Shown here piece after piece: positions 1 to 37,068 of a DNA stretch of 37,068 nt. Below the pieces are notes generated by a model. That model made no database searches and had not been told where the DNA came from. It saw only the letters and a list, made by a program, of their open reading frames with translations. Numbering within the stretch: position 1 is the stretch's first letter; each line of letters starts with the position of its first letter. The stretch is from a virus. Made by a program: the position numbers and the translations under genes. The DNA lies in the IMG/VR virus record IMGVR_UViG_3300045051_000462, positions 1 to 37,068 of that record, one strand, 5' to 3'.

Positions 1-201
1 AAACTGAATTTCTGTTATTTAAAAGAAAGTGGTAGAAAAACATATCTCAAGCTCTATGAAGAACGACTTAAAACCACGATCAAACATCGTCAGTTAGGAC
101 GAAGTGTATCTTATCAACGATTAGTCCGGCTCGAAGCATATAAATTAGTTAAACACTTACTAGGAGAAGAGACTTACTTAGGCTTCAGGGCTTGGTGGTA
201 A
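1..201 (+). CDS. cas1: Cas1 integrase, C-terminal fragment
   Basis: The first frame is open from base 1 and ends in TAA at 199-201, giving the last 66 residues of Cas1; the rest lies outside the window. Cas1 is the metal-dependent integrase that, with Cas2, inserts new spacers into CRISPR arrays. Visible here is the helical C-terminal part, with a TTIKH stretch, a V-S-Y-Q-R-L-V-R-L-E-A-Y-K-L helix, HLLGEE and the final GFRAWW typical of Cas1 from type I-B and type V-A loci. The catalytic residues lie upstream and cannot be checked. cas2 starts 3 bases after its stop, so the two genes form one operon. The subtype cannot be fixed from this fragment. Confidence 0.9.
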   Translation, partial: KLNFCYLKESGRKTYLKLYEERLKTTIKHRQLGRSVSYQRLVRLEAYKLVKHLLGEETYLGFRAWW

Positions 202-204
202 TAC

Positions 205-468
205 ATGTATGCTGTAATTGTTTATGACGTTAATAAAAAACGCGTGGCGAGAATATTAAAGTATCTACGTCGTCACTTACATTGGATTCAGAACTCAGTC
301 TTTGAGGGAGAAGTTACTCCGGCTCAAATGGTAGAGATTAAATCTGGGCTCAGACAAAGGTTAAAATTGACCGAAGATTCTGTTTATTTTTTTACAGTCA
401 GAAGCCAACACTTACTAAGTAAAGAGACGTTAGGAAGACAAATAGCTGATAATAATATCTTTATATAA
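205..468 (+). CDS. cas2: Cas2, CRISPR adaptation protein
   Basis: This 87-residue protein has the normal Cas2 length. It opens with a ferredoxin-like beta strand YAVIVYDV carrying the conserved Asp (D8), followed by a KRVARILKYLRRHLHWIQNSVFEGE block that is diagnostic of Cas2, and ends in a short strand region (SVYFFTVRSQ). Cas2 forms the dimeric core of the Cas1-Cas2 integration complex. The ATG lies 3 bases after the cas1 stop, so the pair is translationally coupled. In type V-A and I-B loci a leader and array usually follow cas2; here only one repeat-like hairpin is seen before phage genes begin on the opposite strand. Confidence 0.95.
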   Translation: MYAVIVYDVNKKRVARILKYLRRHLHWIQNSVFEGEVTPAQMVEIKSGLRQRLKLTEDSVYFFTVRSQHLLSKETLGRQIADNNIFI

Positions 469-476
469 CTCTAAGT

Positions 477-512
477 CGTCGTTCAACGGGAGCTTTTACA
501 TTATTTGTAGAT
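477..512 (+). repeat. Possible degenerate Cas12a-type CRISPR repeat
   Basis: Nine bases after cas2 is a 36-nt stretch that ends in TTGTAGAT. Its 3' half can fold as TTTACA-TTATT-TGTAGA (six pairs including one G-U). Type V-A repeats are about 36 nt and end in a TCTAC-loop-GTAGAT hairpin, so position, length and 3' end fit; the 5' half does not obviously match. No second copy and no regular spacer were found. It could be a decayed terminal repeat of a lost array, or chance. Confidence 0.3.
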
Positions 513-615
513 GACGAGAAAAAAAAGGGAAAATCGCACCTTAAAAAGTAAATATACTTGACATAAAATTAACTTAAATAGGCTGGCTTTTAATCGCACC
601 AATCTGGAATTGAAA
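513..615. other. Junction between cas operon and phage genes
   Basis: No gene is seen here. The stretch contains a run of eight A residues (519-526), a TTGACA hexamer on the plus strand at 559-564 with no good -10 partner, and a 9-bp direct repeat AATCGCACC at 532-540 and 592-600. The cas genes and the first phage gene converge here, so any prophage attachment site or assembly join should lie in or near this interval. The direct repeat is too short to call an att core. Confidence 0.4.
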
Positions 616-957
616 TTAACACACCTTAGCCGCCACTCCAGGATTATCACTTAATGCTTTAATCCATACGTTTTGTGATTCCTGCACTCTTCCACCCTTC
701 TTCTTCATTTCAATAAACAGAATTTTCCGGCGGTTAGTTACAATGATATAGTCAGGAACCCCACTGCTTAATCCCATCCGTCCATTTTTCTTTCTTGCTT
801 TCTCGCTTGGGTTCTCGTTGGCAACATGGGTAAACTGTTTAATCTGTCTAAGTTCCATCAATTCTTTTAGGTATCCGACAAATCTAAAACAGATCTCTTC
901 CTCTGAAACCAAAGTGTCAACAAGTTTCCGATATTCTTTTGCTGATATAACGTCCAT
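616..957 (-). CDS. VRR-NUC domain nuclease
   Basis: This 113-residue protein has the stand-alone phage VRR-NUC signature. After a helical N-terminus (1-60), residues 61-100 read G-L-S-S-G-V-P-D-Y-I-I-V, then I-L-F-I-E-M-K-K-K-G-G and finally Q-x-x-W-I-K-A-L. This supplies the Asp, the Glu-x-Lys pair and the following Gln of a PD-(D/E)XK nuclease fold. Phage members are thought to act on branched DNA during replication, recombination or packaging. It is the last phage gene before the cas junction, and its stop lies 148 bases from the cas2 stop. Family assignment is good; the exact DNA substrate is not predictable. Confidence 0.85.
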   Translation of the reverse strand: MDVISAKEYRKLVDTLVSEEEICFRFVGYLKELMELRQIKQFTHVANENPSEKARKKNGRMGLSSGVPDYIIVTNRRKILFIEMKKKGGRVQESQNVWIKALSDNPGVAAKVC

Positions 958-973
958 TAATAGTCTCCACTCT

Positions 974-1114
974 TCATATATAATCCGCCATCTGATATAT
1001 CACTGGTTTACATTGTCTCTGGTTAGCCTCAACTATGCCGGTTATTGCCCATACGGTAATTAAAATTATTCCAACCATCAGTAATATTATTTCAATGTAT
1101 ACGCTCTTAATCAT
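974..1114 (-). CDS. Small membrane protein, 46 aa
   Basis: This short ORF has a hydrophobic stretch IILLMVGIILITVWAITGIV that would form one membrane helix, followed by a short polar tail with one Cys. It fills the gap between its neighbours on the same strand, but no convincing ribosome site precedes the ATG, so it rests mainly on composition and position. No family is recognised. Confidence 0.4.
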   Translation of the reverse strand: MIKSVYIEIILLMVGIILITVWAITGIVEANQRQCKPVIYQMADYI

Positions 1115-1174
1115 AAAAATTGTGCCAAGTATCCGGTTTGGGTCGATATACTCAGCACGCCCTAATTATAAACT

Positions 1175-1375
1175 CTACTGTATTGTCTCCGATACAACTA
1201 ATTCAGCTCTGCAATTAACATTACTGCAAACTACAGGATTGATATTAGTTATCATGTCATAATCTCCGGTAGTAAAGCTAACCTTCTTACACACCGAGCA
1301 TTGATAGCGCCACTGACCCCCACCGAGATGGTATATTTTAGTTTCGCCTTTGACCCGTTCTTGATTAGCTAGCAT
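1175..1375 (-). CDS. Zinc-ribbon protein, 66 aa
   Basis: Two Cys knuckles, YQCSVCKK and VVCSNVNCRAEL, about 25 residues apart suggest a single treble-clef or ribbon zinc site. The N-terminal 20 residues are polar. The ATG overlaps the end of the upstream gene by 11 bases, consistent with coupled translation. Small zinc-ribbon proteins are common in phage early regions, as nucleic-acid or host-protein binders, but no specific family is recognised. Confidence 0.65.
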   Translation of the reverse strand: MLANQERVKGETKIYHLGGGQWRYQCSVCKKVSFTTGDYDMITNINPVVCSNVNCRAELVVSETIQ

Positions 1376-1589
1376 TTCCCCCCGTAATAATAAAAACTAA
1401 CTTGTCTATAATTCCATTCACTATTCTTTGAGTATGACAATAATTACAGCCACATTGATCGTGTCCTAATTTCCTAGCTGCTACACAATCAGGATGCATA
1501 CTAGGATCAATTCGCTCTTTCTCTATTTTCATTAAAATGGTCGATGTGTCTAACATCCGTCCAGTTTGTGAATCTCTTAACCAAGGCAT
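1365..1589 (-). CDS. Cys-rich protein, 74 aa
   Basis: Residues 34-57 contain His and Cys in a C-V-A-A-R-K-L-G-H-D-Q-C-G-C-N-Y-C-H pattern that could bind zinc or form an HNH-like knuckle; the C-terminus is hydrophobic (KLVFIITGG). It starts 7 bases after the 130-aa gene ends on the transcript and overlaps the next gene. No family is recognised, and a complete HNH motif is not present. Confidence 0.6.
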   Translation of the reverse strand: MPWLRDSQTGRMLDTSTILMKIEKERIDPSMHPDCVAARKLGHDQCGCNYCHTQRIVNGIIDKLVFIITGGNAS

Positions 1590-1596
1590 ACATTCC

Positions 1597-1989
1597 TTAA
1601 ATAAACTGTTCTAAATATTTAATAGGGTCGTCTTGTACAACCATTTGTTGAAGGTGGTATTGCCACTCAAAAATTGGTGGCATCCACTTAGGATTAAAAC
1701 TAAAAGTTAAATCGTTAGTACCTTCTCTTACAGACAAATAAGCCTTATCTTTTATTACCCTTTTTTGTTTTTTAGGAGTATTTTTATTGTGCCAAACAGT
1801 TATTAGCGGAAATTTAATTGGGTCTACACCCCAAAAAGCCTTAGCAAAACCTTGGTCAAAAATTATCAAATAATATAAGTCCTTAGCTGTTGGTGCACAT
1901 ATACCCCACTTCTCAAGTAATAATTCTGATTTCCAGCCATTTTTCTTAGCTTTCTCAATTGCTTTTTTTAATATCTCTTGCTCGTCCAT
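1597..1989 (-). CDS. Hypothetical protein, 130 aa
   Basis: A basic helical N-terminus (EILKKAIEKAKKNGW) leads into a mixed alpha/beta region rich in Trp and Phe. The start is supported by GGTGAGGTAATATG, where the upstream 39-aa gene supplies the ribosome site and stops one base before this ATG. I do not recognise the family. Confidence 0.75.
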   Translation of the reverse strand: MDEQEILKKAIEKAKKNGWKSELLLEKWGICAPTAKDLYYLIIFDQGFAKAFWGVDPIKFPLITVWHNKNTPKKQKRVIKDKAYLSVREGTNDLTFSFNPKWMPPIFEWQYHLQQMVVQDDPIKYLEQFI

Positions 1990-1990
1990 A

Positions 1991-2110
1991 TTACCTCACC
2001 ACCAAATACCCGATAGCGGACATTGCCAGTACCGTTATCATAGTTGATAAATAAAGACTAACTAAAAAAGTTAATACTTTCCTAACTTTTTTTCTTTTTG
2101 CCTTGGTCAT
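1991..2110 (-). CDS. Tiny membrane protein, 39 aa
   Basis: A GGAGG 6 bases ahead of the ATG and a stop one base before the next gene make this a convincing gene despite its size. A basic N-terminus (TKAKRKKVRK) precedes one hydrophobic helix (LTFLVSLYLSTMITVLAMS), predicting a single-pass membrane peptide with its N-terminus in the cytoplasm. It may equally serve to couple translation of its neighbours. Function unknown. Confidence 0.7.
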   Translation of the reverse strand: MTKAKRKKVRKVLTFLVSLYLSTMITVLAMSAIGYLVVR

Positions 2111-2123
2111 TTAAATCCTCCGT

Positions 2124-2167
2124 CCTGTACTCGAAGTCTTGCGAAGTCGAGTACAGGCGCAAGACTT
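2124..2167 (-). other. Interlocking inverted repeats, predicted pseudoknot
   Basis: Two long perfect inverted repeats interleave between two genes. CCTGTACTCGA (2124-2134) pairs with TCGAGTACAGG (2147-2157), and AAGTCTTGCG (about 2135-2144) pairs with CGCAAGACTT (2158-2167). The A-B-A'-B' order gives either an H-type pseudoknot or two mutually exclusive hairpins of 11 and 10 bp. The element starts at the stop codon of the 272-aa gene and ends just before the ribosome site of the 39-aa gene. There is no T run, so it is not a simple terminator. Confidence 0.75.
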
Positions 2168-2984
2168 AATGCGGTTCTCCATTCATTAAGGCGTTAAAAG
2201 CCTCTACATCTTCTGGTGTTGCTGTATCCTCATCAACTACTTTAACTTCTGCAATATTCTTCTTGTCGTATTTACTAGCAATTTGATAAAGTTCATCAAA
2301 TTTACTAGCATCAGTAACAAAGTCTTTAACTCTTAAAACTGGAACATACCAAGTTTGTACTTGCCCGTTTTTTGTTCGAGTTCTTTTTGCATTTTCAAAA
2401 TGTACTAAGAACCCAAACATTGGTTTTTTACTTGACTTTGATATCGAAAATAAACTAGATAAAGCATAGTAAGCTGTCTTTTTAAACTTCATACTAAACA
2501 AACTCATGTCTTCATCCATTACCGCTATAACACGGTAAGCGGGTATTAAAGGTTCACCCTGTTCATTTCTTTGGAATACTTCCCCCTTATGATTCTTATC
2601 TACCATCTGAATCTTATTAGCCCAAACGATATAAGCATCAAATTGGTCATAAATCTTATTACCTGAATGATAGTATTGCCCGAATAAAGGATGTTTACCT
2701 TCTTTATCTTGCATGTCATTTTGTTGAGTAGCTGAATTAACCATACATACATAAGGCGGTAAAATATCGGTCTGGTCTACCCCCTTCATACCCATGTTAC
2801 TTATCTCAGCTAGCATACCAGGATCAGCAATAGTCAATGCGCCATTACTTACAGTTATTAATTCTTTCTTTTGTTCTGTCACTTCCTTTACCTCATCATC
2901 AATTTTAATTTGTTCTTGTTGAACCACTACTTTGTTTGCTTTTAACTTCTTACCCATCTCTTCCCATTTTTTACTTCCTGTCAT
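2166..2984 (-). CDS. Hypothetical phage protein, 272 aa
   Basis: The frame opens further upstream with TTG, but the ATG at 2984 has AAGGTG at proper spacing and is preferred. Residues 1-55 are charged and helical. The rest is a mixed alpha/beta domain with ILPPYVCMVNSATQQ, FDAYIVWANK and a basic FENAKRTRTKNG loop. The layout (low-complexity start, then an 'LPP...' core domain) recalls phage proteins found with single-strand DNA-binding and recombination genes, but I cannot assign a family. It is the largest protein of the left region. An interlocking inverted repeat begins at its stop codon. Confidence 0.75.
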   Translation of the reverse strand: MTGSKKWEEMGKKLKANKVVVQQEQIKIDDEVKEVTEQKKELITVSNGALTIADPGMLAEISNMGMKGVDQTDILPPYVCMVNSATQQNDMQDKEGKHPLFGQYYHSGNKIYDQFDAYIVWANKIQMVDKNHKGEVFQRNEQGEPLIPAYRVIAVMDEDMSLFSMKFKKTAYYALSSLFSISKSSKKPMFGFLVHFENAKRTRTKNGQVQTWYVPVLRVKDFVTDASKFDELYQIASKYDKKNIAEVKVVDEDTATPEDVEAFNALMNGEPH

Positions 2985-3031
2985 ATTATTTTCACCTTCT
3001 TTCAAATCTACTTAATTTCTAATGTAATAGG

Positions 3032-3352
3032 TTATTCTTCTCTTACTACAGGAGCAGGAGATTGATTAACCACACTAACCACAACTGGTTCAGAAACTAC
3101 CGCTGCCGGTTGAGGTGCGAGAACTTCTTGTTTAGGTTCTTCTTTGAAAAGATCAGGTAAAGCGAATTTAACAATTTCCTTTAAACAACTGTCACATAAA
3201 TCACCTTTTAAAAATCCGTCCCCGTCAACACCTTTCCAATCATCACCAATAAAATTACAATTATCTTTATCTGAAGAGGTTATCCTTAAACAACCCAACT
3301 CACTTTCTTCTACAAATTCTTTTTTACACCTATCACAAGCATACTTAACCAT
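3032..3352 (-). CDS. Zinc-finger protein with Pro/Val-rich tail
   Basis: The 106-residue protein starts after a strong TTTAGGAGGAGTTATG site. Its first 60 residues hold two Cys pairs, YACDRCKK and LCDSCLKE, framing an acidic loop, as in phage and actinobacterial zinc-ribbon proteins of unknown role. Residues 70-106 are a disordered Pro/Val/Ala tail (QPAAVVSEPVVVSVVNQ). The zinc site is inferred from the Cys spacing only. It lies between two unrecognised genes in the early operon. Confidence 0.7.
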   Translation of the reverse strand: MVKYACDRCKKEFVEESELGCLRITSSDKDNCNFIGDDWKGVDGDGFLKGDLCDSCLKEIVKFALPDLFKEEPKQEVLAPQPAAVVSEPVVVSVVNQSPAPVVREE

Positions 3353-3360
3353 AACTCCTC

Positions 3361-3720
3361 CTAAATAATATCTCTCTCTTTTAAATACTTATATAAATTA
3401 CCTAGTGCATCAGCCCGACTCTCTCCAATACCGTTAACTTTTCTACCTCTATATTCACACTCCGCTGTATAGGTATAGTGTTCTTTCTCGATTAATAAAG
3501 ACATAATTTGCTCGTGTCTATCTATTTCGTTAAATAACTCACCGGCCCGATATGCTTTTACTAATCCTATGTGTTCTTCATTTAAAGCTTCCGCTTCTTT
3601 AGCCGTTAATAGCTCAACCCTTGGGTTATCACCATTAAACCTGTACCACTTCTTATCCCCTTCCTGACTTAACCCTAAATCTTTAAGCTCTACTGATAGT
3701 TCGTAACTTGTGTACTCCAT
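3361..3720 (-). CDS. Hypothetical protein, 119 aa
   Basis: This is a soluble, charged alpha/beta protein. The C-terminal half (YTYTAECEYRGRKVNG then ESRADALGNLYKYLKE) has the strand-strand-helix look of a small double-stranded-RNA-binding or phage 'GeS/T-x-x-x-A-L' module, but the resemblance is weak and I do not assign a function. The stop lies 8 bases before the zinc-finger gene that follows. Confidence 0.7.
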   Translation of the reverse strand: MEYTSYELSVELKDLGLSQEGDKKWYRFNGDNPRVELLTAKEAEALNEEHIGLVKAYRAGELFNEIDRHEQIMSLLIEKEHYTYTAECEYRGRKVNGIGESRADALGNLYKYLKERDII

Positions 3721-3723
3721 TAT

Positions 3724-4317
3724 TTAATCCTGGGCTAAAATGCTATTACTAACTCCTAAGACATTGGGTACCCAATTAGGGTTACACTCAAAACTAGGGC
3801 AATACTTTTGTTGAACGGCTCTGATTTCATTCTTCTTGTAGTTTTCACCAAGCAACTTACTCGTAAACTTAATTCCTTCCTCATAAGATCCAAAATAGAC
3901 AAACTTCCTTCCACCTATACCCCAACAATTAAAAGAATCTGGCTTAGTGTTAATACAATAATTAGACTCAGCAGCGGATATTGATACTAACTTAGTCCAG
4001 CCGATATCATACTTGTCTGCTTCATCTACTATTAATTGAGCATATGAAGCTAAAGGTGAATCCTTATCTTGTAAAAATCCCTCTAACTTAATTACCCTGT
4101 CGTCTCTACTGTCTACTTCCTTTGCCATGACTGGCACTGATTCTCTTGCTCTCTCTACTTGCCTTTCAACTATGGCTACTGTATTTACTGTAGCTCTTTT
4201 ACCGAGTCCAAACATGGTTAACCCAAATACTGCCAAAAATACTAAATCTTTTCCTTTTAATCCTGTCCTTTTTCTCTTCTCTAGTCTTGCCTTAAGTTGT
4301 CTGTTTTGATACGTCAT
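3724..4317 (-). CDS. Membrane-anchored lytic transglycosylase-like protein
   Basis: This 197-residue protein has a basic N-terminus, a hydrophobic anchor at about 24-38 (KDLVFLAVFGLTMFGLG), a polar linker, and a lysozyme-like C-terminal domain from residue 80. That domain contains SPLASYAQLIVDEADKYDIG, then ISAAESNYC with the presumed catalytic Glu, NCWGIGG, and F-G-S-Y-E-E-G-I-K-F. The same arrangement is common in cell-wall proteins of CPR bacteria. The anchor would hold it at the membrane facing the wall. It has its own promoter just upstream and stands apart from the lysis cassette, so a role in wall remodelling, entry or superinfection control is as plausible as lysis. Confidence 0.7.
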   Translation of the reverse strand: MTYQNRQLKARLEKRKRTGLKGKDLVFLAVFGLTMFGLGKRATVNTVAIVERQVERARESVPVMAKEVDSRDDRVIKLEGFLQDKDSPLASYAQLIVDEADKYDIGWTKLVSISAAESNYCINTKPDSFNCWGIGGRKFVYFGSYEEGIKFTSKLLGENYKKNEIRAVQQKYCPSFECNPNWVPNVLGVSNSILAQD

Positions 4318-4368
4318 ACGTAGGGGAAAGTGAAATGTAGCCTTAGCATTAAATTAATGATGAGCAGT

Positions 4369-4401
4369 ATTATAGTAAACTAGCTAGCGCTTGCTTGTCA
4401 A
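4369..4401 (-). promoter_or_regulatory. Promoter for the transglycosylase-like gene
   Basis: On the minus strand TTGACA (4401-4396) is followed at 18 bp by TACTAT (4377-4372), overlapped by a perfect TATAAT (4374-4369, spacing 21). The -35 box sits in the 13-bp sequence CCTATTGACAAGC, which also precedes the coat protein gene. The -35 overlaps the stop of the KGG-repeat gene. Confidence 0.65.
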
Positions 4402-4628
4402 TAGGAGTTTATATCTGAAGATGCTTGAGCTATTTTAGCTTGCTTCAATTGACCGCTTTTAATGCCAGCTTTAACAAAATGCTCCCTGCCTTTAGTTTCT
4501 AGGTTTTTTAGTCCGCCCTTTCTACCAATTTCTTTAAAGAACTCTTGACCGTGTTTTTTAGCAGTTGATAAACCACCCCGACGGCCAGCCTCTCTCACAC
4601 TCATTTCTTTAATTGATTTGTCGTTCAT
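4398..4628 (-). CDS. KGG-repeat stress-type protein
   Basis: The frame is open further upstream, but the ATG at 4628 follows GAGAGGACAG and gives a 76-residue protein. It contains repeats of the KGG/Con-10 type: AGRRGGLSTAKKHGQEFF, then IGRKGGLKNLETKGREHF, then a shorter AGIKSGQ. These glycine-lysine repeats occur in small stress-induced bacterial proteins (family PF10685 by resemblance), with unknown biochemical role. It is fully hydrophilic and cytoplasmic, and overlaps the end of the upstream gene by 20 bases. Confidence 0.7.
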   Translation of the reverse strand: MNDKSIKEMSVREAGRRGGLSTAKKHGQEFFKEIGRKGGLKNLETKGREHFVKAGIKSGQLKQAKIAQASSDINSY

Positions 4629-4974
4629 GTCTGTCCTCTCTATATGCTTTATATTTAATTTCATTCAAACCTTCTGTAATGCGTTTTAAAGATTGTTCTG
4701 TTAGTTGCCCATTAAGTAACATCACCTGACTCATAAAAACCTTCTGTGCTTCCCTAACGCCTTCTACTACCCCGTTGTAATGAATGTTGGTACATGTAGC
4801 TGGCCGGTAAAGCCTAAACTCATGTATTAGTGTACCACCCCAATCCACACGCAATCTGATGTAGTCATAAGCATAGCTATTGGTTGATTCAGTACAAAGA
4901 TGAGTAGCTACCTGAAACTTATATACTTTTAAGAAAAATCCGAGTAGTGGATAGCCGTTTCTAAATAGCCTCAT
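4609..4974 (-). CDS. Hypothetical protein, 121 aa
   Basis: A hydrophobic, aromatic N-terminal half with two Cys (HLCTEST and ATCTNIHY) precedes a helical, charged C-terminus (EGLNEIKYKAYREDRHERQ). No signal peptide or clear membrane helix is present. The ATG follows the stop of a 45-aa gene by one base. Family not recognised. Confidence 0.65.
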   Translation of the reverse strand: MRLFRNGYPLLGFFLKVYKFQVATHLCTESTNSYAYDYIRLRVDWGGTLIHEFRLYRPATCTNIHYNGVVEGVREAQKVFMSQVMLLNGQLTEQSLKRITEGLNEIKYKAYREDRHERQIN

Positions 4975-4975
4975 A

Positions 4976-5113
4976 TTATTTCACCACTACAAATCCTTGT
5001 ATAAACTGCCTGAATAGTTTTACCAATAACCCCTCTCTATTTTCCCTCTGTATTCTCTCGATCTCTAAATTAAGTTGTCGGATTTTAGATATGCTTTTAG
5101 GTGTGCTTTTCAT
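4976..5113 (-). CDS. Small coiled-coil protein, 45 aa
   Basis: The ATG overlaps the stop of the upstream gene (ATGA), and the stop lies one base before the next ATG. It is therefore placed as part of a coupled series. A basic N-terminus and a heptad-like helix (IRQLNLEIERIQRENREG) are followed by a short hydrophobic helix. Function unknown. Confidence 0.6.
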   Translation of the reverse strand: MKSTPKSISKIRQLNLEIERIQRENREGLLVKLFRQFIQGFVVVK

Positions 5114-5307
5114 TCTTTGTTTATAGATAATAAGTAATAATGTAATATTACCTCAGCTATACCATTACGATCAAGGGCTTGATTGTCTACCATCTCAACT
5201 AAGTCTAGCGCTTCTATTCCCATCTGTATCACAATCAACCAGGCCATTTCCTCTATCCATTCCTCCCATTCCTGATCCGTTAATACTTCAAAACCGACCT
5301 TATCCAA
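5110..5307 (-). CDS. Hypothetical acidic protein, 65 aa
   Basis: The only good start is a TTG at 5307, about 9 bases after a strong GGAGG; no ATG is better placed. The protein is acidic and helical (EEWIEEMAWLIVIQMGIEAL) with no recognisable motif. It overlaps both neighbours slightly, as expected for a coupled early operon. Confidence 0.6.
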   Translation of the reverse strand: MDKVGFEVLTDQEWEEWIEEMAWLIVIQMGIEALDLVEMVDNQALDRNGIAEVILHYYLLSINKE

Positions 5308-5310
5308 ATG

Positions 5311-5688
5311 TTAGTCCTCCGGTTTGCTTCGTTCTTTTAGTTTACGAAGTGACTTAGCGGCTTCTATAAAATCTAGATAGTTTGCTCCATCTGCTTCAAC
5401 AGTAACCCCGTCGGGTATTGTTAATTTACCTTCAGATGTATACATATTCCAAAAAACTACCTCATCCAGTTTTCCCCACCAGGTATATTTTCCATTATCA
5501 AATAATCGCCATTTTAAATATTCAATAATTTTTTTAATCTTAAGCGTGATTCCTCGTGGGTTTTTTGAATACCATGTCCTAACTTTAGATCCACTCGGCC
5601 AAGATTCATTAGCAAGTATTTTGGCGTACTTTTTATCAAATTTTTCAAATACCTTTTTTAGTTGTTCTAAATCATTTTTATCTGTCAT
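5311..5688 (-). CDS. Hypothetical protein, 125 aa
   Basis: GGGGGAAT precedes the ATG. The protein is mixed alpha/beta, Lys- and Trp-rich, with a central IKKIIEYLKWRLFDNGKYTWWGK segment (abridged here) and a Lys/Arg-rich C-terminal helix. No family is recognised. Confidence 0.65.
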   Translation of the reverse strand: MTDKNDLEQLKKVFEKFDKKYAKILANESWPSGSKVRTWYSKNPRGITLKIKKIIEYLKWRLFDNGKYTWWGKLDEVVFWNMYTSEGKLTIPDGVTVEADGANYLDFIEAAKSLRKLKERSKPED

Positions 5689-5699
5689 ATTCCCCCGTA

Positions 5700-6056
5700 T
5701 TACACCTCTACAATATCCTTGATAATGTGGTCAACCAACTTAGTGATTTTTAACGGTATATTATTTCTTTCTGATACTGCACTATCACCCTGAGTAAGAC
5801 GCTCTAACATTTCTTGGCACTCTTCGTCTGTTTCTACGCCGCGTCCAAAAACAAGGTTTTCAGTTCCGCGCCTGTTGTTCATCCAATCAATAATGGTGTA
5901 CAGCACTGTTTTTTGTGCATTAAACGGCTTGGTACAAATAGCAAAAGCAATATTTGATGCCCTAACGGTATAAGCTTGTTTTTCCTCTGTAAACTTGACT
6001 TTACTACCTACTCTTAATTTAGTTGTTTCGTGCCATACTCCAGCTATCTGTCTCAC
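5700..6056 (-). CDS. Conserved phage protein, 118 aa
   Basis: The start is a GTG at 6056 whose GTGA overlaps the stop of the 45-aa gene. The middle, TVLYTIIDWMNNRRGTENLVFG followed by GVETDEECQEMLERLTQGD and VSERNNIPLKI, matches a small phage family I know only by its pattern (RG-x-[DE]-N-L-V-F-G, ETD-x-x-C, EML-x-RL, VS-x-RN). It is widespread in phages of many hosts and has no assigned function. It marks this region as ordinary phage early-gene DNA. Confidence 0.7.
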   Translation of the reverse strand: MRQIAGVWHETTKLRVGSKVKFTEEKQAYTVRASNIAFAICTKPFNAQKTVLYTIIDWMNNRRGTENLVFGRGVETDEECQEMLERLTQGDSAVSERNNIPLKITKLVDHIIKDIVEV

Positions 6057-6190
6057 TTTCCCTCCATAATCTCATTTGTGAATTCTTCCCAGCTCTTCTC
6101 TGGCTTATCTTCCTTTTCCAGAGCTTCCAAGGTTTTACCGTATTGCTTAATGGTTTGGTTGACTCCTGCTTGGAGTTGTTGTTCAGTCAT
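6053..6190 (-). CDS. Small acidic protein, 45 aa
   Basis: This ORF fills the only gap between two early genes. Its ATG lies inside the upstream gene (8-base overlap), and its TGA overlaps the GTG of the next gene. Composition is helical and acidic (LEALEKEDKPEKSWEEF). Coupling at both ends supports it; function unknown. Confidence 0.6.
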   Translation of the reverse strand: MTEQQLQAGVNQTIKQYGKTLEALEKEDKPEKSWEEFTNEIMEGK

Positions 6191-6548
6191 TGATAATCTC
6201 ATCGGCTAATTTACCAACCCTATCCCATGACACAGCTTCACAAAATAAATCTGCTGAATCGGTATGAGGTAGATTCTTGAATTTCTTTGCCGTCTCTTTC
6301 CTAGCTTTGGTGAGTTCGGAAGAGATAAAAGCCTTAAGTGTAAGCATTAAATGATGTTCTGGACAGTGAAAGTCATAGCAAGTCTTTTCTAAAGCTTCAT
6401 ACAATCCTTTTTCTACCTCTTCCGGTAATGGTTTAGGATCACATGGTAATCCACACTCACTACATTCCCATGAGTTAGTACCTTCATCACCGGCATGAAC
6501 CTTGATAGGGGCATTACAACAGTTTGATAATGGTTTAGGTTTGGTCAT
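6183..6548 (-). CDS. Zinc-ribbon phage protein, 121 aa
   Basis: A strong AAGGAG precedes the ATG. The N-terminus reads LSNCCNAPIKVHAG and then WECSECGLPCD, a Cys4 ribbon seen at the start of many small phage proteins. A helical C-terminal part follows, containing C-Y-D-F-H-C-P-E-H-H, which could form a second metal site. The domain order suggests a nucleic-acid or protein adaptor, but no activity can be assigned. Confidence 0.7.
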   Translation of the reverse strand: MTKPKPLSNCCNAPIKVHAGDEGTNSWECSECGLPCDPKPLPEEVEKGLYEALEKTCYDFHCPEHHLMLTLKAFISSELTKARKETAKKFKNLPHTDSADLFCEAVSWDRVGKLADEIIND

Positions 6549-6852
6549 ATTCTCCTTTACAATGCTCTCTCATTTCTGTAGCTCCATCGTTATAACCTTC
6601 TTCCCTTCCTCCCTCCCAAGCAGTTTGAAGGGCGGATCTAAAATCTATCCACAAACTACTTTCAATCTCTAGTTCACCTTCTCCGGTAGCGGTGATGTTA
6701 GAATTTACTAGGCTTTGAATTCTCTCTATCGCTTCATTAATGTGTTTTTCCATGGGTTCCTTTCTTTGATTGATTTCATCTATCTTGCAAAATGGACATG
6801 AGTCAATGCTGCCTCCGCCAGAAGTTAAATGTGTTGTGCATCTCCAGGTCAT
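6535..6852 (-). CDS. Zinc-knuckle protein, 105 aa
   Basis: The ATG at 6852 is preferred over the one at 6858 because AAGGA then has 6-base spacing. Cys and His at the start (WRCTTHL then DSCPFCKID) look like one zinc knuckle. The remainder is helical with a Gly/Glu-rich C-terminus (EGGREEGYNDGATEM). It overlaps the zinc-ribbon gene downstream by 14 bases, which fits coupled translation. Family not recognised. Confidence 0.65.
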   Translation of the reverse strand: MTWRCTTHLTSGGGSIDSCPFCKIDEINQRKEPMEKHINEAIERIQSLVNSNITATGEGELEIESSLWIDFRSALQTAWEGGREEGYNDGATEMREHCKGEYDQT

Positions 6853-6861
6853 ATTCATTCC

Positions 6862-7206
6862 TTATTTGTTAATTGGTGGATCAATCTTATCTGGTTTTAA
6901 CATCATTGATCTCTGTACTTTTTCTCTGTATCTGGCGTAAATTTCTAACTGTTTGTCTGAGAATGTATCTACTAGTTCTGCTTGTAAAATGTTCACTTCC
7001 TCAACCGCTTTTAAGTAACCAGTAAACCCTTCCATTTCTCTTATGGTTGGTATGTGTGGTATAGGCTTCTGCTCTTTATGTCTGCCAAACATCCAAGGAA
7101 ACATTAATGCTGGTACGATCATCTCACCACCTCCTCTATTCTCTGATTTACAACCTTTATCGGCTAGCTTCTTGCAAAGTGATAGGGAGAAATATTGTGG
7201 GGTCAT
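6862..7206 (-). CDS. Hypothetical protein with two possible starts
   Basis: From the ATG at 7206 (after GAGGAC) the product is 114 residues. Its first 24 (FSLSLCKKLADKGCKSE region) resemble a short N-terminal module common in phage early proteins. An in-frame ATG at 7122 follows an even stronger AGGAGG site and would give 86 residues beginning MIVPALMFPWMFG. Both products may be made, or two small genes have fused in frame. The C-terminal part is helical and charged. Function unknown. Confidence 0.6.
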   Translation of the reverse strand: MTPQYFSLSLCKKLADKGCKSENRGGGEMIVPALMFPWMFGRHKEQKPIPHIPTIREMEGFTGYLKAVEEVNILQAELVDTFSDKQLEIYARYREKVQRSMMLKPDKIDPPINK

Positions 7207-7658
7207 TTTGAGTCCTCATTTTGCAACGCAATAAGTCTATCAACTACGTCTTGTGGCGTATGTCCATCCCATTCATTAGCTTTTTCTCTTTCCTCGCACT
7301 TGAACAAATCCCAATCTTTCAACTCGTAATGATTGCTTATTTGTCCGGTGGGTAATTCGGCCATTACAATAAACCAACCACCACCAAAACACTCTTGGCC
7401 GTCATGATGTCGTTTGCTTTTGTGTATTGAGTATTTATTCTCTTTTGCCCACTCGTTAAACAAAGCGGCATTGTACACTTTTCTAAACTCGTAAAGTTCA
7501 TCAAAAGTGTGGTAGCCATCACTTAAATCACCTGTTTCTCTAACCAATAGATACTCTGGAATATCTAACCAGTCTTTAACTTTATCCTCACCTATTCTTC
7601 TACCAATAGTTCCGCAAAGTTGATCTTTGAAAACATTTTTGTGAATTTGTAAGCTCAT
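7203..7658 (-). CDS. Conserved phage protein, WDGHTP family
   Basis: The upstream ORF is longer, but GGAGGGAGACAAA before the ATG at 7658 fixes the start, giving 151 residues. Core motifs are DGYHTFDELYEFRKVYNAAL, KSKRHHDGQ, GGGWFIVMAELPTGQISNHY and the C-terminal WDGHTPQDVVDRL. This pattern is widespread in tailed phages and prophages. The paired His, Asp and Trp are conserved, but no biochemical role is established as far as I know. It sits two genes from the Acb2-like gene. Confidence 0.75.
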   Translation of the reverse strand: MSLQIHKNVFKDQLCGTIGRRIGEDKVKDWLDIPEYLLVRETGDLSDGYHTFDELYEFRKVYNAALFNEWAKENKYSIHKSKRHHDGQECFGGGWFIVMAELPTGQISNHYELKDWDLFKCEEREKANEWDGHTPQDVVDRLIALQNEDSK

Positions 7659-7704
7659 TTTGTCTCCCTCCTTTTGATTGAATTGATTAATTTCCACTCC
7701 CAAC

Positions 7705-7736
7705 CCGTAGGGGTTGAGGCTAGAAACTAGCTGGTA
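7705..7736 (-). other. Intercistronic hairpins before the WDGHTP gene
   Basis: CAACCC (7703-7708 region) and GGGTTG flank a short GTAG loop, and a second small repeat CTAG-AAA-CTAG follows. On the transcript these hairpins lie between the stop of the Acb2-like gene and the ribosome site of the next gene. No T run follows, so RNA processing or stability is more likely than termination. Confidence 0.4.
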
Positions 7737-7939
7737 ATTCCTTTAACAATCGCCATGATTGATTTCTCCAAATCGGTTTTGCCGATATTTACGAGTCTTG
7801 CCCTTTCGCTTCTCTCATCTGCCGGAACTATCTTTTCTACCAAGTCCCAAAGTTCCTGAGCTTTAACCTTAACCGCTTGCATGTTACTTTTTTGCTCTTC
7901 GGATAAAGTTGCAAAAGTTTGTCTAAATACGTCTGCCAT
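7727..7939 (-). CDS. Acb2/Tad1-type hairpin protein, putative signal-nucleotide sponge
   Basis: The 70 residues fit the helical-hairpin core shared by Acb2 and Tad1. The first helix contains LSEEQKSNMQAVKVKAQELW; the second, after a charged turn, reads RARLVNIGKTDLEKSIMAIV and ends GITS. Characterised members bind and sequester cyclic nucleotides made by CBASS or Thoeris immune systems, blocking host defence. The protein is a little shorter than known Acb2. The ATG follows AGAGGTGAG. It is in the early operon, where anti-defence genes are expected. The match is by remembered motif (I-G-K-T-x-L-x-x-x-x-M-A), so ligand and function need testing. Confidence 0.6.
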   Translation of the reverse strand: MADVFRQTFATLSEEQKSNMQAVKVKAQELWDLVEKIVPADERSERARLVNIGKTDLEKSIMAIVKGITS

Positions 7940-7945
7940 TTTTAC

Positions 7946-8140
7946 TCACCTCTTCCCTTTATTTTCTATAAATTCATATTGCGTACTTCTACCTGCTAAC
8001 CTCATGCGTTTTTTGTGAGCCTGTGGATTACATATCTGCTCAACTCTAGCAATGGAAATATCAAACTGTTTGGCAATGTAAGCGTAGGTACATTTTTGCT
8101 TAAATCTCAGCTCGATAATTAGTTTATTACGTTCGCTCAT
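7946..8140 (-). CDS. Sigma-region-4-like HTH protein
   Basis: In this 64-residue basic protein, residues 4-40 (RNKLIIELRFKQKCTYAYIA, then FDISIARVEQI) match the helix-turn-helix of sigma-70 region 4, followed by a basic tail (HKKRMRLAGR). It could bind promoter -35 elements as a phage transcription factor. No Shine-Dalgarno is visible before its ATG; instead the ATG lies 11 bases after a run of seven T residues, so expression may depend on read-through of the upstream structure. Confidence 0.6.
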   Translation of the reverse strand: MSERNKLIIELRFKQKCTYAYIAKQFDISIARVEQICNPQAHKKRMRLAGRSTQYEFIENKGKR

Positions 8141-8150
8141 ATTTTTAACT

Positions 8151-8210
8151 TAAAAAAACGATCATCCACATTGTTTAATTGGTAATTAATCAAATACTTG
8201 GTTCGATGAT
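8151..8210 (-). terminator. Possible terminator after the tRNA-like element
   Basis: On the minus strand an imperfect long hairpin (GCATCATC near 8210 with GATGAT near 8162, and an inner TTAATT/AATTAA pair) is followed by seven T residues at 8158-8152. The loop is long and the stem weak, so the call is tentative. Confidence 0.4.
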
Positions 8211-8220
8211 GCAACTCTCT

Positions 8221-8296
8221 GGTCTAGTTCCTGAGTCGAACAGGAAAAGGGTTATGAATTTAAAGGCCTCCCGCTTTACCGTTAAGCTAACTGGGC
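8221..8296 (-). tRNA. Degenerate tRNA-like element
   Basis: The 5' part has a perfect D arm (GCTT-AACGGTAA-AAGC type) and the 3' part a perfect five-pair T arm with TTCGACT loop. The acceptor (GCCCAGT with ACTAGAC) pairs at five of seven positions. The anticodon arm is abnormal: 27 bases separate the D and T arms instead of about 23, with no good five-pair stem. GGG and CCC could flank a TTCATAA loop (Met/Ile type) if about 12 bases are inserted. It is best read as a decayed or tRNA-mimicking element. Confidence 0.4.
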
Positions 8297-8338
8297 CGTA
8301 CGAAAGATTTACGCATCACCGAATAAAATATTTGATTG

Positions 8339-8512
8339 TTACTTGGGTTTAACCTCCTCAATTGTTGAGTTTTCATTAAGCAAAACATAACTATTACCTG
8401 GGCTTAAAAGTACCCAATTCTGACCACTTCTAATAGCAGATACCTCGCTGATATGAGTTTCTGTTGACTTGTGTACGTGGTCTGGATCGTATAATTCTAT
8501 TTTGTATTTCAT
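8339..8512 (-). CDS. Small protein, 57 aa
   Basis: This ORF has GGGGAAGAG before its ATG and even codon use. It is predicted to be mostly beta strand with an acidic C-terminus (LLSPGNSYVLLNENSTIEE). It lies just upstream, on the transcript, of the tRNA-like element. No family recognised. Confidence 0.6.
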   Translation of the reverse strand: MKYKIELYDPDHVHKSTETHISEVSAIRSGQNWVLLSPGNSYVLLNENSTIEEVKPK

Positions 8513-8541
8513 TCTCTTCCCCTTTCTGGTGGAGGGCTAAA

Positions 8542-8652
8542 TTACTTTATATATCCTTTTTCTTTTAATTTCTCAACAAGGTGAAAGGCATACTGTAAAC
8601 CCATTCCAATGTTTAAACCGATAAGTATAAAAAATAAGTCACGCTCTGTCAT
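8542..8652 (-). CDS. Tiny membrane protein, 36 aa
   Basis: A perfect AAGGAGG lies 4 bases before the ATG. One hydrophobic helix (LFFILIGLNIGMGLQYAFHL) is followed by a basic tail. The ribosome site makes the call convincing despite the length. It resembles in form the other single-helix peptides of this phage. Function unknown. Confidence 0.65.
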   Translation of the reverse strand: MTERDLFFILIGLNIGMGLQYAFHLVEKLKEKGYIK

Positions 8653-8660
8653 TCTCCTCC

Positions 8661-8843
8661 TTATTCCCTGGGTAGGGTGGTTAAATAAATTGTGGTTCTT
8701 ATTTTCTCACATCCGTAACAAACCTGAGTTAGCGCATCATGGAAAGTGCTATAAATTGCTTGTTGAATGTGCCTTCCCTCGCAATCTTGGATATGCTTTC
8801 TTACCTCTTCCATTGTTTTTATATGTTCATACTCAAAATTCAT
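8661..8843 (-). CDS. Small zinc-binding-like protein, 60 aa
   Basis: The ATG overlaps the stop of the Ala-repeat gene (ATGA) behind GAGGAAATTAA. Two Cys near the end (VCYGCEKIR) and one in the middle with His (DCEGRHIQ) could bind one metal. Otherwise helical. No family recognised. Confidence 0.6.
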   Translation of the reverse strand: MNFEYEHIKTMEEVRKHIQDCEGRHIQQAIYSTFHDALTQVCYGCEKIRTTIYLTTLPRE

Positions 8844-9538
8844 TTAATTTCCTCAAGATTTTTAATCCGATTAACCATAAATTTGTCAATCTTTATAATT
8901 AGAGCCGCATCAGCCGCCGCACGAGCCGCCGCATAAGCCGCCGCATAAGCCGCACCAGCCGCCGCACGAGCCGCATCAGCCGCCGCACGAGCCGCATAAG
9001 CCGCCGCATAAGCCGCACCAGCCGCCGCACGAGCCGCATCAGCCGCCGCACGAGCCGCATCAGCCGCACGAGCCGCACGAGCCGCCGCACCAGCCGCCGC
9101 ACGAGCCGCATCAGCCGCCGCCATATTTTTCTTATTAGGATTCTTTACATATTCAATTGCTGCTTCAATTGCTTTTCTGGGTCGATCATCATTGGGGTAT
9201 TTTTTCTCATATATATCTATAACCAACTGGGCTGCATAGATAGCTAATTCAACCGAATCTTTTTTCTGCCATTTCCAAGCCTTAACAATTCTCATGTCAG
9301 ACCATACAGATTTATCATTATCATCTAAATGTTCACCTTTAACTTCAACCTTAGCTAATATTTCACCCTGGACATAACCAAAAGCCTCATACACCTTGTC
9401 TGAACAATGAAACCCGTTGCGGCATAAATCCAATTCACCATCTTCTTTTTTCCACTCGCCAAGTTTCCAAGTACAATCACCATTGGCTGATTTTATTTTT
9501 TTACCATCTAATTTTAGAAATTTATATTTAGTTTTCAT
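8840..9538 (-). CDS. Protein with alanine-repeat tail, 232 aa
   Basis: Residues 1-135 form a globular domain with WKLGEWKKEDGELDLCRNGF and HCSDKVYEAFG, a pattern (G-E-W, L-C-x-x-G-F-H) found in phage and bacterial proteins of the DUF7666 type. Residues 138-212 are almost only Ala, Arg, Asp, Gly and Tyr in short blocks such as ARAAADAARAAAGAAYAAA, followed by a basic C-terminus. Alanine-repeat tails of this kind occur on phage proteins of unknown role. The tail is encoded by a GC-rich tandem repeat that contrasts with the surrounding DNA and probably varies in copy number. Confidence 0.7.
   Translation of the reverse strand: MKTKYKFLKLDGKKIKSANGDCTWKLGEWKKEDGELDLCRNGFHCSDKVYEAFGYVQGEILAKVEVKGEHLDDNDKSVWSDMRIVKAWKWQKKDSVELAIYAAQLVIDIYEKKYPNDDRPRKAIEAAIEYVKNPNKKNMAAADAARAAAGAAARAARAADAARAAADAARAAAGAAYAAAYAARAAADAARAAAGAAYAAAYAAARAAADAALIIKIDKFMVNRIKNLEEIK
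8901..9122 (-). repeat. GC-rich tandem repeat coding an alanine tail
   Basis: About 220 bases of GCC, GCA, CGA, TCA and TAA triplets (plus-strand view) make up a repeat array. A 63-bp unit coding 21 residues (ARAAADAARAAAGAAYAAAYA) occurs twice in tandem, flanked by partial copies. It is far more GC-rich than the neighbouring sequence. Long ORFs in the other frames across it are repeat artefacts. Confidence 0.85.
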
Positions 9539-9570
9539 TTTCCCTCAATATTAATTAATGGTTTCATCTC

Positions 9571-9777
9571 TTAATTCGGATTTAGTAACTTATGCCCCAT
9601 CATCTTCATATCTTCAAACTCAGTCCAAGTAATCTCAACCAGAGACAAATCAATTATATGATGTATCATGCCTTTAATAAACTTCTTAGCCTCTGCCCGA
9701 GTCTTTGCAATCAATAGCCCTCTGCCTATGTGTTTATGGTCGTTATATTTGTGTTCTACTTCCCAGAAGAAATACAT
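9571..9777 (-). CDS. Hypothetical protein, 68 aa
   Basis: TAGGAGGTCTT precedes the ATG. The protein is compact alpha/beta with an aromatic start (MYFFWEVEHKYNDHKHIGRG) and a KTRAEAKKFIKGM helix. This strand-helix plan is common in small phage early proteins, but I do not recognise the family. Confidence 0.65.
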   Translation of the reverse strand: MYFFWEVEHKYNDHKHIGRGLLIAKTRAEAKKFIKGMIHHIIDLSLVEITWTEFEDMKMMGHKLLNPN

Positions 9778-9785
9778 AAGACCTC

Positions 9786-9977
9786 CTATAAATAACTAAC
9801 TTCAAATGATTCACTGGTAGTTTTCTTAGGTAAGTCATAGTGTCCACAATCCGCCCGTTTAACTTGATTACACTCCATACAAACCTCAGCATAGTTACCG
9901 CAAGCTTTACAAGTTCCTTGCCGTGTTCCGGAATCTTTGCAATCACATCTGACTAAGTTGTTTTGAAGGATAATCAT
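9786..9977 (-). CDS. Zinc-finger protein, 63 aa
   Basis: Seven Cys and one His are arranged as C-D-C, C-x-x-C and C-x-x-C followed by DCGHY, enough for two zinc sites. It is the first gene behind the strong early promoter at 10008-10035, so it is likely made very early. The ATG follows TATCGAGGTTTT. A competing frame over 9743-9946 is a shadow. No specific family recognised. Confidence 0.65.
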   Translation of the reverse strand: MIILQNNLVRCDCKDSGTRQGTCKACGNYAEVCMECNQVKRADCGHYDLPKKTTSESFEVSYL

Positions 9978-10007
9978 AAAACCTCGATATTATTTTAACT
10001 TAGTTTA

Positions 10008-10035
10008 ATTATACAACCAAGCCCTTGGTTGTCAA
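10008..10035 (-). promoter_or_regulatory. Early promoter with palindromic operator
   Basis: On the minus strand a perfect TTGACA (10035-10030) and a perfect TATAAT (10013-10008) are 16 bp apart. Together with the flanking bases the spacer forms a perfect palindrome, CAACCAAG-CC-CTTGGTTG (10014-10031). A repressor bound there would block polymerase directly. Transcription would start near 10001 and run into the early operon. Confidence 0.8.
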
Positions 10036-10053
10036 CGCTCATCTAATACACAC

Positions 10054-10083
10054 AAAAAAGCACCCGACTTACGCCGAGTGCTT
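10054..10083 (-). terminator. Rho-independent terminator
   Basis: On the minus strand AAGCACTCGGC and GTCGGGTGCTT pair over 11 bp (two G-U) around a GTAA loop and run directly into six T residues. It stops transcription coming from the RNA-rich island before the early promoter. A TATAAT lies at 10112-10107, but without a good -35. Confidence 0.8.
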
Positions 10084-10145
10084 ATACCTTAACGATCCCC
10101 AATCACATTATAAGCCTATTCACCATTCTTCACCACCGAACATAC

Positions 10146-10231
10146 AAAAAACCTCCCCTTAAAGCTTCTGCTATCCGGATTGAATGGAAGCGGAAACAGG
10201 GAGGTTTTTTGTCGATCTCAACCTACAAGTA
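10146..10231 (-). ncRNA. Candidate 86-nt RNA unit with terminator
   Basis: A promoter at 10239-10267 would start RNA near 10231. The 3' end is a 12-bp perfect inverted repeat, AAAAAACCTCCC with GGGAGGTTTTTT (10146-10157 and 10199-10210), enclosing an inner GCTTC/GAAGC hairpin. It has a T run on both strands, so it can terminate in both directions. The 5' end carries TTCTACTTGTAGG. No ORF is present. It may be a stable small RNA or simply a terminator with a promoter in front. Confidence 0.5.
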
Positions 10232-10238
10232 GAATTTA

Positions 10239-10267
10239 ATCTTACTTCTTTTTTTTGTTTCTATCAA
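10239..10267 (-). promoter_or_regulatory. Promoter for the 86-nt unit
   Basis: TTGATA (10267-10262) and TAAGAT (10244-10239) on the minus strand are separated by exactly 17 bp, an A-rich spacer. The only transcript it can make before the next strong terminator is about 86 nt. Confidence 0.6.
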
Positions 10268-10431
10268 GTTAATAGTAGAGTTTCACGTGCTGTTGTTGAG
10301 TACACCCCTTGGAGTTCGAGAGGGCACGACAAATTAAAGACTATTGATTACGATTGGCCAATAGCTTTTAATCTATTCGATTCTTGACGTTTTTTATGAC
10401 GATTTCTCCCGTCAACGCTGCATTGATCCAT

Positions 10432-10457
10432 TTGCAAGGTTTCCTGCGTGTTATAAT
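10432..10457 (+). promoter_or_regulatory. Plus-strand extended -10 promoter
   Basis: TATAAT at 10452-10457 carries the TGn extension (TG at 10449-10450). TTGCAA at 10432-10437 is a possible -35 at a short 14-bp spacing. GCGTG and CACGC flank the -10 as a small inverted repeat that could be an operator. Confidence 0.6.
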
Positions 10458-10463
10458 ATTGCA

Positions 10464-10531
10464 CGCGAGTTTCTACGTTTCACTTGCAGGTGAGGGGACT
10501 GGATCAACAATCCGTTTCCTCACCTTTTTTT
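10464..10531 (+). ncRNA. Candidate 68-nt plus-strand small RNA
   Basis: Between the extended -10 promoter and a strong terminator there is room for only about 68 nt. The terminator is AGGTGAGG (10488-10495) paired with CCTCACCT (10518-10525), with an inner GGAT-CAACA-ATCC hairpin, followed by seven T residues. No start codon with a ribosome site lies in it. It runs opposite to nearly all phage genes. Confidence 0.55.
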
Positions 10532-10549
10532 ATTCCCTCAGAGTTCTCC

Positions 10550-10602
10550 AGAATGCTGTCTGGAGTGCATCAGGCTTTCGTAATTGGCATATTAAGCCAA
10601 TT
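10550..10602 (-). other. Two hairpins downstream of tRNA-Asn
   Basis: Immediately 3' of the tRNA on the minus strand, AATTGGC and GCCAATT pair across a seven-base loop. A second hairpin, CTCCAGA/TCTGGAG with a six-base loop, follows. Neither has a T run. Position suggests signals for processing of the tRNA 3' end. Confidence 0.55.
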
Positions 10603-10603
10603 G

Positions 10604-10675
10604 CTGATTGGGTAGGACTCGAACCTATAACATCCGCCTTAACAGGGCGGCGCTCTACCATTGAGCTACCAATCA
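10604..10675 (-). tRNA. tRNA-Asn (anticodon GTT)
   Basis: A full cloverleaf is visible. The acceptor stem pairs TGATTGG with CCAATCA and has a G discriminator, as expected for tRNA-Asn. The D arm reads TAGCTCAATGGTAGAGC. The anticodon stem pairs CCGCC with GGCGG around loop CTGTTAA (GTT). The T arm has loop TTCGAGT with one A-C mismatch at its base. CCA is not encoded. It lies 3 bases from the large inverted-repeat RNA region. Confidence 0.92.
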
Positions 10676-10678
10676 ATA

Positions 10679-11062
10679 TCTTTAACATCAAATCGCGGGG
10701 TAGGGGAGTAAGGTTTTTAGTTTATGTAAGAAGATCAAGAAAAAAATGTATATCAATTTCATGACCTGGTAACTAGCTTGGAGCCTACCAATTTAGTTTT
10801 GAGCGTGTAGTCGAAGTTAATAGATAGGCTAAGTCTATACTGACGCTTTAAAAGCGCATCTGTGCCACAGATTACATTGACTCATTAATTCAACAATCTA
10901 TCCATTCCCTCACTAGGCTCCTACCCCTCGATTTAATGTTAAAGAACGTGTTCACCCTTACCGCTAGAAAAACGGATAACTAGCGGGATACTTACTTAAG
11001 GTATCAATTGCCCAAGCGCCGGATGTTCCTGCCTAGGTTCATCCAGCGGTAAAGGTGAACAC
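10679..11062 (-). ncRNA. Candidate large structured RNA upstream of tRNA-Asn
   Basis: Two long inverted repeats lie one after the other. Helix I pairs 11046-11062 with 10948-10964 (17 bp). Helix II pairs 10920-10945 with 10679-10704 (26 bp, one mismatch) and encloses about 215 nt with further hairpins (ATCTG-TGGCA-CAGAT, CGCTT-TTA-AAGCG) and an 8-bp pair TAGGCTCC/GGAGCCTA. One variant position in each helix is a G-U pair only if the RNA is read from the minus strand, so that is the likely sense. CTAGCGG (10980-10986) could displace part of helix I. No protein gene fits 10679-10995. No known RNA family is identified. Confidence 0.55.
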
Positions 11063-11214
11063 TGCTGCTCTGCTATCTCTAAATATTCTAAATACTTATT
11101 TTTCCAGGCTGTGTAGCTAAACTTTCTTTGACCATTCTTAAAATAATAACCTTCAAGAAGATGTTTTTGGAAGTAGTGGTTGGTTTGTTCACAGGCAAGT
11201 GAATAAGGATCCAT
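10996..11214 (-). CDS. Hypothetical protein, 72 aa
   Basis: Aromatic and helical (HYFQKHLLEGYYFKNGQRKF and KNKYLEYLEIAEQQ), with a Pro-rich C-terminus (SPLPLDEPRQEHPALG) encoded by DNA that also forms one arm of a long RNA helix. It starts one base after the stop of the 69-aa gene, so the two are an operon behind the leader at 11426-11510. No family recognised. Confidence 0.6.
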   Translation of the reverse strand: MDPYSLACEQTNHYFQKHLLEGYYFKNGQRKFSYTAWKNKYLEYLEIAEQQCSPLPLDEPRQEHPALGQLIP

Positions 11215-11215
11215 A

Positions 11216-11425
11216 TTACAAAGCTTTTTCTAACTTAATAATTCTACTTTTGATCTGATCTAGGATTTGGGGAAGGTAAAGATTACCGTTATACAAACTC
11301 TTTAGAAAGTTAATTTCTTCTATTCTTGACTTAAATATTGCGTCACTAAACATTGAATACTTAGTAGCCATAGCATTGGCAAGTTTTGATTCTTGCCTGT
11401 GTTTTAAGTTAAACGTAGATTGCAC
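11216..11425 (-). CDS. Hypothetical protein, 69 aa, leader-controlled
   Basis: The start is GTG at 11425. The ribosome site AAAGGA lies 7 bases upstream, with the T run of a terminator hairpin as the spacer, so the site is buried when the hairpin forms. The protein is basic and helical (NLKHRQESKLANAMATKYSM, ILDQIKSRIIKLEKAL), probably a small coiled coil. It is the first gene of a two-gene unit. Function unknown. Confidence 0.65.
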   Translation of the reverse strand: MQSTFNLKHRQESKLANAMATKYSMFSDAIFKSRIEEINFLKSLYNGNLYLPQILDQIKSRIIKLEKAL

Positions 11426-11512
11426 AAAAAAATCCTTTCATTGAGCTGAGCAAGGTTGGTCAGACCTTTGAGCAAGTCTCCTTGCTCGCCTCAATAAAAG
11501 GATTTGTCTGAC
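11426..11512 (-). promoter_or_regulatory. Leader with competing terminator and anti-terminator folds
   Basis: Minus-strand RNA starting near 11510 can fold in two exclusive ways. The terminator pairs 11480-11505 with 11430-11455 in three blocks (7, 6 and 9 bp) and ends in seven T residues; its 3' arm contains the AAAGGA ribosome site of the next gene. The alternative pairs GTCAGAC (11512-11506) and CCTTT (11501-11497) with AAAGG-TCTGAC (11469-11459) and forms an inner GAGCAAG-GAGA-CTTGCTC hairpin with a GNRA-type loop. It takes sequence away from both terminator arms. This is the design of an attenuator or riboswitch. It could also be a stand-alone 85-nt RNA. Confidence 0.7.
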
Positions 11513-11516
11513 ACAT

Positions 11517-11543
11517 ATTATAGCTTGCTCACCTATAAGTCAA
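11517..11543 (-). promoter_or_regulatory. Promoter of the leader-controlled operon
   Basis: TATAAT (11522-11517) is preceded at 15 bp by TTGACT (11543-11538). A further TTGACA in the sequence CCTATTGACA lies near 11571. An imperfect inverted repeat, CTCACCTAT (11529-11536 region) and ATAGGTAAG (11567-11574 region), sits between this promoter and a divergent plus-strand TATAAT, so one regulator could control both. Confidence 0.6.
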
Positions 11544-11573
11544 GCACAACCATTTTATTCTGTCAATAGGTAA

Positions 11574-11768
11574 GTGTATAATGAATGGATGAGTATGGAT
11601 TACAAAAACCTTCACACCAATAAAAAAAACAATTCTGAGGATGATTTGATTATGCTTAAATTGTTGTTTATTTTCTATTTGTTTGTAATGGCTATGGGGA
11701 TGTTACTGCCAATCTTTAGGCTTGCATGGCAACTAATCACTGGTATACTTGGCGGGATCTTTAGATAG
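11574..11768 (+). CDS. Small membrane protein, plus strand
   Basis: This is the only likely plus-strand phage protein gene. The frame can start at GTG 11574 (64 aa) or ATG 11589 (59 aa). A TATAAT at 11577-11582 would place the transcript start close to the second, so the mRNA may be nearly leaderless; its -35 is weak. A polar N-terminus is followed by a long hydrophobic region (KLLFIFYLFVMAMGMLLPIF and on to LITGILGGIF), predicting one or two membrane helices. It is divergent from the leader-controlled operon. Function unknown; a holin-like or signalling peptide is possible. Confidence 0.5.
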   Translation: MYNEWMSMDYKNLHTNKKNNSEDDLIMLKLLFIFYLFVMAMGMLLPIFRLAWQLITGILGGIFR

Positions 11769-11813
11769 AAGAGGGGAGGGGAAGTAAAACAAGCAACCCA
11801 CCCTTACCTAGAT

Positions 11814-12263
11814 TTATCTGTTATGTCGCACACTCATAGGTGTGCGACACAAAACAGACATTAAAATATACCACCCAGACGCAATAATATTCCCAGATCG
11901 TAGACAATTAATACTCTTCAAAAATAGCCGTCTTTGGCGGAGTAAATAACCCGAAAGTTTAACCTTAAATAATTTAATTCTACCAATTACCAGATAGAAA
12001 TGAATTGACTGATGACAGACTTCACAAATAACAAATACATCACGGTTTAACTTTTCAGCGCCCATATGGTCGTAATTGTCGTGGTGTAAAATCAATTTTC
12101 TGATAAAACCTAATAAATAGTGTCCGCTTCCACAAATCCAACATTTAGCATGAATGTTATGAGTAATATGAATACTCACCAACCGTTTCCAATGCGGAGA
12201 GTCTTTATAGTCATCATACGAGTCATATCCCAAATCCCAAATATTCATTTCACGCCAGGCCAC
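11814..12263 (-). CDS. HNH endonuclease-like protein
   Basis: Residues 20-95 have the HNH pattern: SPHWKRLVS, then KCWICGSGH, LILHHDNYDHMG, NRDVFVICEVCHQSIHF. The two Cys pairs would bind zinc, and the HH-D...N...H set forms the active site. Phage HNH proteins act in packaging or as homing nucleases; here the gene stands alone between operons, which favours a free-standing homing type. Start is GTG 12263 or ATG 12248. The basic C-terminal 50 residues may bind DNA. The last codons lie in a perfect 10-bp hairpin (11824-11849). Confidence 0.75.
   Translation of the reverse strand: MAWREMNIWDLGYDSYDDYKDSPHWKRLVSIHITHNIHAKCWICGSGHYLLGFIRKLILHHDNYDHMGAEKLNRDVFVICEVCHQSIHFYLVIGRIKLFKVKLSGYLLRQRRLFLKSINCLRSGNIIASGWYILMSVLCRTPMSVRHNR
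11824..11849 (-). other. Perfect hairpin at the end of the HNH gene
   Basis: TGTCGCACAC and GTGTGCGACA form a perfect 10-bp inverted repeat around a six-base loop. There is no T run. It covers the last codons of the HNH frame, and could be a transcript-end structure or a protein-binding site. Confidence 0.6.
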
Positions 12264-12275
12264 TTCACGTCAATA

Positions 12276-12284
12276 TGATATAAT
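12276..12284 (+). promoter_or_regulatory. Plus-strand extended -10 promoter
   Basis: TGATATAAT gives a perfect -10 with the TGn extension. No -35 is evident at 16-18 bp, which extended -10 promoters do not need. It faces away from the phage genes toward the terminator at 12346-12383. Confidence 0.55.
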
Positions 12285-12290
12285 ATTTAC

Positions 12291-12383
12291 TATTGGTAGT
12301 AGTTCTGCTAACCAATACAGTCCGTAGGTTTAACCTACCCACTATAAAAAGCCAGTAATTTTCTCGAGTGCCTGGCTTTTTTT
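12291..12383 (+). ncRNA. Candidate 93-nt plus-strand RNA, three hairpins
   Basis: Downstream of the extended -10 promoter lie three perfect hairpins: ATTGGT/ACCAAT (12292-12316), GTAGGT-TTA-ACCTAC (12324-12338) and the terminator stem AAAAAGCCAG/CTGGCTTTTT (12346-12383) with seven T residues. No ORF fits. The RNA would be antisense to the 3' end of the holin-like gene only in its last bases. It resembles a small structured regulatory RNA. Confidence 0.5.
12346..12383. terminator. Bidirectional terminator of the late operon
   Basis: A 10-bp perfect stem has T runs on both strands. It overlaps the stop codon of the holin-like gene and ends the long late transcript on the minus strand, and also ends the short plus-strand RNA. 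Confidence 0.85.
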
Positions 12384-12771
12384 AGTTCTTAATTTCCGGT
12401 TTAACTTCTTCTTTTATGTCTGGTGGAATTGTGTTAGTTATCTTTTCATTAACTAAATCCCTTAAAGAAGAATTCTTAAAATACAACTTAAAAACAACTT
12501 GACTTTCAGCAAAGATAATCCCAAACCATTTAAACAAATCAGCCAAAAATATAAATACTCCACTATCAAGATTGACAATCAATTCTTTCCAGTGAAGCAA
12601 TACCGCTGCTAGTAAACATAAAATCATTGAAGCATAAACCCGTTCTTTCTCATCATGCACATCTTTTGCTAGTAACTCTACTACCATAGGCATCATAAAA
12701 CCTACTAGAGAAGTAGCGTTATTAACAACAAAATTAGCAATGATAAGTAATAGACTTAATGCGTCATTCAT
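12382..12771 (-). CDS. Holin-like membrane protein
   Basis: This 129-residue protein has about three hydrophobic segments (ALSLLLIIANFVVNN; ASMILCLLAAVLLHW; GVFIFLADLFKWFGIIFA) and a charged C-terminal tail ending in EEVKPEIKN, a typical holin layout. It is the last gene of the late operon and follows the M23 peptidase and a small TM protein, which supports a role in lysis. No named holin family is recognised, so this is inferred from topology and position. Confidence 0.6.
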   Translation of the reverse strand: MNDALSLLLIIANFVVNNATSLVGFMMPMVVELLAKDVHDEKERVYASMILCLLAAVLLHWKELIVNLDSGVFIFLADLFKWFGIIFAESQVVFKLYFKNSSLRDLVNEKITNTIPPDIKEEVKPEIKN

Positions 12772-12772
12772 A

Positions 12773-13021
12773 TTAGTTACTAGCTGAAGGTGTAGCCTCT
12801 TTAGAAGCCTTTTTAGCCTTAGGAGTGGCTGATGGTTCCGGTGAAGGAGTTACCTCTGGTTTAGTTTGGTTGTAAGCGTAAGTAGTTCTGAAATCATCAA
12901 CGCTCTTTTGAACTTGGCCTACCCTATGCCAAACGGCAAAAGTACCAAGAAGGATGGGAGCTACAATCACGCCAACCAACACAAATACTACCAATGGAAT
13001 CCCAAATAATTTGCCTTGCAT
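12773..13021 (-). CDS. Lysis-cassette membrane protein, Pro-rich tail
   Basis: The ATG at 13021 follows GGAGGTGAATA and is preferred over the in-frame GTG at 13030. One N-terminal membrane helix (GIPLVVFVLVGVIVAPILLG) is followed by a short helix and a disordered Pro/Ser/Thr/Lys tail (TPSPEPSATPKAKKAS). Placement between the peptidase and the holin-like gene suggests a lysis accessory such as a spanin- or antiholin-like protein. There is no lipobox. Confidence 0.6.
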   Translation of the reverse strand: MQGKLFGIPLVVFVLVGVIVAPILLGTFAVWHRVGQVQKSVDDFRTTYAYNQTKPEVTPSPEPSATPKAKKASKEATPSASN

Positions 13022-13026
13022 ATTAT

Positions 13027-14151
13027 TCACCTCCCCACAATAAAAGTACCGATTAAAGTCGTTAAAGACACACTAGCAATAAAAATAGAAGTTAACCCAA
13101 GCGTTTTAGTTAACCAAGTAAGCCCATGCTCTTCTGCTTCTTTCTTAATCTCTTTCTTAACTTCCACAACCTGAGCATCAGTTATCTTTGCTTCTTTTTG
13201 GGTTTGTTTTAACAGTTTATCCGCTTTATTCCGCCACTCTCTGATAGTGTCAACTACACTAAATAACTCCATCATTCCTTTGGCAGGATTAACATGAGCC
13301 TCTTTTACTACTGTATCCCATTTAAGCTTTAACTCTTTTAATTCTTTGACTGCATCAATGCCCATTTCAATTGCTGTTGAGTCTTCCTCATTTTTCTTTT
13401 TAAGCTCGTCGGCCAGAATTGCATTAGAAGTAGTTGTTTGTTGAATCTCTTTCTGTAAACCTGTAACAATTTCATCTTTTTCTCCTAAAGCCTTAGTTAT
13501 GTCCTCTACTTTGTTATACCCCAAGGCAGAAAAAGCCGTTACAATCGATTTTAGCTCGTCTCTCTCGAGAGTAACAACCTTTAAATTGGCTAATGCTTCG
13601 TCTCTTTCCTTCCAAAACTTCTCACGGTCAACCATTACCCCATCGTATTCTTCTTTAGTGTAAAGCTTAGCTGTTTCCGGTGCTTTAATACCTTCTTCTT
13701 TAACTGTTTGCAAATTAAGTAAACCGGCAAAGTTAATATAGCCGCCAAATCCATTAGTCCGTTCACGAGGAATCGGATAAACGCCCATATGTAAATGTGG
13801 GCCGGTAGAATAACCAGTATTATCAGAAGTTCCGATCCTATCCCCTTCTTTAACTGGGGCTCCAATTTGAACACTAATTAATTCCAAGTGAGCTAACACT
13901 ACTCCAAACTGATCGTTCTCGATTTTAATATAATTTCCATAACCTTCTTTATCTAAAGCAGATTCTTTAACTATTCCTGAAATGGGAGCGAGAATAGGGG
14001 TACCGGTTGGAGTCTTAAAATCAATCCCATTATGCCCTTTCATTGGTTGACTAGTTCCATCAGGCATAACTATTAAAAATTGCTTATAAACTTCAGGATG
14101 TTCACCAAACCACTGACTTACCGCATAATCACCTTCAAATGGTTTTCTCAT
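13027..14151 (-). CDS. M23 peptidase (endolysin) with C-terminal membrane anchor
   Basis: This 374-residue protein carries a lysostaphin-type M23 domain at residues 1-140, with the zinc ligands H40-x-x-x-D44 (GHNGIDF) and H119-L-H121, plus H88. Such enzymes cut peptide bridges of peptidoglycan. Residues 165-340 are a long charged coiled coil, and residues 352-373 a membrane helix (TSIFIASVSLTTLIGTFIVG). No N-terminal signal is present. A C-terminal anchor is unusual for an endolysin; it could tether the enzyme to the membrane, or the protein may be a virion component. AAGGAG precedes the ATG. Confidence 0.85.
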   Translation of the reverse strand: MRKPFEGDYAVSQWFGEHPEVYKQFLIVMPDGTSQPMKGHNGIDFKTPTGTPILAPISGIVKESALDKEGYGNYIKIENDQFGVVLAHLELISVQIGAPVKEGDRIGTSDNTGYSTGPHLHMGVYPIPRERTNGFGGYINFAGLLNLQTVKEEGIKAPETAKLYTKEEYDGVMVDREKFWKERDEALANLKVVTLERDELKSIVTAFSALGYNKVEDITKALGEKDEIVTGLQKEIQQTTTSNAILADELKKKNEEDSTAIEMGIDAVKELKELKLKWDTVVKEAHVNPAKGMMELFSVVDTIREWRNKADKLLKQTQKEAKITDAQVVEVKKEIKKEAEEHGLTWLTKTLGLTSIFIASVSLTTLIGTFIVGR

Positions 14152-14188
14152 ATATACTCCTTGTTACTCATCATATAACTTTTATTGA

Positions 14189-14431
14189 TCAGTTAGCAAC
14201 TGGGGAGCCAAGCTGTTGCAATAAATGGTTATTGGCTTTTTTATAACGTTGTTTATCTTCTTTAAGACTTTTAATGATCTCGTCTTTAGCTCTATTTTGC
14301 TCAATAAGATTAGTTAATAAATCCTTATTAACTTGGATTGATCTTTGTTTGTTAATAAAATAAACATTGATAATGGTGTTTAATAAGCTGATGGAACCGG
14401 CAATAATAGCGCCATCAATGGTAGGGATCAT
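14189..14431 (-). CDS. Small TM/coiled-coil protein, 80 aa
   Basis: A hydrophobic N-terminus (AIIAGSISLLNTIINVYF) followed by a heptad-rich basic helix (NKDLLTNLIEQNRAKDEIIK and on) gives the layout of spanin- or XhlA-like lysis proteins. The ATG overlaps the stop of the 753-aa gene (TAATG). It opens the lysis cassette. The assignment is from topology only. Confidence 0.6.
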   Translation of the reverse strand: MIPTIDGAIIAGSISLLNTIINVYFINKQRSIQVNKDLLTNLIEQNRAKDEIIKSLKEDKQRYKKANNHLLQQLGSPVAN

Positions 14432-16692
14432 TATTTCTCTGGTTTTTCGTAATTATATTCAGATAGCATGTCACTAAAGGTACTATCCTTAATTTTATTA
14501 ATAGCTTTCTGTTGTTCTTCCGGTGTTAAGTCTTGATAGTCTGAAGATTGAATTAACTCTGATATTCCATCTTTAAAATTCTTACCAAAATACTGCATCG
14601 CCTCATTAAATTTAGTTTCACCAATTTGAACTTTAAGTTGTTTAGCTCTAGTAGAAGTTTTAGACACATCGGTAATAGTCGGTAAGTTGCCGGTACTGTC
14701 TAATCTAATTAATTCATTAATTACTGGATCGTTTCTATCTGTCTTTAACCGGCCACCAAAAATCAATACTTTCCAACCTTCAGTGCTTTGGGTTTCACCA
14801 AACACATTTTTCTTTTCCGGTAGGTGTTGCCTCAAGCCTGGAATAGCAGCCAAAAACGGGGCTAACACATTTTCTTTACCAGACGTATCTTTGTTGGTGG
14901 TATCAGTAGCCTTAGCTATATCTTGCACAAATCCAGGGATACTTCTAGAACTAACAAATTGAACCGAGAAACTAGCGGCCTGATTTATCATTTTCTTAAA
15001 ATCAGAGTGATTCTCTGGGTTTAAAAAGTCCTTTAAAGACTTGATTGAATCGGCTAATGGTTGTAACCCAGGTATTCTAGTAGATTGAAAGGCGGTACCT
15101 TTAAAGTAGCTATACCAATAGCTCCCCAAGTTATCTCCATATTTCTTAGCGTATAAAAAGCCAACAACCGGAGCCGCTAATGGGCCAAACCAATCAGTTG
15201 AAATCCACCTGTTACCAATCTTTATAGAATTAGTATTGGCATTTCTTAAAGCTAGTAATTGCCGCTCTTTTTCACTGGTTGGGTACTCCCCTATAAAATC
15301 TTCTGGCTTAATGGCGTTAGCTACTAAAAAGGCGGCAGTCATACCTAAACCAGCCCGCACCATAGTAACTCCAAACTTATTAAAACCCTTTTTACTAGCC
15401 ACTCCCCAAGCTTCCCCTTCCCTAACTAATTTAACCGTTTTAACCATGTCTACTACTGCTTCAATTGGTACAGTAATCCCAGAAGTATCTAAAGCAGCCT
15501 GTATTGCATTAGCTGTAGTTTTTACAAAAGGTACTTGCAAATCCCCTAGTCTTAAATCCCCTATATTCATCACACTTCTTAACTGTAAGGCTTTATCAGA
15601 TAAAATCTTTTTATCGGTAAAGGTGGAATACTTGGCATCAGCTACCGCCATTTCCCGAACCAAACCACCCTCTTTAGTTAAAGGCTCGATCTTGATTGCA
15701 TCTTTATATATCTCTAGCGCCCGTTTTTTAGCAGCACTACCAGTTAAACCTTCACCATAAGCTATCCTAGTTGAAGCTAAGTCTGCCCGATCATTAAAAG
15801 CTAAATTAGCAAATAGTGAATCTGGTGTACCCTGAGTTAGATTAAATATCTTATCTTCAAACCATCTAGCAGTAGCCCTAACCGCCCCCTTGCCTTGAGA
15901 GTTAGGCACTTCTTCACCCAAAGTCTTTCGCTCAACAGCTAAAGTATCCATTCTGGTTATGTCATAACCGTACTTCCTGTATACCTCAATCCCGTACTTT
16001 CTTACCTTAGCGCCAAAATCACCATTTAAACCTTTAAAAGTTCTCTCTTCATACCGTCTGTTAATTGCCTGTAAACTACCCTCAATAGCATTAGAGTTGA
16101 TGTTAACCATAATAGAAGAGATCCTAAACAGCATGTTACCCTTGGCTATGGTTTGGGTTAACACCCTTAACTTAGAATTAGGAGTAAGCGAATTTAGGTA
16201 GTCTTCCATCTCTTTTTTGGCTTTCCAGTACTCCATTGACGGTAAACCTAGCTCATTCGTTTCTTTTGAGAATTTCTGGATTTTGGTTGCTTTTTCCGCA
16301 ATTTTAGCCGCGTCTTCTGCTGATATTGTCGCCCCCAATTTTTCTGCTACTAAATCTTGAAGAAAAGCGTCTTGATTCTCTGGAGTTAATACCCCTAAAT
16401 TATTTAGATCATCAATCCTACTGATTACATCTTTGAATTTAGGTGTTTTTTTTTCACTCGGGCTAAATACATCTTCTGCCCATTTCTTTAATGCCGTTCT
16501 TTGTTGTGAATTAATAGCCTTTTCAAAACCGGCATTAATATTTTGAGCGGTCTTTTTGTCCACCCATTTAGTAAACAATTCTCTTCTTCCTTCAGAAGTC
16601 ATCTTATACATATCGACAATATCAATCTCACCATTTTTAGCGGCCTCATTTAGCTTATCTGCTATCTCTTTTGGTAAACAAAAATTAGCCAT
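14431..16692 (-). CDS. Large internal/ejected virion protein, 753 aa
   Basis: A helical protein. The N-terminus (1-130) is charged and mentions no enzyme motif. Residues 180-210 (AKGNMLFRISSIMVNINSNA) resemble the conserved core near the C-terminus of phage polyvalent proteins. A hydrophobic stretch follows at about 440-460 (GVTMVRAGLGMTAAFLVANA) with a short second one (WFGPLAAPVVGFLYA). The gene starts one base after the stop of the 1095-aa gene, and the two together look like a polyvalent protein split in two. Such proteins are packaged in the capsid and injected with the DNA. No catalytic activity is recognised here. Confidence 0.65.
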   Translation of the reverse strand: MANFCLPKEIADKLNEAAKNGEIDIVDMYKMTSEGRRELFTKWVDKKTAQNINAGFEKAINSQQRTALKKWAEDVFSPSEKKTPKFKDVISRIDDLNNLGVLTPENQDAFLQDLVAEKLGATISAEDAAKIAEKATKIQKFSKETNELGLPSMEYWKAKKEMEDYLNSLTPNSKLRVLTQTIAKGNMLFRISSIMVNINSNAIEGSLQAINRRYEERTFKGLNGDFGAKVRKYGIEVYRKYGYDITRMDTLAVERKTLGEEVPNSQGKGAVRATARWFEDKIFNLTQGTPDSLFANLAFNDRADLASTRIAYGEGLTGSAAKKRALEIYKDAIKIEPLTKEGGLVREMAVADAKYSTFTDKKILSDKALQLRSVMNIGDLRLGDLQVPFVKTTANAIQAALDTSGITVPIEAVVDMVKTVKLVREGEAWGVASKKGFNKFGVTMVRAGLGMTAAFLVANAIKPEDFIGEYPTSEKERQLLALRNANTNSIKIGNRWISTDWFGPLAAPVVGFLYAKKYGDNLGSYWYSYFKGTAFQSTRIPGLQPLADSIKSLKDFLNPENHSDFKKMINQAASFSVQFVSSRSIPGFVQDIAKATDTTNKDTSGKENVLAPFLAAIPGLRQHLPEKKNVFGETQSTEGWKVLIFGGRLKTDRNDPVINELIRLDSTGNLPTITDVSKTSTRAKQLKVQIGETKFNEAMQYFGKNFKDGISELIQSSDYQDLTPEEQQKAINKIKDSTFSDMLSEYNYEKPEK

Positions 16693-16693
16693 A

Positions 16694-19600
16694 TTAGCAC
16701 CTTAAAGAGTTAATAACATCCTGAGCCAATTTAACTTTATCTCGATCTAATTTATTGATGATACTCTTCAGTTTAGCAGCTTCCTGATCTATTTTGGCAA
16801 CTGCTTTACGCTTAGCACCCACCTTACTAATATCTTCACCAGGTTTGAGCTTTAACGTATCTCTAATGCTTTTTACATCAATCTTTTCACCTAAGCTGGC
16901 TAATTTACGGTCTAAAACTTCTTGTAAATATACGTGGGGTGAATCAGCGTTAAACCTACCCCTATCTAATACAATCTCTTGACCTAATCTAGTTTGTCTT
17001 AATGATCCGGCAGCCTCTAATTGGTTCCATAACCGATTATTACCGTCTCTTAAAGCTTTATCAGCTAACACCATATTAATAGCCCTGGTCTTTTGACCAG
17101 CTGGCGCTTCTTCCATACCAAATGCTATTCTTAAAGCTCTCTCTGGATCTTTAGCTGTAAAATCAATAGCGTTCTCAATTGTTTTTGCTATATCCATCCG
17201 GTTATAGCTCACATCAAGATTAGCCATTTCCGATCCGTACCGTTCCACAATCCTCTCATAAGCTCGAGAATTTCTGATCTTACCAATTCCAGAAGGTTGT
17301 TGATCTACAGGCAGAGACTCTTTAATCTGGCCTAAGTCTTGTTTTGATTTTGCGGATAATTCTGAGGTGGTTGATCCTTTGGCTTCTGGTCTTGTTGTTC
17401 TTTGGCTTCCTTCAGAGCTTCGATTATCAACTTTTTGAAGTCTGGTTTTTTCTTGTCCATATGATTCCTTAATTTTATTAATTATTCCACTACTATCTAA
17501 TCCTGCTCTTTGATCAACTTCGGATAAGAAAGCATCATACAATGCTTGTTTTCTGGGTTGGGAGTTAGGCGGGTATTTAATATCAGTTGGATCTAATAAA
17601 TCATCCATTACTGATTTAAATAGTTTAGTACTTCGTAACTCTTCAGGAACCCAAGATGGAAAGGTAGAAGAAATACCGCCAACTACTCGCCCATCCTTCC
17701 AAATTCTTTGCCCTGGTTCGGCCACATCCATTTCTATGAAAGCTTGTGACCACGCCTCGCCAAATTTATTTTGATCTGATTTAGCATAATAATCATTTAG
17801 GCTTTTAATGGCATCATCGACAGAAATAATAGATTTACTTGTCGATTTATTTTCAATAGGAATTTCTTTTAAAGAATTGTTGGGATCAAATACTTTATAC
17901 CAATTACCTTTTCCGTTAGGACTTTCCATTTTTACGCCATCATATCCCATCTGAATCAGCTGATCAGAGTAATACTGGTCTTGCTGTTCTGGCGTTGCCC
18001 ACTTCATTTCTTTAGCAGTTGTCCTAGTCATTATGTTTAATTTTTGACCAGCTCCCTGAACAGCACCTACAGTGTTATCTTTTATTTCTTTAGGATTATC
18101 TGTAAACCAGGCCACACCACCTTCAGTTTTACTTAAATCAAATTTACTAAATTTTTCTGGAGTGGCATGATATAAAACTGGTTTTTCTGATTTCTGTATC
18201 AACACCTCAGCTTCACTACCACCCACAAATACTTTAATATCTTCAGGTTTAACGATAAGTTCATTAACTGGCCTACTCTTTCCTCTACTCTCATTCCCTA
18301 GGTTAATATTTTGCGCTACTGTCTTATCATAAGTAGCACTCACCAACCTATTATCACCATAGTCATTACCAGCTCGATATAGAATGATATCCCCACTCTT
18401 AGTTTTATCAAACACACCGCTAGCGTCTGCCTTCTTAACTTGTTCTAAAGTAAACTTCTTTATTTCTGGTGTATTAGCTAGGTCGGTTAATTCATTTAAA
18501 GCTGGAGTGACTTGAGGTTTACCATCAGGAGAGGTATAAACTCCGGCATCTGCTACATAGTTTTTAATAGCAGAATCAAGGGTAGGTAGTGTCTTATCCC
18601 TAGTAAAGACTGGTTTGGATTCGCTAGTAGGTTGACTTACTGGGGCACTAGTACCAACTACAGCAGCTTTATCACCTTCATTTAATAGCCCTGATATCTT
18701 TTGGCTGGTACTTGTTTGACCAGCTTTATCTTGACTAACAATTCTTGTAGTAGATTCTTTACCTACTAGCTCTTTAAACTTCTGCCAATAGGGCTTATCT
18801 ACTAAAGAGACTGTCTTCTCTGCTGGAATATCAATATTAATACCTTCTTTAACCGCTTTACGCCATGATGCACTATCTAAACCAAGAGAAGCCAGTAAAT
18901 CTCTTTCATAACCTTCATTTTGCCCTAACACCACCTCTTTAACTTGAGAAGGGTTAAGACTAATAGTTTTAGGTAGATCGTATTTAGTAATTAAATCTTT
19001 AGTCAATAACTCGGCTACTTTAGGGGATGCTTTAAATACCCCCGCTGCCGCTGAACCAACAATTAAGAAATCTACTGTATCTAGTAAGACTTTGGTATTA
19101 TGTCCAGCTTCATTAAATAAATCAGACAAAGTATAGCCTTTACCAAATTTAAACCCCTCACCCTTAATAGTAGAGATTAACCCACTCTTTAGTTCATTGG
19201 CTCCGGTAAATACTCCTAACCCCATTACTGTCGGTACTGGCGCTGTAACCAACCCTAAGCCTAACATAGCTGTCATGGCATCATTGGCAAGCTCTGAATT
19301 GGTTGGCATACCCCTTAACCCAAGTTCTTTACTCACTTCTTCCATAACTGTTTGTTTAAAAGGATTCCCGCCAGGTTCAACCAAACTATTCAAAGACAAC
19401 CCTACTACATCATATACAGATTTACCTTGTTGTTTAGCCAGGTTCTCAATTCCTGTTTTAGCCAAGTCATAAGACATGCCGGAATCTTTGGCTATCTGTT
19501 TAACCCTGTTTTCTACCAATTGTTGACCGGCTACTTTTTGAACTTGGTAAGCGTTTTGCGATCTGGCTATTTCATCAATTCTTCTAGTTTCCTGATTACC

Positions 19601-19981
19601 ATTAAAAATATTATTGATAAAATCGCCTATCTTTTGAATCACATTTTTAGGCTTCTCTGGTGGTGCTTGAGAAATGGTGGTATTGCCAATAGGCTGTACG
19701 GGGTTATAGACACTAGAATTATTAACTTTAGGAGTAGAGGCGATCACTACCCCACCGGCATCCATCGCTTGTCCGGCATCAGCAAAAGTTAACCCACCGC
19801 TATTAAAAGTATCCTGTAAATCTAAAGGCGGGGTACTTTCCGTTTTTAACTTATCCTGATATCCAGGCTGAGAAGCTTGGTTGACCCAATCATTAAAACT
19901 AGACTTTGAAGATGGATTGGAACTGCCTTGATTATTGCTAGTGTTTTTAGCTACCCAGGCATCAAAAGACGATGTAGCCAT
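16694..19981 (-). CDS. Polyvalent virion protein with two ADP-ribosyltransferase-like regions
   Basis: 1095 residues. Residues 1-130 are low complexity, with two copies of a S-F-[DN]-x-W-V motif. About 235-320 has hydrophobic helices. Region A (about 515-598) has an R-S-ExE arrangement: LYRAG (R536), LVSATYD (S548) and GSEAEVLI (E590, E592), the signature of arginine-type ADP-ribosyltransferases. Region B (about 600-705) reads PVLYHATPEKFSKFD, VAWFTDNP, GYDGV and YKVFDP, matching the ART-PolyVal type. The C-terminal third is helical and like polyvalent-protein associated domains. Expected to be injected with the genome to modify host targets or counter defence. Motifs are visible; activity is inferred. 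Confidence 0.7.
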   Translation of the reverse strand: MATSSFDAWVAKNTSNNQGSSNPSSKSSFNDWVNQASQPGYQDKLKTESTPPLDLQDTFNSGGLTFADAGQAMDAGGVVIASTPKVNNSSVYNPVQPIGNTTISQAPPEKPKNVIQKIGDFINNIFNGNQETRRIDEIARSQNAYQVQKVAGQQLVENRVKQIAKDSGMSYDLAKTGIENLAKQQGKSVYDVVGLSLNSLVEPGGNPFKQTVMEEVSKELGLRGMPTNSELANDAMTAMLGLGLVTAPVPTVMGLGVFTGANELKSGLISTIKGEGFKFGKGYTLSDLFNEAGHNTKVLLDTVDFLIVGSAAAGVFKASPKVAELLTKDLITKYDLPKTISLNPSQVKEVVLGQNEGYERDLLASLGLDSASWRKAVKEGINIDIPAEKTVSLVDKPYWQKFKELVGKESTTRIVSQDKAGQTSTSQKISGLLNEGDKAAVVGTSAPVSQPTSESKPVFTRDKTLPTLDSAIKNYVADAGVYTSPDGKPQVTPALNELTDLANTPEIKKFTLEQVKKADASGVFDKTKSGDIILYRAGNDYGDNRLVSATYDKTVAQNINLGNESRGKSRPVNELIVKPEDIKVFVGGSEAEVLIQKSEKPVLYHATPEKFSKFDLSKTEGGVAWFTDNPKEIKDNTVGAVQGAGQKLNIMTRTTAKEMKWATPEQQDQYYSDQLIQMGYDGVKMESPNGKGNWYKVFDPNNSLKEIPIENKSTSKSIISVDDAIKSLNDYYAKSDQNKFGEAWSQAFIEMDVAEPGQRIWKDGRVVGGISSTFPSWVPEELRSTKLFKSVMDDLLDPTDIKYPPNSQPRKQALYDAFLSEVDQRAGLDSSGIINKIKESYGQEKTRLQKVDNRSSEGSQRTTRPEAKGSTTSELSAKSKQDLGQIKESLPVDQQPSGIGKIRNSRAYERIVERYGSEMANLDVSYNRMDIAKTIENAIDFTAKDPERALRIAFGMEEAPAGQKTRAINMVLADKALRDGNNRLWNQLEAAGSLRQTRLGQEIVLDRGRFNADSPHVYLQEVLDRKLASLGEKIDVKSIRDTLKLKPGEDISKVGAKRKAVAKIDQEAAKLKSIINKLDRDKVKLAQDVINSLRC

Positions 19982-19984
19982 ATA

Positions 19985-21079
19985 CTATTTTCCAAAAAGT
20001 TCTTTTCTTTTAGCTTTACTAAAACCATAGGCTTTAAAAAATGATTCTGGATCTAGATTGTAATCCGTATACATTCCGTATTTTTTGATAAAGTCTTCAG
20101 GAGTGCCTTGGTTTTGGGTTTGCCACTGTCCCAGTGCTTCATTCCATAGTTGACTGCCCACATGTCCGTAAGTGTTCTTGTTGGACTCAAGTACTGAGCC
20201 AATCTTACCGCCTACTGAATTAGCGCCGGTTTTAGAGTCACCACCATCGCCAATCTGGCCTTTGGAGACTTCTTTACCGTTATTATTCATGTCTACTACT
20301 GCATAAGAACCATTATCACCTTTAACGATCTGTAAATTAGCATCTTTGGTTTTTGATCTGGTTTTAACTGCTTTTAGCTGTTCGGTAGTAAATCCGGTAG
20401 CCCCGCCTAAAGTGGCTAGATCAGCATCAGAAAGATTACCGATAGCACCGGTACTAATTAACACGCTTAACTTGTTTAGATTGTCTTGTGTACCTTGTTT
20501 GTTAATATCATATTGCTTTAAAGCTACGTTTAACTTGTTTTGAGCATCAGCCTTATAGCTAGCCAGTTGATCAGCTAATACCTGCTTTCTGGCAACTAAG
20601 GTATTCATCTCCGCATTTTTCTTATCATTAATCTTGCCAATCCTGCCTACTCTGGTAGCTTCAGCCAGCCAAGGGTTATCATTTTCAGCAGCTACTACAG
20701 CATTATATTTAGTTTCCTTATCATTGATTTGTTTATCTAATTCCGCAATTTGATCAGAGACACTCTTAATCTCTGGGCTAGTCATGCTTTTATCGTATAG
20801 AGATTGAACATCTAAAGCCGGTTGTTGAGTCGCAGTAACGCCATTATTTACCGCTACAGTCGGGTTGGTGGCCGCTGTCATGGTGGGATTACTCTGGGCT
20901 TGAACTTCTGGGCTAACTTGTTGACCATAACCCACTTGATTAGGGTTATTGATTACATTAGGATCACCAAACTTACCACCAGAAAACTGTCTTGCTTGTT
21001 TGGCAGCGGGATCCCAGTACCAGCCTCCCTCTTGATAACCAGTAGGCGGCGCGTTATTAATGTCATAAGTTGTAGGCAT
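19985..21079 (-). CDS. Internal virion protein-like, coiled coil, 364 aa
   Basis: The first 90 residues are Pro/Gln/Asn-rich and disordered (GGWYWDPAAKQARQFSGGKF, then Gln/Thr-rich). Residues 95-215 are a long coiled coil with Ala/Lys/Asp heptads. The C-terminus holds a compact helical part (FIKKYGMYTDYNLDPESFFK). It lies between the adaptor and the large polyvalent protein, the usual place for ejection proteins of short-tailed phages. No family recognised. Confidence 0.6.
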   Translation of the reverse strand: MPTTYDINNAPPTGYQEGGWYWDPAAKQARQFSGGKFGDPNVINNPNQVGYGQQVSPEVQAQSNPTMTAATNPTVAVNNGVTATQQPALDVQSLYDKSMTSPEIKSVSDQIAELDKQINDKETKYNAVVAAENDNPWLAEATRVGRIGKINDKKNAEMNTLVARKQVLADQLASYKADAQNKLNVALKQYDINKQGTQDNLNKLSVLISTGAIGNLSDADLATLGGATGFTTEQLKAVKTRSKTKDANLQIVKGDNGSYAVVDMNNNGKEVSKGQIGDGGDSKTGANSVGGKIGSVLESNKNTYGHVGSQLWNEALGQWQTQNQGTPEDFIKKYGMYTDYNLDPESFFKAYGFSKAKRKELFGK

Positions 21080-21084
21080 AGATT

Positions 21085-21774
21085 TTACCCATTACTAATT
21101 GTTCGATAATTAAAGTTTCCAGATGGTGCAAACTTAGGTCTGAAGAAATCAGGTACACTAAATTGCGGTCTATTTAAGCGTTGTGCAAACTGTTGCCTAT
21201 TCTTTTGTAAGCTATAAATATTGGCTAGTATTCCAATCCCTTGATTGACCATGTTTTCATCATTAGTAGCCGTACCTACCGCAATTTTAACGACAGCTTC
21301 ATTACCACCCTCATTACCATCAGAAAAGATAGTTTTATCATTAGAGGTAAGTAAGGTGGTAACTTCAATATGTCCATGTATCTCCACATCCCAATCACCA
21401 TTACTAGTAGGAGTTGGAAACACGTGCCATTGTCTTTTGTGGTCGGCATATAACTTAGCGGTAGTATCGTTAGGGTAATCACTCCGGTACTGATCGAAAT
21501 CTTGCCAAGCTTTTTTGTCGTAAGTCTTGCCATTAATCTTGAGTATTTCAATTGAGTTAGTCAAAAACTGATCGGGGTAATCATAGTAGTTAACATTAGC
21601 CTGGGTACTTGCTTCCATGGCTAACTGTGTTTCAGCCCATAAAAATGAATTACCAGCCAGTTTATAAGCATTTAAAACAATAGTTCTAATCCTGTCTGGG
21701 GTAAAAAGAGTGCTGTTATCGGCTACTTGGAGCCTGGCAGCTACTTCAGTTTGTAAATCTAAATAAGTATCCAT
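21085..21774 (-). CDS. Head-tail adaptor-like protein
   Basis: 229 residues. The N-terminus (YLDLQTEVAARLQ, STLFTPDRIRTIVLNAYKLA) is the helical pattern of phage adaptor proteins that sit under the portal. It is followed by a beta-rich middle (YYDYPDQF, WHVFPTPTSNGDWDVEIHGH) and a helical C-terminus with an N-Q-Q-type tail. GGAGTAATA precedes the ATG. In short-tailed phages such a protein forms the ring joining portal and tail nozzle. Family named by resemblance. Confidence 0.65.
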   Translation of the reverse strand: MDTYLDLQTEVAARLQVADNSTLFTPDRIRTIVLNAYKLAGNSFLWAETQLAMEASTQANVNYYDYPDQFLTNSIEILKINGKTYDKKAWQDFDQYRSDYPNDTTAKLYADHKRQWHVFPTPTSNGDWDVEIHGHIEVTTLLTSNDKTIFSDGNEGGNEAVVKIAVGTATNDENMVNQGIGILANIYSLQKNRQQFAQRLNRPQFSVPDFFRPKFAPSGNFNYRTISNG

Positions 21775-21776
21775 TA

Positions 21777-22007
21777 TTACTCCTTTTTCTCAGGTGGTAG
21801 TAACTCAAACTCCGATACGATCTCTGCCCCGTTTTTCTCTAACACTAATAAGGCCAACTTAACTTCAGATGGTAACTCCCGATAAATAGGAAAATTGAGT
21901 GTTTTATGAATCTTTATTCCCAAACGCTTTAACAGGCCATCTTCTTCTTTAAAATACTCATCAACCTTATTCTTTAAGTCTAGATTATCTATTTTTTGCT
22001 CTGCCAT
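21777..22007 (-). CDS. Hypothetical protein, 76 aa
   Basis: An acidic helical protein (KNKVDEYFKEEDGLLKRLGI, ELPSEVKLALLVLEKNGAEI) that stops 2 bases before the adaptor gene. It sits within the tail block, so it may be a minor structural or assembly protein. No family recognised. Confidence 0.6.
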   Translation of the reverse strand: MAEQKIDNLDLKNKVDEYFKEEDGLLKRLGIKIHKTLNFPIYRELPSEVKLALLVLEKNGAEIVSEFELLPPEKKE

Positions 22008-22039
22008 ATATTAACCTTAGCACATCTTTATAATGAGTT

Positions 22040-22279
22040 CTATAGTCCAGTAATATTATTGATTTGCCTACTAATAATTGCCCTTTTTAACATGGGAATT
22101 AACCGGCCTTCTTGTTGAAGCGCTCTAATACGGGCATGAGCTGATAAAGCATTGGGGGTAGTTGCCATCAACCTAAGTACTATCCCACCGCTTTTAGTAA
22201 TCGAGTGGATGTATACAGACAGTTCTTTGGCTTCTATTGCCTCAAGCTCAAGGCTTGGCTGCTTGTAAGAATCGCTCAT
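22040..22279 (-). CDS. Hypothetical protein, 79 aa
   Basis: The ATG at 22279 follows AGGAGTTTGAAGCCA; the in-frame TTG at 22288 is too close to that site. It overlaps the end of the fibre gene by 32 bases. Helical with a basic C-terminus (LQQEGRLIPMLKRAIISRQI). The overlap with the fibre gene suggests a coupled small partner, such as a fibre chaperone, but nothing specific is seen. Confidence 0.55.
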   Translation of the reverse strand: MSDSYKQPSLELEAIEAKELSVYIHSITKSGGIVLRLMATTPNALSAHARIRALQQEGRLIPMLKRAIISRQINNITGL

Positions 22280-23621
22280 TGGCTTCAAACTCCTGTTTAG
22301 TTTTTAATTCAAACCTTTTATTGGCGTGTCCTTTACGCCTTCGCCATACTTGAAAATGTTGTCTCATGTCTTCACCATAACAAGGCACAAAATACTTTTG
22401 ACCTTCGGTAACTGTTTCAAACATCGGGTCAATATCATGGACAGTATCTACAAAATCCATAAACCAGACTTCAGGAGACTCCATACAATACAAAGCTCTA
22501 AACTCATCATCTACCGGTACAATAGCGCTCTTATCAGAGCCACCTAAATCTATAGTTGAACTAAAGGAATGGATCTTGCCAGTACTCCACTCAATACGCG
22601 CCCCGTTACCACCACCTGATTTTAAGAAGTTATAGTCACCATTACCCAGAAAATATAAATCATTGTAGCCGGAAATTTGATTGACATTATCAATATCATT
22701 TTCTGAATAATTCTGGCTTAGGTCTAACTTATTACACTTAATTATCCCGTTAACATTTAAGTTTCCCGAGGTAGCATCACCGGCTGTACCTAAATAAGCT
22801 CCACCCCTCATGGTGATCTGTCCAGATTCAGGAATAATAATCTTTTCTGCACTATTAACATAAATATACATTGGTGTACCAATGGAATTAATACCCATTC
22901 TATCTGATGAGTCCACCCAAATCCGACTCCCTCCCCCATCCCACCTTAAATAAGTACTGCCGTTACTTTGTCCTGAGTTGTCACGCTTAATTAGAATAGC
23001 TGTAGGCTGATTAGTGCCACCTACTGATATAGTACCGGCATTAATCTTGTCGGCATTTAAATCATTGATTTTAGCGTTAGTAATAGTACCGTCTTTAATT
23101 TGAGCAGATAGGGTAATTAACTCACCGGTTGACAACTGTGTTGAAGTAATACTATTACTGGTAATCTTACCGCCACTAATAGTAGTAGAACCGCCATTAA
23201 CATCAGAAGCCGCCCCACCCACCAATAGATAGCCGGTAATAACACTACCCGCTGCTACCGTACCTTTAAAGGTAGCATCTCCTGTCACCCCATCAATTGA
23301 GAAGGTTACTTGGTTACTAGAGTTTCGAGCTACTAACCCATTAGGAGATAAAGCCAACTCACCAGACACTCCAGCCGCGTATTTACCAATCTTAACAGCT
23401 CCTAGTTGCCCAAAAGTAAACGGTGCTAGTATCCGTTTTGACTGAGTATCTAAAGAGATGCTAATCAATTGACTAGCTACTACCTTTTGCGGATAATTGG
23501 CTTCTACTGCCGGACTCCTTATAAAGTCTTTAGAAGTAGTTGCCGCATTAGAGCTAGTATTTTGATTACTATTAGGATATTGCGGCTCTAGTACTTCTGA
23601 TCTATATATTTTGTCAGTCAT
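22248..23621 (-). CDS. Tail fibre protein, 457 aa
   Basis: The N-terminal 70 residues are low complexity. From about 95 the sequence is glycine- and serine-rich beta structure with repeated motifs of tail fibres (LALSPNGLVARNSSNQVTFS, GKITSNSITSTQLSTGELI, GTITNAKINDLNADKINAGT). The C-terminal 110 residues change to an aromatic, charged domain with two Cys and WFMDF, ending in a basic helix, and could be the host-binding tip or a chaperone. The ATG overlaps the upstream gene by 8 bases. Confidence 0.75.
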   Translation of the reverse strand: MTDKIYRSEVLEPQYPNSNQNTSSNAATTSKDFIRSPAVEANYPQKVVASQLISISLDTQSKRILAPFTFGQLGAVKIGKYAAGVSGELALSPNGLVARNSSNQVTFSIDGVTGDATFKGTVAAGSVITGYLLVGGAASDVNGGSTTISGGKITSNSITSTQLSTGELITLSAQIKDGTITNAKINDLNADKINAGTISVGGTNQPTAILIKRDNSGQSNGSTYLRWDGGGSRIWVDSSDRMGINSIGTPMYIYVNSAEKIIIPESGQITMRGGAYLGTAGDATSGNLNVNGIIKCNKLDLSQNYSENDIDNVNQISGYNDLYFLGNGDYNFLKSGGGNGARIEWSTGKIHSFSSTIDLGGSDKSAIVPVDDEFRALYCMESPEVWFMDFVDTVHDIDPMFETVTEGQKYFVPCYGEDMRQHFQVWRRRKGHANKRFELKTKQEFEANERFLQAAKP

Positions 23622-25026
23622 TATCGAATAAAGGTAATACTTGATAAACTTCTGGGGTAGTATTGGCAGATGGAGTAAGCTTTAAATGGTACTCGAAAAT
23701 TTTGGCTTTCTCGCCTATCAAAAACACCGCTTCTTGACCGCCTACGGTTGAAAAGTTATCGGTGCCATCTAATAACTTAGCTTGAGTAAATGAGCCATTC
23801 TTATTTAATCTGTAAAAAGCTTCAATTTTGGTACCAGTTGGCAAAGGAGCAGTATTAACAATTAACTTTCCCCACTTAGCCAGTACCTGCATTTTCATCT
23901 TGTTAATAACAATCGGCGCTTTTAAATCCAAGCTATAGTAATCACACACTGCCTTAGTAGTGGTATCGATCTTTTTAACGCCATAGCTAGTACCAGACTT
24001 ATAAGATACCAATAAATCGCTACCCGATTTTTTAATCGCTCCAATCTCATCGACTTCCAGGGCATATTCTAAATTTAAAGCTACGGGGTGTAGTAAATCT
24101 TTCCTTAAATAGGAATAAATGCCGTTATAACCGCTAGTACCTCCATAAACCCCAAACAACAGTAGTCCATTGTCATACTCTACCGCCCCTGGATTAACTT
24201 GACCGCCACCGGGGAATTTAGTTAAAGGTAATACGTTATTGGAATCACCGTAAACCAATTGACCATTACTGCCTACCTGCATTATAGGCATTTCCCCATC
24301 GATAATAGCGTTAATAGAAGGGATAGGAACCCGTTTTTTAACATTATAATTACTACTAAGCTCGTCCCACATAAATAAAGCTGATTCTTGCCTGCCATCG
24401 TTTCTTGTTGTACCTATAACCATATAGTCATCACGCTCAGTAAGTGATCTGGCAAGAGTATCTGGTAATAGATTCAACGCTGCTGCTGTAACAGATCCAT
24501 CATAAGCAAACAGGGCTATATACTGGGCATTACAGATATAGGTATTACCGTTATTAGACGAAAACATCATAGCGTGACTGGAAGCCGCTGTTAAAGACTT
24601 AGGCCAACCAGCGTCCGCATTGACATCACTCCAGTTAGAAAGCCCTGGTATCTCTTTTCTAGATAACTTGTCATTAGTCGCCCAAACTAGCCATTTCTTA
24701 CCATCATTGGTAAAGGCTTGAGAAGCTCCCTTAATCTGTCCATTAGCATCGGTATAGACTAGTGACCAGGTAGCAGCAGAAATACGCTTATAGACCTTAC
24801 CATCTCTGGAAAACCCGTAAGTATTACCATCAGAACAGGGTATAAACCAATCTATTAAAGCCGTAAAAGACACTCCGGTTTCATCAACTAAAGCTTGTTG
24901 ACAAGATAAAGAATCCACGCTCTTTCTAATATCGGCATTACTTGCCATTTTAAATGAGCCAGGTTGGCCTTTATCAGCATAATCTGATATTCCACCCCTA
25001 AACGAATCTTGTATATATCCTGCCAT
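23614..25026 (-). CDS. Beta-propeller tail nozzle-like protein, 470 aa
   Basis: Repeated strand-turn units with aromatic and Gly/Asp turns run through the whole protein (GNTYGFSRDGKVYKRIS, KKWLVWATNDKLSRKEI, NGNTYICNAQYIALFAYDGS, DDYMVIGTTRNDGRQESALF), as in a seven- or eight-bladed propeller. Short-tailed phages have such a protein as the tail nozzle (T7 gp12, P22 gp10 type). Start, GGISDYADKG, is also typical. TAGGAGATT precedes the ATG. Assignment rests on fold pattern and gene order. Confidence 0.6.
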   Translation of the reverse strand: MAGYIQDSFRGGISDYADKGQPGSFKMASNADIRKSVDSLSCQQALVDETGVSFTALIDWFIPCSDGNTYGFSRDGKVYKRISAATWSLVYTDANGQIKGASQAFTNDGKKWLVWATNDKLSRKEIPGLSNWSDVNADAGWPKSLTAASSHAMMFSSNNGNTYICNAQYIALFAYDGSVTAAALNLLPDTLARSLTERDDYMVIGTTRNDGRQESALFMWDELSSNYNVKKRVPIPSINAIIDGEMPIMQVGSNGQLVYGDSNNVLPLTKFPGGGQVNPGAVEYDNGLLLFGVYGGTSGYNGIYSYLRKDLLHPVALNLEYALEVDEIGAIKKSGSDLLVSYKSGTSYGVKKIDTTTKAVCDYYSLDLKAPIVINKMKMQVLAKWGKLIVNTAPLPTGTKIEAFYRLNKNGSFTQAKLLDGTDNFSTVGGQEAVFLIGEKAKIFEYHLKLTPSANTTPEVYQVLPLFDND

Positions 25027-25032
25027 AATCTC

Positions 25033-27552
25033 CTAAGATACTGGGTATTTTTCTCTATAAGTAACTTTATTAGATTGGTATTTAGTCCGATAAATTGAGC
25101 CTGTCACTCTCATATCACGAGTCATAGCGTAAATACCGATTACTTTCATGTCTCTACTAACCGCATCATTACCAACACCGCTTACTCTAATTTCTCTGGT
25201 TGTATTATCTGATTGGCTACCGTGTATCCTAAGACTTCGGTTATCAGAGCTAAAAGCATCAGCAGCCGGTTGACTGGTAGTCGAATACTCATAAAGGACA
25301 CCATCATCAGAATGAAACACAATCTTAAACGGAACAACTGGTAAGTTAGTAACCCCACCCCATGAAGCCACATGATTAACATCGTCTGTTGTCATATCGT
25401 CAAAATCAGCTTGGCTATAACCAGTCAGCGGGGTATTGGCTAAATCAGTTAACTCCATCTCTAATTTTTTACCGCCTGAGAAGTTACCGTTAATATAAAG
25501 CTTAGTCCCTAGATCAACCCCTAAAGAGGTAGATGTAAGTACGCCTCCAGATGTAAAAGTCGCTTTACCAATCCGGCCAAACTTAATCCTAGCGATACCA
25601 ATTCTTCCATTTCTGGGATATGCGTGAGCATGGTTTTCTTCAGCACCCGCAAAATGTAAGAACCAGTCATTACCAACCCGAACCAAACCACCACCCTTAG
25701 TTATCATCTCATCATCCCAAGCACCAGCAGTTCCAAGAGGTACCATGGCCGCATCTTTTTGCGTTAATGTTAATCCGTCTCTTGATATATAAAGCTGTAA
25801 GGTAATTCGCTCGGTTGATGTCACATACTTCATGACATAGTGGTAATAAAGCTCTCCAATAATCTCTACATTGGATGCATATTTCTGATCCTCAGCAGAG
25901 CCACTACCTAAGATCACTCCTTGATCTGTCCAACTACCCGTTAAATCGGTGGTGTCAGAAGTCCAAGCCCCCATTTGACGAGGTAAATTTCTTTGATCGT
26001 AAACTATCCACTTTCCGTCTGGCTTTAAAACAATTGAGTTGGCAAAGCCACTACTTAAACTTAAATCTTTAATTAAAGTGTAAGGGCCCTCTGGATTAGC
26101 AGCCTTATAGATAAATCCGCCCTCAGCATACACACCACCAGGGTTATGCTCTCCTAAAATCATTATGTATTTCTGGTCAGCAGATCCGTTAGGATTATAG
26201 ACAGTATCACTTCCGTAATATTTAGCCCCAAAGATTAAATTATTGTTAGTATTACCAGCGTAAGTAATCCTACCCACATTAGGCTTAATCCAATTTTGAC
26301 CATCTGAAGAGTAGGCATAGCAAATATACCCATCAGTTCCATTATAAGAGCTATACCACATCCGGTATCTTGACTCAGCAGGCCAATCGGTAGAAGTCAA
26401 AACCCTCACATAACTCTTGTCATGATCCCAAGTATCGGTAATACTGCCAGAAACAGGAAAAACAGGGTTACCGGCATCTTTAGTCGGAGTGTTAACCCCA
26501 AAAGTCACATTAGCGCTTGAATCAATTTTAGTAGTATCTAAAAAAAACTCAGTCCTGGCATTATCAGCACCAGTACCGGAAATTCTTAAAGCCCTGGTAA
26601 CATTGGCATAATCTTCACCCCTTATCCTTAAATCTTGCGTTCTGTTGGCAGATGGATTAGTTCCAGTAATTCTTAAGTCTCTAGTAGTGTTAGTGTCAAC
26701 TGATCCTGTTATTCTTAAATCCTGAACTCTAAAAGACGAACCGCCACCAGTTATCCTCATATCTTGAGCAATATTAGAAGTACCAGTACCAGAAATCCTT
26801 AAAGCCTGAGTATATGAGGTAGTTGAAAAAGGAATAGTAGTGGAATAAGTAGGAGCAGCCCCACTACCAGAAGCAGCAGTTAAGTGGTTAGCATTACTGG
26901 TTGAATCGTTTAAATTATCATCACCTTCAAAATATGCGATTAATCCAGTACTAGCCGGATCTACATCTGTTTTATAGTTAGCAGCAATTTGAGCAGCAGT
27001 TCTTGCATAATTCCAAATTCTCAATTTATCCATTAATCCGTCAAAGGGTTCTGTTGGAACCTCAGTTAAATTAGGACAGTTGATGGTACCTAGATATAAA
27101 GGAGATGTGGAATTATTCAAAGACGAACCAGACATGGCCGTCCAAGAATTATTAACGGTTTCTGAACTACCCCCAGCTAGACTTCCCCCATCTAAATGAA
27201 AAGTCGTTTGCTGAGAAGCAAAATCAAACACCATCGCGATATGATGCCACACCCCACTTGACACATTATTAGTTCCCACCCATAAGCCACTATGCCCGTT
27301 GTTAGGTGCAAAATTACCATCATCAGAAGCTGCAAACAATAACTTATCTGTATCAGATACTTTTGAAGAAAAACTAACGTGACTACCTACAGAGGTATAT
27401 CTAGTAAGGAAAGAGTGTGCAACACCTGTAGCGGATCTTTTAATCCAACCCTCAAGAGTTATTTGAGTTAAGCCAGTAAAGCCGGTTAACCCAGAATTTA
27501 AGCGACCGGCATATTGTTTAGAAGCAGCAACTAGACTTAAACTCTTAGCCAT
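25033..27552 (-). CDS. Tail fibre with LamG and glycosidase-type propeller regions
   Basis: The ATG at 27552 follows GGGAGTTAGT, giving 839 residues; the longer frame from 27675 overlaps the previous gene and is rejected. Order: a LamG/concanavalin-like lectin domain (about 1-205, with WHHIAMVFDFA and RIWNYARTAAQIAANY); about six short repeats ending in [LM]-R-I-[TS]-G (about 240-330); a propeller of GH43/GH32 type (about 340-680, with YRMWYSSYNGTDGYICYAYS, GKWIVYDQRN, WDDEMITKGG); then four more of the R-I-x-G repeats near the C-terminus. It probably binds or trims host surface glycans. No proven catalytic triad was identified. Confidence 0.7.
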   Translation of the reverse strand: MAKSLSLVAASKQYAGRLNSGLTGFTGLTQITLEGWIKRSATGVAHSFLTRYTSVGSHVSFSSKVSDTDKLLFAASDDGNFAPNNGHSGLWVGTNNVSSGVWHHIAMVFDFASQQTTFHLDGGSLAGGSSETVNNSWTAMSGSSLNNSTSPLYLGTINCPNLTEVPTEPFDGLMDKLRIWNYARTAAQIAANYKTDVDPASTGLIAYFEGDDNLNDSTSNANHLTAASGSGAAPTYSTTIPFSTTSYTQALRISGTGTSNIAQDMRITGGGSSFRVQDLRITGSVDTNTTRDLRITGTNPSANRTQDLRIRGEDYANVTRALRISGTGADNARTEFFLDTTKIDSSANVTFGVNTPTKDAGNPVFPVSGSITDTWDHDKSYVRVLTSTDWPAESRYRMWYSSYNGTDGYICYAYSSDGQNWIKPNVGRITYAGNTNNNLIFGAKYYGSDTVYNPNGSADQKYIMILGEHNPGGVYAEGGFIYKAANPEGPYTLIKDLSLSSGFANSIVLKPDGKWIVYDQRNLPRQMGAWTSDTTDLTGSWTDQGVILGSGSAEDQKYASNVEIIGELYYHYVMKYVTSTERITLQLYISRDGLTLTQKDAAMVPLGTAGAWDDEMITKGGGLVRVGNDWFLHFAGAEENHAHAYPRNGRIGIARIKFGRIGKATFTSGGVLTSTSLGVDLGTKLYINGNFSGGKKLEMELTDLANTPLTGYSQADFDDMTTDDVNHVASWGGVTNLPVVPFKIVFHSDDGVLYEYSTTSQPAADAFSSDNRSLRIHGSQSDNTTREIRVSGVGNDAVSRDMKVIGIYAMTRDMRVTGSIYRTKYQSNKVTYREKYPVS

Positions 27553-27553
27553 A

Positions 27554-28045
27554 CTAACTCCCGAGAGTAGAACTGGTAATATCAGGCTTAATAGGACTAA
27601 AAACGCCTTGTGCTTCAATAGCCTTAGCCCTCTCACTGTTTGGATCAGTAATCGAAATCCATGAATTGTTTTCATCGTCTAAACCATTAATAAAACTAAC
27701 TATAAAATTGTCATAATGAGCAGATAACCAGATATAGTGAGACTGGATAACAGACCCTTCCTCATCCCGATCAATACCACCATTAATCTCAATATCTAAT
27801 TGATAAGAGATTGAGTAAAAAAGTGGTGGTTTAGAGTCAAACTTGCCACCGTTAATACTAGGTAAATGTACCTTACGTCCGTCAATATTCAATCTAAGTG
27901 AAGTCAACCACAACCCATCAGATTTAAGCTTTTGTAACAACTTAAACCAAGGCTTTCTTTCGCCCTCGACAATTATAAACTCCCCTTCTTTTTCTACTGC
28001 TACTGTTCCATTGGAGAGAGTAGCAACCCAGCGAGCGTTCCCCAT
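27554..28045 (-). CDS. Hypothetical structural protein, 163 aa
   Basis: AAAGGAG lies 8 bases before the ATG at 28045, which is preferred to the upstream ATG at 28063. The protein is beta-rich (WVATLSNGTVAVEKEGEFII, LTSLRLNIDGRKVHLPSI, YQLDIEINGG) with a polar C-terminus. The stop lies one base before the fibre ATG. Located between two virion genes, so likely structural. No family recognised. Confidence 0.6.
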   Translation of the reverse strand: MGNARWVATLSNGTVAVEKEGEFIIVEGERKPWFKLLQKLKSDGLWLTSLRLNIDGRKVHLPSINGGKFDSKPPLFYSISYQLDIEINGGIDRDEEGSVIQSHYIWLSAHYDNFIVSFINGLDDENNSWISITDPNSERAKAIEAQGVFSPIKPDITSSTLGS

Positions 28046-28070
28046 AGAGAGGCTCCTTTCCATTTACTTT

Positions 28071-28622
28071 TTAAGCATAAGTTAGTGATAACTTAAATTT
28101 ACCCGTCTTTGCTCCCGCTGATGTAGGAGATACAGAGATGGCAATATAGAAATCGTGAGAAGTGGCAGCTCCCTGATCAGCTAAACTTAAAGCAGCTCCC
28201 GAACCGTTAGCAGCTACCCAGGCAGAGCTAGTACCAGCTTCAGCAGCTTGTACAGCAACCCCAACCATGGCCGTTGCGTCAGTCGTGCCATCATAGGCAT
28301 AGAACTTGCCGACACTGGTAGCCACACTGGATGCATCTGAAAAGTTAATCTTTAAAGGTGCATTACCTGTCGTTAATGTGCTTAAGTTAGCTGTACCCGC
28401 ACCATCTAAACTCATGGTGCCACTAGCTACATATTTAGTATTATGTACATGATTTGATGAACATTGATGTACATCAGAAGAGTTAGAAATATGGGTAGAA
28501 TCCTGATAAGAACTAACTGCCACATTGTCACCAAAAGCAGCGGCGTTAAACCAGACGCGATCGGTAGCACCAACCGTTAAAGTACCCGTTGTTAATTGGG
28601 CGGTAACTGTAAACGTTGCCAT
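28071..28622 (-). CDS. Beta-rich structural protein, 183 aa
   Basis: Small residues (Ala, Ser, Thr, Gly) dominate, in alternating beta patterns (FTVTAQLTTGTLTVGATDRV, MSLDGAGTANLSTLTTGNAP). A central His/Cys patch (SSDVHQCSSNHVHNTKY) could bind metal, as in trimeric fibre tips. It ends KTGKFKLSLTYA. Composition and location point to a decoration or tail protein. Family not recognised. Confidence 0.6.
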   Translation of the reverse strand: MATFTVTAQLTTGTLTVGATDRVWFNAAAFGDNVAVSSYQDSTHISNSSDVHQCSSNHVHNTKYVASGTMSLDGAGTANLSTLTTGNAPLKINFSDASSVATSVGKFYAYDGTTDATAMVGVAVQAAEAGTSSAWVAANGSGAALSLADQGAATSHDFYIAISVSPTSAGAKTGKFKLSLTYA

Positions 28623-28655
28623 AACTTGCCTTATAAATTAAATGTTAATTACCGC

Positions 28656-30230
28656 CTAGTAAGCACTACCTAGACTAACTCTACGCCAATTCTGGGTAGA
28701 TACAGTGTTAGCGGCTGTACAGATATATAAATAGCTTGCATCTGCAAAAAGTGTCCTAGCATTGGCGACCGTGCCATCTACTCCGCCTGTCATGTTATTA
28801 CCAGCCCAGGTTAAGTTAGTGCCGGATTTAGCCAAGGCAATCGAGTTAGCAGCAGTACCTTTAGTTTTAGCTGTAACTGTCATGGTGGAAGCACTAGCCT
28901 TAGCAGCGGTTACGGTTGAATGAGCTGTAGTACCCGTTCCGTAAGTGGTACCCTCGCCCGTATCAGCAGTAATAGCCGATACCAGGTTATCAATACAAGC
29001 TTCAGCAGATACCCCGATTAAAACATCATGGGCAGCCTGAGCGCCTTCGCCTCCAGCCAGTGTAGTACCTCCAAAAGAGGCATTAGCCATAGTAGTAGTA
29101 GTAGCAATAGCATTACCAGCATCACCGGTAGCAGAAGCCGTCACAGTCATTGTGGCTGCCGTTGCTTTAACAGCAGTGACTTGGGTATGGGCTACAGTTC
29201 CAGTAGAGTAGTTAGTGCCTTCACCAGCGGCATGAGTAATAGCAGCAACTAGATTATCGATACTACCTTCAGCGTTAGTACCAACTTTAACTTCATTAGC
29301 TACAGCATCTACGCCGTTGCCTAAAGTACCTCCAGTAAAGGAAGCACTGGCACAAGTTTCAGTAGTAGCAATTGAGTTACCAGCTACCCCAACAGATTTA
29401 GCAGTAACCGTCATGTTGTTGGTTGCCCTGACAGCAGTTACGGTTGGATGGACTACCGTACCAGTACTATAGGTAGATCCTTCACCGGCAGCATGAGTGA
29501 TGGCAGCAACTAAGTTATCAACACTATCGGCTACAGTAGCACCAATTTTGATTTCATTAACTACAGCGGGAGTACTCAAGTTAACAGTGAATTTGTACAT
29601 GACCCCGTCAATAGTTACTGTTTCCGCATCGGCAAAATTACTAGAAGTAGTTAGGGTACTATTGGCTTTAACTTCTGTTAATGCTGTTTTAAAAGTATAA
29701 GTTTTATTACCTATTACCACTTCTTCAGTATTTTGAGCGTTACCTGTAGTACTTAAAGTACCTACAGCAGCAGCGGCAGTACTAATTGCACTTTGGAAAG
29801 TATAGACAACCCCATCAATAGTCACGGTATTATTATCAGTAGGCAAACCGCCTACAGTTAATACCCTAGTAGCAGCTACCGCATTTACCGGGGTGCCGCT
29901 AGTTATTTCATTATTGTTGTTTACTAATTCCCAGGTAGCGCTATTCTCATCTCCTGTATTTTGATAAAGACCATTACCAGTAGCATCTTTATCAATAAAA
30001 ATGGCGCCTTTCTTAAATCCGGTTAATCCGGTCGGTAAGGTATTACCGGCAGCTCTAATGATTAATCCGTTAGCGTCTTTATCAATGATTTCGTTAGTTA
30101 AATATTGGGCTAATGAAGTTAAAAAGTTGGTTTCAGAAGCAAGCCTTAACCCAGAATCAATAGCAGAAATTCTATCTAATTCATCTTGTGTATTTTTCGG
30201 TAAATCTGATTTTATTTGAAAACTAGCCAT
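28656..30230 (-). CDS. Structural protein with three tandem repeats, 524 aa
   Basis: The first 105 residues are a helical and mixed domain. Then come three short blocks V-[TV]-I-[DG]-[GN]-x-x-Y-x-F (near 136, 171 and 204) and three long repeats of about 85 residues (about 225-308, 311-397, 400-484). Each has [IV]-G-x-x-A-x-x-x-[IV]-D-N-L-V-[AS]-A-I-T and T-V-T-A-x-x-x-G-x-A-x-N-[SA]-I-A. This repeat occurs in surface-exposed parts of phage tail and capsid proteins. The C-terminus is a small aromatic domain. Likely a trimeric fibre or decoration protein. The start lies behind a GAGG buried in a palindrome. Confidence 0.7.
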   Translation of the reverse strand: MASFQIKSDLPKNTQDELDRISAIDSGLRLASETNFLTSLAQYLTNEIIDKDANGLIIRAAGNTLPTGLTGFKKGAIFIDKDATGNGLYQNTGDENSATWELVNNNNEITSGTPVNAVAATRVLTVGGLPTDNNTVTIDGVVYTFQSAISTAAAAVGTLSTTGNAQNTEEVVIGNKTYTFKTALTEVKANSTLTTSSNFADAETVTIDGVMYKFTVNLSTPAVVNEIKIGATVADSVDNLVAAITHAAGEGSTYSTGTVVHPTVTAVRATNNMTVTAKSVGVAGNSIATTETCASASFTGGTLGNGVDAVANEVKVGTNAEGSIDNLVAAITHAAGEGTNYSTGTVAHTQVTAVKATAATMTVTASATGDAGNAIATTTTMANASFGGTTLAGGEGAQAAHDVLIGVSAEACIDNLVSAITADTGEGTTYGTGTTAHSTVTAAKASASTMTVTAKTKGTAANSIALAKSGTNLTWAGNNMTGGVDGTVANARTLFADASYLYICTAANTVSTQNWRRVSLGSAY

Positions 30231-30231
30231 A

Positions 30232-30245
30232 AATCCTCGAGGATT
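30232..30245 (-). promoter_or_regulatory. Palindrome over a ribosome binding site
   Basis: AATCCTCGAGGATT is a perfect 14-base palindrome containing the GAGGAT ribosome site of the 524-aa gene. As RNA it can fold into a five-pair stem with TCGA loop and hide the site. Confidence 0.5.
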
Positions 30246-30256
30246 CGTAAATATTA

Positions 30257-30284
30257 ATAGGGGGAGTTTTTAGGCTCCCCCTAT
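30257..30284 (-). terminator. Strong hairpin after the coat gene
   Basis: ATAGGGGGAG and CTCCCCCTAT form a perfect 10-bp GC-rich stem with an eight-base loop 18 bases after the coat gene stop. The following TTAATATTTA is only a weak T run, so partial termination or 3' protection of the abundant coat mRNA is likely. Confidence 0.6.
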
Positions 30285-30301
30285 AAGTTCGATCTTAACT
30301 A

Positions 30302-31396
30302 TTAAAGCTTAAAGAAGCCTTCAGCTAATGCGGCTCTTCTAAGGTCAGGAACTTTAGCGCCCCAGACCGTCAAACCCTTGTAAGCTTTACCAAAGTTTCC
30401 AACCAGGTCTTCAATACCTGATTCAGTAAAGCCCATAGCTAAGGTAATACCGGATTTATGACCAGCTAAACAATGATAGCCATTGGTGGCATCACCAGTA
30501 ACTTGCTCATTAGAATAGCAATCAAAACCAGCTAATCTACCTACGTAGCCGTTTTGTACTTTATCCTGATAAGCAGAAGGTACCGGAGTAACTACTGGGT
30601 TAGCAGAATCACCTTGTAAGGCTAAGTTGAGGATATCAGCAGGAGCCACAAACCATCTGTCAGTTGTAGGCGCTTTTGCTTTATCCAAAACGGTCTTTAA
30701 ATCAACTAACTTATTATAGAAAGTTGATTTAGCAACCTGGACGGCTGTATTAGCTTGAACGATATAGGAAGAACCGCCAGAAATGGCACCGCCATCATAG
30801 GCAGAGACTTCATCATCACTATCGTTTTCAATCACGATAGAGGTGGCAGAAGCATAGCTCTTAACTCTATACCATTTAGTATGTCCGGTAGCTTTAAAGC
30901 CTTTACCGACCATAGCAGCAGTGAAGGTAGTGCCGTTACCAGTTACAGCGCCGGTAGTGTTAGCTACAGCCACATCACCAGTCACATAATCGGTACCGAT
31001 TCTGTTTCCAGCAGCCACATCACCATATAAACCTAACACGTGGGCATCAATAGCTTCTTTTAGAGCATTGCCACATTGTTCGATCAAAGTACCAGATGGA
31101 TTTTTAATCCATGATTTAAATTGATCAAGAGATTTAATACGGAAATACCAAGCCTTCATCTGATCGGTCGTTAAAGATCCGATACTTTCATACACATCAT
31201 CTACAGTTAAATCAGCACCACTATAAGTCTTCAAACCAACTGCACCAAAAGTCATGATGTTAACTTTTGATTGTTTGTCGGTAATATCACCTTCGTAATC
31301 TTGATTGGTGATATCTCGAGCTACAGCTTTTTGATAATATCTCTGAAGGACTCGCTGAGAAAAGCCTTCTGATAGTTTGGTCGCATAAGCGTTCAT
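30302..31396 (-). CDS. Major capsid protein (P22/HK97 type)
   Basis: 364 residues. The start (FSQRVLQRYYQKAVARDITN, DYEGDITDKQSKVNIMTFG) and the end (GFTESGIEDLVGNFGKAYKG, LTVWGAKVPDLRRAALAEG) have the pattern of P22-group coat proteins. A Gly/Thr/Ala-rich inserted domain lies at about 130-215. A long helix and the ALKEAIDAHVLGLYGD segment fit the HK97-fold spine. It follows an acidic scaffold gene and has its own promoter and strong downstream hairpin, as expected for the most abundant virion protein. GAGG precedes the ATG. Confidence 0.85.
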   Translation of the reverse strand: MNAYATKLSEGFSQRVLQRYYQKAVARDITNQDYEGDITDKQSKVNIMTFGAVGLKTYSGADLTVDDVYESIGSLTTDQMKAWYFRIKSLDQFKSWIKNPSGTLIEQCGNALKEAIDAHVLGLYGDVAAGNRIGTDYVTGDVAVANTTGAVTGNGTTFTAAMVGKGFKATGHTKWYRVKSYASATSIVIENDSDDEVSAYDGGAISGGSSYIVQANTAVQVAKSTFYNKLVDLKTVLDKAKAPTTDRWFVAPADILNLALQGDSANPVVTPVPSAYQDKVQNGYVGRLAGFDCYSNEQVTGDATNGYHCLAGHKSGITLAMGFTESGIEDLVGNFGKAYKGLTVWGAKVPDLRRAALAEGFFKL

Positions 31397-31471
31397 ACCA
31401 GAACCTCATAAATTAAATTAAATAATTTAACTCATGACCGTCCCGGTATGGGGTTAGGCGAGCTATATACT

Positions 31472-31504
31472 AGAGTAAGTAAAATTCTTGAGCTTGTCAA
31501 TAGG
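31472..31504 (-). promoter_or_regulatory. Promoter of the capsid gene
   Basis: TTGACA (31500-31495) and TACTCT (31477-31472) on the minus strand are 17 bp apart. The -35 lies in CCTATTGACAAGC (31504-31492), identical over 13 bases to the promoter at 4393-4405. It begins directly after the scaffold stop. Confidence 0.6.
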
Positions 31505-32377
31505 CTAGATAGTAATCTGTATTTTACCGGCTGCAACAAGCCTATTATATTCTCTAGGATTATTTTTCCTTAGTACTGATACCTTTTCAGCAGTCCAAGC
31601 GGGCTTAGTTTCGGTCTTTCCACCACCACTACCCGACAATAAAATCTCTTTCCGATTCTTATTTGGCTGATTGGGTTTAAGATCAAAAGAAAAAGCTCTT
31701 ACTAATACATCAAAATCTACCCCTATTCTTGTCTCTCTAGAGGCAAAGCGTCTAAAATCATCCTCTTTACCTTCTAAAGATGGGTAACTTTGCATATTAG
31801 TAGGATTATCTAGAAAGGTATCAATCTGGTCTAGCCAGTCGTCAACCTTCTTACCAGATAATAATGCTTCTTTTAACTTCTCATCCTTTAATCTGGAATG
31901 AAGCGTTCTTTTAGCCATCTGCTTATTAAAATCACTTAAGTCTTCCCATTCCGGGTACTCTTTCTTTAATTGCTCTTCACTTGGTTCCGGTAAAGATAAA
32001 GCGGCTTCAATAGCTTCATTCTGCTGTTTATTTCTAGACCGCAAAACAATTGCTTCTTTAGAAGCTTCAACATACCTATGCTCAATATCAGGATTGTCTT
32101 TAGTATCAGCTTTAACTTCAACCTTGGGAGTTACCGGCTTCCCTTTTTCTGACTCATCATCATTTGATTCTGATTGCTCATCATCATTCCCTTCATCTGT
32201 CGATTCATCTGATTTGCTTCCATCATCATCTGATTCTGTTTCATTTTCGCTTGACTCTGATGTGTCTTCTGGTTCATCGGCATTGACTGTACTTTCTTCA
32301 TCTTTTACCTCCATTGTGTCTAACTCTTCTATTGTTTTATCCACAGCATCGGCTGGGGTTTGGTTTGTTACCGGCAT
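31505..32377 (-). CDS. Scaffolding-like protein, 290 aa
   Basis: Residues 1-90 are an extreme Asp/Glu/Ser region (DEPEDTSESSENETESDDD). Then come helices (EASKEAIVLRSRNKQQNEAI) and a basic C-terminus (PREYNRLVAAGKIQITI), the standard layout of scaffolds that bind coat protein through a basic tail. It lies directly upstream of the coat gene. No protease motif was seen, so proteolytic maturation is not indicated. Confidence 0.7.
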   Translation of the reverse strand: MPVTNQTPADAVDKTIEELDTMEVKDEESTVNADEPEDTSESSENETESDDDGSKSDESTDEGNDDEQSESNDDESEKGKPVTPKVEVKADTKDNPDIEHRYVEASKEAIVLRSRNKQQNEAIEAALSLPEPSEEQLKKEYPEWEDLSDFNKQMAKRTLHSRLKDEKLKEALLSGKKVDDWLDQIDTFLDNPTNMQSYPSLEGKEDDFRRFASRETRIGVDFDVLVRAFSFDLKPNQPNKNRKEILLSGSGGGKTETKPAWTAEKVSVLRKNNPREYNRLVAAGKIQITI

Positions 32378-32418
32378 TTTGACCGTCCTTTCGGGTTTGG
32401 CTGCCTAAAATATATATT

Positions 32419-32802
32419 TTATTGTTTCCAATCTGGATCAGCGTTGTGATCATCTGTAGCGGGTTGTTGGGGTGTCTCTGGGCTAACAGGCTCTTTGTTT
32501 TCTTCAACTACTACTGTTTCCAACTTATCCGCTTCTTGAGGTGCTTCAACTGGTTGGGAATTCTCTTGAGGAACATTAGCAATAGTTTCCGCAACCTGAG
32601 CAGCTTCATTAATGACTTCCATTGGAGTCTGAATACTGCCACTTTTAAACTCAACCTCTCCTAAGACATTAGGGTATTTACTAATTTGTTCTGAAGTTAA
32701 ATAACTACTTCTCGCTTTCAAAAATGCAATATCAGCAGGGGTTAACTCAACTTCACTTTTAATTAATATTTGTTCTAAAGCTTTCTTTGCTTCTTCATTC
32801 AT
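32419..32802 (-). CDS. Hypothetical head-region protein, 127 aa
   Basis: AAGGAG precedes the ATG at 32802, 18 codons inside the longer frame. The first 50 residues are helical (KKALEQILIKSEVELTPADI, FLKARSSYLTSEQISKY); the rest is an acidic Pro/Glu/Gln/Val-rich tail. Position suggests a minor head or assembly factor. No family recognised. Confidence 0.6.
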   Translation of the reverse strand: MNEEAKKALEQILIKSEVELTPADIAFLKARSSYLTSEQISKYPNVLGEVEFKSGSIQTPMEVINEAAQVAETIANVPQENSQPVEAPQEADKLETVVVEENKEPVSPETPQQPATDDHNADPDWKQ

Positions 32803-32865
32803 AGTCGCACTCCTTAAATACTCATGTGTAAATAAAGTTAGCTCATCTGATAACAACTGTCAACT

Positions 32866-33201
32866 TTAACCACGCTTCTTAGCCTTTTCAATCCTAGCGG
32901 CTATCTCTTTCTCAGCCTTTTCTTTTTGTCTCTCTGGATAATATAGGAATGATTCAAACAATAAGTAATTTTCCAGTCGTGCCATTAACCGTTCTCTCTT
33001 CTTATCGGTAATATCGGTTAAGAATAATTGTTGTTCGGCAGCATACTTAAGATTCTTAATTAAATTCTTAAAGTCATCTACAGTTACCGACTTACCCCCA
33101 GAAATATCCCGTGATAATCTTTCATAATCGGCAAACTCATCACCAGTCATCTTGTCGACAGTTAACCCTAAAGTTTCCAATAACTCATCTAAGCTATTCA
33201 T
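32866..33201 (-). CDS. Hypothetical head-region protein, 111 aa
   Basis: Almost entirely helical, with a long basic C-terminal coiled coil (YYPERQKEKAEKEIAARIEK). It starts one base after the portal stop, so the two are coupled. Possibly a portal-associated assembly factor; no family recognised. Confidence 0.6.
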   Translation of the reverse strand: MNSLDELLETLGLTVDKMTGDEFADYERLSRDISGGKSVTVDDFKNLIKNLKYAAEQQLFLTDITDKKRERLMARLENYLLFESFLYYPERQKEKAEKEIAARIEKAKKRG

Positions 33202-33202
33202 A

Positions 33203-34939
33203 TCACGCCCCAGCCATTAATTGCGGTTGGTTCCCTTGTGGTAATTGTTGATTAGGTGGCATTTGTCCAGGCATTAATGCCGGATTCTGTTTGTCGTAAT
33301 CCATAACCTCTTTAACTTCAGAGGCGTTAAGTCCAGCAAACTCTAGCATGTGCTTATTGTAGATAGATATTAATGGCTGATTGGAAGGCATAGCAGATTT
33401 AGCCGCGTTAAGCTTCTGGATATCTTCAAGGGATTTGCTCACATCCTGATTAGCATCACGCACTTCAATTGTGTAGCCTTTCTTAGAGTACCAATCCTGA
33501 GGAGCTACTATTCTAGAATAATACTTGCTACTATTCCTACCCTTCTTAAACAACTCAACTTCGTCAATTAAATCAGGAGCAGCTTCTAACATCTTGACAT
33601 ACTTCAATCCTAAATCTTCCCATGATTCATTATAGAAAACTGACATGGATTTAACCCGCTCTTTAGCATTGGCAAGGGCTAATTGAATCTCACCCAAAGT
33701 TACCTTTGTTTGTTCTACCGCTCCCTGTTGGGCAGCAGTAGCAGCGCTAGCCTTTTCAGCTAATTTCATTAAGAAATCAATATAGGTTAAAGTTTCACCA
33801 ATATCAGCAATCTTAACCGGCATCATTACCTCGTTAGGATTACCTGGTACTGGATAATAGCCACCGGCTTCAGGGGTAAAGGTCTGGGGTACAAAGTCTT
33901 GAGACTTAGTAGCATCATAGTAATTCATGCCAAAATTAATCAAAGTCCGATTTTCTATGATCTGACTATACAAAATATTACCCACCTGATTGATTGGCCG
34001 TAAGATATCACCCACTCCATCGCTCCAAAAATCAGTCCGCTCCACATCATCACCCCATGAAGAAAAGGTAAGATGATTATGCCAAAAATCATCCTTAGTC
34101 TCACCTATAACTAAGTGAAGGGGTGCATCAGCTAATTTATAGGAATCTTCAGCCACCACATACAACCACAACACTTCTTTTTTAGAGTTAAGATCTTTCC
34201 GGTAATAATAATGTTCTGTTAATTCAACTACTGATTCACCTAAAATCGGGTCGGTTACGTCCAATTGGCCTAGTTCCTGCATCCTAGCAGATTTATCTAA
34301 TTGCTCTCTGGCGTTTTGTTCAGACTTTAATAAGCCCCGTTGGCTTTTCATATAATTTGCCAGTTTAATCAATTCACTCTTGTTATAGAAATCATTGGCC
34401 AGTAATTGACCCAATGATCGGTAAATATGGATATGAGCCATGTACCTAGCTGAATCTAAATCAGCAGGGTCAACAAACCTATCAACTAAAATATCTTGAG
34501 GATCACAAACTTCAAACTTGAAAGTACCATGACTTAAATTAAGTTTCTTGAATGTCCTACCGAATAGTAAAGCCTGTCTTTTATCTACAATATCTCTAAT
34601 CTTAATTTTATTTTGTCTTCCATCCCAATTCCATCGTTCATTAAAAAACACTTCTTTTTGATCATCATTATCTAGATTCTTAAAATAGATATGAGGCGCA
34701 TCATCAATGTCCTTAATCAAGGTTTTAATATCAGTCTTAAGAATAGGTAAATTAACTGTTTGTCTTTGAGTAAGTCTATTAGTTATCACCTTACTTCGGT
34801 GATACATATAAGTTTCATTCCAGTCAGAGTGTCTTCTTTCCCTAAAGTTCCAAGCCGCCTCTTTCTGTTCATTCAATATCACTACATCCCTATCCAAATC
34901 ATCCAATATTGTTCCTACGTTTACCGGTGAGTCTGCCAT
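33203..34939 (-). CDS. Portal protein
   Basis: The ATG at 34939 follows GGAGATTGAAT and is preferred over a TTG six bases upstream; the product is 578 residues. The protein has the P22-like portal plan: an N-terminal helical region, a stem (LFGRTFKKLNLSHGTFKFEV, DPQDILVDRFVDPAD), the clip/crown segment FWSDGVGDILRPINQVGNIL, and a long C-terminal helix region with Ala/Gln-rich barrel (KASAATAAQQGAVEQTKVTL). The end is a disordered Pro/Gln tail. It forms the dodecameric DNA gate and binds the terminase encoded just upstream. Confidence 0.85.
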   Translation of the reverse strand: MADSPVNVGTILDDLDRDVVILNEQKEAAWNFRERRHSDWNETYMYHRSKVITNRLTQRQTVNLPILKTDIKTLIKDIDDAPHIYFKNLDNDDQKEVFFNERWNWDGRQNKIKIRDIVDKRQALLFGRTFKKLNLSHGTFKFEVCDPQDILVDRFVDPADLDSARYMAHIHIYRSLGQLLANDFYNKSELIKLANYMKSQRGLLKSEQNAREQLDKSARMQELGQLDVTDPILGESVVELTEHYYYRKDLNSKKEVLWLYVVAEDSYKLADAPLHLVIGETKDDFWHNHLTFSSWGDDVERTDFWSDGVGDILRPINQVGNILYSQIIENRTLINFGMNYYDATKSQDFVPQTFTPEAGGYYPVPGNPNEVMMPVKIADIGETLTYIDFLMKLAEKASAATAAQQGAVEQTKVTLGEIQLALANAKERVKSMSVFYNESWEDLGLKYVKMLEAAPDLIDEVELFKKGRNSSKYYSRIVAPQDWYSKKGYTIEVRDANQDVSKSLEDIQKLNAAKSAMPSNQPLISIYNKHMLEFAGLNASEVKEVMDYDKQNPALMPGQMPPNQQLPQGNQPQLMAGA

Positions 34940-34953
34940 ATTCAATCTCCATG

Positions 34954-36375
34954 CTATAGATAAGAAACTTTATTAGCCCCAAACAAAATTAAAGCTGGGT
35001 CAACTTTATAGTAAACACTTTTAGATGAGTTTGCAAACGTCAAGGCTAAAGCATCAGCTATATCCGGAGACTCCACCCCCCGTTTTCTCATATCTTCTTT
35101 AGGTTCAAGCTTAATCTTGCCAGTATAGTCTTTCTTATATCGAATCTTTAACAGTTCCGACCAGTCGCCATTAGGGTCTAACATCCCCATCCGTTTTAAC
35201 CATACCGCTACCCCGTTTTTACCAGCGTAAATCTCAGCTCTAATATTTAAGCAATCATCCTCTAGGCCTCTTTCTCCTAACTTAACAGGGGTAATATCCA
35301 AGCCTCTACTTTTAAGATAATCAGTCACACCCCCACCTACCCCAGAATCATCAATGTATACCTCATTAGCCTTTACGCCATTCTCTGCCATATAGTTAAT
35401 AGTTCGATCACCTACACTAATTAAACTATCATCATGGTTCTTATCAAGTAACTTAGCATAGTTATCTGTTCTTAATACCCAAGCATTAAAGTTACGACCA
35501 CCCCTTGCCACATCCACCCCAATCCGCCTTACTCCTGCCTGTTCATTCTTTCTACCCTTAGCATTGGCTATATCTTCATCAGTAATCAAATACATCCACC
35601 CTGAATCATCAACCTCGGTAGCAGACGGAAATTTACACTCATACAACACCTTAAAAAATGAATACGGCCGGTTTTCTTCAATTACATCTTGAGTTATCCG
35701 CCCTTCTTCTAAACTCTTATAACAATCAATAATTACCTTCTTATACCTTGGGTCATGATATGAAGACAGAAAATGGTTACGACTAAAGGGATTACCAATC
35801 TTAACTAAAAAGTTTTTTTGTGGATTATCACCTAACATACGCATAACTAATGAATGGTCATTATCTTCAATTAAAGCCGATTCATCCTCTACCACATTTT
35901 CAGCTCCAAACCCCAACACCTCACTAGCTGAACCAATAAAGACTTCCCCAAAAGTCGGAATCATCTTTTTAGTTTGTTCATCAAAGACTTCACCGACTTT
36001 AAAAGTAATTCTATTTTTATTCCTATATCTTCTAATCTCATCAACCCTATCCCCTTTATCTGGTGTAAATCGTTTCTCAGTGTAATCATTATCAAAGATA
36101 TGTGATATCACATAATCCATAATGATTTTAGCTTTGTCTCTAGTGCCGGCAATAATCGCCCATTTCTCAGGGAAGGTAGCCGCCCTAGTCAAAACAGCCA
36201 ATCCAACAGTCATTGATTTACCAAACCTGGTATGGCACATCACATGCAATCTGTCTGTAGTCTTTGAAGCAATCGAGGTGAAAATTTCATCCTGCCCGCG
36301 AGTAAGAATGATTGGGTTGCCAGCTTGATCTTTAAAAAAAGCCTTAACCAGTTCTTGAGTTGCCGTTAACTGCAT
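34954..36375 (-). CDS. terL: Terminase large subunit
   Basis: 473 residues, a normal size. The N-terminal packaging ATPase has a Walker A-type loop CHTRFGKS (residues 47-54) and Walker B VVEDE (161-165, with D164 and E165). The C-terminal RNase H-like nuclease carries acidic residues in RIGVDVARGG (D288), VYIDDSGVGGG (D342/D343) and SPDIADALAL (D438/D441). It pumps DNA through the portal and cuts it. The start overlaps the small-subunit gene by 32 bases. All catalytic elements appear intact. Confidence 0.93.
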   Translation of the reverse strand: MQLTATQELVKAFFKDQAGNPIILTRGQDEIFTSIASKTTDRLHVMCHTRFGKSMTVGLAVLTRAATFPEKWAIIAGTRDKAKIIMDYVISHIFDNDYTEKRFTPDKGDRVDEIRRYRNKNRITFKVGEVFDEQTKKMIPTFGEVFIGSASEVLGFGAENVVEDESALIEDNDHSLVMRMLGDNPQKNFLVKIGNPFSRNHFLSSYHDPRYKKVIIDCYKSLEEGRITQDVIEENRPYSFFKVLYECKFPSATEVDDSGWMYLITDEDIANAKGRKNEQAGVRRIGVDVARGGRNFNAWVLRTDNYAKLLDKNHDDSLISVGDRTINYMAENGVKANEVYIDDSGVGGGVTDYLKSRGLDITPVKLGERGLEDDCLNIRAEIYAGKNGVAVWLKRMGMLDPNGDWSELLKIRYKKDYTGKIKLEPKEDMRKRGVESPDIADALALTFANSSKSVYYKVDPALILFGANKVSYL

Positions 36376-36754
36376 CTTGTTTTCCCACCCTTACTAAAAT
36401 ATCTTTGACCGCATCACCCAAGGCCGTTAATTCAGGGATACTAACACTACCGTTAAGAGTTTGGGGAGCTTTACCATAGACACGGGAAAGTAAGTTATCA
36501 ATTGCTTTGCCATCGGGTTTAGCTTTATATACCCTTTTCACGCCATCATTATCTTTGTCCTCATACCATAGCCCAAGAGCTAAATCAAACTGTGCATCAA
36601 GCAAAATACCAGTATTCTCTAGTATTCGTTGTCTCATCTCTTCTCTAGCTGTCTCGATCTCTATCGTTCTTTTGTTTTTGCTGCCAAATCTTCTACCCTG
36701 GCCGGGTCTTCTGCCACCCCATGTACGTACTAATGGTGATTGAGTTTCAGACAT
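36344..36754 (-). CDS. terS: Terminase small subunit-like protein
   Basis: 136 residues. It opens with WGGRRPGQGRRFGSKNKRTI, the AT-hook-like start common to phage small terminase and DUF5681-type proteins, followed by helices (REEMRQRILENTGILLDAQF) that would build the oligomer ring. It overlaps terL, which follows it, as in most phages. The small subunit recognises viral DNA and activates packaging. The assignment is by motif and position. Confidence 0.75.
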   Translation of the reverse strand: MSETQSPLVRTWGGRRPGQGRRFGSKNKRTIEIETAREEMRQRILENTGILLDAQFDLALGLWYEDKDNDGVKRVYKAKPDGKAIDNLLSRVYGKAPQTLNGSVSIPELTALGDAVKDILVRVGKQDAVNGNSRTG

Positions 36755-36762
36755 AATTAGTG

Positions 36763-36790
36763 ACTTATTTAATCAAACAAGCAAATAAGT
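36763..36790. repeat. Inverted repeat upstream of terS
   Basis: ACTTATTT and AAATAAGT form a perfect 8-bp inverted repeat with a 12-base spacer, 9 bases upstream of the small-terminase ATG. It might be an operator or a packaging-recognition site; no T run follows on the minus strand. Confidence 0.4.
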
Positions 36791-36814
36791 TTCACACTTA
36801 ACAATAAACCAATT

Positions 36815-37036
36815 TTACTGCTGTGTAAAGTCACCCTTGCTACGATCTTTTTTCAAAGCCTTTTCACCAATGGTTAAACCAGCCAGTTTAATTTCTTTAA
36901 TCTCTTCTTTCATGGTAATAAGTAGTAAAGCTTGAGCGCCCTTACCCCGCTCATTAAACACTTTCTTTACTACTTTATAAGGTAATTTTCTTATACTGCT
37001 ATATTGTCTTAATACTTTAGCCGTTTTTGAGTTCAT
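36815..37036 (-). CDS. Hypothetical basic protein, 73 aa
   Basis: GGAGGGATGGT lies ahead of the ATG. Lys-rich and helical (KTAKVLRQYSSIRKLPYKVV, MKEEIKEIKLAGLTIGEKAL). The N-terminal helix pair resembles small phage proteins placed before terminase genes, possibly DNA-binding, but no family is recognised. The 32 bases to its right hold only its ribosome site and upstream DNA. Confidence 0.6.
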   Translation of the reverse strand: MNSKTAKVLRQYSSIRKLPYKVVKKVFNERGKGAQALLLITMKEEIKEIKLAGLTIGEKALKKDRSKGDFTQQ

Positions 37037-37068
37037 ACCATCCCTCCTACAGATTGGCTTCTACAAAA

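Follow-up and report, generated by a model that had tools for sequence, protein, structure and literature searches.

Positions 11,426 to 11,512 of the 37,068-nt stretch of viral DNA analyzed here (the window) were described by a first-pass annotation as an attenuator or riboswitch-like leader preceding a two-gene operon. This description raises the question of whether so short an RNA can adopt two alternative states and, if so, what kind of signal would choose between them. The window is the record of a tailed phage (IMG/VR) with terminase, major head protein, tail, and lysis genes, and, like the other virus records analyzed, it may be a fragment. Its head protein has 90 relatives among viral contigs and six matches in genomes. 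Because three of these six lie in assemblies named Paceibacterota, Woesebacteria, and Moraniibacteriota, the host is likely to belong to the Patescibacteria; the remaining matches lie in one unassigned bacterium and in two assemblies named Acidobacteriaceae and Thermoanaerobaculia. Nearly all larger frames of the window are on the minus strand, and the leader is located between the late block (12.4 to 36.7 kb) with an HNH gene and a block at 0.6 to 11.4 kb, which we took as the early genes.

The elements of the leader and its surroundings are collected in Table 1, in which promoter assignments are consensus matches. The consensus −10 reported just upstream of the leader is indeed there, as a perfect TATAAT located 4 nt from seg1, with a −35 that is imperfect at either of its two possible spacings. 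This arrangement fits a leader that would make up the whole 5′ UTR. Both ORFs of the annotated operon exist (69 and 72 aa, 1 nt apart), making a two-gene operon plausible from their layout, but sequence relatives of either ORF were not found among viral contigs, nor were any of the 69-aa ORF among 38 related records.

Table 1. Elements of the window leader, its promoter, and the downstream frames
Feature	Position	Strand	Remark
Leader	11512→11423	minus	
−35-like TTGACT	11538..11543	minus	17 nt to TAATAT, 15 nt to TATAAT
x0 TGAGCAAG	11524..11531	minus	Extra copy of terminator 5′-arm strand, in promoter spacer (−35/−10)
−10 box TATAAT	11517..11522	minus	Perfect; read directly from sequence
seg1 GTCAGAC	11506..11512	minus	5′ strand of antiterminator helix P1
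Lower terminator 5′ arm	11490..11505	minus	Contains anti-SD; partly in P2 in antiterminator
Strand x GAGCAAG	11481..11487	minus	P3 5′ strand (antiterminator) or upper 5′ arm (terminator)
GAGA loop	11477..11480	minus	Loop of hairpin P3
Strand x′ CTTGCTC	11470..11476	minus	P3 3′ strand
seg3 GTCTGAC	11459..11465	minus	In terminator loop; 3′ strand of P1
Terminator 3′ arm	11430..11455	minus	Strand x″ + SD
SD-like AAAGGA	11433..11438	minus	Inside terminator stem
T7 tract	11426..11432	minus	Doubles as SD-to-start spacer
69-aa ORF	11216..11425	minus	GTG start (11425) directly after T7
72-aa ORF	10996..11214	minus	Start 1 nt past stop of first ORF

Folding with RNA default parameters at 37 °C bore out the central claim of the annotation, that two exclusive folds use the same bases: both are present on the minus strand, and each is far better than shuffles. 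The first is the predicted long antiterminator with its GAGA-capped hairpin. Specifically, nt 1 to 54 folded alone form a three-way junction of −22.0 kcal/mol (z −4.5; 0 of 200 shuffles as good), composed of P1 (GUCAGAC/GUCUGAC, 7 bp), P2 (4 bp), and P3 (GAGCAAG-GAGA-CUUGCUC). The second, obtained with the full leader, is a terminator in which 11505–11490 and strand x (11487–11481) pair with 11455–11430, with a minimum free energy of −43.4 kcal/mol (z −7.0; again 0 of 200 shuffles as good). The terminator is interrupted, as annotated, in this case by a 2 × 2 internal loop, and the stem contains rather more than the 22 pairs proposed (16 + 8, plus 6 further inner pairs). It ends in the seven T residues described and does bury the ribosome site, as AAAGGA lies in its 3′ arm and is paired with a probability of about 1.0. 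A simple terminator scan of the window did not return this terminator because that scan permits loops of 3 to 8 nt only.

On progressive folding, the junction flipped to the hairpin at ∼70 to 72 nt of emerged RNA. The terminator of the window leader (−40.7 kcal/mol) is 14 kcal/mol more stable than the P1-forced state (−26.7 kcal/mol), and thus the RNA would end terminated unless the switch is kinetic or assisted. An H-type pseudoknot, in which P1 and the terminator form together, was rejected on inferred geometry, as seg1 abuts the 5′ arm with a linker of 0 to 7 nt in most of the leaders described below; the 18-nt linker of one of them (G027) might permit P1 with the full stem.

These folds suggest how the leader may operate. 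The transcript would start at or just before seg1. As the RNA emerges, seg1 would pair with seg3 to form P1, and the 5′ arm of the future terminator would fold on itself as P2 and P3. This antiterminator is predicted to block the terminator as polymerase crosses the T7 tract, leaving AAAGGA open to serve as SD for the GTG start. If P1 and P3 were prevented or opened, the 5′ arm would instead pair with the 3′ arm and transcription would stop after about 87 nt; any transcript slipping past the terminator would have its SD buried. We regard control at the level of transcription attenuation as quite probable. That an attenuator heading the early operon of the phage, working as proposed, is the whole explanation also seems probable to us.

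Three leaders could be aligned, those of the window (G000), G003, and G045. In all three, x″ is the partner of strand x in the terminator and x′ its partner in the antiterminator. The x:x″ pairs are kept at 8 of 8 positions, four of them through changes on both sides; every varying position of x (4 of 4) is compensated in x″, and the same four are compensated in x′. The x:x″ cells were paired in 100% of cases, versus 21 to 52% with slid partners. Complementarity of one strand to two partners is required by a bistable switch and not by a plain terminator, and the computation indicates that selection keeps both folds.

Each of the three alignable leaders also carries an extra copy of x upstream of seg1, corresponding to x0 of the window (shuffle p 0.017, 0.0225, and 0.037). 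These copies could be a second input, or an operator or RNA input. They would also suit a switch governed by transcript origin, in which RNA from the leader promoter lacks x0 and reads through, while late-gene RNA includes x0, which pairs with x′ and breaks P3, so that the terminator forms and the SD is buried. The position of several leaders between late and early genes agrees with such a scheme. However, the best-scoring promoter of G003 lies upstream of x0, which would place x0 in every transcript, and the copies belong to one subclade only. We consider control by transcript origin doubtful.

Searches with the leader DNA found no homologs in phages, plasmids, or relatives, with chance matches of 13 to 20 nt only, and the exact P3 motif had no match in viral contigs. 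The design of the leader comprises a segment immediately upstream that is complementary to the terminator loop, a self-folding 5′ arm, a 3′ arm in most cases rich in SD-like purines, 5 to 8 T residues, and, in many leaders, a start codon right behind these. By a structure scan, nine phages of the capsid clade, the window included, have this design (G000, G003, G025, G026, G027, G028, G042, G045, and G048), the eight relatives of the window having the same design in unrelated sequence. One such leader, L094, is in a syntenic place, after an HNH gene. The prefix folds beat shuffles in all nine leaders (z −2.3 to −4.7), as did the full-leader folds (z −5.1 to −8.1). A further candidate, L123 (G024), has two very stable hairpins at 11402–11501 and 11597–11702, whose folding energies are −40.0 and −53.6 kcal/mol and whose T runs are near each other; it was set aside, as its arrangement differs from that of the window leader.

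Five further phages have the design (L264, L287, L321, L458, and L487). None of them had a match in the head-protein alignment, and hence the design extends beyond a single capsid clade. The pattern SD-T7-ATG occurs at no fewer than 120 sites in viral contigs; in at least 55 of the matches listed, 8 or more outer pairs form a stem abutting the T run, indicating that an SD-fused terminator is common in phages, and the full design was seen in L264, L287, and L321 in addition to the already known G028. L458 and L487 were found by a 5′-arm pattern that did not include seg1, and they have perfect seg1/seg3 matches of 8 and 9 bp. The seg1/seg3 helices of L321 and L458 differ from that of L487 by a C-G to A-U exchange, and the L287 leader, which is homologous to these three, has an entirely different seg1/seg3 pair. 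By eye, L321 also contains, at about 4460–4500 upstream of seg1, a second segment, CTGGTTA, complementary to TAACCAG in a different part of the terminator loop, and L458 is similar.

The pairing of upstream segment and terminator loop exceeds expectation. Of the 60 strong terminator-like hairpins that these records contain, the upstream (seg1) match reaches 7 nt or more in 14 (3.6 expected) and 8 nt or more in 7, located at 6 distinct sites (0.94 expected). Control genomes totaling 279 kb contained five strong terminator-like hairpins, one with a match, which was an internal repeat. A loose scan of all terminator-like sites gave no excess of upstream–loop complementarity, the signal being found in strong, long-loop terminators only. 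Cognate seg1/loop complementarity averaged 8.6 nt compared to 5.1 nt for noncognate pairs, with a permutation p of about 5e-5, an effect that is overstated because most members were chosen partly for their seg1 match; bias is smaller in the 60-hairpin count and in the L458/L487 pair.

The members are not uniform. SD, T run, and start codon are joined in G000, G027, G028, G045, L264, L287, L321, and L458. G025, G026, G042, and G048 have no long ORF beginning right at the T run, and thus not every member buries its SD. P3 with its loop is missing from several leaders or takes another form there. Together, the leaders look like a family of real, undescribed two-way RNA switches, and we call them a phage attenuator family conserved in architecture, not in sequence. 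The attenuator half of the original description is strongly supported by exclusive folds that beat shuffles, by an architecture recurring in unrelated sequence across 13 other phages, and by the compensation that maintains the complementarity of x to both partners.

The riboswitch-like half is not supported, as neither an aptamer-like conserved core nor an Rfam family at gathering score was found. The matches to Rfam were subthreshold only, mainly to miRNA hairpin models. A three-way junction in the 5′ part followed by a terminator is what a ligand-binding riboswitch could look like, but the junction nucleotides are not conserved among the leaders and the Rfam families fall below the gathering score, and we judge a riboswitch very improbable. 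Attenuation by a translating ribosome is disfavored because the leaders have no common leader ORF; an SD-preceded start is absent in 8 of the 14. The leaders resemble terminator/antiterminator attenuators and riboswitches in general in having exclusive folds that share bases, with the SD inside the terminator, but differ in lacking a conserved aptamer, a leader peptide, and any recognized site for a protein.

Alternatively, the product of the locus could be a free small RNA that ends at a strong terminator of its own and does not target the frame downstream. The promoter and strong terminator are about 87 nt apart, seg1 is mostly unpaired in the terminated RNA, and G025 and G026 have no long frame at the T run, all of which such an RNA would accommodate. 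It would, however, leave unexplained the kept complementarity of seg1/seg3 and of x/x′, as well as the junction of SD, T run, and start codon in eight leaders, and we find it improbable.

The genes that follow the leaders offer a view of what an attenuator of this kind would control. Early or replication genes lie downstream of several of them. G027 has a HTH_36 protein of replication-initiator type directly after T7GTG, and L287 has a CHC2/Toprim primase upstream of its leader and a HTH_36 protein, also of replication-initiator type, second downstream. Neither this protein nor the L321 leader has a near relative among named phages. The 248-aa frame downstream in G042 is replication-protein-like by eye only, Pfam giving a weak DUF1287 match, and the frame downstream in G045 is HNH-like, also by eye. 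Elsewhere in G025, a 219-aa protein (L089 8352–9011, minus strand) combines HTH_3 (repressor type) with a Sigma-70 region 4 domain.

A terminator that forms or not by alternative pairing in the leader and, in some members, immediately precedes a replication-type gene also recalls the rep attenuators of pT181 and pIP501, in which binding of an antisense RNA makes the terminator form before the start of the replication gene (PMC3753616). In an attenuator of this kind, an opposite-strand RNA would bind the leader and favor the terminator; a terminator immediately ahead of the start of a replication-type gene fits that logic. Those systems require the opposite-strand RNA, whereas here no antisense promoter was seen and the partner of the antiterminator is in the terminator loop. 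Indeed, sense promoters are enriched upstream of the leaders and antisense ones are not; by a consensus scan only, the best antisense promoter score averaged 7.9 across the 14 leaders versus 8.2 in shuffles. The lack of an antisense promoter signal counts against pT181-like control, and we think it improbable.

Protein-responsive attenuators are common in bacteria. Here, a phage or host protein could bind P1, P2, or P3, for example the GNRA-capped P3, and fix one state; GNRA loops cap P3 in G000 and G003, and AAGG-N-ACTT...CAAAG is common to G000, G003, and G045. A motif common to all 14 leaders was not found, however, and P3 or its loop is not constant across them, so that control by a protein is possible rather than favored.

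For the attenuator that we propose, the signal may instead be an RNA that pairs in trans with seg1 or seg3, for example the terminated leader RNA itself. In seven leaders computed, seg1 is mostly and seg3 partly unpaired in the terminated RNA, and the product could therefore act in trans. Such pairing would give negative feedback on early or replication genes, as with the CI RNA of phage P4. The P4 CI RNA acts with Rho-dependent termination, and specificity differs between P4-like elements. This RNA is a short untranslated leader RNA with internal complementary segments, and premature termination turns off the replication genes (PMC4825925). The leaders described here are like it in having internal complementary segments and in leading an early or replication operon, the genes of the window itself having no assigned function. 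They differ in that CI RNA, which pairs with seqA and seqC, is processed from a longer transcript, whereas the present leaders have a single intrinsic terminator that is fused to the SD. P4 CI RNA is also an immunity element, while for the window-type leaders action in trans is only proposed and no integrase was found. Specifically, the 14 phage records, which are possibly fragments, gave no Tyr or Ser integrase, weakening a role in lysogenic immunity; feedback on replication would not need integration. The C4 antisense RNA of P1/P7, in which short complementary segments underlie heteroimmunity and act around the ribosome site (PMC12197685), is alike as a phage RNA with short complementary segments. 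It acts on translation of the ant mRNA, whereas the terminator is central in these leaders, and homology is absent.

RNA–RNA control resembling that of P4 CI RNA appears to be the best-fitting candidate signal, but as a trigger an RNA acting in trans is still tentative. A bound protein is about as likely as an RNA, and a small-molecule aptamer is unlikely. More speculatively still, the terminated leader RNAs may act back on nascent leaders through exchangeable seg1/seg3 segments, forming an RNA-only family, including phages of Patescibacteria, in which every phage would set a specificity of its own, as RNA heteroimmunity or copy control, and neither a conserved sequence nor a protein would take part. 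If seg1/seg3 does set specificity in trans, RNA-only phage control would be much more widespread than the examples of P4 and P1 imply, and the leader parts would serve directly as orthogonal attenuators. Searches based on sequence or on Rfam would miss a regulatory RNA family whose members share architecture rather than sequence, and these putative attenuators stand at the start of early or replication operons in phages, several of which come from a group without culture and with almost no known gene regulation.

Several other features were observed in these records. Short terminators with an SD as the 3′ arm (CTCCTTTGTGAA...CACAAAGGAGTTTTTTTATG) are present in L298, L308, L313, L316, L323, L327, L337, L348, L355, L359, L364, L367, L369, and L376, and many of these are preceded by repeated TTTAAA-like motifs about 10 to 12 bp apart. 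In the window, a 64-aa frame with a hydrophobic stretch (11574–11768, plus strand) is divergent from the leader and may encode a small membrane protein. A weak tRNA-like match just over the Rfam threshold (8221–8296, minus strand) is absent from the ARAGORN output, and a tRNA-Asn(GTT) gene is located at 10603–10675 (minus strand). A hairpin at 10145–10208 with T runs on both sides could be a bidirectional terminator. Finally, the 232-aa protein at 8840–9538 (minus strand) has DUF7666 and weak Imm5-like similarity, and a frame overlapping it on the same strand reads as an Arg/Leu/Met repeat.
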